Notes under the pieces: generated by a model | Database searches by the model: none | The model's input: only the letters and a program-made list of their open reading frames with translations | What the model was told of the DNA's origin: nothing | From: Saprospiraceae bacterium | GTDB taxonomy: Bacteria; Bacteroidota; Bacteroidia; Chitinophagales; Saprospiraceae | NCBI GenBank assembly: GCA_020629515.1 | Contig: JAHDDE010000007.1 | Span: 1 to 64,000 of the forward strand | Length of the DNA: 64,000 nucleotides | Direction: 5' to 3' | Shown: positions 1 through 64,000 of the stretch, piece by piece | Layout of the letters: each line of letters starts with the position of its first letter | Position numbering within the stretch: the stretch's first letter is position 1 | Position numbers and translations under genes: made by a program

Positions 1-1482
1 GGAGATATCACAGTATCGGATGCCGATATCATGAGTTATGTGAAGAAAAACGCCGCTGACTTCGAAAGGAAAGAAGAAAAAAGAGTTTTTGAATATGTAA
101 AGATGAATGTATATCCTACTCCTGGAGATTCTATGTTATGTAAGAAGGAAATGGAGGATGTCATCAGTAGATTTAGCACAACGGATAGTGATTCACTTTT
201 TGTATTAAGTAATAATGGGATTTACTCTACCTATTATGCTAAATCAGAGGAAATAGATGAATTTTATCAAGATAAGATTGGCTCATATGAGGTAGGCAAA
301 GTTTATGGCCCATATCAATTAGGTACGTCATATCAAGCTATTAAGCTTATAGACAAAAGAGTAGTTCCAGACTCAGTTAGAGCAAGTCACATATTAAAGA
401 GAGTTACTCCAGGCAATGTTACTCAACTTGCAGAGGCAGAAGCATTAGTGGATAGTTTAATGGTTGTGGCTAAGAGAGGTCGAGTATCTTTTGATACGCT
501 GGCAGCCAAGTTTAGTGAAGATCTTTCTAACAATAAAGATGGTGGTGATTTAGGTTATTTTGCTCAAGGGGCAATGGTAGGTCCTTTTAACGATGCCGCA
601 TTCTTGAATGGAAAAGAAAGAGGGTACTATAAGGTAATTACACAGTTTGGAGTACATCTTGTATATATCCAAGATCAAAAATTCTTGAATAGAGCTCCTA
701 AATATAAAATGGCATATGTTAATGTGCCTATCGTACCCAGTAAAGAAACTCAAAATGCACTGTATGAAAATATGGTTGACTTAGTAAGCTCACATCCTTA
801 TTTAGATGATCTAAGAAATGCGGTCGATAATATCGGCAACCTTGAAATGGTGAGTTCTAATGAGTTAGGCGCAAATGACTACTTAATAGAAGGATTGGCT
901 CCTGGTAGTATATCTCGTGATATGGTAAAATGGGGATTTGAGCCAGGGACAAGTGTTAACGATGTTTCTCCGGTCGTGTATCAGTTTCAAGATCCTGTGC
1001 AGTATTATAATAACAGTTATGTGGTGATAGGGCTATCTGAAATAAGAAGTCCTGGGTTGCCTTCTACTGACCAAGTACGAAATCAAGTAGAATTTGCTGT
1101 AATGAATAAGAAAAAGGCAGAATCTATAATATCTACCTTAGGTTCTGATCTTGAGGCCGCAGCAAATAAATATGGTAGCACCGTGGAATCAATTAATGGG
1201 ATAAACATGTTAAACAGCTTCGTAGGTGGATTAGGTAATGAGCCTGAAGTGGTAGGAGCTGCTTTTGGCCAAGAAGTTGGTTCTACATCGGCTCCAATCA
1301 TAGGTAACAGTGGAGTATTCTTAGTGAAAACAGTAAATAAACAAGATCCTGGTGCCGCTTCAAATATTTCTTTTATAAAGAAGACTGTAGCTGATGCCAC
1401 TAAAGGAAGGACGGTTTCGGCATTATTGGAGGCCTTAAAGAAGACGGTAGAAATTGAAGATAATAGAAGCGCATTCTATTAA
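1..1482 (+). CDS. Periplasmic peptidyl-prolyl cis-trans isomerase, PpiD/SurA-like (5' end missing)
   Basis: The reading frame is open from base 1, so this is the C-terminal part of a larger protein; an internal ATG lies at 31 but sequence before it (GDITVSDADI) reads in frame and looks native. A parvulin-type rotamase domain spans roughly residues 117-217 counted from that ATG: it starts RASHILKR, contains the GGDLGYF core and ends with the FGVHLVYI strand. The rest is helical chaperone-like sequence. Family knowledge: Bacteroidota PpiD-like proteins are anchored by one N-terminal helix and help fold exported and outer-membrane proteins. The membrane anchor would lie upstream of the window. 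A strong hairpin terminator follows the stop, so this gene ends its own transcript. The family call is secure; the precise substrate is unknown. Confidence 0.88.
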   Translation, partial: GDITVSDADIMSYVKKNAADFERKEEKRVFEYVKMNVYPTPGDSMLCKKEMEDVISRFSTTDSDSLFVLSNNGIYSTYYAKSEEIDEFYQDKIGSYEVGKVYGPYQLGTSYQAIKLIDKRVVPDSVRASHILKRVTPGNVTQLAEAEALVDSLMVVAKRGRVSFDTLAAKFSEDLSNNKDGGDLGYFAQGAMVGPFNDAAFLNGKERGYYKVITQFGVHLVYIQDQKFLNRAPKYKMAYVNVPIVPSKETQNALYENMVDLVSSHPYLDDLRNAVDNIGNLEMVSSNELGANDYLIEGLAPGSISRDMVKWGFEPGTSVNDVSPVVYQFQDPVQYYNNSYVVIGLSEIRSPGLPSTDQVRNQVEFAVMNKKKAESIISTLGSDLEAAANKYGSTVESINGINMLNSFVGGLGNEPEVVGAAFGQEVGSTSAPIIGNSGVFLVKTVNKQDPGAASNISFIKKTVADATKGRTVSALLEALKKTVEIEDNRSAFY

Positions 1483-1509
1483 AAATTATCAATTTTATAA
1501 AAAGAGATA

Positions 1510-1538
1510 AACGATCGACTCCAAGTCGGTCGTTTTTT
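1510..1538 (+). terminator. Rho-independent terminator after the PPIase gene
   Basis: An 11-bp stem (arms 1510-1520 and 1524-1534, one G-U pair) closes on a 3-nt loop and runs into six T's at 1533-1538. It lies 27 bases past the PPIase stop and just before the next ATG, so the following lipoprotein gene must be reached by read-through or its own promoter. Confidence 0.85.
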
Positions 1539-1542
1539 GTTT

Positions 1543-2148
1543 ATGGAATACTTTCGACGTTTAATACTTTTTTGTGCATTGATCATACTAATGTCTTGTG
1601 GAGACAAGCACAGAGTGGTTATGGAGGATGAAGTCAGTGGTATAAAAGAAGTCTATTATATCAATGAAGATTCTCTTATCCATGGTCTTAAGAAAGTATA
1701 TATGAAGAGAGGTGAAATTTTAATCGAGGAGGCCAATTATATTAATGGCCAACTTGATGGTGACCGATTCTTATATCGACCAAATGGTGCCGTGGAAGTT
1801 CATGAACAATATGCTTCCGATGTATTGGATGGTATGTTAAGAGTATTTCATATGAATGGAACTGTCAAACTTGAAATGAATTATGACAATGGCAACGTTT
1901 CAGGTATAGTTAAGCAATATTATGATACAGGAGAGCTGTCGGAGGAAGTGACATTTGTGGACAACATGGAACAAGGCCCCTTCACAGAATTTTATAAGAA
2001 TGGTTCGATAAAATGGAAAGGGACTTACCTGAATGGTGATAATGAGTTTGGACTATTGGAACATTTTGATTCTACAGGACTATTGATCAAAACATTAGAA
2101 TGTGATAGTATGGCTATATGCAAAACAACTTGGAGCAAGACAGATTAG
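1543..2148 (+). CDS. YwqK-like lipoprotein with MORN-variant repeats
   Basis: The frame opens at a TTG at 1537, inside the terminator T-tract, but the ATG at 1543 gives a proper lipoprotein signal: a hydrophobic stretch followed by LMSCG with Cys19 as the lipid acceptor. The mature part is a run of about five repeats of roughly 22-24 residues with the pattern G..(K/R).(F/Y)..NG.., seen as LYRPNGAVE, VFHMNGTVK, YYDTGELSE and FYKNGSIKW. This is the toxin-antitoxin-like YwqK/MORN_2 repeat. In Bacteroidota these are secreted or outer-membrane lipoproteins of unknown role, and the antitoxin label on the family is misleading here because no toxin gene is nearby. The gene lies 6 bp before porQ and is probably co-transcribed with it. 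Confidence 0.75.
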   Translation: MEYFRRLILFCALIILMSCGDKHRVVMEDEVSGIKEVYYINEDSLIHGLKKVYMKRGEILIEEANYINGQLDGDRFLYRPNGAVEVHEQYASDVLDGMLRVFHMNGTVKLEMNYDNGNVSGIVKQYYDTGELSEEVTFVDNMEQGPFTEFYKNGSIKWKGTYLNGDNEFGLLEHFDSTGLLIKTLECDSMAICKTTWSKTD

Positions 2149-2154
2149 TTATAG

Positions 2155-3201
2155 ATGAAAAATGCAGTTTTCATATTGTTTCTTATAGTTACTAATAATG
2201 TGTATGCACAATTAGGAAGTATTAAGACATTTGATTTTCTGAATCTATCACCATCTGCTCGCGTTACGGCTCTCGGGGGCTATGCTGCTGCTTTGTCCGA
2301 TGGGGATATCAATATGATGGTGATTAACCCAGCGCTTATAGACAGCCTAAGTATTAACCAGATAGCAATTAATCACAATTTTCATTTAGCTGATGTTAGT
2401 CACGGTTTGGTATCATATGGCTTTCTATTAGATAAATTGAAACTCAATGTAGGCATAGGTGTGAATTATGTTTCTTATGGCGACTTTAGAAGATTTGATT
2501 TTAGAGATAATGAATTAGGTAGCTTCGGAGCTAATGAGATTGCATTGAATATTGCTATGAGTAAGACTTTTAGACAAAGAATGAGAATTGGGAGTAATAT
2601 TAAATTTATTCAATCCTCCTTTGATACTTATCAATCTAATGCAATTGGTTTAGATCTTGGATTATACTACTATAAGCCAGAGAATCGTACATCTTGGGCT
2701 TTTGTTATAAAAAACATCGGTCTACAGCTTAGTTCTTATGGTGGTATCAAAGAAAGCTTGCCTTTGGATGTACATATTGGTTACTCAAAGCAGTTAGAAC
2801 ACTTGCCATTTCGATTAATAATTTCCGCACATAGTTTGAATAATTGGCAACTTAATGGTGTTGACAATCTATCTTCTGATCCCATATTCGTAAATCAGGA
2901 ACCCAGCGATCGTTCAGGTTTTGCCAATTTTACAGATAATCTATTTCGTCATTTAGTATTTGGGGGCGAACTAATGATAGGTAAGAATGGAATATTTAGA
3001 TTGCGAATCGGATATGATCATCAAAGGAATAAAGAGCTTTCGACAACTGCATTTAGAAGTTTAAGTGGATTTAGTTTTGGTTTTGGCGTAAAAGTCAAAA
3101 AAATCACTTTTGACTATGGATTTGGGAGTTATCATTTGGCAGGTGGTGTAAATCATCTCAGTATGATGATGAGATTAAACGAGCTCTACAATAAGCTATA
3201 A
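2155..3201 (+). CDS. porQ: Type IX secretion system protein PorQ
   Basis: 348 residues with a short signal peptide ending at VYAQ. The mature N-terminus has the PorQ hallmark FDFLNLSPSARVTALGG followed by the NPALIDSLS segment, and the rest is alternating beta-strand sequence expected of a PorV/FadL-like outer-membrane barrel (for example GIGVNYVSYGDF and FGFGVKVKKI). Family knowledge: PorQ and PorZ act at the attachment complex of the type IX secretion system, which delivers proteins bearing C-terminal sorting domains to the cell surface. Such a cargo protein is present further along (26167-28890). The gene follows the YwqK-like lipoprotein by 6 bp, an order I associate with Bacteroidota genomes. 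The length is normal for the family. Confidence 0.85.
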   Translation: MKNAVFILFLIVTNNVYAQLGSIKTFDFLNLSPSARVTALGGYAAALSDGDINMMVINPALIDSLSINQIAINHNFHLADVSHGLVSYGFLLDKLKLNVGIGVNYVSYGDFRRFDFRDNELGSFGANEIALNIAMSKTFRQRMRIGSNIKFIQSSFDTYQSNAIGLDLGLYYYKPENRTSWAFVIKNIGLQLSSYGGIKESLPLDVHIGYSKQLEHLPFRLIISAHSLNNWQLNGVDNLSSDPIFVNQEPSDRSGFANFTDNLFRHLVFGGELMIGKNGIFRLRIGYDHQRNKELSTTAFRSLSGFSFGFGVKVKKITFDYGFGSYHLAGGVNHLSMMMRLNELYNKL

Positions 3202-3295
3202 TCTTAATAAAGAGCATTTGTTAAAATTTCATTAGGAACTATAAGAATCAAAACTTATCTAATCCTTATCATTGTTGAATAGTAAAAATAGGTTT

Positions 3296-3763
3296 ATGAG
3301 AAAATTATTCTTTATGTGCATGGTTATAGGACTTTCATTGTCTCTTGGTGCGCAAGATGGGGCTGATGCTAGCACTACGAAAGATGTGAGCATATGGAAG
3401 ACTTTATCAAAGATTACATATAAGAAAGAATATGATGAGTTCTTAGGCTTTAAAATAGATAAGCCTGTTTTTGCTGATGTAGTGAAAGATTTAGAGGGTC
3501 AAGAAGTCGAAGTGAAAGGATATATTATTCCTGTTGAAGGGTATAAGAGTCATTCTGAATTTATCTTTTCAGCTTATCCTTACAACATGTGTTTCTTTTG
3601 CGGAGGAGCAGGTCCAGAGACTGTTATGGAGGTTGAAAGTGCTGAGCCCGTTGAGTATTCGGCAGAGCAAGTCGTATTAAAAGGTAAACTTGTTTTAAAT
3701 GCCGATGATATCAATAGATTAATGTATCTCCTTGTAGATGCTCGATTAGTAGAGGCAGACTAA
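3296..3763 (+). CDS. Secreted DUF3299-like protein with CxxC motif
   Basis: The frame opens at a TTG at 3272 but the ATG at 3296 directly precedes a signal peptide (MRKLFFMCMVIGLSLSLGAQ), so I use that start. The mature protein of about 135 residues contains a strand-rich core, EVEVKGYIIPVEGYKSH, followed by the motif YPYNMCFFCGGAGPETVMEV with a CFFC pair. The core resembles the OB-fold-like DUF3299 family known from many bacteria; the CxxC variant is what I recall from Bacteroidota members. No biochemical role is established. The Cys pair could bind metal or be redox active, which is inference. It stands alone between porQ and sucB, with 94 bp upstream and 188 bp downstream. Confidence 0.5.
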   Translation: MRKLFFMCMVIGLSLSLGAQDGADASTTKDVSIWKTLSKITYKKEYDEFLGFKIDKPVFADVVKDLEGQEVEVKGYIIPVEGYKSHSEFIFSAYPYNMCFFCGGAGPETVMEVESAEPVEYSAEQVVLKGKLVLNADDINRLMYLLVDARLVEAD

Positions 3764-3858
3764 AAATGTGTATTTGTTAAGTGCTCAGTATTCTTTCACA
3801 TATAACTTAAACAGGGGCATTTTTTAGTGAAAATTTTTAATACGATGTTTTTTTGTGG

Positions 3859-3884
3859 AAATATCATTGTCCGCTATGATATTT
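3859..3884. repeat. Inverted repeat upstream of sucB
   Basis: Nine-base arms AAATATCAT (3859-3867) and ATGATATTT (3876-3884) flank an 8-nt spacer, about 70 bp before the sucB start. The AT-rich stem is weak for a terminator and has no clean T-tract, so a protein-binding site is as likely as a hairpin. Its function is not shown. Confidence 0.4.
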
Positions 3885-3951
3885 TGATAGATATTTAAGT
3901 GTATTCATTCTTTTAGAGCTATCTAAAAAATAATCGATATAAAGCTTAAAA

Positions 3952-5499
3952 ATGAGCATAGTAGAGTTAAAAGTACCAGTAATAGGAGAGTCAATTAGTG
4001 AAGTTACCTTGTCCAGTTGGTTAAAATCAAATGGAGATTATGTCAAATTGGATGAACCAATATGTGAGTTTGAGTCAGATAAGGCCACATTAGAATTTCC
4101 CGCGGAGGCAGAAGGAAAATTAATTTACGTAGCTGCCGAAGGGGATGATTTAGAAATTGGAGCAGTTGTGGCCAAAATTGATACTTCTGTCAAAGAGAAT
4201 GGATCTCAGACAGCTCCTATAAAAGAATCAACCGCAACTACTACTGCTCCTCCTAAAGCTCAGCAGAATGACCTTCAGGGAGAAATAAAAGAAATGGTGG
4301 TACCCGTCATTGGTGAATCAATAACAGAGGTCACCTTATCCAGTTGGTTAAAGGCGGACGGAGAATATGTAGAAATTGATGAGCCGATATGCGAGTTTGA
4401 GTCAGATAAAGCCACGTTAGAGTTTCCAGCTGAAGCTTCTGGTACGCTAGTCCACGTTGCAGAGGAGGGGGCAGATCTTGAGATTGGGTCACTGGTGGCA
4501 AAAATAAAAACCGGTGGGAGAGCGCCTCAAAAAGAAAGTAAGCAAGATGACATTGTAAAAGTTGAAGTAAATATACCAGCGCAAAAAACAGAAAATTATG
4601 CTACTGGACATCCTTCACCAGCAGCTGCTAAAATATTGGCAGAAAAAGGAGTTGACCCTTCAACTGTCGTCGGTTCTGGTAAAGATGGAAGAATTACAAA
4701 AGAGGATGCGCTATCTGCTCAAAAACCAATCAATAATCCGACTAACAGGACTACCCCAGAAGAGAGTACTCAGAGACCTATGACCACTGAAGTCTTCAGT
4801 AGAAATAGTCGAAGGGAAAAAATGTCAAGAATGAGAAGAACAATTGCTTCTCGTTTGGTAGATGCTAAGAATAATTCTGCTATGCTAACCACGTTTAATG
4901 AAGTGGATTTGACCAACATCATGGCATTGCGTAAGAAATATCAAGAAAAATTCGTTGAAAAGCATGGTGTAAAGCTTGGGTTCATGTCACTGTTTACTAA
5001 GGCATGCGCAACTGCTCTGATGGAGATGCCAGAAGTCAATGCCATAATTGATGGTGATCACTTGATATATCATGATTATGCTGATATATCTATTGCTATT
5101 TCTACACCAACAGGATTAGTGGTCCCACCAGTTCATAATTGCGAATCGCTGGATTTTCATGAGATAGAACTCAAAATTAAAGACCTTGCTGGAAAGGCGA
5201 GAAATGGAAAACTTACGCTTGATGAGATGAAGGGAGGCACCTTCTCTATAACCAATGGAGGCATATTTGGCTCTATGATGAGCACACCTATCTTGAACAA
5301 GCCACAATCGGCAATATTAGGGATGCACACAATAAAACAGCGGCCAGTGGTAGTAGATGGTGAAATTAAAATTAGACCTATGATGTATCTCGCTTTATCA
5401 TACGATCATAGGGTAATTGATGGAAAATCATCAGTAGGATTTCTAGTTCGAGTAATTGAATTGCTTGAAGATCCTATGCGATTGATGATGAACATTTAA
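3952..5499 (+). CDS. sucB: Dihydrolipoyl succinyltransferase (2-oxoglutarate dehydrogenase E2), two lipoyl domains
   Basis: The 515-residue E2 subunit transfers succinyl groups to CoA in the TCA cycle. Two tandem lipoyl domains are visible, each with the motif [13 protein letters not shown]; the lipoylated lysines should be Lys44 and Lys153. Ala/Pro/Gln-rich linkers follow each. The peripheral E1/E3-binding domain lies at about 218-253 ([16 protein letters not shown] and [14 protein letters not shown]). The catalytic acyltransferase domain covers about 285-515 and ends with SYDHRVIDG, giving His486 and Asp490 as active-site residues. The [12 protein letters not shown]-type lipoyl sequence matches succinyl rather than acetyl transferases. 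Most SucB proteins have a single lipoyl domain, so the duplication is unusual. No E1 (sucA) gene is next to it. The membrane-protein gene 10 bp downstream is probably co-transcribed. Confidence 0.92.
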
Positions 5500-5509
5500 A
5501 GTAATTCTA

Positions 5510-6010
5510 ATGACTTTACAAGAGTTTTTTGATGTTTGCTCACAGAATCCTGAAATAATTGGATTTTTCTTTGTAGCCCTACCACTCACTGCATTTTTAG
5601 CTAGCATATTTGGCAAAGGTGAAGGACACTTGTCACCATGGAAGTATTTGTATACAGTCCTTGTTTATTTAGCTACTATCCCTGGCATTTTTGCAGTGAT
5701 ACTTAATGTATATCTCTTTTTATTTGAGAAACAGCCTATCATGCAAAGCAATATATTCACGCAGATATTGCCCATATTTATTATGATTCTGACCTTATGG
5801 CTCATAAAGAGAAATGTACCATTCGAGTACATTCCAGGATTTGACAAAATATCAGGATTAGTAATGATCACCTTTGCGATTTTGGCTGTTATGTGGTTAT
5901 TGGATCGCATGCACATATTTGCTATTACATTTTTACCATTCCATTATGTGATTATATTGTTGATTGTGTTATTCGTTTTGGCAAGAATTGGAATGAAGCG
6001 CATGTTTTAG
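5510..6010 (+). CDS. Four-helix membrane protein of unknown function
   Basis: A 166-residue, very hydrophobic protein with about four membrane helices: roughly residues 17-35, 45-70, 84-101 and a long pair near 114-160. The soluble segments are short; one loop reads KRNVPFEYIPGFDKISG. No catalytic motif is visible. It starts 10 bp after sucB, so it is probably read from the same message, but that does not reveal a job. I do not recognise it beyond a conserved Bacteroidota hypothetical membrane protein. Confidence 0.6.
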   Translation: MTLQEFFDVCSQNPEIIGFFFVALPLTAFLASIFGKGEGHLSPWKYLYTVLVYLATIPGIFAVILNVYLFLFEKQPIMQSNIFTQILPIFIMILTLWLIKRNVPFEYIPGFDKISGLVMITFAILAVMWLLDRMHIFAITFLPFHYVIILLIVLFVLARIGMKRMF

Positions 6011-6079
6011 TCTAATTATAACTATCTGATTCAACTATCTCATGAATTATATCTATTATTATTGGATAGATTTTAAGTC

Positions 6080-7660
6080 ATGCGATACCTAGTAATTCTA
6101 CTCTTTTTTTTTGCTTCAAGTGAAATTTTTTCTCAGACCGTACCAGAAGCCCCTATTGTTAATGAGGGTGACGGCCCTTACAATCAAATGATCATAAGAG
6201 GAGTGACCCTCATCAATAGCACAGGAGCTCCTCCTCAAGGACCTATTGACATAGTAATAGAGAATAATATGATCACAGATATAAAAGTGGTTGGATATCC
6301 GGGAGTTCCAATAGATTCATCTAGACGACCTCAATTAAAGGATGGAGGACTAGAACTTGATGCAACAGGACACTATGTTCTTCCAGGTTTCGTAGATATG
6401 CATGGACATATAGGTGGTAGATGGCAAGGTGCAGGTGGAGAATATGTTTTTAAGTTGTGGATGGCTCATGGTATTACGACGATAAGAGATCCGTCATGTG
6501 GCAATGGATTAGATTGGGTACTCAAGCACAAAAAGCTAAGTGAAGAGAATAAAATAACTGCCCCACGAATAGAAGCATATACAGCATTTGGTATGGGGAG
6601 TACTACGCCTATCAGTACACCTGAGATGGCTCGAGATTGGGTCAGACGCAATGCAGCCAATGGAGCTGATGGAATTAAATTCTTTGGGTTATCACCTAAA
6701 TTGTTTTCTGCAGCTCTTGATGAAAATAAAAAGTTAGGGCTACGATCGGCCTGTCATCATGCTCAACTTGAGGTAGGACGATGGAATGTGCTCAATTCGG
6801 CAAGGTCTGGTCTGACGAGTATGGAGCACTGGTATGGATTGCCAGAGGCGCTTTTTGAAGACAGGACAATTCAGAATTATCCATTGGATTATAACTATCA
6901 AAATGAACAACATAGGTTTGGAGAAGCGGGTAGGTTGTGGAAGCAAGCCGCAGTACCATTTTCAGATCATTGGAATGTAGTGATGGATGAATTAATAGAT
7001 TTAGATTTTACTATAGATCCTACTTTCAATATTTATGAGGCAAGTCGTGACCTACATCGAGCAAGACGTGCAGAATGGCATGAAGATTATACACTTCCCA
7101 GTTTATGGCAATTTTATCAACCTAGTAAAATATCGCATGGATCATATTGGCACTTTTGGGGAACAGAAGAAGAGGTTGATTGGAGGCAGAATTATAATCT
7201 TTGGATGACATTTATCAATGAATACAAAAATAGAGGTGGTAGAGTAACAGCGGGTTCTGATTCAGGATTCATTTTCCAGTTGTACGGATTTGCTTATATC
7301 AGAGAATTAGAACTGTTGAGGGAAGCCGGCTTCCATCCATTGGAAGTGATTAGATCGGCTACACTATATGGCGCAGAGGCTTTAGGGCTTGATGATGAGA
7401 TAGGTAGTATTGAAATTGGTAAAAAAGCAGACTTAATCATAATAGATGAGAACCCACTCCAAAATCTGAAGGTTTTATATGGTACAGGAGCCATAAAGCT
7501 TACTGAGGATAATAAAGTAATAAGAGCAGGTGGTGTTAAGTATACCATAAAAGATGGTATAATCTACGATGCAAAAAAACTTTTAGCCGATGTCAAAGAG
7601 ATCGTTGATCATGCCAAAGAAGAAACAGGTTTTACCTTAAAACAGCCTGGGATCAGATAG
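6080..7660 (+). CDS. Secreted amidohydrolase, metal-dependent
   Basis: 526 residues with a signal peptide (cleavage near IFSQ, about residue 19). It belongs to the amidohydrolase superfamily: the first strand motif is GFVDMHGHIGG with zinc ligands His108 and His110, further His residues appear in SACHHAQLEVG and MEHWYG, and the late aspartate is in AGSDSG. The C-terminal part has the family-typical stretch ending EIGKKADLIIIDENPL. Family knowledge: relatives are imidazolonepropionase-like or dipeptidase-like hydrolases acting on C-N bonds; the substrate cannot be told. It is a single gene, ending only 2 bp from the convergent response-regulator gene. Unlike two of the three amidohydrolases at 29-33 kb, it keeps its metal ligands. 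Confidence 0.82.
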   Translation: MRYLVILLFFFASSEIFSQTVPEAPIVNEGDGPYNQMIIRGVTLINSTGAPPQGPIDIVIENNMITDIKVVGYPGVPIDSSRRPQLKDGGLELDATGHYVLPGFVDMHGHIGGRWQGAGGEYVFKLWMAHGITTIRDPSCGNGLDWVLKHKKLSEENKITAPRIEAYTAFGMGSTTPISTPEMARDWVRRNAANGADGIKFFGLSPKLFSAALDENKKLGLRSACHHAQLEVGRWNVLNSARSGLTSMEHWYGLPEALFEDRTIQNYPLDYNYQNEQHRFGEAGRLWKQAAVPFSDHWNVVMDELIDLDFTIDPTFNIYEASRDLHRARRAEWHEDYTLPSLWQFYQPSKISHGSYWHFWGTEEEVDWRQNYNLWMTFINEYKNRGGRVTAGSDSGFIFQLYGFAYIRELELLREAGFHPLEVIRSATLYGAEALGLDDEIGSIEIGKKADLIIIDENPLQNLKVLYGTGAIKLTEDNKVIRAGGVKYTIKDGIIYDAKKLLADVKEIVDHAKEETGFTLKQPGIR

Positions 7661-7662
7661 TT

Positions 7663-8340
7663 TTATGCGCTAAGTCTGAATCCGACGCCATGGATATTTT
7701 CTATGGTGACATTGGGGTCATTAGTGAGATGTTTTCTCAATCTACTGATAAAGACATCCATGCTACGTCCCAAGAAGTAATCTTCTTTGCCCCACACTCT
7801 TTCGAGTAATTCTTTGCGAGAAACGATGTCATTTTTTTTAATGATCAATTGTTGTAGCAGTTCTCCTTCTCTCTGAGTGAGTCTTTTTTTCTCTTCATCA
7901 ATGGAGAGCGTAAGATTCTTAAAATCAAACTCAAACTTTCCTATTTGACTTACTGTATTTTCTGTCGTGTTTACGAATCTTCTCTTTAGAAAAATATTGA
8001 TTTTAAGAATTAACTCTTCGATGCTAAAGGGTTTAGTAATATAATCATCGGCTCCGATTTGAAGTCCAAGGATTTTGTCTTCTTTCATTGATTTTGCTGT
8101 GACAAAAATGATAGGGACTTGAGAATTAACTTCCCTAATCTTGGTAGCAAGTGAAAAACCATCCATGATAGGGAGCATGACATCAATCACACAAAGATCA
8201 AATGTCTCCTTTTTGAACGCTTTTAGTGCCGCAGCTCCATCCATATAATGTTTAACATTATAACCTTCTTGAGAAAGCGAGTCATTAGTTAAGAATGCTA
8301 ATGTCTCGTCATCTTCTACATATAATATTTGATCAGCCAT
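7663..8340 (-). CDS. OmpR-family response regulator
   Basis: 225 residues with a receiver domain (about 1-118) and a winged-helix DNA-binding domain (about 130-225). The receiver carries the acidic pair Glu9/Asp10-Asp11, the phospho-acceptor Asp53 in VIDVMLPIMDG, Thr81 and Lys103 in ITKPF. The DNA-binding part has the usual recognition segment SRKELLERVWGKEDYFLGRSMD and the C-terminal hairpin HGVGFRLS. The gene overlaps the 3' end of the histidine kinase by 8 bp, so the two are translationally coupled and form one two-component system. A tandem TGTTAA box upstream of the kinase gene is a good candidate for its own binding site. The stimulus and regulon are unknown. Confidence 0.9.
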   Translation of the reverse strand: MADQILYVEDDETLAFLTNDSLSQEGYNVKHYMDGAAALKAFKKETFDLCVIDVMLPIMDGFSLATKIREVNSQVPIIFVTAKSMKEDKILGLQIGADDYITKPFSIEELILKINIFLKRRFVNTTENTVSQIGKFEFDFKNLTLSIDEEKKRLTQREGELLQQLIIKKNDIVSRKELLERVWGKEDYFLGRSMDVFISRLRKHLTNDPNVTIENIHGVGFRLSA

Positions 8341-9601
8341 TCTGATAAGGTATTTCTATGGTAAAGGTAGAACCTACGTTTGGCTCAGAAGCCACTCTAA
8401 CATTCCACCCATGTGATTTACAGATATTTTTTACATAAAAAAGCCCTAGGCCAAATCCTTTGACATCATGGATATTGCCTGTGGATACACGATAAAATTT
8501 TTGAAAAAGTTTATCCAGTTCTTCTTTATTAATTCCGATTCCATTGTCTTTGATTTCCAAAAGCATTTTTTCGCCATTATTAATAATATTAATGGCTATC
8601 TGAGGAATTGATTTGCAGTACTTGACAGAATTATCAAGTATGTTATAAACTATATTGGTAAAATGCAATTTGTCACCTGTGATGATAGCGGCACTTTCAT
8701 CAACCGCTAATCCTACATGTCCAGGAGCAATTCTAATATTCTCAGCTGCGATTATGTCTTTGATTATTGGGATAATATCAAAACTTTCCTTTTTCAATTT
8801 AAAATTGTCTGATTCAAGTCTTGCCAGACTTAGTACTTTCTCAACTTGATTGTTCAGGCGACTATTTTGATCAGAGATGATCTCGGTATACTTTTTTATT
8901 CGTTCATTCTGATTGAGTATTGGATCTTTAAGCAAATAATCTGACGCTATCTTAATAGAGGATATTGGCGTTTTAAACTCATGGGTCATATTATTAATAA
9001 AATCTTTTTGGAGTTCGGAAAGCTTCTTCTGTTTGAGGATGACCCACATAGAATATACCAAGAAAGAGAGTGCTAAAAATGTGATAAAACTGAACAACAA
9101 ATTCTGCCACATATTGCTCAGAAGAAAACCAGTCTTAGACGGAAATTTAACCACAAAGTAATAGGTAAGATCTTCGAATTTGGGTAGAACACCTGATTTT
9201 TCTTTGGACTCGTCCAAATGTTCCATTTTACAGTAGCTGCCATATACAAGCTCTTTGGATAGACAGTCATAGACAGCATACTCGAAGTCAGTATTGATAG
9301 CTTTTTCCTCAAAAGATCTGATTAGATAATCTTCTAAAATATTGGCATCAATGTTATTATTTACATTAACAGCATAGTAATTAGAAGATTTGCGCTGAAC
9401 GAGATTTTGCTTAGGTAATTCTGATTGATTGAAGGCTGCAATTTTTTGCGCCACCTCATAAAGCGCAATCGTAACAGATTGATGAAACTCAGAATCATTA
9501 AGGATAAAAGCTCTCCTCAACCAATAACCCTGAATAATTATTATTCCGAAAATTGAAAAGGCTCCAAGTATGGCTAATCTTCTTATCAGATTACTATTCA
9601 T
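8333..9601 (-). CDS. Sensor histidine kinase
   Basis: 422 residues with the layout of a membrane sensor kinase: TM1 about 9-27, a periplasmic sensor domain of about 135 residues with two cysteines (113 and 124), TM2 about 168-189, then the dimerisation/phospho-acceptor domain with His207 in NNMTHEFKTPISS. The ATP-binding domain has the N box (NILDNS, 320-325), G1 (DNGIG, 352-356) and G2 (GFGLGL, 382-387). No HAMP domain is evident. It is the first gene of a two-gene minus-strand operon with the response regulator, which it overlaps by 8 bp. The sensed signal is unknown because the periplasmic domain matches nothing I recognise. Confidence 0.9.
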   Translation of the reverse strand: MNSNLIRRLAILGAFSIFGIIIIQGYWLRRAFILNDSEFHQSVTIALYEVAQKIAAFNQSELPKQNLVQRKSSNYYAVNVNNNIDANILEDYLIRSFEEKAINTDFEYAVYDCLSKELVYGSYCKMEHLDESKEKSGVLPKFEDLTYYFVVKFPSKTGFLLSNMWQNLLFSFITFLALSFLVYSMWVILKQKKLSELQKDFINNMTHEFKTPISSIKIASDYLLKDPILNQNERIKKYTEIISDQNSRLNNQVEKVLSLARLESDNFKLKKESFDIIPIIKDIIAAENIRIAPGHVGLAVDESAAIITGDKLHFTNIVYNILDNSVKYCKSIPQIAINIINNGEKMLLEIKDNGIGINKEELDKLFQKFYRVSTGNIHDVKGFGLGLFYVKNICKSHGWNVRVASEPNVGSTFTIEIPYQNG

Positions 9602-9651
9602 ATTTCAAATATTCAAATCATTAATTGAGAAATGCGCTATGCTACATGCGG

Positions 9652-9668
9652 TTAACAGCGCATTAACA
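9652..9668 (-). promoter_or_regulatory. Tandem TGTTAA box upstream of the two-component operon
   Basis: Read on the minus strand, two perfect TGTTAA hexamers are separated by 5 bases, giving an 11-bp period, and the repeat extends to TTAACAGC on the plus strand (9652-9659 and 9663-9670). This is the geometry typical of OmpR/PhoP-class regulators, which bind head-to-tail dimers on one DNA face. The box lies about 50 bp before the kinase start codon and about 70 bp before the divergent DUF4271 gene, so either or both could be controlled. The repeat is seen; the binding partner is inferred. Confidence 0.55.
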
Positions 9669-9736
9669 GCATTTCCTCGATAATATTATACTCTTTTATC
9701 GCAGTATGATGTTGAGGTGCGTATTTTTGGTTCATT

Positions 9737-10669
9737 ATGAGGTTTGGGCTTTTGGTCATTTTCTATTGCGTTCATTGGGTCTTATTGTCTCAGTATGCTC
9801 TGTCAGCTCAAGACAGTTTAACTATCACTACTGACTCAATAGAGCTAAAGAGAAATGATAAAGTAAAAAACCCTTTCGAAATTCGTCAAAAAAGAACTAA
9901 TGAATCGAGAAAGAATGATACTGTCGAATCAGTGACAAAAATCCAGCCCCACAATAATCCATTTGACAAAAAATCATACAGCTCTAACATAAATAGCATT
10001 GACGATATTCCAAATAGAAATAATAATGATGATTCTAAAAGAAAACTAATTTTTGGAATTATAACATTATTAGGATTGATATTGTTAGTTTTTGGTGTTT
10101 CGCTCAATCAGCCAAAAGTTCAAAGGTTCTTTCAATCCTTGTATAATACAAATACACTAAAGTCACTATTTAGAAATACGAAGACCATCTTTGAACTACA
10201 ACACATTGTTTTATACTTTCTTTTTATTGTTAATGGCTCTCTATTTCTTGCGTTGATATTAGATCATTTCTTTGGGTATACTATAATCCAGTATTGGTTG
10301 ATCCCTCTGTGTCTGCTAGGTGTTTATATAGTACGTCATATCATTATGGCTTTGATTTCCTTCGTCTTTACTTTTAGCACTACTGTAGACGTTTATAATT
10401 ATAGTATAGGAACTCATAATATAGCACTCGGTATCATTTTGTTTCCCTTCATTATTGGGTTGCAATTCGGAGCAGCATCCATTCAGTCTATTTTGATATA
10501 TTTTGGGCTTATTATAATTGGGGTGATCTATCTTTTACGTCAATTTAAAGGATTACTCTTGGCCATCACTATAAGAGACTTTAATCTGATCTATTTTTTT
10601 ATTTATCTTTGCGCCGTCGAAATTGCACCTATTTTAGTAATACTCAGAATAACTGAAATAGTTGGATAA
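9737..10669 (+). CDS. DUF4271 membrane protein
   Basis: 310 residues: a signal peptide (cleavage near ALSAQ), a polar, Asn/Lys-rich region up to about residue 95, then membrane helices near 99-117, 152-175, 185-215, 230-260, 262-277 and 285-308. The C-terminal six-helix region with a YW..PL...Y..RH block fits DUF4271, a Bacteroidota-specific family. These genes are commonly found next to uroporphyrinogen-III synthase, as here (23 bp gap to hemD), but no function is established. The upstream region is shared with the divergent sensor kinase. Confidence 0.72.
   Translation: MRFGLLVIFYCVHWVLLSQYALSAQDSLTITTDSIELKRNDKVKNPFEIRQKRTNESRKNDTVESVTKIQPHNNPFDKKSYSSNINSIDDIPNRNNNDDSKRKLIFGIITLLGLILLVFGVSLNQPKVQRFFQSLYNTNTLKSLFRNTKTIFELQHIVLYFLFIVNGSLFLALILDHFFGYTIIQYWLIPLCLLGVYIVRHIIMALISFVFTFSTTVDVYNYSIGTHNIALGIILFPFIIGLQFGAASIQSILIYFGLIIIGVIYLLRQFKGLLLAITIRDFNLIYFFIYLCAVEIAPILVILRITEIVG
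10604..10611 (+). promoter_or_regulatory. Bacteroidota-type -7 element, candidate internal hemD promoter
   Basis: TATCTTTG followed by CGCC matches the TAnnTTTG -7 consensus with the often-seen C after it. It lies inside the 3' end of the DUF4271 gene, about 80 bp before the hemD start. No clear -33 TTG partner is seen at 19-21 bp spacing. Confidence 0.4.
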
Positions 10670-10692
10670 TCGGACCATACTAAATCAAGTGA

Positions 10693-11469
10693 ATGTCTGC
10701 AGAAGGAAACGCTCAGTCTAAAACGGCTTATAAAAAGGTAAAGACGATTTTGATCTCTCAACCTGAACCAACAAGATCACCATATTTTGAATTAGCCAAG
10801 AAATGGGATTTACAGATTGATTGGAGACCTTTTATTCATGTCGAACCAGTCACAGAGAAAGAATTTCGGCGCAATAGGATTAGACCTGATGAGTTCACAG
10901 CGATAATTTTTACAAGTAAAAATTCTGTAGATCATTTCTTCAGCATTTGCGAAATTATCAGATGCAAGATGTCACAGAGTACTAAGTATTTCTGTCTGAC
11001 AAAGGCAATTGCGGATTATCTGCAAAAGTTTATCGTTTATAGAAAACGAAAGGTATTTGTTGGCCAACGGACTATCAAAGATCTCGAAGCACCATTGCTC
11101 AAACACAGAGAAAACGAAAAATTCTTATTGCCATGCTCTAATCTTGGGGCTAAAGATGTAGTTGGATTCCTAACAGAAAAAGCCTTTGATTTCAGAGATA
11201 TCATGATGTATAAGACTGTATCGAGTGATCTTTCTGATCTAAGTGATGTCACCTACGATGTATTAGTGTTCTTCAGCCCATTAGGAATTCAATCTTTATA
11301 TGAAAACTTTCCTGACTTTAAACAAAATGAAACTCGAATGGCCATTTTTGGTAAAAAAACTAAGAAGGCTGTTGAGGATAGAGGGTTGACTATCAACATA
11401 GAACCTACCAGTGACACGCCATCTATGACTATGGCAATAGAGAGTTATTTAAAGAAATCTAACAAATAG
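10693..11469 (+). CDS. hemD: Uroporphyrinogen-III synthase
   Basis: 258 residues. HemD closes hydroxymethylbilane with D-ring inversion to give uroporphyrinogen III, the precursor of haem. The protein has the two-lobed HemD pattern: an N-terminal lobe beginning VKTILISQPEP and leading to AIIFTSKNSVDHFF, then a second lobe with YDVLVFFSPLGIQSLYENF and a C-terminal segment with EPTSDTPSMTMAIESYL, where the conserved P-T/S-x-x-x-M/L helix lies. HemD sequences are poorly conserved, but these strand motifs and the DUF4271 neighbour are the usual Bacteroidota signature. The other haem genes are not in the window. The next gene follows by 10 bp. Confidence 0.82.
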   Translation: MSAEGNAQSKTAYKKVKTILISQPEPTRSPYFELAKKWDLQIDWRPFIHVEPVTEKEFRRNRIRPDEFTAIIFTSKNSVDHFFSICEIIRCKMSQSTKYFCLTKAIADYLQKFIVYRKRKVFVGQRTIKDLEAPLLKHRENEKFLLPCSNLGAKDVVGFLTEKAFDFRDIMMYKTVSSDLSDLSDVTYDVLVFFSPLGIQSLYENFPDFKQNETRMAIFGKKTKKAVEDRGLTINIEPTSDTPSMTMAIESYLKKSNK

Positions 11470-11479
11470 AGAATTCATC

Positions 11480-12139
11480 TTGATAGAAAAGTACTACGAT
11501 ACTGAGGAAGTTCTATCATTACAACATCAATTGTTACAACCTAAACCAGGATTTGAGGCTCATCAGAAGTTGTCGCCAGCATATGACAATAAACGTCTAA
11601 AAAAGTACTATACACCGTCAGAAGATGCCAAAGAGGCGGCAGTGATGTTGATGTTGTATAAACAGCAGTCCCAATGGAATACCGTTTTCATGCAGCGTTC
11701 ATCACAAGAGAATGATAAGCATAGTGGTCAAATCAGTTTTCCAGGAGGGAGGTTAGAACACTCGGATGATAACCTTATGGATTGTGCATTAAGAGAAACA
11801 GAAGAAGAATTAGGTATCAACCGAAATAAAATAAAAGTCCTTGGAGCTTTATCTCCTCTTTTTGTTTTCGCGAGTAATCATTTGGTCCAACCTTACGTAG
11901 GCGTTATGGATCCGAATGTTACTTATGAACCCAATAAACTTGAAGTGGCTGAAGTGATTGACGCACCAATCGGATATTTTTTAAACGAAAAGAACTTGAA
12001 GGTCAAAGATATTGCAGTTAGAGAAGGAGTGATCAAAGATGTTCCTTACTTTGATCTCTTTGGTAAAGTTCTTTGGGGTGCCACTGCCATGATATTATCG
12101 GAATTCTTGCATATTTGGAATCAGAAAAGTGATTCATGA
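11480..12139 (+). CDS. Nudix hydrolase, CoA-pyrophosphatase type
   Basis: About 219 residues. The Nudix box is at about 89-113: GGRLEHSDDNLMD followed by ALRETEEELGI, with the metal-binding REtEEE core at 105-110. The preceding HSGQISFPGG is characteristic of NudL-type CoA pyrophosphatases, which split CoA and its derivatives into 4'-phosphopantetheine and 3',5'-ADP. The first glutamate of the canonical box is an aspartate, as I recall for several CoA-type members. No ATG lies near the frame start; I use the TTG at 11480 because the N-terminal helix before the Nudix fold is needed for normal length. It sits between hemD (10 bp) and the START gene (4-bp ATGA overlap). Confidence 0.8.
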   Translation: MIEKYYDTEEVLSLQHQLLQPKPGFEAHQKLSPAYDNKRLKKYYTPSEDAKEAAVMLMLYKQQSQWNTVFMQRSSQENDKHSGQISFPGGRLEHSDDNLMDCALRETEEELGINRNKIKVLGALSPLFVFASNHLVQPYVGVMDPNVTYEPNKLEVAEVIDAPIGYFLNEKNLKVKDIAVREGVIKDVPYFDLFGKVLWGATAMILSEFLHIWNQKSDS

Positions 12140-12786
12140 AATTGTTCTATAAATTATTATTGATTATTTACGGATTTGTTTTTGCATATCCTTTAAGCAG
12201 TCAAGAATCCGATTGGGTATTTAGAAAAGAGACTGAAGGAATAAAAGCGTACACTCAAAAACATGATTGGTCCAAATTCGATGAATATAGGATAGAAACT
12301 ACTATAGACGGTAATTTGTCTGCTATATTGGCCGTATTCAAAGATTTTGATATTTATCCTGTGCTTTTTGATGGGTTTGATGAAATCATAAATCATGTCA
12401 ATGAACCCGATAGATATGTGAACTATATCACAATCAATACACCATTTCCTGCTCGCAACAGAGATGGTGTATATGTAAATGAGTTGAAATATAATCAGGA
12501 TCAAAAGCTATTGCATATAGATATCACTTGCTCAGATGAATACTATAATAATGACAGTGGTTATGTACAAATCAAAAATTGTAATGGCTTTTGGGATATT
12601 AAAGATATAGGAGGAAATAAGCTTAAAATTGTACATCAATTTGTAATGGATCCTGGGGGTAATGTCCCAGCATTCATCATAAATATGCAAACTGTCAAAA
12701 ATCCACTTAAGACGATGAAAACATTGAAAAAATTGATCCTTGAGCCAAAGTATCAAAATAGAGAATTTGAAATTTTGAACCCGTAA
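12136..12786 (+). CDS. Secreted START-domain lipid-binding-like protein
   Basis: 216 residues. A signal peptide (ends near PLSSQ) is followed by a single START/Bet v1-like domain: WVFRKETEGIKAYTQ, then ILAVFKDFDIYP, then the central strands around ITINTPFPARNRDGVYV, then a long C-terminal helix. START domains in bacteria bind hydrophobic ligands in a deep cavity; the ligand here is unknown. The start codon overlaps the stop of the Nudix gene (ATGA), and the sugar-dehydrogenase gene begins 3 bp after the stop, so it is embedded in one operon. Confidence 0.75.
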   Translation: MKLFYKLLLIIYGFVFAYPLSSQESDWVFRKETEGIKAYTQKHDWSKFDEYRIETTIDGNLSAILAVFKDFDIYPVLFDGFDEIINHVNEPDRYVNYITINTPFPARNRDGVYVNELKYNQDQKLLHIDITCSDEYYNNDSGYVQIKNCNGFWDIKDIGGNKLKIVHQFVMDPGGNVPAFIINMQTVKNPLKTMKTLKKLILEPKYQNREFEILNP

Positions 12787-12789
12787 ATT

Positions 12790-13938
12790 ATGAGAGATCT
12801 ATTAATTTTCTTTTTCCCTTTATTGTTGGCGTGCAACAATACTACAGTAAATGCTCCAGCTGATAAAAAAGAAAACAATGACGAAATCAACATAGAGCAG
12901 TCGTTGTCCGCCATTCAGCTACCTGAAGGATATAAAATCGAAATATTTGCTGACGAGGTCGAAAATGCACGGTCAATGGCTCTTTCACCCAATGGCACGT
13001 TATTCATTGGGACTCGGTCAAAAGGTGACGTATATGCTGTGCAAGATACGGATGGCGATTATGTGGCAGACAAAAAGTATACCTTACTTACTGGAGGTAA
13101 TATGCCAAATGGTGTAGCTTTTAGGGATGGTGATTTATATGTGGCAGAAGTAAATAGAATTCTGAAATTTGAGAATATAGAGGATAATTTGGAAGCACCA
13201 GGAGAACCTTCAGTGGTCTACGATCAGTATCCAGAAGAAAAACACCACGGATGGAAATTTATTTCATTTGGCCCTGATGGTAAGTTATATGTCCCAGTTG
13301 GGGCACCATGTAATATATGCGAGTCAGAAGACCCTATATTCAATACTATTACCAGGATTAATGCTGATGGATCTGATATGGAGATTGTTCAATCTGGGGT
13401 GAGGAATACGGTCGGATTTACTTGGCACCCAAATGGTGATTTATGGTTTACTGATAATGGTAGAGATATGATGGGAGATGATGTACCCGCTTGTGAACTC
13501 AATAGAGCAGAGAGGGATCAGCTTCATTTTGGATATCCATATTGCCATCAAGGAGATTTGTTAGATCCTGATTTGGGAATCAATAAGTCGTGTGACGATT
13601 ATACCGCGCCTGTACAACAGTTAGGACCCCATACCGCACCATTAGGAGTTGAGTTCGCATTTGAAGATAATTTTGATGGTGCACATACTGGTAATATTTT
13701 TATCGCAGAACATGGTTCTTGGAACCGAAGTAAAAAAATAGGGTACAGAATTAGCTTAGTAGAAGTCGATGACCAATTCCAGTCAAAAGGATACTCTGTA
13801 TTTGCAAGCGGGTGGTTAGATGAAGAAAAGGATGAAGTATGGGGAAGACCAGTTGATATTGAGTGGATGCCTGATGGTTCTATGTTAGTGTCAGATGATT
13901 ATGCAGATGTTGTATATAGAATCAGTAAGAAAGGATAA
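12790..13938 (+). CDS. Lipoprotein of the sorbosone/glucose dehydrogenase beta-propeller family
   Basis: 382 residues. The N-terminus is a lipoprotein signal with LLACNN (Cys15). The rest is a six-bladed propeller of the soluble glucose/sorbosone dehydrogenase type: LPEGYKIEIFADEVENARSM opens blade 1, HHGWKFISFGPDGKLYVPVG and RNTVGFTWHPNGDLWFTDNGRD are typical blade motifs, and HGSWNRSKKIGYRISLVEVD is near the end. Family members oxidise sugars with PQQ as cofactor, acting in the periplasm. The conserved histidine and arginine positions (HHGW, GVRNTVG) are present, so activity is plausible, but the substrate is unknown. It is the last gene of the DUF4271-hemD run, 3 bp after the START gene. 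Confidence 0.8.
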   Translation: MRDLLIFFFPLLLACNNTTVNAPADKKENNDEINIEQSLSAIQLPEGYKIEIFADEVENARSMALSPNGTLFIGTRSKGDVYAVQDTDGDYVADKKYTLLTGGNMPNGVAFRDGDLYVAEVNRILKFENIEDNLEAPGEPSVVYDQYPEEKHHGWKFISFGPDGKLYVPVGAPCNICESEDPIFNTITRINADGSDMEIVQSGVRNTVGFTWHPNGDLWFTDNGRDMMGDDVPACELNRAERDQLHFGYPYCHQGDLLDPDLGINKSCDDYTAPVQQLGPHTAPLGVEFAFEDNFDGAHTGNIFIAEHGSWNRSKKIGYRISLVEVDDQFQSKGYSVFASGWLDEEKDEVWGRPVDIEWMPDGSMLVSDDYADVVYRISKKG

Positions 13939-14011
13939 ATTAAATAGTATCTAAATAAGGATACGTCATTTGGATAGCATAACCATCTATGTTATAATCC
14001 TTAAAGGTTAC

Positions 14012-14019
14012 TATCTTTG
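14012..14019 (+). promoter_or_regulatory. Bacteroidota-type -7 element of the nqr operon
   Basis: TATCTTTG, followed by TGGC, is a full match to TAnnTTTG. It lies 28 bp before the ATG at 14048 and downstream of the possible TTG start at 13970, so it argues that nqrA translation begins at 14048. A -33 TTG at the usual spacing is not evident. Confidence 0.55.
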
Positions 14020-14047
14020 TGGCGATTTTTTACATCATAGACGAAAA

Positions 14048-15688
14048 ATGCAAGATAAACGCACTTTTTTTCCCTCTTTCTTAAGCATTATGGGTGTATT
14101 GTTAGTTTCAAGCCCATTATCTGCCCAGGGAGCAGAATCGAGTAACAACGTTACAGTAATAGCAATTTTAATCATCATAGGAGCGCTGATATTAGTTAGC
14201 GCGATATTAACCTTAAGCCAAAATTTTATCTCATTAGAGGCACAGAAAATTGGTGTTGATATTGATGACGAGACATCGGATAACCCTATCACAAAATTAT
14301 GGAAGAGTCCTGCACCGAGTTTTACTAAGGGGTCTACATTAGTAGAATTAGATAAAGGTCATGACATCTTACTAAAAGGGTCTGCTGCTAAAACAATCGT
14401 AGATGCTAAAGCAACAAGGTATGCCGTTAAACCGCAAGACTATAGAGGTATGTCGCCGATACCAAAAGTTTTAGTAGCTGTAGGGGATGAAGTAAAAGCA
14501 GGGCAACCGCTATTGATTGATAAGAAGAACGATAGAGTTAAGCATGTATCTCCAGTATCCGGAGAAGTCATAGAAGTGAAAAGAGGAGAAAAAAGATCTA
14601 TTGCTGAGGTTATAATATTGGCTGATAAAGAGATTAAATATCATCAGTATGAACCACCAAGTATCTCTGAAGCTTCACGAGAGGACATTGTTGAGTTCCT
14701 ACTAAATTCTGGAGGGTGGACTTTGCTCAACCAGAGGCCGCACGATATTATGCCAAGCCCAGAAGATGTTCCGGCTAATATCTTCATAAGTACATTTGAT
14801 ACTGCACCACTTGCTCCAGATTATAGCATTATAATTGAAGGTAGAGAAGATGCTTTTCAAAAAGGTTTGGATACATTGAACAGATTGACAACAGGCAATG
14901 TTTGCTTAGGCCTTGATGCTAACGGAGACAAAGCTCCTCATGCTGGATACACCGAGGCTACAGGAGTCAATAAGAGATGGTTTAAAGGGAAACACCCAAG
15001 TGGAAATGTAGGTATTCAGATCCATCATACTGCACCTATTAAGCCTGGCATGAAAGTTTGGACTTTAGGAGTTCAAGAGGTTATTGCATTAGGAGACTTG
15101 ATGCATAAGGGTATTTTTAACGCTGAGAAAGTAGTTGCTTTAGGAGGAAACAATGTTGTAAATCCAACTCATATTAGAACATATGCGGGAGCCAACATTG
15201 GAGAATTAGTAAAAGAAAATATAGTTGGAGACAACTTCAGAATTGTCGATGGTGATGTACTTAGCGGAAAACAAAGCTCCTTAGAAGGATTTTTGTCGGC
15301 CAAGTCGGATCAAATAAGTGTAATTGAGGAGGGGGATTATTATGAGATATTTGGATGGTTGCTACCTATAACTCCGAGGCCTACGATTTCTAAGACCTTT
15401 CCAAACTTCTTGTATCCCAACATGGAGTTCGAAGCAAATACCAACACCCATGGAGAAAGAAGAGCATTTGTGGTTAGTGGTCAATATGAGAAAGTGTTGC
15501 CGATGAAAATATATCCTCAACATTTGATGAAGGCTATCATGACCGGAGATTTTGAACAAATGGAAGGATTGGGTATTTATGAACTATCAGAAGAAGATGT
15601 TGCGCTATGCGAATTTGTATGTACGTCTAAAGTGCCTTTGCAAAGTATCTTGAGGGATGGTTTAGAAATGATAAGAGAACAAAGTTAA
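14048..15688 (+). CDS. nqrA: Na+-translocating NADH:quinone reductase subunit A, with N-terminal membrane extension
   Basis: I start at the ATG at 14048 (546 residues) rather than the TTG at 13970, because a good promoter element lies between them. NqrA proper begins near residue 98 (LVELDKGHDILLKGSA) and covers about 450 residues, including the barrel-like ISPVSGEV-type segment (HVSPVSGEVIEVKRG) and NVGIQIHHTAPI. Before it lies an extra region of about 97 residues: a signal-like segment ending SPLSAQG, a hydrophobic helix at about 36-57, and a polar linker. Known NqrA subunits are about 446 residues, cytoplasmic and soluble, held to the complex through NqrB; here the subunit would be tethered by its own helix. 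It is the first gene of nqrABCDEF, 27 bp before nqrB. Confidence 0.9.
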   Translation: MQDKRTFFPSFLSIMGVLLVSSPLSAQGAESSNNVTVIAILIIIGALILVSAILTLSQNFISLEAQKIGVDIDDETSDNPITKLWKSPAPSFTKGSTLVELDKGHDILLKGSAAKTIVDAKATRYAVKPQDYRGMSPIPKVLVAVGDEVKAGQPLLIDKKNDRVKHVSPVSGEVIEVKRGEKRSIAEVIILADKEIKYHQYEPPSISEASREDIVEFLLNSGGWTLLNQRPHDIMPSPEDVPANIFISTFDTAPLAPDYSIIIEGREDAFQKGLDTLNRLTTGNVCLGLDANGDKAPHAGYTEATGVNKRWFKGKHPSGNVGIQIHHTAPIKPGMKVWTLGVQEVIALGDLMHKGIFNAEKVVALGGNNVVNPTHIRTYAGANIGELVKENIVGDNFRIVDGDVLSGKQSSLEGFLSAKSDQISVIEEGDYYEIFGWLLPITPRPTISKTFPNFLYPNMEFEANTNTHGERRAFVVSGQYEKVLPMKIYPQHLMKAIMTGDFEQMEGLGIYELSEEDVALCEFVCTSKVPLQSILRDGLEMIREQS

Positions 15689-15715
15689 ATAGAATAAAAG
15701 TCAGAAAGACTAATT

Positions 15716-16960
15716 ATGGGTTTAATCGATATTTTTAAAAAGATAGAGCCAGACAAAAAGAAGAGTCCTATTCTTCATACATTGTTTGACGCTGTTTTCA
15801 CTTTTGCAGCTACACCTAACGAAACTACAAAAGGTGGGGTTCATATCAGAGACGGTATGGATTTGAAAAGGACAATGGTCCATGTTGTATTAGCAATGCA
15901 ACTTTGTTTTTTATTTGGAACTTATAACATCGGCCATCAGCATTTCAGTGCTATGGGACAATATGTTGGATTCATTGAAGGGTTTCATTTGAAGCTAGCA
16001 CATGGTTTAATTAAATTATTGCCACTTTTTATAGTTTCAAATGTGGTTGGATTAGGGATAGAGATATGGTACGCCTCTAAAAAAGGTCATGCTGTTGAAG
16101 AAGGTTATCTTGTATCTGGAGCATTGATTCCATTGATTATGCCACCAGATTTGCCTTTATGGATTTTGGTCTTATCAATTTTCTTTGCAGTGATTTTGGT
16201 CAAAGAAGCATTTGGTGGGACTGGTATGAATATTTGGAATGTGGCATTAATGGCACGTTTATTCGTGTTCTTCGCCTATCCAACAACCATATCGGGAGAT
16301 GATGTATGGGTATCTGGATTTGACCATATTCGTACTGGTTACGAAGCCAATTATGGTTGGGCTCATGGCTTGTTCAATGGTCTTTTCGGATGGATGGGAT
16401 TAGATACATTCACTGGAGGCCAAGTCGTTGATGGATTTACAGGTGCCACACCTTTAGCTCTGGCTTATCAGGGAGGATGGGAGGCTGTAACCAATGTTTA
16501 CTCGGTGTCAGAAATGTGGTGGGGAACCATACCAGGATCTATTGGTGAGACTTGTAAGCCATTTATCTTATTTGGAGCGATATTTTTGGCTGTAACAGGT
16601 ATTGCAAGTTGGAGAATCATGCTAAGTATGATCGTTGGAGCCGCTTTAATGGGTATGATATTGAATGCTTGGGATGCCACACCATTTATGGATGTACCTT
16701 GGTATTATCAATTCTACATGGGTAGTTTCTTTTTTGCGATGGCGTTTATGGCTACCGATCCAGTAACAGCAGCGTCGACTAATGCTGGAAAGATCGCATA
16801 TGGATTCCTTATAGGTTTTATCGGAATGATCGTTAGAGTGCTCAATCCTGCATATCCAGAGGGTTGGATGCTCGCTATTATATTCATGAATACTTTCGCT
16901 CCATTATTGGATAGATTGGTATTGAATGCTCACATGTCAAAAAGATTAGCAAGTGCGTAG
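15716..16960 (+). CDS. nqrB: Na+-translocating NADH:quinone reductase subunit B
   Basis: 414 residues, the usual length, with about ten membrane helices. It carries the flavinylation motif DGFTGATPLA; the FMN-linked threonine should be Thr245, matching the covalent FMN site of characterised NqrB proteins. NqrB holds a quinone-binding site and forms part of the sodium pathway in the cytoplasmic membrane. The N-terminal cytosolic part (about 1-55) is where NqrA docks in known structures. The stop overlaps the GTG start of nqrC by 8 bp, indicating coupled translation. The flavin transferase ApbE needed to attach FMN is not encoded in the window. Confidence 0.95.
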   Translation: MGLIDIFKKIEPDKKKSPILHTLFDAVFTFAATPNETTKGGVHIRDGMDLKRTMVHVVLAMQLCFLFGTYNIGHQHFSAMGQYVGFIEGFHLKLAHGLIKLLPLFIVSNVVGLGIEIWYASKKGHAVEEGYLVSGALIPLIMPPDLPLWILVLSIFFAVILVKEAFGGTGMNIWNVALMARLFVFFAYPTTISGDDVWVSGFDHIRTGYEANYGWAHGLFNGLFGWMGLDTFTGGQVVDGFTGATPLALAYQGGWEAVTNVYSVSEMWWGTIPGSIGETCKPFILFGAIFLAVTGIASWRIMLSMIVGAALMGMILNAWDATPFMDVPWYYQFYMGSFFFAMAFMATDPVTAASTNAGKIAYGFLIGFIGMIVRVLNPAYPEGWMLAIIFMNTFAPLLDRLVLNAHMSKRLASA

Positions 16961-17705
16961 TAATAATTATGTAATCGGTTTTGTTGTGACTATGACTATT
17001 GTCGTTGCATTAGTCTTGTCATTACTAGCAACGGGCTTAAAGCCTATTCACGATAAAAATGAAGCAATATTCAACAAGAAGGCTATTCTTGCAGCAATAG
17101 AGACAGAATTGGGGGATAATGTTAAGGCAGATAAAATGCCAGATGAGGAAGTGCTTAAAATCTTTGATAATAATATTACTCAAACAGTGATAGATATTAA
17201 TGGAGAAGAAGTCACGGCTGAGTTTATCGAGTCTCGTGGTTATAAGGGAGGACAGGCTGAAAATATTGATATGAAGAAAGAAAAGAAGCGTGAAGTTGAT
17301 GATCGTATCTTTCCAGTATTCATTTACGAAAATTCAGGTGAAAAATTCTTTATTGTTTCCATTAGAGGTAATGGTCTATGGGATGAGATCTGGGGCAACA
17401 TAGCCCTGAAGGATGATTTTAAAACTATAGTAGGAGCATCTTTTGACCATCAAGGAGAGACACCAGGATTAGGTGCGGAGATCAAAGACAACCCCGCTTT
17501 CAAAAAACAGTTTGCTGGTAAAAGTATATATGATGCCACAGGTAATTATACTTCAGTAGTTGTAAGAAAAGGTGGCGCCAGAAATGATAAGTATGAAGTA
17601 GATGGTATATCTGGAGCAACTGTTACTTGCGATGGTGTATCTGACATGCTTTATGATGGGATCAAATATTATGAGCCTTACTTCAAATCACAGAAAAAAT
17701 CTTAA
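16953..17705 (+). CDS. nqrC: Na+-translocating NADH:quinone reductase subunit C
   Basis: 250 residues with one N-terminal membrane helix (about 8-28) and a periplasmic FMN-binding domain. The flavinylation motif DGISGATVT is at about 218-225, with Thr223 in the SGAT box as the expected FMN attachment point. The GTG start at 16953 overlaps the end of nqrB; the next in-frame ATG would cut into the membrane helix, so GTG is preferred. A 20-residue charged insert (MKKEKKREVDDR) precedes the FMN domain, as in other members. nqrD follows after 2 bp. Confidence 0.93.
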   Translation: MRSNNYVIGFVVTMTIVVALVLSLLATGLKPIHDKNEAIFNKKAILAAIETELGDNVKADKMPDEEVLKIFDNNITQTVIDINGEEVTAEFIESRGYKGGQAENIDMKKEKKREVDDRIFPVFIYENSGEKFFIVSIRGNGLWDEIWGNIALKDDFKTIVGASFDHQGETPGLGAEIKDNPAFKKQFAGKSIYDATGNYTSVVVRKGGARNDKYEVDGISGATVTCDGVSDMLYDGIKYYEPYFKSQKKS

Positions 17706-17707
17706 GA

Positions 17708-18421
17708 ATGGCTGAAACTACAGTTCAAAAGAAAGAATCAGCATTTGCATTTGGCAAAAAAGAGAGAGCACTCCTCACGGATCCTCTTAACGATAATAAC
17801 CCTATAACCGTTCAGGTTCTTGGTATTTGTAGTGCATTGGCCGTCACGACATTATTATTTCCTTCTATAATAATGGCAATAGCGGTTGTATTTGTTTGTG
17901 CATTTTCAAATCTGTTTACTTCATTATTGAGAAAATCTATACCTAAACAGGTTAGGATGATTGTTCAATTAGTGATCATTGCCACATTGGTAACAGTCGT
18001 GGAGTTATCCTTAAAAGCATTAGATTATCCTACCTATAAGCAGTTATCTGTATTTATTGGGTTAATTATTACTAACTGTATAGTAATGGGTAGGTTAGAA
18101 GCTTTTGCTATGGCTAATAGCCCTTGGAAGTCTTTTTTAGATGGAGTGGGTAATGGTGTTGGCTATGGAGTTATTCTTATCGCTGTAGCATTATTTAGAG
18201 AGGTGCTTGGAAAGGGAACTTTTCTTGCTGGAACTCCGTGGGAATGGAAAATTATTGGACCTACTGCAGAATACACCATCAACACATTGGCAGATGGATC
18301 TTGGTTTGGTTGGTATCAAAATAATAACCTAATGGTTCTACCAGCGGCTGCCATGTTTCTTATTGCAATAATGATCTGGATACATAGATCTTGGAATCCT
18401 AAATTAGTAGATATCTCATAA
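17708..18421 (+). CDS. nqrD: Na+-translocating NADH:quinone reductase subunit D
   Basis: 237 residues, about six membrane helices, with the family motifs GLIITNCIVMGRLEAFAM and SFLDGVGNGVGYG. NqrD and NqrE are homologous, inverted membrane subunits; in known complexes a cluster of cysteines from the two holds an iron centre inside the membrane, and the cysteine of ITNCIVMGR is present here. It follows nqrC by 2 bp and precedes nqrE by 12 bp. The N-terminal tail of about 30 residues is slightly longer and more polar than average. Confidence 0.95.
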   Translation: MAETTVQKKESAFAFGKKERALLTDPLNDNNPITVQVLGICSALAVTTLLFPSIIMAIAVVFVCAFSNLFTSLLRKSIPKQVRMIVQLVIIATLVTVVELSLKALDYPTYKQLSVFIGLIITNCIVMGRLEAFAMANSPWKSFLDGVGNGVGYGVILIAVALFREVLGKGTFLAGTPWEWKIIGPTAEYTINTLADGSWFGWYQNNNLMVLPAAAMFLIAIMIWIHRSWNPKLVDIS

Positions 18422-18433
18422 AAAATATAAGCT

Positions 18434-19033
18434 GTGGAATTAGTAAACGTATTTATCAAGGCGGCATTTATAGAGAACTTAGTTCTTTCCTATTTCTTAG
18501 GAATGTGTTCTTTTTTAGCTGTTTCCAAGACACTAAAAACGGCATTTGGTTTGGGATTGGCGGTTATATTCGTCTTGTTCGTAACCATGCCGATTAATTG
18601 GCTCATTAGCACTTACCTGTTGGACGAAGGAGGTTTATTTGGGATGGATTTAACCTTTCTGAGGTTTATTTTATTTATCGCTGTGATAGCTTCAATGGTT
18701 CAATTAGTTGAGATGGTGATTGAAAAATATTCTCCTTCGTTATACAACTCTTTGGGTATTTTCTTACCATTAATTACCGTGAATTGCGCTATACTGGGAG
18801 GGTCGTTATTCATGGTATCTCGAGAGTATACTTTCGGAGAATCTGTGGCTTTTGGTTTAGGTGGTGGATTTGGATGGTTCTTAGCTATAGTAGCTTTAGC
18901 AGCGATTAGAGAAAAAATTAAGTATAGTAATGTTCCTGCCCCATTAAGAGGGTTGGGTATGGCATTCTTGCTGACTGGTTTGATGGGTATGGCTTTTTTA
19001 AGTCTACTTGGTATTGATCCAGCGTCATTTTAA
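18434..19033 (+). CDS. nqrE: Na+-translocating NADH:quinone reductase subunit E
   Basis: 199 residues with six membrane helices and the hallmark segments [19 protein letters not shown] near the start and [11 protein letters not shown] in the middle; the cysteines of these two motifs would pair with those of NqrD around the intramembrane iron. The start is GTG at 18434, immediately giving [16 protein letters not shown], which matches the family's N-terminus. 58 bp separate it from nqrF. Confidence 0.95.
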
Positions 19034-19091
19034 TTTAAGTAATAGAAGTTTTGTTTTATAAAGATTGTATAGGACGATAAAGAAATAATCA

Positions 19092-20399
19092 ATGATAACT
19101 TCAATAATTACGGCAATAGCAATTTTTACAGCGGTGATCTTAGGATTGTCGTTCATGTTGATGTATGCCAATAAAAAATTAGTACCACAAGGTGATGTGA
19201 GTATAGTGGTTAATGGAGATGCTGAGAACCCACTTAAGGTTAAGCCAGGGGCATCGCTATTATCAGTTCTATCTGATCAAAATGTGTTTTTACCGTCTGC
19301 ATGTGGTGGAGGAGGCACATGTGCGATGTGCGAATGCCATGTAGACAGCGGTGGAGGAGATGTGTTGCCAACAGAGATGAATCACCTTACACGAAAAGAG
19401 GCAGCTGAGAATAAAAGATTGGCGTGCCAAGTGAAAGTGCGTGAGAATATGGAGATACGAGTACCTGAAGAGGTATTTGGAATTAAAAAGTGGGAGTGTG
19501 AAGTAATTTCAAATTACAATGTGGCGACGTTTATAAAAGAGTTTATAGTCAAGTTGCCGGAAGGAGAAACGTTAGATTTTCAAGCTGGAGGATATATACA
19601 AGTTGACGTTCCGGAATGTGAGGTAGACTATGGTAAGGATATTGATATTACAGCACATCCTAACTATCATGACTCTCCTGATAAGTTTCAGAAGGATTGG
19701 GATAAATTTAAGTTATGGGATCTAAAGATGAAGAACGAGGAGCAGGTATTCAGAGCGTACTCTATGTCTAATCACCCTGCTGAAGGAAACATTGTGTCAT
19801 TGACAATCAGAATAGCTACTCCACCTTTTGACAGAGTTAAGGGTGGGTGGATGGATGTGAATCCTGGTATTTGTTCTTCTTACGTATTTAGTCGAAAACC
19901 AGGCGATAAGGTTACTATTTCTGGTCCATATGGAGAGTTCTTCATCAAGGAGACTCAATCAGAGATGCTATATATTGGGGGAGGAGCTGGAATGGCACCG
20001 ATGAGATCTCATTTGTATCATTTATTCCATACTTTGAAGACGGGTAGAAAAGTTACTTTCTTTTACGGAGGAAGAACAAAGCAAGAATTGTTTTACATAG
20101 AAGAATTCAGAGAGATAGAGAAGCAGTTCCCTAATTTCAGATTTGCAGTAGCGCTGGATAATCCATTACCAGAAGATAATTGGGTACTCAAGAAGGATCT
20201 GGATGACCCAGAGGGCGATGGATTTAAAGGATATGTACATCAAGTGGTGATAGATGAATTCTTAAGTAAGCATCCTGAACCGGAAGAATTAGAATTATAT
20301 TTCTGTGGGCCTCCAATTATGAATCAATGTGTACTAACAATGGCAGATGAATGGGGTATTCCAGAAGAGAATGTAGCATTTGATGATTTCGGAGGATAA
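19092..20399 (+). CDS. nqrF: Na+-translocating NADH:quinone reductase subunit F (NADH-oxidising)
   Basis: 435 residues. One membrane helix (about 4-25), a 2Fe-2S ferredoxin domain with Cys71, Cys77, Cys80 and Cys112, an FAD domain with RAYSMSNHP, and an NADH domain with IGGGAGMAPMRSH and the C-terminal CGPPIMN. It takes electrons from NADH and passes them through FAD and the iron-sulfur centre into the membrane subunits. It is the last gene of the operon and is followed by a strong terminator. It is about 28 residues longer than the Vibrio protein; the extra sequence is spread through the FAD domain near the aspartate-rich DKFQKDWDKF segment. Confidence 0.95.
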   Translation: MITSIITAIAIFTAVILGLSFMLMYANKKLVPQGDVSIVVNGDAENPLKVKPGASLLSVLSDQNVFLPSACGGGGTCAMCECHVDSGGGDVLPTEMNHLTRKEAAENKRLACQVKVRENMEIRVPEEVFGIKKWECEVISNYNVATFIKEFIVKLPEGETLDFQAGGYIQVDVPECEVDYGKDIDITAHPNYHDSPDKFQKDWDKFKLWDLKMKNEEQVFRAYSMSNHPAEGNIVSLTIRIATPPFDRVKGGWMDVNPGICSSYVFSRKPGDKVTISGPYGEFFIKETQSEMLYIGGGAGMAPMRSHLYHLFHTLKTGRKVTFFYGGRTKQELFYIEEFREIEKQFPNFRFAVALDNPLPEDNWVLKKDLDDPEGDGFKGYVHQVVIDEFLSKHPEPEELELYFCGPPIMNQCVLTMADEWGIPEENVAFDDFGG

Positions 20400-20427
20400 A
20401 TATCCTTCAAGTTATAATGATAAACAT

Positions 20428-20461
20428 AAGGCTCCCAATGATTAATTTGGGAGCCTTTTTT
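20428..20461 (+). terminator. Rho-independent terminator of the nqr operon
   Basis: A perfect 11-bp stem (20428-20438 with 20447-20457, core GGCTCCC/GGGAGCC) with an 8-nt loop and T-rich tail to 20461, 28 bp after the nqrF stop. It separates nqrF from the hydrolase gene at 20489. Confidence 0.9.
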
Positions 20462-20488
20462 GTTACTTTAGACAAAACGAGATACTAA

Positions 20489-21319
20489 ATGTCATATAGA
20501 AGTACTTCACTGGAAGTTAGTCGTGATTTACAATTATTTGTGCATCATTGGCCAGTAGCGATCAAAAAGGCTCAATTAATCATAGTTCATGGATATGCTG
20601 AACATGGTTATCGTTATGATCACCTCGGCAGATTTTTAAATGAACACCAGATTGAAGTGTTTTCATATGATCAGTTGGGGCATGGAAGATCGGGAGGACT
20701 TCAAGCATATATTCCCGCTTTTGATAGTTTGCTTGATCATCTTGACCAGGTGGTAAATAATGTTAAGGATGATACTGTACCTACTTTTCTATTTGGACAC
20801 AGTATGGGAGGATTAGTAGCTGTGAAGTATTGTTTAGAAAGAAGCGCTAGCTCCTACCTTAATGGTCTTATAACGTCAGGGGCAGCACTTATGATAGATA
20901 AAGATTTGTCTCCATTACTACAAAAGTTGGCGCCTATATTAGGTAAACTTCTTCCTAAGATGAAGACCGAACCGCTCGATAAAGCTACACTGACCAGATC
21001 AGAAGAGGTATTGGAAAGATACTTAAATGACCCACTTGTATACACAGGAGGTACACGATCGAGAACGGGTGCAGAATTACTTAAGGCTATAAGCAGTATA
21101 CAAAATATGTTTGGTCAGTTGAGTATACCCTATTTGGGAATGCATGGTACTGGTGAAAAAATTGCAGATCCTGAAGGCACTAAAGCCCTATATAATGAAG
21201 CAAAATCTGTAGATAAGACACTTAAATTGTATGATGGTTTGTACCATGAGTTAGTCAATGAACCAGAACAGGATGAGGTAATGAATGATATACTCAATTG
21301 GATTAACGAGCGCTTATAG
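20489..21319 (+). CDS. Alpha/beta hydrolase, monoacylglycerol-lipase-like
   Basis: 276 residues, cytoplasmic (no signal peptide). The fold motifs are IIVHGYAEHGYRYDHLG (oxyanion region, HGYAEH is typical of monoglyceride lipases), SYDQLGHGRSGG, and the nucleophile elbow GHSMGG with Ser105. The acid is probably in the HGTGEKIADPEG segment and the histidine in LYHELVNEPE near residue 253. Family knowledge: these enzymes cleave monoacylglycerols or lysophospholipids; the true substrate is not determined. The next gene, a thioesterase, starts 1 bp past the stop, suggesting a small lipid-related operon. Confidence 0.82.
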   Translation: MSYRSTSLEVSRDLQLFVHHWPVAIKKAQLIIVHGYAEHGYRYDHLGRFLNEHQIEVFSYDQLGHGRSGGLQAYIPAFDSLLDHLDQVVNNVKDDTVPTFLFGHSMGGLVAVKYCLERSASSYLNGLITSGAALMIDKDLSPLLQKLAPILGKLLPKMKTEPLDKATLTRSEEVLERYLNDPLVYTGGTRSRTGAELLKAISSIQNMFGQLSIPYLGMHGTGEKIADPEGTKALYNEAKSVDKTLKLYDGLYHELVNEPEQDEVMNDILNWINERL

Positions 21320-21320
21320 G

Positions 21321-21749
21321 ATGCATGATATGATAGAAGCCCCTGTGACATTAAAAATGCCTGTGCAATGGGGAGATATGGATTCGGCGCAGCATGTTAA
21401 TAACATTATGTATCTAAGATGGTGCGAATCTGCCAGGATCGAATATTTCAGAATGATGGGGATGGATATGAGTTTTAGAGGCGAGACTGGGCCAATTTTA
21501 GGATGGCAAGATTGTAAGTATATCTTTCCTTTGACATATCCAGATACAGCATTAGTAAGCTGTAATGTTATTGAGATTAAAGAGGACAGATTTATTATGA
21601 TATGCGAAATACATTCTCAGCGGCACAAGAGATTATCAGCAATCTCAAAGCAAAGCATTATACCGTACAATTATGAATTATTGGCTAAAACTGAGATACC
21701 CAGTACATGGCACAAGGCAATAAATGAATTGCAAAAAAGCTTTAAATAG
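21321..21749 (+). CDS. Acyl-CoA thioesterase, 4HBT hotdog family
   Basis: The frame opens at an ATG at 21285 inside the hydrolase gene, but I start at the ATG at 21321 (another is at 21330), which places the hotdog fold right at the N-terminus: PVQWGDMDSAQHVNNIMYLRWCE. The Asp-Met-Asp and HVNN residues are the substrate-handling region of YbgC/FadM-type thioesterases. About 142 residues is normal. It probably hydrolyses acyl-CoAs. It follows the lipase-like gene by 1 bp. Its 3' end overlaps the convergent DUF6580 gene by 8 bp. Confidence 0.8.
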   Translation: MHDMIEAPVTLKMPVQWGDMDSAQHVNNIMYLRWCESARIEYFRMMGMDMSFRGETGPILGWQDCKYIFPLTYPDTALVSCNVIEIKEDRFIMICEIHSQRHKRLSAISKQSIIPYNYELLAKTEIPSTWHKAINELQKSFK

Positions 21750-22326
21750 ATTTTTGAAGACGAATGCTTGGTATTTCGAAATTAGGTGCTAAAATATATT
21801 CATAAATACCAAAAAGGACAAACGAATAAAAAAGATTCCCAATTATGGTATTTCTAAAAAATGGAATACCTGCTTCATAACATGCTAAAAGACCAGTGCT
21901 GGTTTTAGGATATAAACTACCACTTGACCAAACTGCAAAATTAGTTATCAGATAAAAAATAATCGCAGCGACTACTGATGATACTACGACTCTTCCCCAT
22001 GAAGCCTTTTGTAACAGACGATATGCCGCTAACCCAGCTATAATAAATGAAGTGTATACCCATGGGTCACCCATGAACTGAAAGGAATCATAATACTGCG
22101 TATAAACTATATTATTTAATATCAAATCACTAATCCAGAGAATTACAAGCGGGACAATAAATCGTTTAGCTCCTTTAAAATAAAAAGCACCAAATATGGC
22201 CACTGCACCTACTGCTGTGAAATTTGGAAGAATAGATTCTCCATTGAACAAAAACAGAAATCGTGTTGAAATGCCCACAATAATGAGTAGAGTTAATATA
22301 ATTGCTTGTTTGATGTGCTGATCCAT
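21742..22326 (-). CDS. DUF6580-like membrane protein, possible transport component
   Basis: 194 residues, about six membrane helices, with PNFTAVGAVAIFGAFYF near residue 34 and a late helix LFYSFVLFGIYEYIL. This N-P-N-F-x-P/A-V-x-A pattern and the helix count resemble DUF6580, a family related in shape to substrate-binding S components of ECF transporters, from memory only. No ATPase or T component is nearby. It lies 39 bp after the acyl-CoA ligase on the same strand, so co-transcription is likely. Its end overlaps the thioesterase gene tail-to-tail. Confidence 0.5.
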   Translation of the reverse strand: MDQHIKQAIILTLLIIVGISTRFLFLFNGESILPNFTAVGAVAIFGAFYFKGAKRFIVPLVILWISDLILNNIVYTQYYDSFQFMGDPWVYTSFIIAGLAAYRLLQKASWGRVVVSSVVAAIIFYLITNFAVWSSGSLYPKTSTGLLACYEAGIPFFRNTIIGNLFYSFVLFGIYEYILAPNFEIPSIRLQKSI

Positions 22327-22365
22327 TTGGCTTTTATCTTTTCACAAATATCTTATAATTAATCA

Positions 22366-24036
22366 TTATTCCCATAATACTGTATCATGTGATTCACACG
22401 CATTTTCTAATATGGGCAAGTATTTTTCATCGATCTTATTCCTTTTTACCTTTAATGTTGGTGTTAAAAGTTGATTGTCTACGGACCAAGCTTCTTTCAC
22501 GACCATGACATGGGATATTTTCTGATATCCGTGCAGAGAAGAATTAGCTTCTTTGAGTGTATCTTCTAATGAGCACTTTAGTTCTTCCTTTGTTTTAGCG
22601 GCTCCAATCTCAGAAGGGACTATCAACGCCACTGGTTGGGGTAAACCAAGACCAGCGATACATATTTGTTCGATATCTGAATTATGAGTGAATTCCCATT
22701 CGATGGGAGCAGGGATTATAAATTTACCTTTGGACGTCTTAAAATTGTCTTTGACACGTCCAGTTAAGTAGATATACCCTTCATCATCAATTCTACCTTG
22801 GTCACCAGTATGTAACCACCCATTTTTTAGGACTTCGTCTGTCTTGATGGGGTTCTTATAATAACCTAACATATTCCATGGGCATCTTATTTGAATTTCG
22901 TTGCTTTCAGGATCAATTCTTAAATCATTTTCAGGATATAATGTTCCAATAGAACCGGGTTTATTAACAGTTCCGTCCAGAAAAGTACATACACCAAGAT
23001 TTTCCGTCATTCCATATCCCTCACTGATGGGAAGACCAATGCTTTTCCACCATTCTTTAGCACTCACTGACATGGGTGCAGCACCAACTAACATAACCCT
23101 GGTTTTATCAAGTCCTAAACCGCGTTGGATTTTACTCTTAATAAGATTGGAAATAAATGGAATTTTAAGTAACAGATTAAGTCTTTTTTGTGGGAGTTTA
23201 GAGAGTATACCTAATTGAAATTTGGTATAAATTCTCGGAACGCCAAAAAACATAGTCGGACGAGTATCTCTGAGATTATCCCCGAAGGTATCGATACTTT
23301 CTGGAAATGATATCGACCCTCCCCAATCTAAGCATGTACTTTCTACAGCTACTCGTTCGGCAATATGATTAAGGGCGAGATAGGAGAAATATCGATTGTT
23401 CCTTTCTTCTAATTTGAGGCTATTAAATTCTCCAGAAACTTCTGACACATTTTTAAGAAGTTTATACGAGTGCATAACACCTTTGGGAGTGCCAGTGGTC
23501 CCAGAAGTAAATACGATGGTCCATATATCGTCATCATCAGGAATATATTGGTCTTTTTTGGGATCAAATTCTTTCATTATTTCTTCCCATGATTTTCCTT
23601 TATCCACCATTGAAAAGCCTGAATAATGAGGAAACTTTATACATGGCAAATCATTTTTAACACCACTTTTCATTTCTTCCCAGCTTTCTAACTTGCCGAT
23701 TATTAATAGATCTATATCTCCAAGATCTATTATCTCGCTGAGCGACTCTGCTGTTAAGGTAGCATATAGGGGTACTGAGGTATGGCCAGACATCATTATA
23801 GCGAGGTCAGAAATTATCCATTCTCTACAATTTTTTGATATAAGACCGATGTGACTTTTTGGCTTTAATCCTAAGCTATTGATATATGAAGCTAATTTTC
23901 TCGCCATGATTCCCGCCTCTTTATAACTATACTCTTCCCATTGGGATCCAAATGGTTGTCTTAAAAAGATATCATCAGCGGCGTTTTTTTCTAAATGATA
24001 AAAACATTCTATGAGAGTTAGGTTTCTAAAAGACAT
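22366..24036 (-). CDS. Long-chain acyl-CoA synthetase (AMP-forming)
   Basis: 556 residues, an adenylate-forming enzyme that activates a fatty acid with ATP and CoA. Motifs: the P-loop-like TIVFTSGTTGTPKGVMHS, then GYGMTENLG (A5), then GWLHTGDQGRIDDEGYIYLTGR (A7/A8), and the C-terminal lysine region with LKVKRNKI. SYKEAG and LINSLGLKP near the N-terminus match FadD15-like long-chain ligases. The length is normal. It is transcribed divergently from a cytochrome P450 gene across 126 bp, and a DUF6580 membrane-protein gene follows on the same strand. Confidence 0.88.
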   Translation of the reverse strand: MSFRNLTLIECFYHLEKNAADDIFLRQPFGSQWEEYSYKEAGIMARKLASYINSLGLKPKSHIGLISKNCREWIISDLAIMMSGHTSVPLYATLTAESLSEIIDLGDIDLLIIGKLESWEEMKSGVKNDLPCIKFPHYSGFSMVDKGKSWEEIMKEFDPKKDQYIPDDDDIWTIVFTSGTTGTPKGVMHSYKLLKNVSEVSGEFNSLKLEERNNRYFSYLALNHIAERVAVESTCLDWGGSISFPESIDTFGDNLRDTRPTMFFGVPRIYTKFQLGILSKLPQKRLNLLLKIPFISNLIKSKIQRGLGLDKTRVMLVGAAPMSVSAKEWWKSIGLPISEGYGMTENLGVCTFLDGTVNKPGSIGTLYPENDLRIDPESNEIQIRCPWNMLGYYKNPIKTDEVLKNGWLHTGDQGRIDDEGYIYLTGRVKDNFKTSKGKFIIPAPIEWEFTHNSDIEQICIAGLGLPQPVALIVPSEIGAAKTKEELKCSLEDTLKEANSSLHGYQKISHVMVVKEAWSVDNQLLTPTLKVKRNKIDEKYLPILENACESHDTVLWE

Positions 24037-24162
24037 AAGATTAATGATTGGTGAAGAATATTACTTCCCTTACAATTTAATGAATTTATCAATTAGGCCA
24101 ATAATCTTCGTGTGTTATAAGAGTGGCTGTAGTACATTGACATTAAAGCAAAGTATTATACT

Positions 24163-25488
24163 ATGGGTTTTAGCAATTATAGACGTCTTAAGCACATTCC
24201 TGGAGATAGAGGTAATTTTTTTACGGGTCATTTCTTTTCTTTTTTAGGAGATGCACCTGCATTGTGGAATCGATTAAAAAAGGAATATGGTGATGTTTTT
24301 TACTACAGAATTTTACACCGAAACCATATTGCGTTAGGAGGTATAGATACTAATAAAAAGATACTTGTAGAAGAATCAAAGAATACTGAAAACAAAGAAG
24401 CCTGGGAAACATCTTTGAGTGACTTATTTCCTAATAGTCTCATGCTCATGGATGGAGATGAACACAAATACCATAGGAGTATCATGTTAGATGCATTCAA
24501 GAAAGGCCCGATGCAGGGTTACATTTCTATAATGCCTTCTATAATAAAGGATGAAATTGATTCATTAGAGGGGGGAAAAGTCAATATGATGTTTCCATTC
24601 TTTAAGATGACCACTCTAAAAATGGCAACAAGGGTATTTTTTGGATTGGATGATTCGCATGACCTTCAGAAGATTAATCTCGCTATTTCTGATATGGTCT
24701 CTGCATCCACATCTATTCCAATCAATTTACCTTTTACTTCTTATCGCAGGGGCATCAACGGGAGAAATTATCTTAAGAGATTGTTTGCACAACTGATACC
24801 AGAAAGGAGAGGCAATCCTAAGAATGATCTTTTTAGTAAATTCTGCACGGCCACTAACGAAAATGGTGATGGCTATTCAGATCAAGAGATAATCGATCAT
24901 TTGATCTTCGTTCTCATGGCGTCTCATGACACTACTGCTATTACCTTGACCTGGATTTCATACTTTTTGGCAAAACATCCTGAGTGGCAAAATATAATTA
25001 GACAAGAAGTCAAAAATGTAGATACCTCAGACTTGCTATTGAATGATTTTAGGTCATTTGAGAAGTTGAGTTTAGTATTAAAAGAAACACTAAGAATCAA
25101 CCCACCGCTGACAATGGTAGTCAGAAAAACTACACAACCTTTGCAGATTCATGATCATGATATACCTGAAAACACGTTGGTATCATGTATTTTCGAACTT
25201 ACACATAATGACGAACGAGTATGGAGTGATCCAGAAAAATTTGATCCTGAGCGATTCAACAGAGACCGGAAGGAGCATATGAAATGTCCTTTTGCTTATG
25301 CCCCATTTGGTGCTGGGCCTCATCATTGTATTGGCTATTCATTCGCAGAGATGCAGATCAAAATGGTAATAATAGAGTTGCTGAAAAAGTATAATCTTTC
25401 TGTTGATCCAACTTATCAAGCACAGATTCAAGATGTTCCATTAAAACAGCCAAAAGATAATTTACCTCTTATGATACATCCTGTGTAA
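24163..25488 (+). CDS. Cytochrome P450
   Basis: 441 residues with no membrane anchor, starting KHIPGDRGNFFTGH. All P450 signatures are visible: the I-helix oxygen-activation motif ASHDTT (253-258), the K-helix ExxR pair Glu308/Arg311 (KETLR), the PERF motif (DPERF), and the haem-binding loop FGAGPHHCIG with the proximal ligand Cys389. P450s insert an oxygen atom into C-H bonds using external redox partners; no ferredoxin or reductase gene is adjacent. It is divergent from a long-chain acyl-CoA ligase, which makes a fatty-acid or terpenoid-like hydrophobic substrate plausible but unproven. Confidence 0.9.
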   Translation: MGFSNYRRLKHIPGDRGNFFTGHFFSFLGDAPALWNRLKKEYGDVFYYRILHRNHIALGGIDTNKKILVEESKNTENKEAWETSLSDLFPNSLMLMDGDEHKYHRSIMLDAFKKGPMQGYISIMPSIIKDEIDSLEGGKVNMMFPFFKMTTLKMATRVFFGLDDSHDLQKINLAISDMVSASTSIPINLPFTSYRRGINGRNYLKRLFAQLIPERRGNPKNDLFSKFCTATNENGDGYSDQEIIDHLIFVLMASHDTTAITLTWISYFLAKHPEWQNIIRQEVKNVDTSDLLLNDFRSFEKLSLVLKETLRINPPLTMVVRKTTQPLQIHDHDIPENTLVSCIFELTHNDERVWSDPEKFDPERFNRDRKEHMKCPFAYAPFGAGPHHCIGYSFAEMQIKMVIIELLKKYNLSVDPTYQAQIQDVPLKQPKDNLPLMIHPV

Positions 25489-25594
25489 GGTATTGTAATA
25501 ATCCATGGTCTTAATGAGTTAAATAGTTCAACTAAATATTAAAGTCATATAGAGGCATAGCTACTTATTAGTAATCTCAACAATTTATTAAGCT

Positions 25595-26101
25595 ATGTTT
25601 AGATACATTTTATTCCTTGCCCTACTTTTACCTATATCCTGTACTCAAGAATTAGATATGGTACTCGAAGAATCAATAATAGAAGGTCGAATTTTCCCAA
25701 ATGTTGACGAACAACTTCATCCATATTTTGCACAATTTGAAATTGAAGGAGAGATGAGAGGATGGGATATAGACCTTACTCAAGCGAATATTACTGGAAA
25801 AATCGAGCGTATTATTGAAGATGAAGTGGCTGGTATATGTAGATATGGCCATAGGCTAAATCCTAGAGAAATAGTTATAGACTCAGAATTCTGGCAAAGC
25901 GCTTCAGAAGAATATCGGGAGTATATTATTTTTCATGAATTGGGACATTGCTATCTATTTAGAGACCATGACGATACTTGCTTAATTGATGGGATATGGT
26001 CCAGTATCATGCGAAGTGGAACAGTGACAGGCTGTAGAGACTTCTACAATGGTCGGACGAGGAGGTATTATATTAATGAACTTTTCACAATCAATATGTA
26101 G
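25595..26101 (+). CDS. Small metzincin-like metalloprotease lipoprotein
   Basis: 168 residues. Lipoprotein signal LLPISCTQ (Cys16). The zinc motif is HELGHCYLFRDHD, with His114, Glu115 and His118; Asp124 falls ten residues after the first His and His125 eleven after, where metzincins place their third ligand. A Met-turn-like SSIMRSG (Met139) follows, as in metzincins. Three other Cys residues (82, 119 and 147) could form a disulfide. This matches the small Bacteroidota putative metallopeptidases; the substrate is unknown. The gene stands alone and ends at a bidirectional terminator shared with the T9SS cargo gene. Confidence 0.65.
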   Translation: MFRYILFLALLLPISCTQELDMVLEESIIEGRIFPNVDEQLHPYFAQFEIEGEMRGWDIDLTQANITGKIERIIEDEVAGICRYGHRLNPREIVIDSEFWQSASEEYREYIIFHELGHCYLFRDHDDTCLIDGIWSSIMRSGTVTGCRDFYNGRTRRYYINELFTINM

Positions 26102-26110
26102 GACTCAAAA

Positions 26111-26150
26111 ATAAAAGGCCCAATTTGCAGGTGCAAATCGGGCCTTTTAT
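26111..26150. terminator. Bidirectional terminator between convergent genes
   Basis: A 19-bp stem with one mismatch (26111-26129 and 26132-26150) begins ATAAAAGGCCC and ends GGGCCTTTTAT. It lies between the metalloprotease gene and the opposite-facing cargo gene and can stop transcription from both sides. Confidence 0.85.
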
Positions 26151-26166
26151 GATATGTTGCATGGGT

Positions 26167-28890
26167 TTATAACTTGGTCATTTTGGAGATTCTTACTTGA
26201 TCTCCATATATCAACTCATAGATGAATATTCCATTTTCTGGAAGATCACTATAATCTACTTCAAAACTATTATTACCTGCGGCAAAGTAGCTGTTGTTAT
26301 CATATACCTTACGCATAGAAGCATCATAGATATTCAGTGATACTTCTGCCGAATTAGGTATAGAAAATTTAATTTTTGTACTTAAGTTCCATGGATTAGG
26401 AACATTTTGAAAGATAGTAAATGATGATTCTGTTACGAGCTCTTCTGGTATAAGACTTAAAGTGTGAGTTTCATTGTTCTCGTATAGCTCAGAAGTCAAT
26501 ATCTCATTAGTAAATGAGAAGGGTTGATCTGTGTCATAAAGCTTTTCGAAGGTCATTCTTACTATTACTTCTCCAGAATGAATCTCTTGTGGACTGAAGT
26601 CATTCCAACTTATTGGAATTATTCCTTGGTTGAGTTTATCGGCAGAAAAGTGGTCACTTGATAAGTTCAATTTTGTTCTACCCATATTGATAAATTTGTA
26701 GGCTTCCTCATCGAACTCTAATGCCACCTGTAACCCCTCCAAATTGAGATTGTCAGGGGTCTTTATATTCAACTCTACGTAATTACCAATTTCTATGAGC
26801 TCATACTCTAATGATTTTATTTTTTGAGTTCGTGTTGTGATATTAAAGATGGTGTTGTTGATATCTCCAACTTTTATACCCATAAAATCAACCTCTTCAT
26901 TTTGGTCAGAAATAACTACTGTTTTACCAAAAATATCGCCATTTTCCCATGGGTCATACGGGTCTCTAAATTTCATGTCTGAAGGTACAAACACAAAACT
27001 TGTATTGTACTGGAATTCATCTATCTGGCCCAATATCATTTTTCTCAATTCTATTAAGTCAATGGCGTTAATAGAACCATTTGCATCGATATCACCTGCT
27101 ATAATTTTATATGGACTTTCTAATTCGGTGATACCAAGCATATGTCTTTGAAGCAGGATGATATCTAATGTCGTAATACCCATATCATGGTCATTGTTTT
27201 TAAAAGGAAGGATTCGAACTTCCTCTTCTTCTGATATCTCTCCTATTGTGTATTGTCCTACAGCATTGGTCATAACAGACGAATTGCTAAATCTTACTTC
27301 TGTATTAGATGCGGGCATACCATCCTCATAAGTCACTAATCCTGTCAGTTCGAATGTGCTATTGCTGCTCGTTGAACTGCAACTTATATTGGACTTATCA
27401 AGAGTTACAGCCACCATACATTGATTTGTTTGACCACGACTGTTGGTTACTTCTAAAACTACCATGACTTCGTCGGGATCATCACAACTAAAGGTTATAT
27501 AATCTGTGTGAAAAATGGTATCTCCCATTTTTTGGGCCGCTATAGATACTGCACTACAGTCGTCGTATGAATTGATATTAAATTCATCAATGGCGACATG
27601 ATTATTGTCAGCATGTGTCAGACTAACCGAAAGATTGGCACGGCATATGGCCGTTGGTTTAGAATCGTCTATTGTAATAATCACTAAGCTTTCAGTAGCT
27701 TTTTGGCCGCATTCATCGACTACAGAAATGGCGACTTCGATCGTATCATTATGGGGAAAGGCTATGGTATCATTTTCGAATACTGTACCGCTAACGGATG
27801 AAAATGCAGAGATAATAAAGTCATCGGAGCAATTATCTGTAATCAGAGTGGGTAAGAGTTCTGCGACAGCCACTTTGGTTTCACAGGTATTATCATCAGT
27901 GATATACCTTATGGTGTCTTGCATGAAAGTCAATCGAGGTGGAGTAGTATCTATAAATGTGATCGTCTGAAGTGAAGAGTGTTCTATTTCTTCACCATCA
28001 CAAAACCATTCATAAACTGTCCATTCTCTCTGATATGTGGTAGTACATGCAGTCTTTGTCGTTAATATATCATTGTAATAGGCTCTTACTCGACATTCTT
28101 TGAAGTTGTTGCCATAAAAAGATGCCCCACTACCTGTAGGTACTCCAAATATGTATTGACCCATTAATGTTCCACTTCCTGTTGCAAGATTAAGAGATGG
28201 GGCAATTAACTGTCCATTGGCTTGTAGTACGTCATTGAGTGTATCACAGCTTATAGATATATCGGGAGGGAACAGTATATCACTGCGTTTTAAACGTTTA
28301 ATTTTGATGGATTGAGTGCATGTATCAGCATTGCCGCTATGATCGACAGCCCTAAAAGTACGATTGACGCGGGTAGCTATACTATCAGTTTTAGGCAAAT
28401 CACATGCTGGTTCAAAATTTAAAGAGAGATTTTCTATGCGATCCAAGTCACAGTCACTTACTATGTCTGTAGAATTGTTGAAGAAGAAGAATTCAACACA
28501 AGAAAGTGTAGTGTCAGAGCAAGTAATTATAGGATCTACTTTATCTTCTAATTTGAGCGTGGACCATGCTGTTGCTCCGGCAGCTGATGCCATGGGACAT
28601 CCAGATCCAGTCAAAGCAATTTTGAAAGTATTGTCGATATCTGCTGGACCTAATGGTCTAGTGAGTTCATGATTGTCTTGATCAAAGAGCTGGACTTTAT
28701 AGGATAAATTGGGAGAGTAATTTGATGTTAGAAAAATTGCAGAACTGCTATCAATATCTAATCTACAGCTAGCAGCCAAGCTCATATTCATATTAATACC
28801 AGCTATTGCAGTATCACAGGCAGTTTGAGAAGTGCCTACAGTATATATGCACATGCACCAGATGGTCCATATTATCGGAATCGGTTTCAT
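26167..28890 (-). CDS. T9SS-exported multidomain protein with HYR-like, dockerin and sorting domains
   Basis: 907 residues. The signal peptide ends near TVGTSQ. Up to about residue 500 are Cys-rich repeats with DNCSD, SCDT, DECGQKAT and DTTPPRLTF motifs resembling HYR/PKD-like bacterial surface modules. Then come a carboxypeptidase-regulatory-like fold (ELTGLVTYEDGMPASNTEV), a dockerin-like pair with the calcium loops NNDHDMGITTLDI and GDIDANGSINAIDL, a cohesin-like beta domain (about 690-820), and a C-terminal type A sorting domain from NVPNPWNLSTKIKFSIP to the end. Substrates with this tail are carried across the outer membrane by the type IX system, to which PorQ in this window belongs. 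It is monocistronic. Confidence 0.82.
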   Translation of the reverse strand: MKPIPIIWTIWCMCIYTVGTSQTACDTAIAGINMNMSLAASCRLDIDSSSAIFLTSNYSPNLSYKVQLFDQDNHELTRPLGPADIDNTFKIALTGSGCPMASAAGATAWSTLKLEDKVDPIITCSDTTLSCVEFFFFNNSTDIVSDCDLDRIENLSLNFEPACDLPKTDSIATRVNRTFRAVDHSGNADTCTQSIKIKRLKRSDILFPPDISISCDTLNDVLQANGQLIAPSLNLATGSGTLMGQYIFGVPTGSGASFYGNNFKECRVRAYYNDILTTKTACTTTYQREWTVYEWFCDGEEIEHSSLQTITFIDTTPPRLTFMQDTIRYITDDNTCETKVAVAELLPTLITDNCSDDFIISAFSSVSGTVFENDTIAFPHNDTIEVAISVVDECGQKATESLVIITIDDSKPTAICRANLSVSLTHADNNHVAIDEFNINSYDDCSAVSIAAQKMGDTIFHTDYITFSCDDPDEVMVVLEVTNSRGQTNQCMVAVTLDKSNISCSSTSSNSTFELTGLVTYEDGMPASNTEVRFSNSSVMTNAVGQYTIGEISEEEEVRILPFKNNDHDMGITTLDIILLQRHMLGITELESPYKIIAGDIDANGSINAIDLIELRKMILGQIDEFQYNTSFVFVPSDMKFRDPYDPWENGDIFGKTVVISDQNEEVDFMGIKVGDINNTIFNITTRTQKIKSLEYELIEIGNYVELNIKTPDNLNLEGLQVALEFDEEAYKFINMGRTKLNLSSDHFSADKLNQGIIPISWNDFSPQEIHSGEVIVRMTFEKLYDTDQPFSFTNEILTSELYENNETHTLSLIPEELVTESSFTIFQNVPNPWNLSTKIKFSIPNSAEVSLNIYDASMRKVYDNNSYFAAGNNSFEVDYSDLPENGIFIYELIYGDQVRISKMTKL

Positions 28891-28990
28891 CAGAGATCCT
28901 TAAATAAAGTCAATAAATATGTGGGCTGAGGTTACAATTCAGCCTAACTCATCATACTGTCTAACTGGGAGTTGTGACATTAAGTCTCTG

Positions 28991-28998
28991 CAAATATA
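28991..28998 (-). promoter_or_regulatory. Candidate -7 element for the T9SS cargo gene
   Basis: On the minus strand this reads TATATTTG followed by CAGAG, a full TAnnTTTG match with C next. It would give a leader of about 95 bases. No clear -33 partner is visible. Confidence 0.35.
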
Positions 28999-29053
28999 TG
29001 ATAATAAATCGTAATATGTTAACGATTGAATGATTATTTAAAATCTATCGTAT

Positions 29054-29087
29054 AAAAAAAGGAGATGATTTTTCACCTCCTTTTTTT
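29054..29087 (-). terminator. Terminator of the three-gene amidohydrolase operon
   Basis: A 15-bp stem with one mismatch (29054-29068 and 29073-29087) around a TTTT loop; on the minus strand it ends in seven T's. It directly follows the stop of the last amidohydrolase gene. Confidence 0.85.
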
Positions 29088-29088
29088 A

Positions 29089-30384
29089 TTACTTTCCTGG
29101 ACTTCTACTCAAAAATTCGTCATACAATAAGGTATGTCTACTTTCTATAGGTATGTTCCATCCTTTGATAAAGAGATGACTAATCTCAGTTTTCATCTCA
29201 AATGGGTCACCGCTACTGACAAAAAGATTGGCAATTTTTCCTTTTTCAATACTGCCATACTCCTTGTCTACTCCAAATATTTTAGCAGGATTGATGGTGA
29301 TACTTTTTAATGCCTCCTCGATCCCCATACCATAAGTCGCAGCGAATCCAGCATTAAAAGGTAAATTTCTAACATTCTCAGTATCATTAGTCCTAAGTGC
29401 TACTAATACGCCAGCTTTTTGCATGACCGAAGCATTGGCGTAATTCACGTCATATCTGACATAGGCTCTACCAGGAATACTGAGTACTGGGCCAGTTATC
29501 ACAGGAATCCCAGACTCTGCTATTTTATCAGCTACTCTCCATCCTTCGCTTACACCAGTAAGTACAGCATTGACGTTGTTCTTTTTTATCCAATCGAGTG
29601 CACTTTCGATGTCTTTATCCTTATTAACTTCTACCATCAATAGTGTCTCCCCTCTATACACTGGGAGAAGGCTCGCGAACTCAGGTTGATATTTATTATG
29701 ACTACTAATATTTTTACTTTTTTCTGTAGAGTCGATCTGGGCATATAGTTTTAATTTGCTCCACACTTCATCTAATTTTTTTGTAGCCTTTTCTTGTGCC
29801 TTTTTGATATCTTCTTCAGATCGTCTATCCCATCTCCCTCTTTTTGCTCCAGATGGAAAATTGAGTATGACTCCCTTAAATCCTGCGTACATCTGATCAG
29901 GAGTATAACCATGTAAGTTGATCAGAGATGCAGTGCCAGGAAATAAGCCTCCAGTAGGTTTGGCTATCACATTAGTTACTCCATTTACCCTCGTAACAGG
30001 AATAGCAACGGAATTAGGGTTAACAGCTGTCAAAGCTTGCATATGTGGTATGAGATCACCTATCTCATTATAATCGTTAGTAAGCGATACCGCTCCTACT
30101 TCAGACATACCTAATTGTGTCCCGCTGTCAAAAAAGCCTGGATATATATGTTTCCCAGCACAATCTATTACCTCAACGTCAGAAGGGTTAAGATTAGTCC
30201 CGATATCTTTTATGACACCATCAGCTATAAGCACATCAGTACTATTAAGTGTGCCATCAGTGATAGTATGTACTGTAGCATTCTTAAGTAGTACATCAGA
30301 ATAAGTAGACTTCGCAACTTGCTGTGCCATTATGCCAGTACAAAAAATGAGATTTAAAACGATATAGTAGAGTGTATTTTTCAT
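29089..30384 (-). CDS. Amidohydrolase-like protein lacking the HxH zinc motif
   Basis: The frame begins at 30411; I use the ATG at 30384, which opens directly onto the signal peptide (MKNTLYYIVLNLIFCTGIMAQ). The fold is amidohydrolase-like: LLKNATVHTITDGTLNSTDV at the start and SITINPAKIFGVDKEYGSIEKGKIANLFVSSGDP at the end. At the metal site, where active relatives have D-x-H-x-H, this protein reads YPGFFDSGTQLGMSEV, so both histidines are gone, and the terminal aspartate motif is RTNDTEN. It should therefore not bind the usual zinc pair. It is the third gene of a minus-strand cassette, starting 35 bp after the intact paralogue. A structural or partner role is possible. Confidence 0.8.
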   Translation of the reverse strand: MKNTLYYIVLNLIFCTGIMAQQVAKSTYSDVLLKNATVHTITDGTLNSTDVLIADGVIKDIGTNLNPSDVEVIDCAGKHIYPGFFDSGTQLGMSEVGAVSLTNDYNEIGDLIPHMQALTAVNPNSVAIPVTRVNGVTNVIAKPTGGLFPGTASLINLHGYTPDQMYAGFKGVILNFPSGAKRGRWDRRSEEDIKKAQEKATKKLDEVWSKLKLYAQIDSTEKSKNISSHNKYQPEFASLLPVYRGETLLMVEVNKDKDIESALDWIKKNNVNAVLTGVSEGWRVADKIAESGIPVITGPVLSIPGRAYVRYDVNYANASVMQKAGVLVALRTNDTENVRNLPFNAGFAATYGMGIEEALKSITINPAKIFGVDKEYGSIEKGKIANLFVSSGDPFEMKTEISHLFIKGWNIPIESRHTLLYDEFLSRSPGK

Positions 30385-30419
30385 TTGTTGTGATTTACTA
30401 TAATCCTTCATTGATAGAA

Positions 30420-31772
30420 TTAATCTTTAGTAAAATATTCAAAAGCGTCTTGCATACATCTATCGGCCTCATGATGATCCGAAGAGTAATGTATATAAGT
30501 AGATATGTCTGATTCTGGATCTATATCCATCCTCATATCATCTTCATCATTGATATCAAATCTTACGATACCATCGACTATTGTCATCTGCGGAATGGCA
30601 TATATAGAAAGAGGATGTTTATTGAATATCGCGATATCACCCTCTTTCCCTTTTTCTATACTACCTACTCTATCATCTATTCCTAATTGAACGGCTGGAT
30701 TAATCGTAATCAATCTTAGAGCTTCATTATCAGATAATCCTCCATAGCGTTGAGTTTTAGCCGCTTCATGATAGAGGTGTCTAATAAGCTCACCTGAATC
30801 TGAATTGATGGATGTAGTTACGCCATTTTCAGTCAAAATAGCAGCATTATAAGCTGTACTATAGTATACTTCAAATTTATATGCCCACCAGTCAGCAAAA
30901 ACTGAAGCCATAGCGCCGTAATCAGCTAATTCAGGGGCCACTTTAAATCCTTCATTAACATGCTGAAAACATATTTTATCTACACCATAATCATTAAGTA
31001 CATTGATAAGCATGAGTATTTCATCTGCCCTATATGAGTGACAGTGAACTATGATCTCTCCCTTCAGTATATCGGCCATGGTCTCCATCTTAAGATCATA
31101 TTTGGGTGGGGTCTTTGCAGCTCCTGGATTTCTTTTGTAATTATCCCACTGCTCCATATAGACTTGAGCTTTACCAAATCCCTCTCTAAATATTTGTTCT
31201 ACCCCCATTCTTGTTCTTGGTACAATAGAATTGCCTTCTCCATGCACTCTCATAGGATTTTCTCCTAGTGCAAACTTAATAGTCCTTGGGGCGTCTTTCA
31301 TCTTCATATCTTCGGGATCAATGGCTCCCCATCTATGTTTGATCGTTTCGCATTGTCCTCCTACAGCATTAGCCGAACCATGCATGGCATGGGAGGTGGT
31401 AACTCCACCAGCTAAGGCTCGATAGATCGAGATAGAAAAAGGATTGATAGCGTCTCCTGTGAACACATTTGAAGTATTAGGGTCCGTAGCTTCATTAACT
31501 ACATCTATACCAATGTGGCTATGTGCGTCGATTATACCAGGCATCACATATTGTCCAGTTGCATCTACTCTCCGGATATCAGTAGGAGCACTAATATTTT
31601 TTCCAATTTGAGATATTTTTCCTGATCTGATTAATACATCCGTTTCCTCTAAAACTCCATTAGTGATTGTGATCACAGTGCCGTTAGTGATGAGTATATC
31701 TCCAGTCTCCTGGCCTGATATACTGCTTAGAGATAAGAAAAGTATAAATGCTATATATTGTATTTTTTTCAT
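30420..31772 (-). CDS. Secreted amidohydrolase with intact metal site
   Basis: 450 residues, signal peptide ending near SISGQ. The metal ligands of the imidazolonepropionase-like amidohydrolases are all recognisable: PGIIDAHSHIG (His84, His86), VHCHSYRADE, CFQHVNEG, and the catalytic aspartate in INSDSGEL. The C-terminal segment NEALRLITINPAVQLGIDDRVGSIEKGKEGDIAIF is standard. It likely hydrolyses a cyclic amide or peptide-like compound in the periplasm. It sits in the middle of the cassette: the first gene ends 9 bp before it and the third starts 35 bp after. It is the only one of the three with a complete active site. Confidence 0.87.
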   Translation of the reverse strand: MKKIQYIAFILFLSLSSISGQETGDILITNGTVITITNGVLEETDVLIRSGKISQIGKNISAPTDIRRVDATGQYVMPGIIDAHSHIGIDVVNEATDPNTSNVFTGDAINPFSISIYRALAGGVTTSHAMHGSANAVGGQCETIKHRWGAIDPEDMKMKDAPRTIKFALGENPMRVHGEGNSIVPRTRMGVEQIFREGFGKAQVYMEQWDNYKRNPGAAKTPPKYDLKMETMADILKGEIIVHCHSYRADEILMLINVLNDYGVDKICFQHVNEGFKVAPELADYGAMASVFADWWAYKFEVYYSTAYNAAILTENGVTTSINSDSGELIRHLYHEAAKTQRYGGLSDNEALRLITINPAVQLGIDDRVGSIEKGKEGDIAIFNKHPLSIYAIPQMTIVDGIVRFDINDEDDMRMDIDPESDISTYIHYSSDHHEADRCMQDAFEYFTKD

Positions 31773-31781
31773 GTCTTTCGT

Positions 31782-33425
31782 TTATTCTGGGTTACTTACT
31801 TTTTCTCCTGTGATAGGGAAACTGCCAAAATCTGGTATGCTAACATTGCCTTCCATAGTGTCCCCATCAAAGGTGAGTTCATTTCCAACAGTAATGCTCA
31901 TTCCTTGTGTTTTGATCTGGAAGTCAAAAGAGAGGCTGTTAGCATCTTGTTCTATATCGGTTGCCTGCATTTCTTGATCGGGTTCTTGATCTGAGGTAAG
32001 GACTATTTCGAATTGATCACCTTGTTTGGTGATTATCATAGTTCCAGTTGGTTCCATACCTGGTATTTCGATAGCGTATTTCCATTTACCAGCTATATCT
32101 AAATCACCGTTATCAGCAGATGATTTCTTTTTTTCTTTTACTTTAAGTTCATGCTTTTTGCCATCAACGAATATCATTTTCATTTTTGCTCCCTCAGTAA
32201 ATATGGTGTCGCTGAGCATGATCATGTTGGCCAATTTACCTCGCTCCAGAGATCCTGTGATTTTTTCTATTCTCAAGGCTTTAGCCGCATCAATGGTCAA
32301 TGCCGATAAGGCTTGGTCAGAATCAAGTCCATTTTCAACCAGGATCTTAACATTTTCCATCACGTTCTTCGCTTTGACATCCAAGAATGAAAAAGCAAAT
32401 TCACCATTCATTTCAGCAAATTTTGTCATCTGATCCAATGAAGCCATCCTACTTTCTTTCTTTTTCGCTAATAATTGTTTGGATTCATCAGATAGGTCTT
32501 CTTCTTTGCTATCATCTTTTTTAGGAAGATCCAGAGAAAATAAGAGTGGTAAATTATTCTTTTTCACCATACTGAGTCCTTTTGACCCTCTTTTCACTTC
32601 ACTTGGATAAAGTTCAAATCCCAAATCTTTTTGAAGTCTTATAGCCCGACTAATGTCTAAGGAACTATTAGTTTTGAAAAATACGGGTATATCTTTCTTT
32701 ATTACTGGGTAAAGGGCTTCAGTAGCTTGATCAGTTTGTGCACGCTTTTTATTTACAGGGTTTAGTTTATATGCACTTTGATGAGCCATTGATAATTCGG
32801 CGTTCTTATAAAGTTCTCGCCATTTTGCCATTACTCCAATAGTTGTAGCTGGGAATACTCTGTTACCACCTCTGAATTGTGCATATAATGACATGTCTTT
32901 CTGTATTATGCTATTCGCTAAGGATTCGCCCGTTAAACTGACAACAGAACCTTTGCCAGGAAGCATTCTACCTTTAGGGACTACATGTGCTACTGCAAAA
33001 CCAGCTTCTCTATAGGCTTTCACTGATGTTTCGTCTCCATCAAAAATGCCTTCAATACTTTGTTCTGGAGTTATGCCAGCAACATCGTTGGGAGGGTATC
33101 CTGGACGATCTACTTTAGGACGATCATTATTATCATCCTTAGATTTGATCCCTATATGAGAAAGAGTGGCTATAAATGCAGGGTAGACATAGGATGAATC
33201 TGCATCAATGATCATAGCGTCATACTCAGGGGTTAGGGATTGGCCTACATTAGTGATTAATCCATCATCCATGCTGATAGATCCAAATATGGGCGCTTGA
33301 CCAGCTTTAGTGGTAATGTAGGCGTTCTTGATAAAATACTTGTTGGTTACTTCTGGAATATCTGATTGTGACCATATGGATATGGATACCATAATAATCA
33401 ACAAGGACATCGTTATACGTCTCAT
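31782..33425 (-). CDS. Amidohydrolase-like protein without zinc ligands, with C-terminal beta domain
   Basis: 547 residues, signal peptide ending near IWSQS. Residues to about 430 follow the amidohydrolase pattern (IDADSSYVYPAFIATLSHIG, ALTIDAAKALRIEKITGSLERGKLANMIML), but the first histidine of HxH is lost (TLSH in place of HxH) and the later His and Asp motifs are not found. A Lys/Asp-rich linker leads to about 115 residues of beta-sheet sequence (IAGKWKYAIEIPGMEPTGTMIITKQGDQFEIVL), a lipocalin-like or small barrel domain. It is the first gene of the cassette. With its neighbours it looks like a conserved trio of one enzyme and two non-catalytic paralogues. Confidence 0.8.
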   Translation of the reverse strand: MRRITMSLLIIMVSISIWSQSDIPEVTNKYFIKNAYITTKAGQAPIFGSISMDDGLITNVGQSLTPEYDAMIIDADSSYVYPAFIATLSHIGIKSKDDNNDRPKVDRPGYPPNDVAGITPEQSIEGIFDGDETSVKAYREAGFAVAHVVPKGRMLPGKGSVVSLTGESLANSIIQKDMSLYAQFRGGNRVFPATTIGVMAKWRELYKNAELSMAHQSAYKLNPVNKKRAQTDQATEALYPVIKKDIPVFFKTNSSLDISRAIRLQKDLGFELYPSEVKRGSKGLSMVKKNNLPLLFSLDLPKKDDSKEEDLSDESKQLLAKKKESRMASLDQMTKFAEMNGEFAFSFLDVKAKNVMENVKILVENGLDSDQALSALTIDAAKALRIEKITGSLERGKLANMIMLSDTIFTEGAKMKMIFVDGKKHELKVKEKKKSSADNGDLDIAGKWKYAIEIPGMEPTGTMIITKQGDQFEIVLTSDQEPDQEMQATDIEQDANSLSFDFQIKTQGMSITVGNELTFDGDTMEGNVSIPDFGSFPITGEKVSNPE

Positions 33426-33551
33426 TAGATTGACGGTTTTAGTAAAATGAACTAATAAAAGTCGTAATGGATAAATATAATTCTAATTATAGAAAAGGTA
33501 GAAATACCTCTAATTTATAATCAAAAGATAAAAATGTTTTTTATAGTGATA

Positions 33552-33566
33552 GCCCATCGAATGGGC
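33552..33566. repeat. GC-rich inverted repeat in a divergent intergenic region
   Basis: GCCCAT and ATGGGC arms flank CGA in an otherwise very AT-rich 219-bp region between the divergent amidohydrolase cassette and the GH3 fusion gene. It could be an operator; no T-tract makes a terminator unlikely. Apart from this I see nothing in the region. Confidence 0.3.
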
Positions 33567-33644
33567 AGGACAGACACAAGGTAAAAAATACATATTATAA
33601 TAATAATTAATTTGTAATTTAGCCATTTAGAGTTAATTATAGAT

Positions 33645-36596
33645 ATGAGGGAACGTAGATATAGTCTGGTTATAATTCCAGTAATAATATTTTTATCCAG
33701 TTTTGATTTATCTGCACAAGTATTGCAGAATGCATCTTGGACGGATAGCGTCATGCAAGAAATGACGATTGAAGAAAAGATCGGTCAGTTATTTATGATT
33801 AGAGCTTTTTCAAAAAATGATAAATCACACATCCAGTTTGTCGAAGAACAGATTAAGAAATATCATATTGGTGGAGTTTGTTTTTTTCAAGGTGATCCCA
33901 AGAAACAAGTAGAATTAGTCAATAAGTATCAAGACTTATCGTCTTACCCGCTTTTAGTGTCTATCGACGGTGAGTGGGGATTAGGGATGCGTTTTCCTGA
34001 TAAAGCGATCAGCTTTCCTCGTCAGATTACTATAGGAGCCATAAATGACAATCAGCTTATCTATCGTATGGGTAAAGAAATTGGGCGACAGTGTCAGCTT
34101 TTAGGGATTAACGTCAATTTTGCTCCAGATGTGGATGTAAATAACAACCCAAATAATCCTGTAATTAATATGAGATCATTTGGAGAGGACAGAGATAATG
34201 TAGCCTCTAAGGCATATGCCTATATGAGAGGTTTGCAAGATGCTAATGTGATGGCTTGCGCAAAGCACTTTCCTGGACATGGAGATACGGATGTTGATTC
34301 GCATTATGACTTGCCTATCATAGGCCATGATAGATTTAGGCTGGATAGCATCGAACTCTATCCTTTCAAAAAAATGATAGATATGGGTATATCTTCTGTG
34401 ATGGTCGCCCATCTCCAAGTTCCTGCCTTAGATGCTCGATCTAATCGTCCAACAACACTCTCTGATAAAGTGATATCTGATTTATTGCGGACCGAGTTGG
34501 ATTTTGACGGATTGATCTACACCGATGCTATGGAAATGAAGGGTGTAACTAAGCACTATGAAGCCGGTATGGCCGATTTGGAAGCCTTTTTGGCAGGTAA
34601 TGATATAATACTCCTTCCTGAGGACATCCATCAAGGTTACAACAGAATTTTAGAAGCCTATAAGTCTGGGGTTATAAGTGAAGAACGAATTAATGTTAGC
34701 GTACGCAGAATTTTAAAAGCCAAAGAAAAACTTAAACTTCATAATCAGTTACAGAAAGCTAATGCAAGTGATATCTATAAAGAATTGAATTCTGACGAAG
34801 CGATCAACATTAAAACAGAGATTTATGAAAGAGCAATAACATTAGCTAACAATGAAAAAAAGTTGCTACCAATCAGAAAGCTGAGTAAAGCCTCTTATGC
34901 AAGTGTCGCATTGGGAGTTAATAAACGGTCAGTTTTTCAAGAAAGATTAGGATCATATGTAGAAGTGGATTCATACCATATTCCTAAAGAGGGATCCAAA
35001 GCAAAGTATACAGAGGTCCAAAATGCAATTAAAGATAAAGATCGTATAATCATTTCTCTTCATGATATGAGCTGGTATGCTAAAAAGAACTACGGTTTAG
35101 ATCAAGATCAGATTGATTATGTCAATACACTCTCGCAGAGCGCTGATGTTATTTTGGTGGTATTTGGTACACCATACTCTTTAAAGTGGTTTGAAAAAAT
35201 ACCAACTGTAGTTGTCGCTTATGAGGATAATGAAATAAGCCAAGAAGTTGCAGCTCAAGCATTATTTGGTGTGACCGATATCGGAGGCAAATTACCAGTT
35301 ACCGCCTCATCAAAATATATAATGGGTAAAGGAGAGAGAATTACTGGTTTAAAGCGCATTGGCTTTAGTAGGCCAGAGAGGGTTGGTCTTAATTCTGATA
35401 CTTTACGAAATATTAAAAAGATCGTAGGAGAAATGATCGCTGAAAAAGCTGCTCCTGGATGTCAAATTCTTATAGCTAAGAATAATCGAGTGGTTTATCA
35501 TGAGTCTTTTGGTTATCATACTTACGATAAAATAAGAAAAGTCAAAAAATCTGATATATACGATTTAGCCTCAGTTACGAAGGTTATGGCGACAACAATT
35601 TCTTTGATGCACTTGGATGATCAAGAGGCTTTTGATCTCTCGGGATACATCAAAGATTATATTCCTGAAGAGGATACTACAAATAAAGCAACGATCCAAT
35701 ATCATGACATGCTTGCTCATGTTGGAGGATTGGTTGGATGGATACCCTTTTACAAGAATACCCTAACGGAAGATAGATCTCCTAAGCCGTCTGATGACTA
35801 TTATGCCCAAGAGCAATCTGAAGAATTTCCCCATTATGTTACGGACAATTTATACCTCCGACATGACTATCAGGATAGTATTTGGCGCAAAGTGTTTTCA
35901 TCTAAGTTGAGAGACAAACGAGACTATCGGTATAGTGATTTAGCTTTTTACATAGGCAGTAGGACTATAGAAAATCTATCGAAGATGTCAGTAGACCAAT
36001 ATGCTCACCAATATTTTTATTCACCATTGGGTCTGAGAACCACGACTTTCAACCCTCTCAAAAAAGTGGATAAGAATAGAGTCCCTCCTACAGAAAAAGA
36101 TACCTATTTTAGAATGTCGACTATACGAGGTACAGTACACGACATGGGTGCGGCCATGTTAGGTGGAGTAAGTGGTCATGCAGGATTATTTTCCAGTGCT
36201 CTTGATTTGGGAGTGCTTATGCAGATGATGCTTAATAAAGGATATTATGGGGGGTATAATTACTTATCACCTGAAACTGTAGAAAAATATACCAAGAGAC
36301 ATTGGGCCTCTTCGAGGCGAGGAATTGGTTTTGATATGAAAGAATTGAATCCCGATAAAACCCAAAATATGTCTGATAAAGCTAGTAGGAACACATTTGG
36401 GCATTTAGGGTTTACGGGAACAGCTGTTTTTGCAGATCCAGATCATGATATAATCTATATCTTTTTATCCAATCGAACATATCCTACAATGCGCAACAAT
36501 AAGTTGGGCAAGAATAACTACCGACCTCGTATTCAATCCGTTATTTATGATGCGTTAATTCCTGATACTCACATGGATAGTGGATTAACTTATTAA
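33645..36596 (+). CDS. GH3 beta-N-acetylhexosaminidase fused to a class C beta-lactamase-like domain
   Basis: 983 residues with a signal peptide ending near DLSAQ. The N-terminal GH3 domain (about 35-365) has the NagZ-type loop KHFPGHGDTDVDSH (207-220) and the nucleophile Asp294 in YTDAMEMKGV. A GH3 C-terminal domain follows to about 560 (DIGGKLPVTAS). From about 585 to the end is a serine beta-lactamase/esterase fold: catalytic SVTK (Ser643, Lys646), the YxN-like YSD at 763-765, and HLGFTGT as the third motif. NagZ-like enzymes remove GlcNAc from muropeptides in cell-wall recycling; the beta-lactamase-like domain may act on peptide or ester bonds. Such fusions occur in Bacteroidota. The permease gene follows after 33 bp. 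Confidence 0.87.
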   Translation: MRERRYSLVIIPVIIFLSSFDLSAQVLQNASWTDSVMQEMTIEEKIGQLFMIRAFSKNDKSHIQFVEEQIKKYHIGGVCFFQGDPKKQVELVNKYQDLSSYPLLVSIDGEWGLGMRFPDKAISFPRQITIGAINDNQLIYRMGKEIGRQCQLLGINVNFAPDVDVNNNPNNPVINMRSFGEDRDNVASKAYAYMRGLQDANVMACAKHFPGHGDTDVDSHYDLPIIGHDRFRLDSIELYPFKKMIDMGISSVMVAHLQVPALDARSNRPTTLSDKVISDLLRTELDFDGLIYTDAMEMKGVTKHYEAGMADLEAFLAGNDIILLPEDIHQGYNRILEAYKSGVISEERINVSVRRILKAKEKLKLHNQLQKANASDIYKELNSDEAINIKTEIYERAITLANNEKKLLPIRKLSKASYASVALGVNKRSVFQERLGSYVEVDSYHIPKEGSKAKYTEVQNAIKDKDRIIISLHDMSWYAKKNYGLDQDQIDYVNTLSQSADVILVVFGTPYSLKWFEKIPTVVVAYEDNEISQEVAAQALFGVTDIGGKLPVTASSKYIMGKGERITGLKRIGFSRPERVGLNSDTLRNIKKIVGEMIAEKAAPGCQILIAKNNRVVYHESFGYHTYDKIRKVKKSDIYDLASVTKVMATTISLMHLDDQEAFDLSGYIKDYIPEEDTTNKATIQYHDMLAHVGGLVGWIPFYKNTLTEDRSPKPSDDYYAQEQSEEFPHYVTDNLYLRHDYQDSIWRKVFSSKLRDKRDYRYSDLAFYIGSRTIENLSKMSVDQYAHQYFYSPLGLRTTTFNPLKKVDKNRVPPTEKDTYFRMSTIRGTVHDMGAAMLGGVSGHAGLFSSALDLGVLMQMMLNKGYYGGYNYLSPETVEKYTKRHWASSRRGIGFDMKELNPDKTQNMSDKASRNTFGHLGFTGTAVFADPDHDIIYIFLSNRTYPTMRNNKLGKNNYRPRIQSVIYDALIPDTHMDSGLTY

Positions 36597-36629
36597 CTTG
36601 GAGTTTTTAATGAATGTGTTAATAATTAA

Positions 36630-37847
36630 ATGCCAATTTCATTAACCATTGCTATACGCTACTTATTCGGCAAAAAGTCAACTAATGCCATTAATATTAT
36701 TACTGCCGTTTCTGTAGTCGGTATTGCTATTGGTACAGCTGCACTTATTTTAATCCTGTCTGTATTCAATGGGTTTGAGGGTTTAATGAGAGGCTATTTG
36801 GATACGTTCAATCCAGATTTTAAAATTGTTCCTATCGAAGGAAAATTTTTCTATAAGGATGAAGCATGGATTAAAGAATTAGAGGATATTGATGGCATAG
36901 AGGTGGTAACGAGTACCATCGAAGAAGTAGCCTTACTCGAGTATGGGGACAAGCAACAAGTGGGAATTATCAAAGGTGTTGATAGTTCATTTATTAATAC
37001 CGTACCCATAGAAGACGCGATGAAATCAGGATCAATTAATTTTAAAAGCTCTGAATTTGGGACTTACTGTATAGTGGGTAATGGCGTAAGTAACATACTG
37101 AATATCAATTTACAAAATAGGTTTACGCCATTAACCATCCACGTTCCCAACAGAAGGAAGAAAATTATAGATAAAGATTTTAAATCGAGACCATTATTAG
37201 TTAGTGGTGTATTTTCCATAAGAAATGAGCGTGATAATCAATATGTGCTCAGTTCTTATGAGATGGTGAGCGGATTATTAGATCTGTATGATAAGGTATC
37301 ATCGGTTGAAATTAAATCAAAATCTGGCGCTGATCTGAGTAGAATCAAGAGAGATATTAGCTCAATAGTACCGGATACTTATGAGGTCAAAGATCGATAC
37401 CAACAAGATGAATCTTTTCTTAAAGCTATGACAATTGAAAAGTGGTCTTCATATTTGATTTTTGGATTTACTTTAATCCTTATCATATTTAATGTCATAG
37501 GCAGTCTATGGATGATTGTTATAGATAAAAAGAAAGATCTCAGTGTTTTGCAATCTTTTGGAGCTAGTAAGGTGATAATTAAGAGAATCTTTTATTGGGA
37601 AGGGGCCTTAGTTAGTCTTTTAGGGTTTTTGATTGGTTTTATAGCGGCATTGATATTTTATGTTTTGCAGAAAAATATTGGGCTTATTACTGTACCAGAT
37701 GGATTTTCTACTACCAGCTATCCCATAGAACTTCTATGGACTGATGTTTTAATCATATTTGTAACAGTAATTGTATTAGGTATATGTGCCTCAATACCTA
37801 CAAGCATACGTGCGGCGAAGGTGAGCTCATATGTAAGAACAGAATAG
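36630..37847 (+). CDS. FtsX-type ABC transporter permease (LolC/LolE-like)
   Basis: 405 residues with the LolC/E layout: a first membrane helix at about 21-46 (NIITAVSVVGIAIGTAALI), a periplasmic domain of about 230 residues, then three helices at about 276-300, 325-350 and 370-393. The N-terminal block AIRYLFGKKSTNAINII is typical of lipoprotein-releasing permeases that hand outer-membrane lipoproteins to LolA. The ATPase partner is not adjacent, which is common in this phylum. A MacB-type exporter function cannot be excluded. Confidence 0.82.
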   Translation: MPISLTIAIRYLFGKKSTNAINIITAVSVVGIAIGTAALILILSVFNGFEGLMRGYLDTFNPDFKIVPIEGKFFYKDEAWIKELEDIDGIEVVTSTIEEVALLEYGDKQQVGIIKGVDSSFINTVPIEDAMKSGSINFKSSEFGTYCIVGNGVSNILNINLQNRFTPLTIHVPNRRKKIIDKDFKSRPLLVSGVFSIRNERDNQYVLSSYEMVSGLLDLYDKVSSVEIKSKSGADLSRIKRDISSIVPDTYEVKDRYQQDESFLKAMTIEKWSSYLIFGFTLILIIFNVIGSLWMIVIDKKKDLSVLQSFGASKVIIKRIFYWEGALVSLLGFLIGFIAALIFYVLQKNIGLITVPDGFSTTSYPIELLWTDVLIIFVTVIVLGICASIPTSIRAAKVSSYVRTE

Positions 37848-37857
37848 GTATATGAGT

Positions 37858-37865
37858 TATATTTG
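37858..37865 (+). promoter_or_regulatory. -7 element just ahead of the 122-residue protein gene
   Basis: TATATTTG followed by CAGG fits TAnnTTTG. It ends 8 bp before the ATG at 37874, so transcription would start almost at the start codon and give a nearly leaderless message. Confidence 0.35.
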
Positions 37866-37873
37866 CAGGATTT

Positions 37874-38242
37874 ATGGAAGAATGGAAGTTAGATTTTGAG
37901 TGGTTGCAAGTAAGGCATCTTATTAAGGATCGGTTTGATCGTGGGGCTTTACCTGATCTTAATTCTATTTTATACCTTATAGGGATACAAGAAGCCAATC
38001 TTTCGCAATGCTCATTTACAAAAGAGGAAAAACAAGATTTAATGCATGTTGCTACATGTCATTTATTGAGTAGTGAGGGATACTTTGAGTATCTTGGCAA
38101 TGACGAGGATGGATGGCCGCATTTTAATCAAATAAGAGTTTTGCCTTATGAAGGGGTAGTGGCGCAAGAAAAATTTCTAAAAGAATGTGTGATTAAATAT
38201 TTCGAGACATACAAAGATTTAATAAGTCAAGATGAAGAATAA
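37874..38242 (+). CDS. Conserved Bacteroidota protein of unknown function
   Basis: 122 residues, acidic, soluble, no signal peptide. Recognisable blocks are WLQVRHLIKDRF near the N-terminus and LSSEGYFEYLGNDEDGWPHF in the middle, which I recall as a conserved Bacteroidota hypothetical family; it has no known activity. Its 3' end overlaps the following cyclophilin gene by 11 bp, so the two are translationally coupled. Confidence 0.6.
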   Translation: MEEWKLDFEWLQVRHLIKDRFDRGALPDLNSILYLIGIQEANLSQCSFTKEEKQDLMHVATCHLLSSEGYFEYLGNDEDGWPHFNQIRVLPYEGVVAQEKFLKECVIKYFETYKDLISQDEE

Positions 38243-38879
38243 TATTTTTTATTTAACAATGATAATGCTCATTATTGTTATGTCCTGTGGGGAGCAAGGA
38301 GTCAGAAAGGCACGTATAGAGACAGAATTTGGCAATATAACAGTAGAGCTGTATAATTCTACTCCACAGCATAGAGATAATTTTGTCAAATTGGTTAAAC
38401 AAGGTTTTTATGATGATTTACTCTTTCATAGGGTAATTAATGGTTTTATGATACAAGGTGGAGATCCGCAAAGCAAAAATGCTGCACCAGGACAAAGATT
38501 GGGTTCTGGAGGCCCAGGGTACACTGTACCTGCTGAGATTGGAGCTCCTCACTTCAAAGGTACACTGGCAGCCGCAAGATTAGGCGGGCCATCCAATCCA
38601 GAGAAGAGGTCGAGTGGATCTCAGTTTTATATCGTCCATGGTACGAGCCAGAGTGCTAATAGCCTTAAGGCAATGGCGAGCTCAAAAGGTATAGAGTATA
38701 ATCAGGCTCAAATAGATAAATATGTTGATGTTGGAGGCACTCCAGCATTGGACAATGATTATACAGTTTTTGGAGAAGTTATAGAAGGAATTGAGGTAGT
38801 TGACAAAATTGCTGCAGTACAAAAAGATGGAAGTGATCGTCCTATCTCTGATGTGAAAATGAAAATCGTTCTGTTATAA
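38232..38879 (+). CDS. Cyclophilin-type peptidyl-prolyl isomerase lipoprotein
   Basis: 215 residues. Lipoprotein signal with IVMSCG (Cys19), then a cyclophilin domain from about 28. Active-site segments are present: FHRVINGFMIQGGDP, the GSGGPGY loop, KRSSGSQFYIVHG, and FGEVIEGIEVVDKIA. The typical tryptophan loop is replaced by the longer segment SSKGIEYNQAQIDKYVD. Such enzymes speed up proline isomerisation in the envelope. Its stretch from YDDLLFHRVI to GGDP is nearly identical to that of the next gene, so the two are tandem duplicates. It overlaps the previous gene by 11 bp. Confidence 0.88.
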   Translation: MKNNIFYLTMIMLIIVMSCGEQGVRKARIETEFGNITVELYNSTPQHRDNFVKLVKQGFYDDLLFHRVINGFMIQGGDPQSKNAAPGQRLGSGGPGYTVPAEIGAPHFKGTLAAARLGGPSNPEKRSSGSQFYIVHGTSQSANSLKAMASSKGIEYNQAQIDKYVDVGGTPALDNDYTVFGEVIEGIEVVDKIAAVQKDGSDRPISDVKMKIVLL

Positions 38880-38888
38880 TAAAGAATT

Positions 38889-39779
38889 ATGAAGAGTATA
38901 ATTTGGAGTTCACTGGTATGTGTGATGTTATTGTCTTCTTGTTCTCGAGGCACAATAGATTTTTTAGTTGAAGAGCCTCAGAATAAAGTTGCTCCAGCTC
39001 AATACACTTTTATCGACAAGTCTGATGGCTTTGATAAAGTATGGTGGGAGTTAGGCGATGGAACAATAGGAAATGATAGTATCATGGAACACACATATTA
39101 TTTGTCTGGCAAATATGATATAGTGCTCAAAGGTCAAAAGGGAAAAAAGATTTCCGATATGACTAAACAGATTGTTGTTTCGGCTCCTCAAAAGTGTCTT
39201 GTACAGATCGAAACTGATTATGGCAACATGTTAGTAGAATTATATGATGACACGCCTAATCATCGCGATAATTTTTTAAAGTTAGCTGAAGATGGCTTTT
39301 ATGAAGATTTATTATTTCATAGAGTAATCAATGGATTTATGATTCAAGGAGGAGACCCAGATAGTAGAGGTGCCGAGGCTTCACAGCGATTAGGTGTAGG
39401 TGGGCCAGGATATACGGTAGATGCTGAAATCAGTCCTAATTATGCTCATGTAAAAGGTGCGCTGGCCGCAGCTCGTCAAGGTGATGCAGTAAATCCACAG
39501 AAGAAATCAAGCGGTTCTCAGTTTTACATTGTACATGGGAAACCTGTTAGTGAAAATCAGTTAACTCAAAATGAATATAGGTATGGCTTTAGCTATCCTG
39601 ATGAAGTGAAAAAGCAGTACGCAGAGAACGGTGGAACGCCTTTTCTTGATCAACAATATACCATCTTTGGGCAAGTTTTAGAAGGGTTACATGTTATTGA
39701 TGCAATAGCCGCTGCTAAAACTAATAGAGGTGATAGACCCCAAGAGGATGTTAAAATGAGTGTCAAGGTTATCAAATAA
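38889..39779 (+). CDS. Cyclophilin lipoprotein with N-terminal PKD domain
   Basis: 296 residues. Lipoprotein signal LLSSCS (Cys18). Residues about 37-97 form a PKD-like domain: YTFIDKSDGFDKVWWELGDG and MEHTYYLSGKYDIVL are the classical WxxGDG and HTY..G.Y motifs. From about 105 to the end is a cyclophilin domain (FHRVINGFMIQGGDP, SSGSQFYIVHG, FGQVLEGLHVIDAIA). The catalytic domain is a close paralogue of the upstream gene; the PKD module is a surface-binding fold that would position the enzyme at a ligand or protein partner. It follows the first cyclophilin by 9 bp and precedes the kinase gene by 21 bp. Confidence 0.88.
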   Translation: MKSIIWSSLVCVMLLSSCSRGTIDFLVEEPQNKVAPAQYTFIDKSDGFDKVWWELGDGTIGNDSIMEHTYYLSGKYDIVLKGQKGKKISDMTKQIVVSAPQKCLVQIETDYGNMLVELYDDTPNHRDNFLKLAEDGFYEDLLFHRVINGFMIQGGDPDSRGAEASQRLGVGGPGYTVDAEISPNYAHVKGALAAARQGDAVNPQKKSSGSQFYIVHGKPVSENQLTQNEYRYGFSYPDEVKKQYAENGGTPFLDQQYTIFGQVLEGLHVIDAIAAAKTNRGDRPQEDVKMSVKVIK

Positions 39780-39800
39780 AAAAATATTACAGCAGGAGGT

Positions 39801-40541
39801 ATGTCGCATATACTTGGAATCGACGTTGGAGGAACAGGAATAAAAGCAGCATTAGTTGATACAGAGACTGGTGAATTCATAAAAGAAAAGATAAAATATG
39901 GTACTCCAAGTCCATCAACTCCAGCAAATGTTTCTGGAGTGCTAAATCAGCTCATTGATGACTTCGATTATCGTGGTCAAAAGGTTGGATGCGGTTTTCC
40001 ATCGATTATTAAAAATAGTGTGGTTCATAGTGCGTCTAATATTGATGACAGTTGGTTGGGTGTTGATCTTAAGGAGTATTTCCTGAATGAAGTAGGTAGT
40101 GAAGGAGTATTTGTCAATGATGCAGATGCTGCAGGTATTGCGGAGATGAAGTTTGGTAAAGGTCGTGATAGAAACGGTACAGTGTTAATGTTGACATTGG
40201 GAACTGGTATAGGCTCAGGACTTTTTATTGATGGCAAATTGGTACCTAATACCGAATTAGGACATCTTACGTATAAAAATTCTGTTTGGGAAAAATACGC
40301 ATCAAATGGAGCACGTAAAAAGAGAGACTTGTCTTGGGAAGAATGGGGTAAGTGTCTAAATAAATATATCAATCATGTCAACTTTTTATTTAGCCCAGAC
40401 CTAATATTATTAGGAGGAGGAGTAAGTAAAAAGTTCGAGAATTTCTCGGAGTATATCGAATTAAAAGAATTGGTAACTCCAGCACTAATGCAAAACAACG
40501 CTGGAATAATTGGTGCTGCCATGAGCGCCTCTGAATTATAG
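39801..40541 (+). CDS. ROK-family kinase, polyphosphate-glucokinase-like
   Basis: 246 residues. The phosphate-binding loop ILGIDVGGTGIKAALVD is at the N-terminus, the catalytic aspartate lies in FVNDADAAGIAEM, and a second phosphate loop is LTLGTGIGSGLFIDG. ELGHLTY followed by KYASNGARKK is the segment found in strictly polyphosphate/ATP-dependent glucokinases (PpgK), in place of the zinc-binding motif of regulatory ROK proteins, and there is no DNA-binding domain. It should phosphorylate glucose or a similar sugar. The ATG directly abuts AGGAGGT, which is too close to work as a normal ribosome site. Confidence 0.8.
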   Translation: MSHILGIDVGGTGIKAALVDTETGEFIKEKIKYGTPSPSTPANVSGVLNQLIDDFDYRGQKVGCGFPSIIKNSVVHSASNIDDSWLGVDLKEYFLNEVGSEGVFVNDADAAGIAEMKFGKGRDRNGTVLMLTLGTGIGSGLFIDGKLVPNTELGHLTYKNSVWEKYASNGARKKRDLSWEEWGKCLNKYINHVNFLFSPDLILLGGGVSKKFENFSEYIELKELVTPALMQNNAGIIGAAMSASEL

Positions 40542-40543
40542 AA

Positions 40544-40575
40544 TAAAAAAAGGCTGTTTCTTGTCAAAACAGCCT
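40544..40575 (-). terminator. Terminator of the TPR gene, near the kinase stop
   Basis: A 9-bp stem AGGCTGTTT/AAACAGCCT (40551-40559 and 40567-40575) with a 7-nt loop. The seven A's at 40544-40550 become the T-tract on the minus strand, so it mainly ends the TPR gene. It may also slow transcripts of the kinase operon. Confidence 0.75.
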
Positions 40576-40607
40576 CTCAGTTCTGGTTATTGAATTGAGT
40601 ATAATTC

Positions 40608-42020
40608 TTATTTATTTTTAACTGGATCAAAGTAATCGATGATCGATAGAATCTGCTGATTTTGGCTTATATAATCTGGTAAACATTTTAAAACAACGTG
40701 CTCCTCATAAGACTCAGTAAGAGCTTCCTCCAATAAGTTGAATCCTGTATTGCGACTGCCTGTATGGATATTAATGATGGCGTACAAATACATCAACTTA
40801 TAGCTAAATGTGAATTTATCTGCTTTATCAGCAACTATTTTGGCTTTGCCAAAATCTTTTCGCTCTATCAAGAACAATAAGTAATCTTCCCAATATGTGG
40901 AGATTTCGAATCCGTTTTCTGCTGCTCTGTTATAGTAGTAGTTTGCTTTATCAAACTTATCCAATTTATGATAGGCTTGAGCTAAGGCATGAAAATATTC
41001 TTCTACACTATTTTCAATTGCAATTGCTTTTTTCAAAATTTTGACTGCGCCAACGTAGTCTTTATTCTGTAAGTAGCATTTAGCTAAGAGGTATAAGGCC
41101 TCATCACTGTAAGGATCAATTTCGATAGCTTCAAATAGCGATCTCTTTGCATTATCTATATCATTGGTAGAATATTGGCAATTGGCAAGATTCATTAATA
41201 GATCAAACTCAGGACCGAATATTCCCAAAGCTTCAGAATAAACATCTAAAGCTTGATCGAATTTTTTCAATTCACAACAATATTCTGCACAGTCTAAATA
41301 GCCTGATTCAAATTGTGGATTAATTATAAAGCTATATTCGAGAGCGTCGATTGCTTTTTGATATTCTCCCACACAACCATAAGCACTACCTAAATTGTAC
41401 CATGCCAAATGATTATAGGGATGTTTATCTACTATAATTTTGTGTAGCAAGATGCTTTCCTCATAATGTTTACTTTGGTCTACACTTTCGTTCATCAAAA
41501 CGAGGGCTTCCTCATTATTTGGATTGATGATAAGTGCTCTTTTTAGGCATTGAAACATCTGATCATATTCTTGAATACTTTCATAAAAGAAAGCTTCAGT
41601 AACGAAGACATCTTGCAAATCTGACTTATTGCAGTAAGTTTTTATCTCATCTAAAAGGACGATCGTTGCGTCATATTTCTTCTGCAGAATGAACACATTG
41701 GCTTTGAGTAATTGTAACTCTACCTCATATGGAGAAATTAGCTCAGCCGCATCTATACTATCTAATGCTTCTTGAAGTTGACCTTTTTTAATAAGCATAC
41801 GGGTCTTTAGATTTCTAAAATCTGAACGATACGCATATTGCTTAATAGCCTTTTCTATAGTATCTAAAGCTCTATCTAGCTCTAACTCATTCTCATAATA
41901 GGATATGATGTCGTGATATTCTTTATCATCGAGATATATATTTCTACCCTGATCTATCAGAAGTTCATATTCTGATATCAAACTCAACAGTGTTGGAGAC
42001 AGTTTAATTCTACTATCCAT
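40608..42020 (-). CDS. Tetratricopeptide-repeat protein
   Basis: 470 residues, no signal peptide, built almost wholly of about twelve 34-residue TPR helix pairs. Clear examples are AWYNLGSAYGCVGEYQKAID, ALYLLAKCYLQNKDYVGAV and YFHALAQAYHKLDKFDKAN, each with the A/G and Y pattern at the usual positions. Such proteins act as scaffolds for protein-protein contacts; no enzymatic domain is attached and the partner is unknown. It is monocistronic on the minus strand with its own terminator, and an 18-bp palindrome lies about 90 bp upstream. Confidence 0.8.
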   Translation of the reverse strand: MDSRIKLSPTLLSLISEYELLIDQGRNIYLDDKEYHDIISYYENELELDRALDTIEKAIKQYAYRSDFRNLKTRMLIKKGQLQEALDSIDAAELISPYEVELQLLKANVFILQKKYDATIVLLDEIKTYCNKSDLQDVFVTEAFFYESIQEYDQMFQCLKRALIINPNNEEALVLMNESVDQSKHYEESILLHKIIVDKHPYNHLAWYNLGSAYGCVGEYQKAIDALEYSFIINPQFESGYLDCAEYCCELKKFDQALDVYSEALGIFGPEFDLLMNLANCQYSTNDIDNAKRSLFEAIEIDPYSDEALYLLAKCYLQNKDYVGAVKILKKAIAIENSVEEYFHALAQAYHKLDKFDKANYYYNRAAENGFEISTYWEDYLLFLIERKDFGKAKIVADKADKFTFSYKLMYLYAIINIHTGSRNTGFNLLEEALTESYEEHVVLKCLPDYISQNQQILSIIDYFDPVKNK

Positions 42021-42266
42021 GTTTTAACTATGTAAAGGGATTATATCCGAGGGCTAAGATAACTAAATAGATCTCTTTGAAAATTTTATTTCAAATTTTT
42101 TTTCCACATTCTAAAATTAGAATGATCGTATAAAAAAACATTATATATAATTGATTATCAGTAGGTTATAATTTTAATTAATTAAATATGTAAATTGATT
42201 AATAGTCTAACTCCTTAACTTTCATGCTGAAATATATAAGCGTAAAATATGATAAGATATGGGCAA
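42021..42266. other. AT-rich intergenic region upstream of the TPR gene
   Basis: About 246 bp without a convincing coding sequence. It carries homopolymer runs of A and T, a perfect inverted repeat at 42107-42124, and no full TAnnTTTG element on the minus strand. It probably holds the TPR promoter. Confidence 0.6.
42107..42124. repeat. Perfect inverted repeat, candidate operator
   Basis: CATTCTAA and TTAGAATG, 8-bp arms with an AA spacer, sit 87 bp before the TPR start codon. The symmetry and position fit a dimeric regulator site. Confidence 0.4.
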
Positions 42267-42304
42267 AAAAATACCCGATGACTCAGGGTTCATCGGGTAT
42301 TTTT
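42267..42304 (-). terminator. Terminator of the sigma-factor operon
   Basis: A perfect 15-bp stem (42267-42281 and 42290-42304, core TACCCGATGA) with an 8-nt loop. On the minus strand it ends in a T-run (A's at 42265-42271). It lies 16 bp after the last gene's stop. Confidence 0.85.
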
Positions 42305-42320
42305 ACTTCTTTACGACTAA

Positions 42321-42764
42321 TTACTCTTTTTCAGAATTATTTCTACTCCTTAGATTTTTTAGCAAGTCTTCTTTAAATCGTTTATCCAGAGACATCAGTT
42401 TTAGAACTTTAGATGGATTCAAGATTTCTTGTAATTGGGTTATATATTCCCTCTTAAGTAAATATTCTCGCTCCTCGAGCAATATAAGCTGTGATAATTG
42501 ATCAGAGGCTTCACCATCCTGATATATTTGCTCGGACTTTATTATACCATATTTTGAGCTTCGTAATGACTGTTTTTCTTTTTCATATTGATTAAATACA
42601 GGCCAAAAGAGTTGAGCTTCTGATACAGATAAGTCCAATTCTTCGGTGATAAATGCTATTCGCATTGACTCTATTCTCTCACTTTTATAATGACGATCTC
42701 CATGTTGACCGAATAGGGATATACTTATTGTGGTTATAATTATTATTTGAATAAAACTTTTCAT
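42321..42764 (-). CDS. Small secreted Spy/CpxP-like protein of a sigma operon
   Basis: The frame opens at 42782, overlapping the previous gene; I use the ATG at 42764, which starts the signal peptide (MKSFIQIIIITTISISLFGQ). The mature part of about 127 residues is mostly alpha-helical and charged, with AFITEELDLSVSEAQLFWPVFNQYE, a pattern I know from the third genes of Bacteroidota ECF sigma operons and from periplasmic Spy-like sensors. It may sense or buffer envelope stress, which is inference from position. It is the last of three genes. Confidence 0.65.
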   Translation of the reverse strand: MKSFIQIIIITTISISLFGQHGDRHYKSERIESMRIAFITEELDLSVSEAQLFWPVFNQYEKEKQSLRSSKYGIIKSEQIYQDGEASDQLSQLILLEEREYLLKREYITQLQEILNPSKVLKLMSLDKRFKEDLLKNLRSRNNSEKE

Positions 42765-42771
42765 GATCATT

Positions 42772-43233
42772 CTATTTGTCAATTATATATTCTAAATCTA
42801 ATTCGTCTATATGGTTTAGAAGATAATCTTCTATTTCTTCTTGAACCAATAATGAATTATCAAAATTGGACATGTCAATATTTAACTCCAAAAGATTCAT
42901 ATGGTCAAGGCTATTCTCCGTTTGGAGATAAGATATGATCTCTTCGTCAAGAGTAGCTTCAACATAATTATTGCTCCAATTTGTCATCCATAACGTCGAA
43001 CAAAATAGCAGTGCTAACGAAGCCGCGGCTATCAGCTGGTATCTTAAAGCAAATACTTTATGTTTACTTATCTGTGGGTAGTCCTTATCTTTTTTATTAA
43101 TGATTTGACTATACAGTTCATCAAAGTAATTGGCTGGAATTTCTTCATCAAAACTTTTCTTTGTTTTGAGTAAAGTTGATTGTAAGCTTTTGAGCTCATT
43201 GTATAGGTCGTTATCATGATGCCTGTGCTCCAT
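42772..43233 (-). CDS. Single-pass membrane protein, probable anti-sigma factor
   Basis: 153 residues. A cytoplasmic N-terminal part of about 70 residues (EEIPANYFDELYSQIINK) is followed by one membrane helix at about 71-90 (AAASLALLFCSTLWM) and an acidic periplasmic tail. It overlaps the 3' end of the sigma-factor gene by 20 bp, the usual arrangement of a sigma factor with its inhibitor. No zinc-binding anti-sigma motif is present, so the identification rests on topology and position. Confidence 0.6.
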   Translation of the reverse strand: MEHRHHDNDLYNELKSLQSTLLKTKKSFDEEIPANYFDELYSQIINKKDKDYPQISKHKVFALRYQLIAAASLALLFCSTLWMTNWSNNYVEATLDEEIISYLQTENSLDHMNLLELNIDMSNFDNSLLVQEEIEDYLLNHIDELDLEYIIDK

Positions 43234-43783
43234 AATCTTTAATATATTGTTCTATTTTTTTAACTGCATGATGAAAGTTCGCCTTCAGACCTCCGACTGA
43301 AGAATCAAGAACTTCTGCCATTTCACCATATTTCATTTCTTGAAAATACCTCAAGTTAAAAACCATCTTCTGCTTTTCGGGGAGGCTCTTGATGGCTTGA
43401 TCTAAAATGAATTTGATCTCATCGCCATTGTAATAATTGTCATCTAAGAATTTATTTTCTAATTGGTTGCTTATTGAATCAATGGGTATTACTTTATTTT
43501 TTTCTTTTCTGATAAAGGCCAATGTTTCGTTTACGGCGATACGGTATATCCAGGTATATAACTTTGCTTCTCCTTTAAAAGAAGGAATACCTTTAAATAC
43601 TTTAATAAAGACCTCCTGAATTATATCGTCTGTATCGCGATGATTGGAGACCATTTTTCTAATTAACCAATATATTTTCTTTTGATATACATCCATCAGA
43701 AGCTTAAAACCAGCTTCATGATTATTTTGATCTCGTATCAGAGATAGAATTTTTTGATCAATATGTTGTTCTTCTTTAGTCAC
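43214..43783 (-). CDS. ECF-type RNA polymerase sigma factor
   Basis: 189 residues. Region 2 at about 30-95 includes RDTDDIIQEVFIKVFKGI and the -10-contacting segment KLYTWIYRIAVNETLAFIRK; region 4 at about 131-185 has LPEKQKMVFNLRYFQEMKYGEMAEVLDSSVGGLKA as its helix-turn-helix. Such sigma factors respond to envelope or nutrient signals and are held by a partner anti-sigma, here encoded next and overlapping by 20 bp. Its target promoters are not identified. Confidence 0.88.
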   Translation of the reverse strand: MTKEEQHIDQKILSLIRDQNNHEAGFKLLMDVYQKKIYWLIRKMVSNHRDTDDIIQEVFIKVFKGIPSFKGEAKLYTWIYRIAVNETLAFIRKEKNKVIPIDSISNQLENKFLDDNYYNGDEIKFILDQAIKSLPEKQKMVFNLRYFQEMKYGEMAEVLDSSVGGLKANFHHAVKKIEQYIKDYGAQAS

Positions 43784-43876
43784 TCAATTTTGTCAGTACT
43801 TGAACTTTATTTTTTAAAAAAGAGATATTTTCAATTTTCCTTCTTATCCAGATTTAAGATACTCTCTTTAATTTAG

Positions 43877-44494
43877 ATGAGAATTGGGATAATTAGTTTA
43901 ATACTAATTTTACAATTTCAATTATATCAACATTTTCAATCAGTGTTTAGAGGTATCTGCAAATGTATTTTTCACTTAATAGGTTGGCGCCTCATAGGTA
44001 TATATCCTCACGAAATACCCAAGAAGATCATAATTGTGGCACCCCATACCTCCGCTTGGGACGTACCATTGGGACTTTTGGTAAAAGTATGGCTAAAAAT
44101 GGATGTTCAATATTATGTCAAACAAGAGATGTTTAGGGGCCCGTTGAAATTTATATTAAAGTGGACACAAGCCATACCTTTAGATAGATCAGGTAATACT
44201 AACTTTGTAGACAGCGTAGTGAGTGATTTTAGCAAAGCTGAAAAAAGAACAATTTTAATAACCCCTGAAGGGACTAGAAAAAGTGTGAAAAAGTTTAAAA
44301 CCGGGTTTTATCATATTGCTAAAGGGGCAGGAATACCTATTGTACCCATTTCTTTCAACTTTACTAAAAAGGAAATGAAGGTTCACCCTACTTATCATAT
44401 AAAAGGGGAAGATGCTGAAAAAGAAATTAAGGAAGTAGAAGATATTTTTAAAGGAATTCCAGGCAAGATAAAAGAATACAGTTTTCAAGGATAA
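43877..44494 (+). CDS. 1-acyl-sn-glycerol-3-phosphate acyltransferase-like protein
   Basis: 205 residues with a short N-terminal hydrophobic helix. The PlsC-type motifs are present: HTSAWD (His57-Asp62, the HX4D catalytic pair), FRGPLKFILKW, and PEGTR (130-134). Such enzymes add the second acyl chain in phospholipid synthesis; the small size and weak membrane part are usual in Bacteroidota homologues. The DNA ligase gene starts 2 bp after its stop. Confidence 0.82.
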   Translation: MRIGIISLILILQFQLYQHFQSVFRGICKCIFHLIGWRLIGIYPHEIPKKIIIVAPHTSAWDVPLGLLVKVWLKMDVQYYVKQEMFRGPLKFILKWTQAIPLDRSGNTNFVDSVVSDFSKAEKRTILITPEGTRKSVKKFKTGFYHIAKGAGIPIVPISFNFTKKEMKVHPTYHIKGEDAEKEIKEVEDIFKGIPGKIKEYSFQG

Positions 44495-44496
44495 AC

Positions 44497-46617
44497 ATGT
44501 CGAAAAATAACAAGGAAAAAGAATTTTTTGATCAAGCGAAACTTTGGTTAAAAAAGCCCGCCCATTCGTCAGAATTAGATCTTTTAAAGGAGGTAATAAG
44601 ATATCATGAGTGGAGATACTACGTATTAAATCAACCTGTCATAAGCGATTATGAATTTGACCAACTTTTTGTGCAACTCAAATCGATCGAAAATAATCAT
44701 CCAAACTTGATTACATCGGATTCTCCTACTCAAAGAGTTTCAAGTGATCTGACAGAAGGACTTGAACCCGTGGAGCACATGGTTCCGATGCTTTCTTTAG
44801 ACAATTCGTATAATGCTGACGATCTGCGTAAGTTTGATGAACAGGTAAAAAAGCTGGCAGATATATCACTTGACGAGGACATATCTTATTCTGTAGAACC
44901 TAAGTATGATGGAGGGAGCGTTGCTCTGTTATATCAAGATGACAAGTTAATCAGAGCTGCGACTCGAGGTAATGGCTCTCATGGGGAAGAGATTACTTTC
45001 AATATGAAAACTTTACCCTCAGTTCCATTGAGGGTCCCATTCAGTAGTAGAGGGATATATACAGCAGAAATAAGAGGTGAAGGGGTCATCAAAAAAGATA
45101 TTTTTGAGCAACTCAATAAGAAACGAGAAGAAGCTGGATTAGCGTTGTTTGCAAACCCACGTAATTCTGCTACAGGTGGACTGCGTATGAAAGACCCTAA
45201 TGAAACTCGGGCAAGGGGTTTAGAAATTTTTGCTTTTCAGTTGGGATATGCTGCCGATATGGATGATAATGATCAACTTGTTCATATGAATGAGCATCAC
45301 GATCAGATCAAACTTTTATCAGAATTTGGTTTTAAAGTGCCTAATGTAGATGAAATGATTTGTGAGAATATTGATGCGGTAATCTCAAGGATTACAGCTT
45401 GGGAGAAGAAACGTGAGGAGTATCCATATGAGATAGATGGAGCGGTAGTCAAAGTAAATAGTAGAAAAATCCAAGAAAAATGTGGTTCCACTCAACATCA
45501 TCCTCGGTGGGCCATAGCATATAAGTTTAAAGCAAAACAGGCCACTACTACTTTGTTAGATGTAGAGTATCAAGTGGGAAAAATCGGTTCTATAACTCCA
45601 GTGGCCAAAGTGGATCCTGTACATTTAGCGGGGGTGACAGTGTCGTCAATCTCCCTTCACAATGAAGAATTTATTAGATCAAAAGACCTAAGGATTGGAG
45701 ATAAAATTGTGATAGAAAGGGCTGGTGATGTGATACCCTATATAGTTAAATCTTTAGAGGATCTCAGAGATGGGAGCCAAGAGCCTTTAGATTTTCCTAT
45801 CCATTGCCCTATTAATACCACAGCAGAATTAGTACCATTGGTAAAGATAGAAGGAGAGGCTGCCTGGAGATGTGTGAATTGTATCTGTGGAGAGCAAGAG
45901 CTTCAAAAAATTATTTTTCATGTGTCAAAAGCCGCCATGGACATTGATGGTTTTGGAAGAGCCTATGTAGAGAGATTTCATGAGTTGGGTTGGATTGAGG
46001 ATATCTCAGATGTGTATAATTTAGATTATGAGCGTATTGCTGAGCTTGAAGGTTTTGGACAAAAATCGGCAGATAATTTAAAATTGGCCATAGATAAAGC
46101 GAAGGAGAATCCATTATCAAAACTCTTGCACAGTCTAAGTATCCATCATTTAGGCAAAAAAGCCTCTAAGCTTATAGCTGCTAAGATCCAGACTATATAT
46201 GATCTATCCGATTGGGATGAAGAGAGGTTCTTATCCATAAAAGATATAGGCCCAGTCGTGGCTAATAATGTCATTTCCTACTTCCGTGAAGAAAAGAATA
46301 TTGAGCTAATCAAAAAACTTGAGCAATACGGTGTAAATATCAACCAAACCGATGAAGATAAACCGATAGAGGTAGCTGCCGATGCTCCACTGGTAGGTAA
46401 GACAATTTTATTCACGGGAAGTTTGCAGCAGATGAGTCGTAGCGAAGCCAAAAAAATAGCTGAAGCGGCAGGTGCAAAGGCGCTAAGCGCTGTGAGTTCT
46501 AATCTAAATATATTAGTAGTGGGAGAGAAGGCGGGTTCCAAATTAAAGAAAGCTCAGGCTATAAGCTCTATAGAAATATGGACTGAAGCAGATTTTATTG
46601 ATAAAGTTAATGCATGA
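44497..46617 (+). CDS. ligA: NAD+-dependent DNA ligase
   Basis: 706 residues. It seals nicks using NAD+. The Ia domain starts near 29, the adenylation motif is EPKYDGGS with Lys136 as the AMP-linked lysine, and GEIRGE-type strands (AEIRGEGV) and EIDGAVVKV are in place. The OB-fold follows, then a zinc finger, HhH repeats (ELEGFGQKSADNL, DIGPVVANNV), and a C-terminal BRCT domain (about 625-700, LVGKTILFTGSLQQ). The zinc finger is unusual: CPIN (Cys437) replaces the normal CPxC, while RCVNCICGEQ carries three cysteines (459, 462, 464). The N-terminal extension of about 25 residues makes it longer than E. coli LigA. Confidence 0.93.
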   Translation: MSKNNKEKEFFDQAKLWLKKPAHSSELDLLKEVIRYHEWRYYVLNQPVISDYEFDQLFVQLKSIENNHPNLITSDSPTQRVSSDLTEGLEPVEHMVPMLSLDNSYNADDLRKFDEQVKKLADISLDEDISYSVEPKYDGGSVALLYQDDKLIRAATRGNGSHGEEITFNMKTLPSVPLRVPFSSRGIYTAEIRGEGVIKKDIFEQLNKKREEAGLALFANPRNSATGGLRMKDPNETRARGLEIFAFQLGYAADMDDNDQLVHMNEHHDQIKLLSEFGFKVPNVDEMICENIDAVISRITAWEKKREEYPYEIDGAVVKVNSRKIQEKCGSTQHHPRWAIAYKFKAKQATTTLLDVEYQVGKIGSITPVAKVDPVHLAGVTVSSISLHNEEFIRSKDLRIGDKIVIERAGDVIPYIVKSLEDLRDGSQEPLDFPIHCPINTTAELVPLVKIEGEAAWRCVNCICGEQELQKIIFHVSKAAMDIDGFGRAYVERFHELGWIEDISDVYNLDYERIAELEGFGQKSADNLKLAIDKAKENPLSKLLHSLSIHHLGKKASKLIAAKIQTIYDLSDWDEERFLSIKDIGPVVANNVISYFREEKNIELIKKLEQYGVNINQTDEDKPIEVAADAPLVGKTILFTGSLQQMSRSEAKKIAEAAGAKALSAVSSNLNILVVGEKAGSKLKKAQAISSIEIWTEADFIDKVNA

Positions 46618-46665
46618 TAATTATCAAAACATCAATCAGAAAGATGCGTTAGTTAAAGGTCTTAG

Positions 46666-46673
46666 TATTTTTG
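46666..46673 (+). promoter_or_regulatory. Candidate -7 element of the MoxR gene
   Basis: TATTTTTG matches TAnnTTTG. It lies 56 bp before the ATG at 46730, in the 112-bp gap after ligA. Confidence 0.35.
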
Positions 46674-46729
46674 GAGAAGGTAAAATATGAGGCGACTAAT
46701 TTTAAAAATTGAAAATAGAATAAAATTAA

Positions 46730-47695
46730 ATGCAAAATTATAAGAGCGATGTTGAGGCAGTTGATGCATTAGCGCAGTCCTATCAAGATCTAACACAAGA
46801 AATAGGTAAGGTAATAGTAGGTCAAAAAGAAGTTGTAAAAACGGTAATATTATCATTATTTGGAAATGGCCATAGTCTCTTAGTTGGAGTTCCAGGTTTG
46901 GCCAAAACATTACTGGTAAGTACGATAGCAGAAGTTTTAGATCTTGAATTTAAGCGAATACAATTCACACCAGATTTAATGCCTTCTGATATTACAGGTT
47001 CTGAGATATTAGCAGAAAATCGACAGTTTCAATTTAATAAAGGTCCCTTGTTTTCTAATATTGTTTTGGCAGATGAGATTAATAGGACACCACCTAAAAC
47101 CCAAGCTGCGCTTCTTGAAGCGATGCAAGAACGATCAGTTACTGTATCAGGGCAGCGATATGACCTTCCTAAGCCATTTTTTGTATTGGCCACGCAGAAC
47201 CCAATCGAACAAGAAGGTACTTACCCATTGCCAGAGGCTCAATTAGATAGATTTATGTTCAATATTCCACTTACCTACCCGAGCTATGAGGAGGAAATCC
47301 AAGTGGTAAAAGATACGACCTCTACTCAGGCAGCTTCTTTATCTAATGTTTTAACTGCTGAGCAAATTCTATTCTTTCAAGGCTTAGTTAGAAAAATTCC
47401 AATAGCTGATAACGTGTTGGAATATGCAGTATCGCTCGCTACTTCAACAAGACCAGGTACGGCTAAGGCAGCCTCAATCGTCAATGACTATATATCATGG
47501 GGTGCTGGACCAAGAGCCTCTCAATATTTAGTTTTGGGAGCCAAATGTCACGCTGCAATCTCTGGGAAGTATTCTCCTGATATAGAAGATGTTCAGGCTA
47601 TTGCTAACTACGTATTAAGACACAGAATAGTTAGAAATTATAAGGCTGAAGCTGAAGGAATAACGGAAGAAGATATTATCAATAAACTGTTGTAA
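46730..47695 (+). CDS. MoxR-family AAA+ ATPase
   Basis: 321 residues. Walker A is GVPGLAKT (53-60), Walker B is IVLADE (111-116), the arginine/sensor segment includes ATQNPIEQEGTYPLPEAQLDRFMF, and the C-terminal lid is present. MoxR ATPases act as chaperones that help insert metals or mature partner proteins. In many Bacteroidota they are followed by DUF58 and VWA-domain genes; here the next gene is a DUF4837 lipoprotein instead, so its client is not evident. Confidence 0.9.
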   Translation: MQNYKSDVEAVDALAQSYQDLTQEIGKVIVGQKEVVKTVILSLFGNGHSLLVGVPGLAKTLLVSTIAEVLDLEFKRIQFTPDLMPSDITGSEILAENRQFQFNKGPLFSNIVLADEINRTPPKTQAALLEAMQERSVTVSGQRYDLPKPFFVLATQNPIEQEGTYPLPEAQLDRFMFNIPLTYPSYEEEIQVVKDTTSTQAASLSNVLTAEQILFFQGLVRKIPIADNVLEYAVSLATSTRPGTAKAASIVNDYISWGAGPRASQYLVLGAKCHAAISGKYSPDIEDVQAIANYVLRHRIVRNYKAEAEGITEEDIINKLL

Positions 47696-47768
47696 CACAA
47701 CTATTTGTTAGATTCATTCATCTGATTAATAGAATATATTGTTAAAGTCAAAAATTAGAAAATTACAC

Positions 47769-48854
47769 ATGAGCGAAATTATCAAATATGCAATGGGATT
47801 TATGTTATTCTGCATTTTGACTATATCATGTGGAGTTTCTGATCCGGCTAAAGCATTTCAAGCTAGACCTACTGCATTAGGCAAGATGAATGAAATTGTA
47901 GTGATTACTGATGACGTTATTTGGAATAGCTTTGTCGGAGATACGATAGATTATTTTTTTGGAGAAGTATATCCTATTACCCCAAGTCCAGAACCAACAT
48001 TTGATTTAAGGAGATTTGATGTGGGAGATCTTAATGCCCAACCGCTCAAAAGACAATTAAGGACTTACATGGTTGTTGCAAATCTCGGAGATGAAAACTC
48101 TGATATTGCCAAATTTGTTAAAAAGGATTTGGGCGAAGAGAGATATCAAAAAGCACTAAGTGACCCTACTTTTAATACTTCAGTAGGTAGAGATAAATGG
48201 GCCAATGGACAAATCTTAATCTACGTTTTTGCCAAATCAATGGACGATCTAGCTGCGGCTATAGCTAAAAACTATGAAGGAATAGCAGCGAAAGTTAATG
48301 ATAATGATGCCGAGCAGCTCTATCAATCGACATATAGTCGAGGAGAGGGTACTGGATTTATCTCTAAAACCGTAGAAAGATATGGTGCTGAGATCATCCT
48401 ACCAGGAGATTATAAGTTAGTAATGGATGCGCCTGAGGATAATGGGTTGATATGGGTAAGGAGAGATATCAAAGAGAAGGTGATGAATATTGCTGTACGC
48501 CAATTTCCCTACAAAGGGCCAGAATCTATATCTAAGGAGATGGTTAAAAATAACTTTGACGCATTTGGCAAATATGTGCATTCAGATGCTGAAGGTTCAT
48601 ACATCAAAATAAATGATGTAGATCTACCGATGTTGAGTTGGGACAAGACTATATCTGGACGATTCGCAAGAGAGTTTAGAGGAATCTGGGAAATGGAAAA
48701 TGACTTCATGGGAGGTCCATTTTTAAGTTATGTAATAGTCAATGAAGAGGTACAAAAGATGATTCAAATCGATGGATTTATCCTGGCTCCTGGAAAATCT
48801 AAGAGGGATATGATGCAGCAGATAGAACTTATAGCGAGTAAAACGAAGTGGTGA
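47769..48854 (+). CDS. DUF4837 lipoprotein
   Basis: The frame begins with a TTG at 47739, but the ATG at 47769 gives MSEIIKYAMGFMLFC followed by ILTISCG, a lipoprotein signal with Cys21, so I use it (361 residues). The mature sequence has GKMNEIVVITDDVIW and REFRGIWEMENDFMGGPFLSY, the conserved segments of DUF4837, a Bacteroidota-specific lipoprotein family without known function. It lies 73 bp after the MoxR gene and converges with the propeller/barrel gene 9 bp away. Confidence 0.72.
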   Translation: MSEIIKYAMGFMLFCILTISCGVSDPAKAFQARPTALGKMNEIVVITDDVIWNSFVGDTIDYFFGEVYPITPSPEPTFDLRRFDVGDLNAQPLKRQLRTYMVVANLGDENSDIAKFVKKDLGEERYQKALSDPTFNTSVGRDKWANGQILIYVFAKSMDDLAAAIAKNYEGIAAKVNDNDAEQLYQSTYSRGEGTGFISKTVERYGAEIILPGDYKLVMDAPEDNGLIWVRRDIKEKVMNIAVRQFPYKGPESISKEMVKNNFDAFGKYVHSDAEGSYIKINDVDLPMLSWDKTISGRFAREFRGIWEMENDFMGGPFLSYVIVNEEVQKMIQIDGFILAPGKSKRDMMQQIELIASKTKW

Positions 48855-48863
48855 TTTAGCCTA

Positions 48864-51800
48864 TTAAAACTCCGTGCCAAGAGAAATGGTGAACTTTGGA
48901 TCATTGATTAAACCACTTTCGACGCCCCAAGCATAATCACCTCTAATATAATGCCCTAAGAGTTGAATTCTCGCGCCAAATCCATAGCCATAGACGAACG
49001 TGCTCCGATCTAAATCTACCTGTACTAATATACCTGGTCCTGTGACGGTGGCAGTATTGATGACATCGTTTTCAGAACTGCTAGGTAGCAAACCATGCCA
49101 AGCACTTCCTGTATCAAAAAATGCCGTTAATTGAATGTTCCTTAGAAACTTAGATCGTAACTCACTTCGGCTAAAATATTTGATTATTGGAATGCGTAGT
49201 TCGGCACTTCCTATGAGATAATTATGACCATTTCTAATGTTGTGGTCGAAACCTCTCAGATTGGGCGCTAAAGTTTTAAAGGCGAAATTAGTATTAGCAG
49301 GTACCGGGATATCCTGATTGTATTTAGGAGTGATCCAACCATCTGTACCACCTATAGTATAGAGCATTTTTTCTGAGCCAAAAGACGAGGCCCCTGATGC
49401 TCTTAAGGCAATAATAGAATTCTGTAAAAAAGGGATATAATGACGTGCGTCGAAGCCAATAATGGTCGCAAAACCTCTACTCAGATCAAAATCAAAACCA
49501 TTTTGTATACTAAGGTCAAATCGGTTGATTGCCTGAATATAGGCTTTATACTTAGTGCCATGTCTTAGATTTAAGTCAATATTGAGCGTATTGTCAAAAA
49601 TATATTCTCCTTTTAAACTTATTCTTTGTTCGTTAGATTGACCAAATTCTACGGCCGCAGGATTTCTATTAAGCAAGAATGTCTTATCTATCCGTAGAGA
49701 TGCTGTACCTCGCAAACTGGTATAGGTGTCAAATGGATAACTCAAGCGATATAAACCAACCAGAGATTGTTCTCGCAATCGCTCACCAAAGAGTTCGCTA
49801 CCCTTTTGTCTATGATAAATAGCATATCTTCTGTCGATTCTTTTTCTTTTATCATCCACATATGCGAAAAATTCAGAACCTCTAAAGTCTGTCGGAAATC
49901 TCGCACCAAGTGAAACTTCGAAGTCTTCGAAAATATCCTTAGCAATACCTTGGATTAAAAAACCTGTAGGCTGTGCCTCTATCTCGTTATCGATGGCAGT
50001 GGTCTCTAAACCATCAAATAAGACTTCATTGTCCACCTTAGTAATAACTTGCTCTATCTTAAATTGACGACGTGAGGCCACAGCACGAGCAGGAATAAAT
50101 TTGATAACCTTTCTATTTTTATTGGCTCCTGGTATACGTTGATAATTTCTATTGACAATCTTGTAATCTGCATTACTCTCCAACGGCTCTAATTCTTCTG
50201 GATCATCATACTTGCTTTGTACCAGTTGCCTATTTAATAGTGTAGTTTGAACATTATCGCTTTGATTAATAGTATTGCCCGGAGCGGATGAGTTAATATC
50301 GGAATTAAAAATTTTTCTTAAGTCCGGTTGACTTATGTAAGTTTCATAGGCGGCATTATTGTAAACTTGAAAAACATATGTGCCGTTCTGGGAGATAGCC
50401 TCATGATTGATGATATTACGACTGTAGTCTGAGTTGAGATAAGCTCCTCGCCTACTATTTAGATCGAGGATCCATCTATTTTTCATCCCATTATGATCGT
50501 CAAGATAGGTTAAGAGATTATCATTGATAAGTCTCGGCTGCTTTTCATTGCGATTGGGGGTATTCGTAAGTTTCAATGCAAATTCTCCATCTAATGGCAG
50601 AAAATAAATATCAAAATTAGATGTAGGAAGTATAGTATCAATACGTTCTTTAAGAATCTGAGATTCAGTTCGATTGGATGAAAACAGAATACCATATTGT
50701 TCACCGAGTTGCACATAACTGGCATCTATATCGTCATGATAGTCTTCGGTTATAGTTGTAACTCTGCGGTACCTTGAGTGATAGGTATACAGATCAGAAA
50801 AACCATTTTCTACTCCACTAAAAAGATATTCATCTTCTGAGATGTAATCTATAGAATATATCCTTTGAAGATTTTCAGGAATGGTCTGCTCTTGATATGA
50901 TCCATTAGTGAGGTCAACCTTCCTCAAGGTGATGACATCTCTATTTTCATAGGCAATAGTTATTTCAGGACTATAGGGAGACCAAGCCACCATCGGATAG
51001 TTGTAGTCCGTTTCTTGGACAGCATTTTTGCTGCCATACTTCATTATAGTTGTTTTTTCTGCAGTATTTAAGTCATACAATACTATTTGAAATTTACCTT
51101 GTTGGTTGACAGCATAGATTAAAGATTGACCATCGGGACTTAAAGAAAAGTGACTTTTAGGAAAATATTTTTTAAAACCAAGGTTAATTTTTTCGTCTTC
51201 GGGAAAAGGGATATAATCTCTTTCATTTGAGAATTTTTGATCGTAGTATCTTGACCAGTCCTTTTTTAGTTTTTTCATATCAAATCCAAAGACAAATTCA
51301 ATATTTTCATCCAAGTCATTGCGCAGTCTCATTAGGTAGAGCAAAGTGGTTATAGACGTTTTGCCAAATTTGGTCTCGAGATAGTGCCAGAATGTGTGAC
51401 CTGCTAGCCTCGGATAGTCACGTGAAAGACAGTCAAAGTCCTTAAATCTCTTTTTATCTAATGACCAGATATCTCTTATTTCATCTTCGATATACGGATC
51501 CCATTGACTTCCGGCATAGCTTATGAATCCTTTCTGATACCATTTTGGAATATCCAACTCTGGATCGCTTTCTATGATGCTTTGGAGTCCATTAGGCGCG
51601 TACATGCTATTGATATAGACATGGGCGATCCCATTTTTTATTTGTCTTTTAAGATTTTGATGATTGCCATCGAAATACACAAATATTCTACTACCGATTA
51701 CTTTGGTTTCATCATTCCTTGTTTCGAAGGTCTCTTCTGTTCCGATATTGCTCTGAAGAAGATCAGAGAGATCGGTATATACTATGATCTCTATTTTATC

Positions 51801-52061
51801 ATTGATACGATGTTCTACAATATCCTGAATGTCACTATGTGAATATTCAGCTATTTGAATTGCTGATTGAGCTACATTTCTTCCTTTTCCATACCAATAG
51901 ACGATAAAATTTTCGGTTTCATATTCCCACCATTTATTGAAGTCGTCATGATATTGAATTCTGTTTTTACCAAATTCAGTTCTTATACTTTGACCATATA
52001 AAGATGGGGTAAAGCACAAAGCACTTAAAAATAGAAAAAGTAAAAAAGAGAATTTTTTCAT
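48864..52061 (-). CDS. Envelope protein with peptidase-like N-terminus, propeller and outer-membrane barrel
   Basis: 1065 residues. Signal peptide ends near SLYGQ. Residues about 30-270 are a peptidase-MA-like domain (YETENFIVYWYGKGRN, KWYQKGFISYAGSQWD), but the HExxH that would make it active is not seen. Residues about 300-560 form TolB/WD40-like beta-propeller repeats (HFSLSPDGQSLIYAV, VAWSPYSPE). The C-terminal part (about 700-1065) is strand-rich with GDYAWGVESGL and a terminal Phe, typical of a surface-antigen/BamA-like barrel. Similar proteins occur across Bacteroidota; their role in the outer membrane is unknown. Its start is 76 bp from the divergent MBL gene. Confidence 0.75.
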   Translation of the reverse strand: MKKFSFLLFLFLSALCFTPSLYGQSIRTEFGKNRIQYHDDFNKWWEYETENFIVYWYGKGRNVAQSAIQIAEYSHSDIQDIVEHRINDKIEIIVYTDLSDLLQSNIGTEETFETRNDETKVIGSRIFVYFDGNHQNLKRQIKNGIAHVYINSMYAPNGLQSIIESDPELDIPKWYQKGFISYAGSQWDPYIEDEIRDIWSLDKKRFKDFDCLSRDYPRLAGHTFWHYLETKFGKTSITTLLYLMRLRNDLDENIEFVFGFDMKKLKKDWSRYYDQKFSNERDYIPFPEDEKINLGFKKYFPKSHFSLSPDGQSLIYAVNQQGKFQIVLYDLNTAEKTTIMKYGSKNAVQETDYNYPMVAWSPYSPEITIAYENRDVITLRKVDLTNGSYQEQTIPENLQRIYSIDYISEDEYLFSGVENGFSDLYTYHSRYRRVTTITEDYHDDIDASYVQLGEQYGILFSSNRTESQILKERIDTILPTSNFDIYFLPLDGEFALKLTNTPNRNEKQPRLINDNLLTYLDDHNGMKNRWILDLNSRRGAYLNSDYSRNIINHEAISQNGTYVFQVYNNAAYETYISQPDLRKIFNSDINSSAPGNTINQSDNVQTTLLNRQLVQSKYDDPEELEPLESNADYKIVNRNYQRIPGANKNRKVIKFIPARAVASRRQFKIEQVITKVDNEVLFDGLETTAIDNEIEAQPTGFLIQGIAKDIFEDFEVSLGARFPTDFRGSEFFAYVDDKRKRIDRRYAIYHRQKGSELFGERLREQSLVGLYRLSYPFDTYTSLRGTASLRIDKTFLLNRNPAAVEFGQSNEQRISLKGEYIFDNTLNIDLNLRHGTKYKAYIQAINRFDLSIQNGFDFDLSRGFATIIGFDARHYIPFLQNSIIALRASGASSFGSEKMLYTIGGTDGWITPKYNQDIPVPANTNFAFKTLAPNLRGFDHNIRNGHNYLIGSAELRIPIIKYFSRSELRSKFLRNIQLTAFFDTGSAWHGLLPSSSENDVINTATVTGPGILVQVDLDRSTFVYGYGFGARIQLLGHYIRGDYAWGVESGLINDPKFTISLGTEF

Positions 52062-52123
52062 TTACTGTAAAGATTCACAACGCTCAATATAAACCATCTC
52101 AATATACTTCTCCAATGATTTAC

Positions 52124-52137
52124 AATACATTTGTATT
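52124..52137. repeat. Perfect palindrome overlapping a -7 element before the MBL gene
   Basis: AATACA and TGTATT with a TT spacer immediately precede the start codon at 52138. A regulator bound here would block the polymerase directly. Confidence 0.4.
52126..52133 (+). promoter_or_regulatory. -7 element, candidate leaderless promoter
   Basis: TACATTTG matches TAnnTTTG, ending 4 bp before the MBL start codon. Transcription would begin at or next to the ATG. Confidence 0.4.
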
Positions 52138-52779
52138 ATGAGAATAGAGAGTTTCACTTACAACGCATTTCAGGAAAATACTTACGTAGCGATTAATGAG
52201 TCTACTAAAGAGTGCATAATATTTGATCCAGGTTGTTCTAATCCTAATGAAAACAGTAGGTTTTTAAAGGCACTTGAGGGTTTAGCGCTTAAGCCGGTAA
52301 GGCTAATTAATACTCATTGTCATATTGACCATGTATTGGGTAATAAGCTGATTGCTGAGAAGTTTGACTTAAAATTAGAAGCGCACAAAGGAGAAGTTCC
52401 TGTTTTGGCTTCATGCGTACAAGTTAGCCAGATGTATGGCATTAAGTATGATCCTTCTCCCCTTATCCAATCCTATATAGAGGAAGGAGATAAAATTATT
52501 TTAGGTGCTCATGTTTTTGACATTGTTTTCACTCCTGGTCATTCTCCAGCTAGCTTATGTTTTATACATCATGAGTCTAAGCAAGTTATTGGAGGAGACG
52601 TGCTATTTCATGGTAGCATAGGACGTACTGATCTGCCAGGAGGTAATTTTAATACTTTGATATCCAGTATTAATGACAAGTTGATGATACTGCCTGATGA
52701 TTATACCATTTATCCCGGTCATGGACCATCAACCACCATAGGATTCGAACGAGCAAATAATCCTTTTTTACAGGGTTAA
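52138..52779 (+). CDS. MBL-fold metallo-hydrolase, glyoxalase II-like
   Basis: 213 residues, cytoplasmic. The zinc motif is THCHIDH (His60, His62, Asp64, His65); later ligands are in TPGHSPASL and IGGDVLFHGSIGRTDL, and YPGHGPSTT is the final histidine motif. This is the small YcbL/GloB-like branch that hydrolyses thioesters or related bonds. The N-terminus FTYNAFQENTY is the conserved start of the family, so the ATG at 52138 is firm. It stands alone between a divergent envelope gene and a convergent haloperoxidase-like gene. Confidence 0.87.
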   Translation: MRIESFTYNAFQENTYVAINESTKECIIFDPGCSNPNENSRFLKALEGLALKPVRLINTHCHIDHVLGNKLIAEKFDLKLEAHKGEVPVLASCVQVSQMYGIKYDPSPLIQSYIEEGDKIILGAHVFDIVFTPGHSPASLCFIHHESKQVIGGDVLFHGSIGRTDLPGGNFNTLISSINDKLMILPDDYTIYPGHGPSTTIGFERANNPFLQG

Positions 52780-52887
52780 AGCTTATTTTTTTCTGTAAGT
52801 CTACTCAACGTATGATGAATAGGCGATATGATTATTAAGATCGATTGAGACTTTCATTTCTGTTGTTGATACTCGGAACATATGGGT

Positions 52888-54222
52888 TTATTTTGTGTGT
52901 AGCGTCAAGTTGTCTACGATAAAGTTACCTACGTTTTCACCCTGAGCAACACCATAGTCTATAGCTGGGCGATAATGGATGCCTCCATATAATCTACTAA
53001 TTGCAGCTTCTTCAGAAGCATGATAAAAAGATTTAAACTTTCTGACTGGTAGTCCATACTCTAACTCTACTGTATCATCGAAGCTAAAATTGTCCCCAAA
53101 AATAGAAGTTAATGCCACTGCTGCAGCCCTTGAGATTACACTATGTCCACTTGTATGCTCTGGAAATGGAGGAGTCTGCAAAGTTGGTATCCAGTCTTCA
53201 TCTATATATTCATTTATCACCGTTTCTGGTCTAACTAAATTGCTCCTATACTTTTCATCCCAACAGCTGATAAAGCCATCAGCTAATGCTAATGAGGTGA
53301 GCGTATAGGCTTCTATAGTTTTGGCAAAATCTGCTTCAGCTTTTTGGCAAGCTAAGGCCGTTATACCTATCCAATGACCACCTGGGGTTATTTTTTTTGT
53401 GGCATGCATGACATGACCGGTGACATTCAGTACATAGGGATTACAGTCCCAAAAACTTGCTATCTCCTTTGTTTCTTCAGTTGCATTTTTTACTACATCA
53501 TAGACCTCCATGGTCTCATTGAAAAATTGAGAACCTTTGGTCATATCAAACGGAGTAGGTGGAGCAGGGACAAACTGCTGAGCAGATTGAATAACAAATG
53601 GTCTAATATCATTCCAGTGTGGCTCAATTCCATCCATATATCCTGGAGGCGTCGGCTTCCATTTGGATGGATCACGAGTGACTGAATATTTAGGGAATGT
53701 TCGGGTTTGTTTATAGTTATCCCCATCAGAGTAGGCAATCACATGTTGAGCTACAGCATTGCCGTATTCAATGGATCGATTAAATACTTGGTTTGATATA
53801 CCCTTATCTTTGAGTTCTTGGTGAAGCTTTTCTTTAAAAGCCATAATCTTGGCCTCTGAAAAAATGAAGTGTTTTGCAGTAATTAAAAACGCTTCAAGTG
53901 CGGCAATAGATGGGGAAATTTCCTCTTGTGGTAACTCTGGAATGTCTTCAAATTCTCGAATTTGTCCTGCTAAAGAGTTATAGTTACTATTTGTTGCACT
54001 GATTACTTCATAAGCAGCAATAGAAGGATAAACATAGTTTCTACTGGCCACGGGCGGAGAGAAAATATCATAAACTATCACGTTTGATAACTCTTTCATG
54101 CTATCATGAAAGAATTTTGGATTAGCCAATTCTTTCTCATTTGTCGGAGTTGGTTTACACGAGAATAAAAACAGTGCTGTAAATGATATGATATAATATT
54201 TTAACAAAGATTTGAGCATCAT
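52888..54222 (-). CDS. Vanadium-haloperoxidase/PAP2-like lipoprotein
   Basis: The frame opens at 54255; the ATG at 54222 starts the lipoprotein signal (LFLFSCKP, Cys22), giving 444 residues. The acid-phosphatase/haloperoxidase pocket is present in the usual order: KYRSNLVRPET (the Lys/Arg-Pro pair), PPFPEHTSGHS (the SGH motif), and SRLYGGIHYRPAIDYG (Arg and the vanadate/phosphate-ligating His). Characterised relatives are vanadium chloro/bromoperoxidases and lipid phosphatases; Bacteroidota have many such secreted proteins of uncertain activity. It ends 108 bp from the MBL gene, tail to tail. Confidence 0.82.
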   Translation of the reverse strand: MMLKSLLKYYIISFTALFLFSCKPTPTNEKELANPKFFHDSMKELSNVIVYDIFSPPVASRNYVYPSIAAYEVISATNSNYNSLAGQIREFEDIPELPQEEISPSIAALEAFLITAKHFIFSEAKIMAFKEKLHQELKDKGISNQVFNRSIEYGNAVAQHVIAYSDGDNYKQTRTFPKYSVTRDPSKWKPTPPGYMDGIEPHWNDIRPFVIQSAQQFVPAPPTPFDMTKGSQFFNETMEVYDVVKNATEETKEIASFWDCNPYVLNVTGHVMHATKKITPGGHWIGITALACQKAEADFAKTIEAYTLTSLALADGFISCWDEKYRSNLVRPETVINEYIDEDWIPTLQTPPFPEHTSGHSVISRAAAVALTSIFGDNFSFDDTVELEYGLPVRKFKSFYHASEEAAISRLYGGIHYRPAIDYGVAQGENVGNFIVDNLTLHTK

Positions 54223-54318
54223 GGCATCGTTTAACTGGTTAGTCTTATGGAGCACAAATATTCAATAATTGCTTTAAGTTTTACCAATTTTATTATAAAT
54301 AAAGTCTTGTAAGCTTCT

Positions 54319-55344
54319 TTAAACTGTGATAGTGCTACTTGATTTCCTGATGACCAATTTGGTAGAGAAGGTCTTTTGAAATATGGAACCTTTATTTTTA
54401 ATTTGTTCAATTAAAAAGTTGAAAGCTGTACGACCCATCTCGTGCCCGTTTTGTTCTATAGTACTTAATTTAGGGTTTAGGTTATCTGACAATAAAGAAT
54501 TAGAATAACCCACAACCGCTAGATCATGTGGTATAGAAAGATTTGCTCTTTGAGCATACTCATAAACTCCAGAGGCAACTTCATCAGTTACAGTGAATAT
54601 GGCATCTGGTTTAGTATAATTACCAGAAAATAGAATTTCTGTCATTCTAATACCGTCTTGTTTGGTAGCATTCAAGCACGATTTAATTAAATGGTTATCT
54701 ATAGGAAATTGATGATCGCTGAGAGCGGCTATGTATCCTCTGAATCTTTCTGATGAGATATTACAATTTTCGTCTCCACGGATATGAGCGATATTTTTAT
54801 ACCCTTGCGCTATGAGATGAGACACAGCTGCATATGCTCCGGAGTAATTGTCATGTTGCACATAACTTCCTGTATAATTCTCGAATTTTCGATCTATCAA
54901 TATAAAGGGTATTTCTCGTTTTCTCAGTAGCGTTATGTTGTTGACTGAATTGGGTTGTCTTGAGGGGCTAAAGATTACCCCCGAAACCAAATGATCGGCA
55001 AATTGGTCTAAGATGTTTTTTTCTTTGTTTGCATCTTGGTTCGACTCTCCTATCATTACCATATATTCTCCTAGGTGAGCCGATGTCATGATACCTTTCA
55101 AGATAGTCCCAAAAAAGTAATGGTCTACAGATGGTAGTATCACACCTATTATTTTGTTCGCTACGTTTTTCCTTAGTGATACGGCTATGGCATTAGGTTT
55201 ATAATCTAGCATTTCTGCCACATCTAAAACTGCTTTTTTGGTTTTAGGGCTTATATCATCCTTATCGTTGAGTGCTCGGGATACGGTGGTCACAGAAATA
55301 TTAAGTGCATTTGCGATGTCTCTTAACGTAGCTCTTCTTTTCAT
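54319..55344 (-). CDS. LacI-family transcriptional regulator
   Basis: 341 residues. A LacI helix-turn-helix lies at the N-terminus (LRDIANALNISVTTVSRALN, about 6-25) with the hinge-like segment MLDYKPNAIAVSLRKN; the rest is a periplasmic-binding-protein-like sensor domain (IIGVILPSVDHYFFGTILKG). It is divergent from susC across 288 bp that hold four copies of an ACG(A/G)TA motif, so it most likely controls the SusCD operon in response to a sugar or its breakdown product. Confidence 0.9.
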   Translation of the reverse strand: MKRRATLRDIANALNISVTTVSRALNDKDDISPKTKKAVLDVAEMLDYKPNAIAVSLRKNVANKIIGVILPSVDHYFFGTILKGIMTSAHLGEYMVMIGESNQDANKEKNILDQFADHLVSGVIFSPSRQPNSVNNITLLRKREIPFILIDRKFENYTGSYVQHDNYSGAYAAVSHLIAQGYKNIAHIRGDENCNISSERFRGYIAALSDHQFPIDNHLIKSCLNATKQDGIRMTEILFSGNYTKPDAIFTVTDEVASGVYEYAQRANLSIPHDLAVVGYSNSLLSDNLNPKLSTIEQNGHEMGRTAFNFLIEQIKNKGSIFQKTFSTKLVIRKSSSTITV

Positions 55345-55371
55345 TGTTAATAGAGTTAATATTATCTACAT

Positions 55372-55504
55372 AAACGATAACGGAAAGGTTTGCACTTTTA
55401 ACGGTATCATTTGAAAACTTAAATATACTCGGGCTGACTTACTTTTTTTCATAAGTTTGTTCGAGACGAGGTGTTTGTTACGATAATTATTTTGTTTACC
55501 GTTT
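55372..55504. promoter_or_regulatory. Four operator-like repeats between lacI-type gene and susC
   Basis: Four 8-mers fit the pattern (A/T)(A/T)ACG(A/G)TA: AAACGATA at 55372-55379, TAACGGTA at 55399-55406, TTACGATA at 55478-55485, and AAACGGTA on the minus strand at 55497-55504. Each has a CG centre with partial two-fold symmetry, as in LacI-family operators. The intervening region also has TAAGTTTG (55452-55459), a full TAnnTTTG -7 match toward susC. Binding is inferred, not shown. Confidence 0.45.
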
Positions 55505-55632
55505 AGTAGATCAAATTTAATTTTCGTTACTTCGCTCCGTTTTGTTACATTAGGAGAGAGTCTTAAAATTAATGAGTCTTAATCCCATGAAAAGTTGAAC
55601 AAATTTTTTAACTACTAATTTATTTAAGTCGT

Positions 55633-58614
55633 ATGAAGAAACTATTTAAGCTGACCCTTGCGGTCATCGCTATGGTTTTGTTCACGTCTGCTCAGACAAT
55701 GGCACAACGTACAGTGTCAGGAACAATAACTGACTCCGCTGGGGAAGCCTTGATTGGAGCAAACGTTCTTGAAAAAGGAACAACAAATGGTACCATCACT
55801 GATTTAGATGGTTCATATTCACTAACAGTAGCTACTGGAGCTACGCTAGTATTCTCTTTTACAGGTTATACAGATCAAGAAGTTGTTGTGGGCAACTCAG
55901 GTGTGATCAATATAGCATTAGACGAGGGAGAGCTATTAGATGAGATCGTCGTTACTGGATATGGTAGCCAAAGATCTAAAGAGGTTACCTCTGCAGTTGA
56001 GAGTATCAGCGAAGAGGAATTTAACAAAGGACCTATCAACGATCCAGCACAACTACTTCAAGGTAAGGTGGCTGGACTTCAGGTTTACAACAGAGGGGGA
56101 GACCCGAATGCTTCGAGCACAATTAGATTGAGAGGAATCTCAACTGTGGGAGCCAACGTGCAACCACTTGTTGTAATTGATGGTATCGTTGGAGCATCTC
56201 TTGATAACGTGGATCCTAATGATATCGCTGAGATCAGTGTACTTAAGGATGGATCTGCTGCAGCTATCTATGGCTCGAGGGGATCTTCTGGGGTTATTTT
56301 GGTAACCACCAAATCTGGTTCTGATGGAGCTGTTAAGATTTCATACAATGGTCAATTAACTACTTCATCTCCTGTTAATGGGGTACAATCTATGTCCGCT
56401 TCAGAATTTGTGGCAGCGGGAGGTACTGACTTAGCTAATTCAACTAATTGGTTGGATGAGGTAACGAGAAGCGGAATGACTCAGATACACAATATCTCTG
56501 CATCAGGTGGAGCAGGTAATACAAACTATCGTATTTCTGCTAACTTAAGAGGTGTTGACGGTATTCTTAAAAATTCTGGATTCGACCAATTCAACACGAG
56601 ATTAGCATTTAATACAAAGACATTAAATGATAAGCTTAAAATTGCTTTCACAACGTCATTCACTAATAGAGATCAACAGTTTGGATTTCAGGAGGCTTTA
56701 AGATATGCTGTTACTTATAATCCTTCTGCTCCAATTTTCGGTGCTGATGCGCCATTTGATTTCAATTCAGCGAGATTTGGAGGATATTTCGAATCAGGAG
56801 GATTCGATAACTTCAATCCAGTATCAATAATTGAGCAAAATATCAACAATGGTGAAAGAAGAGAATTTAATTATGGTGCTACATTGGATTATAGTTTAAC
56901 TGATAATTTAACGATTACAGGTAGAATAGCACAACAAAATGTTTCTCTTAATACGGTACAGTATTACCCAACTACTTCATTGTTTAGAGGAAATGCTACC
57001 TCCCCAATCAGAAAAGGTTCTGCTTCATTATATGATCAGCAGAATTCATTTGATCTATATGAGGCTTATGGTACTTATTTAGGATCTACTGATGCCATTG
57101 ATTTTACATTAACAGCTGGTTATTCTTTTCAAGAGAACAACTTTTTTGATAATTTCTTGAGCTTAGGAGATTTTCCTAATAATGGAACAGACTTCTATAA
57201 TCTTATTGAGACTTCTCAAGATTTATCATTGGTGTCTAATGCTGGTTTAATCGGAGCTGGTAGTAACGCTACAGAAAATGATAGAATTATAGCTTTCTTC
57301 GCAAGAGCTAATGTGACTATAGGTAATGGAATTTTCTTGAATGCCTCAGTAAGAAGAGAAGGTGCAACGAGATTAGGTCCAGATAATAAGTGGGGTATCT
57401 TCCCTGCATTTGGTGTAGGTGTTGATTTAAACCAATACTTAGATATTGCTTCTGTGGATTTATTCAAAGTGAGATTAGGTTATGGGGAGACAGGATCATT
57501 GCCAGGTCAAGTGGGATTAGCACAAGACTTAAGAGCAATAGTTAATAGCCCTGACGGAACGGTAACTACTCAGCCTTCGAGATTAGGAAATCCTAACTTA
57601 GGATGGGAATCTAAGAAAGAAACTAACTTAGGAGTAGAATTTGCTTCAGGTAGATTCTCAAGTACTTTAGATCTATATAATAGAGTAATTTCTGATTTCA
57701 TCTTAAACATAGGTATTGACGCTGCTGTAAATGGAGGATTTAGCTCTCAAATACAAAATGCAGGTCAGTTGTCAACTAATGGTCTCGAGTTAGCATTAAA
57801 TTATGACGTAGCTGATTCTCCTGATTTTGGATGGACAACTGGTGTTATATTATCATCGTATAAGTCAACTTTGGATGAGTTTAACATCGAAGCTCCAACT
57901 CTTAGAGCTAACTTAGGTGCTCCAGGACAGAATGCTACAGATGTAGTTCGAGTGGCTATCGGAGAAGAAATTGGAAACATTTGGGGGCCTGTATTTGCTG
58001 GTGTAGATGCAGATGGTGCAATTATGTTTGAGGATGTAAACGGTGACGGAACATTAAAAACTGATCAGGGTCAAGCTCTTGAAGATGATGCGGATTTCGC
58101 TGTTTTAGGAAACGGTATTCCTGATTTAGAATTAGGTTGGACTAACCAAATTACTGTGGGAGATTGGCAGATCAATGCATTCTTCAGAGGTGCTTTTGGA
58201 CATAGTTTAGTAAATACATTCAGAGCTTTCTATGAGCCAAGAATTGCATCACAGTCTAACTATAACTATGTGAATACTTCATTAAGCAATCCAGATGTTA
58301 CTTCTGCAAGATTTAGCTCTCTATATGTAGAAAAAGCTGACTTCTTCAAGTTAGACAACTTAACGGTAAGTAGATCTTTTGATGTATCTGGATCAAGTGC
58401 TTTCGAATCAGTAGCACTTTCACTAAACGTAAGAAACCCATTCGTAATCACAAGTTACACGGGTACAGATCCTGAGCCATCATTGGTTGATACTGGAGCT
58501 TCTGCTAACGGTGACGGTGGTGGAGGATCGGATGTTCTTGCCCCAGGTTTGGATAGACGAAACAATTATTTTTCATCAAGAGCGATCACTTTTGGTGTAA
58601 ATGTTAATTTCTAA
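55633..58614 (+). CDS. SusC/RagA-type TonB-linked outer-membrane transporter
   Basis: 993 residues. Signal peptide ends near TMAQR. Residues about 27-105 are the carboxypeptidase-regulatory-like domain (VSGTITDSAGEALIGANVLEKGT), then a TonB-box region (DEIVVTGYGSQ), the plug domain (QGKVAGLQVYNRGGDPNAS, VVIDGIVGASLDNVDPNDIAEI, the SAAAIYGSRGSSGVI segment), and a 22-stranded-type barrel ending in FGVNVNF. It imports oligosaccharides or other large solutes with its SusD partner. The substrate cannot be read from sequence, and no glycoside hydrolase accompanies it in the window. Confidence 0.93.
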   Translation: MKKLFKLTLAVIAMVLFTSAQTMAQRTVSGTITDSAGEALIGANVLEKGTTNGTITDLDGSYSLTVATGATLVFSFTGYTDQEVVVGNSGVINIALDEGELLDEIVVTGYGSQRSKEVTSAVESISEEEFNKGPINDPAQLLQGKVAGLQVYNRGGDPNASSTIRLRGISTVGANVQPLVVIDGIVGASLDNVDPNDIAEISVLKDGSAAAIYGSRGSSGVILVTTKSGSDGAVKISYNGQLTTSSPVNGVQSMSASEFVAAGGTDLANSTNWLDEVTRSGMTQIHNISASGGAGNTNYRISANLRGVDGILKNSGFDQFNTRLAFNTKTLNDKLKIAFTTSFTNRDQQFGFQEALRYAVTYNPSAPIFGADAPFDFNSARFGGYFESGGFDNFNPVSIIEQNINNGERREFNYGATLDYSLTDNLTITGRIAQQNVSLNTVQYYPTTSLFRGNATSPIRKGSASLYDQQNSFDLYEAYGTYLGSTDAIDFTLTAGYSFQENNFFDNFLSLGDFPNNGTDFYNLIETSQDLSLVSNAGLIGAGSNATENDRIIAFFARANVTIGNGIFLNASVRREGATRLGPDNKWGIFPAFGVGVDLNQYLDIASVDLFKVRLGYGETGSLPGQVGLAQDLRAIVNSPDGTVTTQPSRLGNPNLGWESKKETNLGVEFASGRFSSTLDLYNRVISDFILNIGIDAAVNGGFSSQIQNAGQLSTNGLELALNYDVADSPDFGWTTGVILSSYKSTLDEFNIEAPTLRANLGAPGQNATDVVRVAIGEEIGNIWGPVFAGVDADGAIMFEDVNGDGTLKTDQGQALEDDADFAVLGNGIPDLELGWTNQITVGDWQINAFFRGAFGHSLVNTFRAFYEPRIASQSNYNYVNTSLSNPDVTSARFSSLYVEKADFFKLDNLTVSRSFDVSGSSAFESVALSLNVRNPFVITSYTGTDPEPSLVDTGASANGDGGGGSDVLAPGLDRRNNYFSSRAITFGVNVNF

Positions 58615-58633
58615 AAATTTAAATAGTAAGAAA

Positions 58634-60235
58634 ATGATGAATAAAATATCAATTCTACTAACTCTTCTTTTCTCAGTGTTAATGGTAATGTCATGTACTG
58701 ACTTAGAGGAAAATTTAGTCGGTGAGGTAACTGAGGATATTTCTATCCCTGGTTTCGTTGTACCTCAAGTTAATGCCCCAAGTCCGGGCGGACAATTAGC
58801 TGGAGCTTTCGGAAGACTAAGAGATGGTTCTGCTGGACACTTCGGATACTATTCAGTACAAGAGCTTCCAACAGACGAAATGGTTATTGGTGCTAAAGGT
58901 GGTGACTGGTTTGATGGTGGTATATTAATACAACTACATCAGCATACTTTTGACCCTACACACCCAATGCTAGAGAATACTTATAACCAAGCTTATGGTG
59001 GAATCAATGCCTGTAACGAGTTACTAGCTGGTGGATTAGATGCCAATGGGGAGGCTCAGATTAGAGCACTTAGAGCTTATTTCTACTATAGATTGGTAGA
59101 TTTATTTGGTAATGTTAAGATAGTTACTCAACCTGGTGTTGATGCTCCTCAATCGAGTAGAGCGGATGTATTTGCTTTCATCGAAAGCGAATTATTGGCT
59201 TCTTTAGGTATTACCGAAGTTTCTGCTGGAATGGATCTTTCTGGTAGTGCTTTAGGCACCAGCTCAAGTGAGTATAGAATGAACAGATATGGAGCTTTAG
59301 GTATATTAGCTAAGTTGTATCTAAATGCTGAGGTGTACACTGGAACAGCTATGTATGAGAAAGCAGATGCGGCTGCAAGTTATATCATCGATAGCGGTGT
59401 ATACAGCCTTTGTGGTGCTGGATGTGCTGTAGAAAATTTGGGTAAAAGATCTGACGTACCTTCAGATCCTGATATGTTAGAAGGATATGCAGCAGTATTC
59501 GCTCCTAATAACTTTGGTAATCCAGAGAACATCTTTACAATCGAGTTTGCAGAAACTGGTGGTGGAGGAATGAACTTCTCACAGATGAACCTTCACTATG
59601 AGTCTCAATTCACTTACAACTTGTCTGACCAACCATGGAATGGCTATGCCACTTTAGAAGAATTTTACAATTCTTATGAAGATGGTGATGCGAGAAAAAC
59701 TGCTAACTTCTTAGCAGGACCTCAGACAGATTTCTCAGGATCAGCAATCTTGGATTTCGCATTTGATGATGACAATATTGTATTGGATTATACTCCTCAA
59801 TTAAACGAGTTAGCACCTAACTACTTCAGAGAAGCTGGAGCAAGACCTGCTAAATTTAGTTACAAGATTGGTGGACGACCTGATATGGACAATGATTATC
59901 CTATAGTGAGATTAGGTGATGTATACTTGATCAGAGGAGAGGCAAGAGCGAGAGCTGCGGGTGATTGGAATCTTTCTTTGCCGGATGTTAACACGGTTAG
60001 AGCAAGAGCAGGAGTTTCTGCTTTCAGTTCTATAACTGCTGATGGATTCTTAGCTGAGAGAGGTAGAGAGATGTTTGCTGAGTCTTCAAGAAGAACAGAC
60101 TTAGTAAGATTTGGTAAGTATAATGATGCTTGGTGGGAAAAACCAGTTTCTCCAGAGCATGTTAATATCTATCCTATTCCATTCAATTCTATCCAAGCGT
60201 CTAATGGTACGCTTAGTCAGAATCCTGGATATTAA
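58634..60235 (+). CDS. SusD/RagB-type substrate-binding lipoprotein
   Basis: The frame opens at a TTG at 58601 inside susC; the ATG at 58634 starts the lipoprotein signal (VLMVMSCTD, Cys21), giving 533 residues. The family hallmark segments are QIRALRAYFYYRLVDLFGNVKI, PIVRLGDVYLIRGEARARAAGD and FLAERGREMFAESSRRTDLVRFGKY, built from TPR-like helices. SusD caps the SusC barrel on the cell surface and binds the substrate. It follows susC by 19 bp and ends at a terminator. Confidence 0.92.
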   Translation: MMNKISILLTLLFSVLMVMSCTDLEENLVGEVTEDISIPGFVVPQVNAPSPGGQLAGAFGRLRDGSAGHFGYYSVQELPTDEMVIGAKGGDWFDGGILIQLHQHTFDPTHPMLENTYNQAYGGINACNELLAGGLDANGEAQIRALRAYFYYRLVDLFGNVKIVTQPGVDAPQSSRADVFAFIESELLASLGITEVSAGMDLSGSALGTSSSEYRMNRYGALGILAKLYLNAEVYTGTAMYEKADAAASYIIDSGVYSLCGAGCAVENLGKRSDVPSDPDMLEGYAAVFAPNNFGNPENIFTIEFAETGGGGMNFSQMNLHYESQFTYNLSDQPWNGYATLEEFYNSYEDGDARKTANFLAGPQTDFSGSAILDFAFDDDNIVLDYTPQLNELAPNYFREAGARPAKFSYKIGGRPDMDNDYPIVRLGDVYLIRGEARARAAGDWNLSLPDVNTVRARAGVSAFSSITADGFLAERGREMFAESSRRTDLVRFGKYNDAWWEKPVSPEHVNIYPIPFNSIQASNGTLSQNPGY

Positions 60236-60262
60236 TAGAAAATATATCTTTTGATATAATAT

Positions 60263-60293
60263 AGGGTTGCCTTCTGAGGCAACCCTTTTTTTT
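60263..60293 (+). terminator. Terminator after the SusD gene
   Basis: A 9-bp stem AGGGTTGCC/GGCAACCCT (60263-60271 and 60278-60286), a 6-nt loop, then eight T's. It lies 27 bp after the susD stop and only 9 bp before the next gene, so the downstream VCBS gene may depend on read-through. Confidence 0.88.
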
Positions 60294-60301
60294 ACTCATT
60301 A

Positions 60302-63300
60302 ATGAATTCATCTAAGCCATATATCTACGCTGTCTTCTCAGTCTTCTTATTGCTATCATGTAGCACAGAAGAGCCTTATTTATTTAATAGAATAGAAGAT
60401 TCGGGGGTAGATTTTATCAATGAACTTAATTATACTCAGGAGTTAAATCCTTATACTTATCGCAATTATTATAATGGTGCGGGCATTGGTATTGGAGATT
60501 TGGACAATGATGGCTTAGACGATATTTACTTTACGGGAAACCAAGTCGATAATAAACTTTATAGGAACAAGGGCGATCTACAGTTTGAGCTTATAGAAAG
60601 TGAAATCTTAAAATGTGCAGGTAGTTGGAGCACGGGGGTTAGTATTGTTGACATAAACGCCGATGGGTTAAAAGATATATATGTATGTAAAGCGGGTCCA
60701 CCCTCGGGACCTAATAGATCCAATCAACTTTTTATTAACAAGGGAAATTTTCAGTTTGAAGAAAGGGCAGCAGATTATGGTTTGGATGTCATGGGATTTT
60801 CAATTCATGCAAGTTTTTTTGATTTTGATCGCGATGGCGATTTAGATTGTTATTTATTGAATAACTCTATAAGATCTGTTGGTGGATACGACTTAAGAGA
60901 AGGCCTAAGAGAAGTATCATCCGATCAGGGTAATAAGTTATTAGTCAATGAAAATGGAATATTTGTTGATAAATCCGATGAATTGGGAATATATACCAGT
61001 GAAATTGGATTTGGTTTGGGCGTAATTACCAGTGACCTGAATAGTGATGGTTGGATTGATATATATGTAGCCAATGATTTCTTTGAAAGAGACTATTATT
61101 ATATTAATCAAGAAGGATTGCGATTTGAAGAAGTAGGGGAGGAATACTTTTCGTCTTTTTCATTAGGTTCAATGGGTGCTGATGCTGCCGATATAGACAA
61201 TGATGGTGATCAAGACATCCTTGTAGTAGAGATGGCTCCTCAATCTTTAGAGAGGAAAAAAACTAAGGCAACTTATGATAGTTGGGATAAATATCAGCGT
61301 GCCGTCAAAAGCGGGTATTTCCACCAGTTTCCGCGGAATATGTTACATCTTAATGAGCAGGACTATTTTAAAGATGTTAGTAGAGCAAAGGGGTTACAGG
61401 CTACAGAGTGGAGTTGGGCTCCGTTAATATTTGATATGAACAATGATGGTCTAAAAGACATTTTCATCAGTAATGGAATCGGAAAAGACTTGTTGGATAG
61501 AGATTACTTGGCCTTTATGGCCAACGAACAAAATGTGGGTAAGCTTATAAAAGATAATGCCCAAAGTGGACTTAAACAGCTTATTGACATTATGCCTAAA
61601 AGTCCTGTCAATAACGCATATTTTTTACAATTGTCTAATGGAGAATTTGAAGAGCAAAAAAAGTTGATTGATCGTCTTCCAGCTACTATAAGTAATGCTG
61701 CTGGCATATCGGACTTAGACAATGATGGAGATTTTGATCTAATTATATCCAATGTTAATTCAGTAGTAAATGTGTTGGAGAATAATTCTGAAGAGCCTGG
61801 GAAAATAATTAAGCTTAAAAAAGGTAATTCAGATGCATTGGTTATCGGAGCAACTGTAACGGTATATTCAGGAAGTCAAAAGGTAGTGGAATTGATTAAT
61901 CCTTACCGAGGTTTTCAAAGTACCGTGACCACTGATATCCTTTTTACGAAAAGTGATTTTATTGATTCTATCCATGTATTATGGCCAACAGGTCAGATCG
62001 AAATGTTCAGTGATGATTTAGAATCAAATATGATAGAATTAGTTTTTGGTTTGGGCAGGGAAATTCAATCTCTGGATAAAAAATTGGGCAAAAAACAATT
62101 AACTATTCTTGAATTGGATTCTATAACGTATAGCTATAGTCAAAGGCAGTTCAATGAATTTAATAAAGAAAAACTTTTGCTTCAAATGTCTCCGACAGTG
62201 GACCCGTTGTACATTTATGATCAAAAGGACAATGTAATGATGATTGGCGCACCTCAAAATCAATCATTAAAGATTTATGATTTAGATCAAAATAGTTTAA
62301 TCGGGGATCAAGCTGATTTTCAAACTTCTTTTAGAGCTCATACATCAGATATGATGTTCATAGATTATGATAATGATGGAGACCAAGATGTATACGTCGC
62401 TCACGGTTCTCGAGTTTTTTCACAGTATTCTGCTGAATTAAATGATGTTATTTATGAGAATTTGGGTAATAATAGATATCTAAAAAGGCCTGATCTAATT
62501 TCATTTCCAAAGGCTATGTTAACTGGGGCTGTGGCAAGCGGTGATTTAAATGAAGATGGTTATGATGACATAGTATTAACAGATCAATTTACCGATGATA
62601 TTTATGGTGAGAGTAGCACAGTTTATTACTATCAAAATGTGGCGGGAGAAAAATTTGAATTGGTTTCGACTTATAGTCAAGCGGATTTTGGTGTGTCTCA
62701 GTCTGTGGAAATAGCTGATTTAGACAAGAATGGAGATTTAGATATAGTAGTTACTGGAGAATGGATGGGGATCGAAGTCCTAAATTTAAGAGATGGCACC
62801 TTGGTCAAGAGGACGGAGTCATTTGCTTTAAATAGCTATAGGGGTTTCTGGAGAGATATACATATTATAGACATAGATCATGACGGGGACTTGGACATAA
62901 TAGGTGCTAATCAAGGAGTCAATTCAGTGTATAATAGTGATCATAAGATGTTCTTGAATGACTTTGATAAAAACGGTAGGAGAGAGCAAGTTATATCACA
63001 AAAGATAGATTCAAAAGATTACCCCATATTGGATTATGATGAATTAGTTGCACAGATACCAGTGATAAGAAAAGCCTTCAGATTCTACAAAGATTATGCT
63101 AAAGCTTCTATGAATGAGCTCTTTAGTGAAGACATATTGAGTTCTTCAATAGTGTATGGACTTGACGAGCTGAGATCAGGATTATTTTTGAATGAAAATG
63201 GGATTTTTAGATTTATACCCTTTCCAGATGCAGTTCAACATTCCTCAATGCATGCTATAGAGACTGGAGATATTAACCATGATGGAAGTATAGACATCTT

Positions 63301-63529
63301 GATAGGGGGTAATCATTATTTATACAAACCTCAATTTGGCAGAGACGATGCCTCGCAGGGTCATGTGATTTTAGGAAACAGAGAAAGCGGCGATTATCGG
63401 TTTAGTGATTGCTTTAATATGGGTATAAAAGGACAGATAAGGAATATAACTCAGATTGCTGAAGATGAGTATTTAATCGGGGTATCAGGAGAAAATATTA
63501 AAAAGTATAAGATTAATTATGATGAATAG
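60302..63529 (+). CDS. Surface lipoprotein with VCBS/FG-GAP repeats (CRTAC1/ASPIC-like)
   Basis: 1075 residues. Lipoprotein signal LLLSCS (Cys20). At least ten FG-GAP/VCBS calcium-binding repeats are present, each around a D.D.DG..D motif: GDLDNDGLDDIYFTG, DINADGLKDIYVC, DFDRDGDLDCYLL, DLNEDGYDDIVLT, DIDHDGDLDIIGA. The ASPIC/UnbV-like segment WPTGQIEMF lies near residue 560. Such beta-propeller lipoproteins often follow SusCD pairs in Bacteroidota and may help capture or present substrate at the surface. The final gene overlaps its end by 8 bp. Confidence 0.87.
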   Translation: MNSSKPYIYAVFSVFLLLSCSTEEPYLFNRIEDSGVDFINELNYTQELNPYTYRNYYNGAGIGIGDLDNDGLDDIYFTGNQVDNKLYRNKGDLQFELIESEILKCAGSWSTGVSIVDINADGLKDIYVCKAGPPSGPNRSNQLFINKGNFQFEERAADYGLDVMGFSIHASFFDFDRDGDLDCYLLNNSIRSVGGYDLREGLREVSSDQGNKLLVNENGIFVDKSDELGIYTSEIGFGLGVITSDLNSDGWIDIYVANDFFERDYYYINQEGLRFEEVGEEYFSSFSLGSMGADAADIDNDGDQDILVVEMAPQSLERKKTKATYDSWDKYQRAVKSGYFHQFPRNMLHLNEQDYFKDVSRAKGLQATEWSWAPLIFDMNNDGLKDIFISNGIGKDLLDRDYLAFMANEQNVGKLIKDNAQSGLKQLIDIMPKSPVNNAYFLQLSNGEFEEQKKLIDRLPATISNAAGISDLDNDGDFDLIISNVNSVVNVLENNSEEPGKIIKLKKGNSDALVIGATVTVYSGSQKVVELINPYRGFQSTVTTDILFTKSDFIDSIHVLWPTGQIEMFSDDLESNMIELVFGLGREIQSLDKKLGKKQLTILELDSITYSYSQRQFNEFNKEKLLLQMSPTVDPLYIYDQKDNVMMIGAPQNQSLKIYDLDQNSLIGDQADFQTSFRAHTSDMMFIDYDNDGDQDVYVAHGSRVFSQYSAELNDVIYENLGNNRYLKRPDLISFPKAMLTGAVASGDLNEDGYDDIVLTDQFTDDIYGESSTVYYYQNVAGEKFELVSTYSQADFGVSQSVEIADLDKNGDLDIVVTGEWMGIEVLNLRDGTLVKRTESFALNSYRGFWRDIHIIDIDHDGDLDIIGANQGVNSVYNSDHKMFLNDFDKNGRREQVISQKIDSKDYPILDYDELVAQIPVIRKAFRFYKDYAKASMNELFSEDILSSSIVYGLDELRSGLFLNENGIFRFIPFPDAVQHSSMHAIETGDINHDGSIDILIGGNHYLYKPQFGRDDASQGHVILGNRESGDYRFSDCFNMGIKGQIRNITQIAEDEYLIGVSGENIKKYKINYDE

Positions 63530-64000
63530 GTTAGGCTTATTAATAAGCATCATAGGAATTTTATGTATATCGTGTAAGTCGGAATATGACCAGTTGGTTA
63601 GGTCAGAGTTATCATCTGGAGTAGTTTATGAAGAATTGATATTAGGATTAAAAATGGGTCAGTCTCAAAAAGAGTTTTTTGGGATCTGTTGGAAACTAAA
63701 TGAACAGCAATTAGTCAGTCATGGTCCTAATAACGAGAACGTGCGATATGTGATGAAAAAAGAGGAAATTGATGCTGACTCCAATACGGTTGAAATGTTG
63801 TTTTACGGCATATTTGATGAAGAAAGAGTTATGCGTGGGCTAAAAAAGAAAATCTCTTATCTACGATGGGCCCCATGGGCAGAAGACTATCATGCTTCCG
63901 CATTAATACCCAAATTGCAAGATTATTATATCAGAAAATTTCCAGGAAATCCATTCATCAAGGTCGATCTCGGCCTTGAGAAGATTAGTACGTATGTCAA
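63522..64000 (+). CDS. Lipoprotein of unknown function (3' end outside window)
   Basis: The frame runs from an ATG at 63522 to the end of the window without a stop (at least 159 residues). It begins with a lipoprotein signal ending GILCISCKSE (Cys18). The mature part has LKMGQSQKEFFGICWKLNEQ and later DYYIRKFPGNPFIKVDLGLE; I do not recognise a domain. The ATG overlaps the VCBS gene by 8 bp, so it belongs to the SusCD operon. This position suggests an accessory lipoprotein for uptake or surface assembly. Confidence 0.7.
   Translation, partial: MNRLGLLISIIGILCISCKSEYDQLVRSELSSGVVYEELILGLKMGQSQKEFFGICWKLNEQQLVSHGPNNENVRYVMKKEEIDADSNTVEMLFYGIFDEERVMRGLKKKISYLRWAPWAEDYHASALIPKLQDYYIRKFPGNPFIKVDLGLEKISTYV

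Follow-up and report, generated by a model that had tools for sequence, protein, structure and literature searches.

What does a membrane anchor do on NqrA, a subunit that is described without one? In the available portions of PMC9325719, PMC10643135 and PMC4014512, NqrA has no transmembrane helix and is held by NqrB. The nqrA gene studied here lies in a stretch of 64,000 nucleotides from a Saprospiraceae bacterium (the window; contig JAHDDE010000007.1). Its product departs from the usual, though not defining, form of about 446 amino acids. It consists of 546 amino acids, with 98 residues ahead of the core and a transmembrane helix at residues 36-57. We analyzed whether this extension is real, who carries it, how it might sit in the membrane and what it could contribute to the complex.

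According to the part available of PMC12174285, no direct function can be assigned to NqrA. The accessible part of an ApbE review (PMC12052999) is silent on an NqrA anchor. Titles and abstract beginnings of the open-licence literature gave no report of an NqrA extension, anchor or signal peptide, or of a Saprospiraceae case.

The nqrA gene, its start codon and its promoter

The nqrA frame read in the window opens with ATG 14048 and ends at 15688 (+ strand). It is the first gene of a complete nqrABCDEF operon (14048-20399, +). For each gene, the best match is the Nqr model of that subunit, and the score exceeds the TIGR cut-off (Table 1). The best-scoring NCBIfam models for nqrB (407 of 414) and nqrC (203.9 of 329) stay under their own cut-offs. 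RnfC is the homologue of NqrA in Rnf, and the rnfC model gives 37.2 bits on the window NqrA, far below its cut-off of 245.95. Two side observations concern the operon. The nqrD gene starts about 12-13 residues ahead of the nqrD models (17708-17755; the match runs from residue 17, at model position 4-5). PF04400 (NqrM) was matched in none of 30 genomes (the window's own and 29 relatives), and no control genome matched it either.

Table 1. Features of the window's nqr locus, with the evidence for each.
Feature	Coordinates	Strand	Evidence
-7 promoter box TATCTTTG, Bacteroidota type	14012..14019	+	read directly; ATG 14048 is 28 nt downstream
Predicted signal peptide, residues 1-26 (MQDKRTFFPSFLSIMGVLLVSSPLSA)	14048..14125	+	A26 in 115/131 and Q27 in 118/131 aligned rows
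Predicted mature N-terminus Q27 and short periplasmic tail, residues 27-35	14126..14152	+	Q-rule, alignments
Transmembrane helix, residues 36-57	14153..14218	+	mean Kyte-Doolittle of best 19-mer 3.11
Juxtamembrane motif, residues 56-71	14213..14260	+	column counts in 145 rows
Cytoplasmic polar linker (predicted side), residues 58-98 (41 residues), including most of the juxtamembrane motif	14219..14341	+	P80 128/135, P90 112/139
NqrA core, residues 99-546 and stop codon	14342..15688	+	PF05896, PF24836, PF11973; TIGR01936, NF003761; 7xk3_A, 8a1u_A
nqrB	15716..16960	+	TIGR01937 371.5 bits, cut-off 349.9
nqrC	16953..17705	+	TIGR01938 175.8 bits, cut-off 144
nqrD	17708..18421	+	TIGR01939 264.3 bits, cut-off 244.85
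nqrE	18434..19033	+	TIGR01940 288.7 bits, cut-off 247.55
nqrF	19092..20399	+	TIGR01941 557.4 bits, cut-off 295

Alignments of the frame to the NqrA models and to NqrA chains of known structure begin at residues 94-101. More precisely, NF003761 begins at residue 99 (486.7 bits, cut-off 450), TIGR01936 at residue 101 (428.8 bits, cut-off 321.05), and the alignment with V. cholerae NqrA (446 aa, 7xk3_A) also begins at residue 99. These alignments to curated models and structures leave 98 residues before a complete core, close to the 97 or so estimated from the letters alone. In residues 1-135, the in-frame ATG, GTG and TTG codons are ATG 1, ATG 15, TTG 18 and ATG 135. Residues 19-134 present none. 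Translation therefore cannot begin at the usual NqrA position with these codons, and a protein beginning near residue 98, a finding that would tell against the extension, has no such codon near it.

The start at 14048 agrees with the promoter. The Bacteroidota -7 box has the consensus TAnnTTTG. As the sequence-only reading noted, a box of this type precedes the start. The word TATCTTTG is identical in the five aligned upstream regions (window, L122-L125). As a bare word, it occurs in the window at chance level (4 observed, 4.9 expected). The general form TAnnTTTG is found 215-420 nt ahead of the core in 131 of the 142 loci with the extension, a count made without L188 and without loci having less than 330 nt upstream of the core. 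In 200 base shuffles the mean was 18.8 and the largest value 29. In 17 loci without a signal peptide, the box lies nearer the core, at 217-294 nt compared with 330 nt in the window, which fits the later start of those genes. An upstream TTG at 13970 is an unlikely start, because it lies upstream of the box. In a good number of relatives, such as L012, L027, L085, L095 and L125, the extension seemingly starts with TTG, a feature that may lead automatic annotation to leave out the signal peptide.

The length of NqrA elsewhere, about 446 aa, could suggest that the true start is at the core and that the upstream frame is open by chance. Three points speak against this: the long run without start codons, an in-frame extension in 145 of the 154 family genes read, and the purifying selection on the helix described below. 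The sequence already rules this reading out, unless an unusual start codon is used around residue 98, and its probability is negligible. A mis-called start is likewise ruled out by the missing start codons, the conservation and the promoter.

Architecture and conservation of the extension

The limits of the segments rest on hydropathy, the A-Q site and conservation. The conservation counts refer to 145 aligned extensions (the family rows plus L123 and L125), a set that differs from the 145 extension-bearing genes. The stretch SPLSAQG, first proposed as the end of a signal-like segment, occupies residues 22-28, and the predicted signal peptide closes with LSA immediately before Q27. The site presents the hallmarks of the signal peptidase I Q-rule: an h-region, a small residue at -1 and Q at +1. 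In the aligned extensions, A26 and Q27 are the most conserved feature of the first 35 residues. Glutamine at +1 is a mark of signal peptidase I substrates in Bacteroidetes, as stated in the available part of PMC5837995. Part of the conservation of Q is thus a proteome-wide habit of the phylum, which inflates the Q count.

The hydrophobic helix at about residues 36-57 is confirmed by hydropathy. An AlphaFold2 model built from 5 sequences, of low confidence (mean pLDDT 43.8) and consulted only for its two helices, places a helix at 35-65.

A conserved motif follows directly. Its family majority is V-x-D-N-L-L-x-I-E-A-K-x-x-G-x-D, and the window reads L-S-Q-N-F-I-S-L-E-A-Q-K-I-G-V-D. The window differs from the majority at six positions, L56, Q58, F60, I61, L63 and Q66 (majority V, D, L, L, I and K). 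It retains N59, E64, A65, G69 and D71, together with P80 and P90 of the linker. The column counts after the helix are D58 104/142, N59 102/141, E64 116/141, A65 123/142, G69 127/141 and D71 86/137.

We compared the regions of the gene in six pairs made from four sequences (window, L122, L123 and L124). With pS near saturation, only the contrast between regions was used. The helix shows pN 0.10-0.20 versus pS 0.68-1.06, which indicates purifying selection at the sequence level. The core has pN 0.19-0.24 and the linker 0.36-0.45. The signal peptide evolves fast (pN 0.40-0.56, pS 0.55-0.91), and the L122/L123 pair presents no purifying signal in it (pN 0.55, pS 0.55).

Distribution of the extension

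The window's family is Saprospiraceae by its named relatives; four loci are labelled Saprospirales/Saprospiraceae or unplaced Bacteroidetes. NqrA scored over the cut-off in 174 of its 199 genomes, and 154 genes were read. Among them, 117 have a signal peptide with Q, 10 a signal peptide without Q, and 17 the helix without a signal peptide. One more is cut by a contig end and is counted among the 145 with the extension. The remaining 9 have no extension. The survey covers one phylum, in which many genomes are incomplete, and the class labels of L004, L021, L075, L086, L092, L097, L177, L179 and L180 were set by eye. L028 and L030 exceed the cut-off, begin inside the core and are left uncounted.

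The 17 orthologues without a signal peptide are not uniform. Twelve keep EA[KQ] of the motif after the helix. In L120 and L178 the motif is absent and the sequence has two hydrophobic stretches. A frameshift in the assembly may account for L176. The nine genes without the extension form two kinds. L087 and L162-L165 sit inside the extension clade in the tree, and L163-L165 retain an apparent linker end. In contrast, L074, L075, L076 and L079 (f1 genomes G450, G548, G526 and G527) encode an NqrA of usual length that groups with rows of f33, another family of the phylum. In these genomes, nqrA was likely replaced by transfer.

Across the phylum, 70 of 392 genomes at least 90% complete had NqrA over the cut-off. 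Six of the 70 are members of the window's family and have NqrA frames of 544-577 aa; the other 64 are from outside it. Of these 64, 30 genes were read (L044-L073): none has the extension, and all start at the usual place. One of them, L056, has a 580-aa frame in G379, with an ATG four codons before the core. The other 34 genes outside the family are known by frame length only (at most 495 aa).

In the order outside the family, NqrA passed the cut-off in 35 genomes, and 5 of the 23 genes read carry the extension. Ten of these genomes have frames of 503-581 aa (coded families f5, f10, f13, f76 and f77). The five read (L004, L013, L023, L107 and L112, none from f77) all have a signal peptide, Q and helix. 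The other 25 genomes have frames of 446-495 aa, and the 18 read start at the usual place. A side observation concerns L101 (G644, same order, f77, 78% complete). Its NqrA groups with f31 rows of another class, at odds with the longer frames of four other f77 genomes, known by frame length. It may be a transfer or assembly contamination.

On these sequences, the extension marks a clade: 145 of 154 in the family, 5 of 23 in the rest of the order and 0 of 30 in the rest of the phylum. Close relatives carry the extension; their lacking it would have told against the proposal. Nevertheless, 9 of 154 family genes and 18 of 23 genes from other families of the order, among those read, do without it. 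It is therefore dispensable for NQR in general.

Origin of the extension

In a tree of 131 rows (one row per distinct core, fragments dropped), the extension appears in two places and its presence needs 5 changes. We then picked 49 rows, after the result of the 131-row tree was seen. In this set, holding the extension rows and the in-clade losses together was not rejected (p-AU 0.645), and the likelihood was 8.4 above the free search. By eye, the four outlying extension rows share the pattern of transmembrane helix, juxtamembrane residues and prolines. Since the constraint is not rejected and the outlying rows share this pattern, a single gain in the order followed by losses is the favoured, though unproven, history.

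A donor was sought with profiles, and none was found in the class or in the own genome. Used alone as a query, the extension matched 13 of 296 phylum genomes at E <=0.01. Six of these matches fall in nqrA genes of the family to which the window belongs; the remaining seven (E 5.7e-4 to 0.0086) look, on reading, like unrelated frames. In the class, the extension profile matched 35 of 247 genomes at E <=0.01. Three of these matches were nqrA, and the strongest of the rest was a CcoP-like frame in G228 (E 1.2e-5). Among the 20 of 46 first-look candidates scored in the own genome, nqrA was the sole match. Pfam scans of 41 extensions gave scattered weak matches (best E 3.2e-5, MAP17, 3 members), and the window's own extension gave none. 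A PDB profile search returned only MAP17 chains and one designed protein, at E 0.01 or worse.

CcoP (cbb3 oxidase; Pfam FixP_N) and small Bacteroidota proteins that we presume to be CcmD-like resemble the window NqrA: a signal peptide mostly ending in AQ, a short tail and a transmembrane helix. In both, the part after the helix lies in the cytoplasm. In hhalign, CcoP and the extension align over the signal peptide only (26 columns, probability 94), and the match does not continue beyond it. The CcmD-like proteins align over signal peptide and helix, without the juxtamembrane motif (47 columns, probability 93.6). The match between the CcoP-like and CcmD-like proteins likewise rests on the signal peptide. 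Because the comparisons cover only these segments, capture of the N-terminus from CcoP or a CcmD-like protein is unproven at the sequence level, and no shared origin is shown. As a side observation, the CcoP-like cytochromes L129, L131, L132, L145 and L146-L161 mostly begin with a signal peptide (AQ), a short tail and a transmembrane helix. This arrangement is perhaps a recurrent way to an N-out/C-in topology in the phylum's respiratory proteins.

Topology and the proposed mechanism

Charged residues were counted on both sides of the helix. The 15 residues after it contain on average 1.81 K/R (77 proteins), and the segment between Q and the helix contains 0.08 (71 proteins). These counts leave out L188, and L233 was scored by eye as having no Q site. 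In the 17 proteins without a signal peptide, the mean is 0 before the helix and 1.59 after it, although in L120 and L178 the 15 residues that follow it contain none. The predicted periplasmic tail has a median of about 9 residues (range 1-13 in the 71 proteins scored). The K/R bias and the forms without a signal peptide point to a tail outside and a core inside.

We propose that in Saprospirales NqrA is synthesized as a membrane protein with a signal peptide, which would start translocation and be cut off by signal peptidase I before Q27. The helix at residues 36-57 would stop transfer. The mature protein would then cross the membrane once, leaving about 9 residues outside and keeping the entire core cytoplasmic. 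Tethering by an own helix, and a mature N-terminus facing the periplasm after cleavage, are thus supported by the sequence pattern of the clade. The fate of the new terminus is a further matter. PF05096 (glutaminyl cyclase), which covers one of the cyclase types, was unmatched in the own genome and matched in 3 control genomes.

If the signal segment stayed uncleaved, it would form a two-helix hairpin with the next helix. Both ends would be cytoplasmic, and two helices would hold NqrA. Only about 9 residues separate the two segments, Q at +1 is missing in 10 of 127 signal-peptide-bearing family genes, and the two hydrophobic stretches of L120 and L178 have no clear AQ site. These points suit a hairpin. 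However, a small residue plus Q is the most conserved N-terminal feature, as in the phylum's signal peptidase I substrates (PMC5837995, available part), and the n/h region, unlike the helix, evolves fast. We consider the hairpin unlikely. With or without cleavage of the signal peptide, the core would be cytoplasmic, on the side where it has to meet NqrB and NqrF.

The sequence-only reading had also offered a periplasmic partner recruited by the tail. The mature N-terminus would indeed face the periplasm. Nevertheless, only about 9 variable residues would lie outside, with almost no K/R, and the tail is missing in the 17 orthologues without a signal peptide. This makes such a partner highly improbable. 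Conservation is concentrated in the helix and in the residues that follow it on the cytoplasmic side. This favours a partner, if any, within the membrane or at its inner face. What survives of that reading is the clade-wide signal peptide and transmembrane helix, and the start with its -7 box; the periplasmic partner does not.

Contacts retained by the core

The window NqrA shares with the described proteins (TIGR01936, NF003761; V. cholerae 7xk3 and 8a1u) the whole core, its three Pfam domains and the nqrABCDEF operon. It also shares the membrane-contact loop and three of the five NqrF-docking residues. In V. cholerae NqrA, a C-terminal loop around FGW is interlaced with the N-terminus of NqrB, and NqrF docks on a basic patch (R40, K61, K62, K84, R85) in the N-terminal domain (PMC9325719, part available). 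The [FLYIM]GWxxP loop is present in 73 of 74 extension rows versus 50 of 57 others, and W437 is invariant in 45 rows. The docking patch is kept in part. K61 and K84 correspond to K159 and K182 (each in at least 90% of the 45 rows), and R85 to the invariant R183. R40 is replaced by S136. The counterpart of K62 is K160 in the window, conserved in less than 90% of the 45 rows. NqrB N-termini were extracted at 77 loci (51 with the extension, 26 without), and 39 viewed by eye showed no obvious extension-linked difference. The conservation of the loop and of three docking residues makes the helix look like an added anchor on a core that would still be cytoplasmic.

The helix and the residues just after it would be a second, covalent membrane attachment, beside the contact of the NqrA loop with the NqrB N-terminus. 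Most likely, the helix holds the NqrA/NqrF head in place on the complex and contributes to targeting or assembly, because it joins the N-terminal domain, where V. cholerae NqrA binds NqrF. A stabilising effect on the complex is possible. Taken as a whole, a cleaved signal peptide, a single-span anchor, a cytoplasmic core and a head held on the complex is our preferred reading, with a probability of about 0.8.

The extension could instead be chiefly a targeting device, by which NqrA is made next to NqrB and the helix has little later role. This is compatible with the preferred reading. The NqrB contact loop is kept, which leaves no obvious need for a permanent extra anchor, and the extension was lost inside the clade (L087, L162-L165). 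On the other side, the residues after the helix are conserved, and most orthologues without a signal peptide keep EA[KQ]. We regard a role mainly in targeting as rather doubtful. A more specific idea goes beyond the anchor. The helix and the juxtamembrane motif might be a dedicated docking module that binds NqrB, NqrC, NqrF or a neighbouring respiratory complex, and thereby fixes the NqrA/NqrF head. We advance it tentatively, with less than even odds.

Significance

Single-helix anchors exist in this complex. NqrF and NqrC, like the window NqrA in our reading, are hydrophilic subunits held by a single transmembrane helix, and the evolutionary gain of an anchor has been argued for NqrF (PMC4014512, available part). 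The NqrA anchor differs from theirs: in most cases it comes after a signal peptide that looks cleavable, it has a motif of its own, and it is restricted to a narrow clade.

The Q-rule paper, in its available part, leaves pyroglutamate in inner-membrane proteins to be tested (PMC5837995). If cleavage occurs as proposed, NqrA would be an inner-membrane protein obeying the Q-rule. If the docking module is real, the Saprospirales Na+-NQR would be structurally distinct, and NqrA would have a role that it lacks elsewhere. An anchored NqrA in one lineage offers a natural test of the role of a poorly understood subunit. The anchored lineage, its unanchored sister lineages, the forms without a signal peptide and the losses inside the clade together make up this natural experiment.
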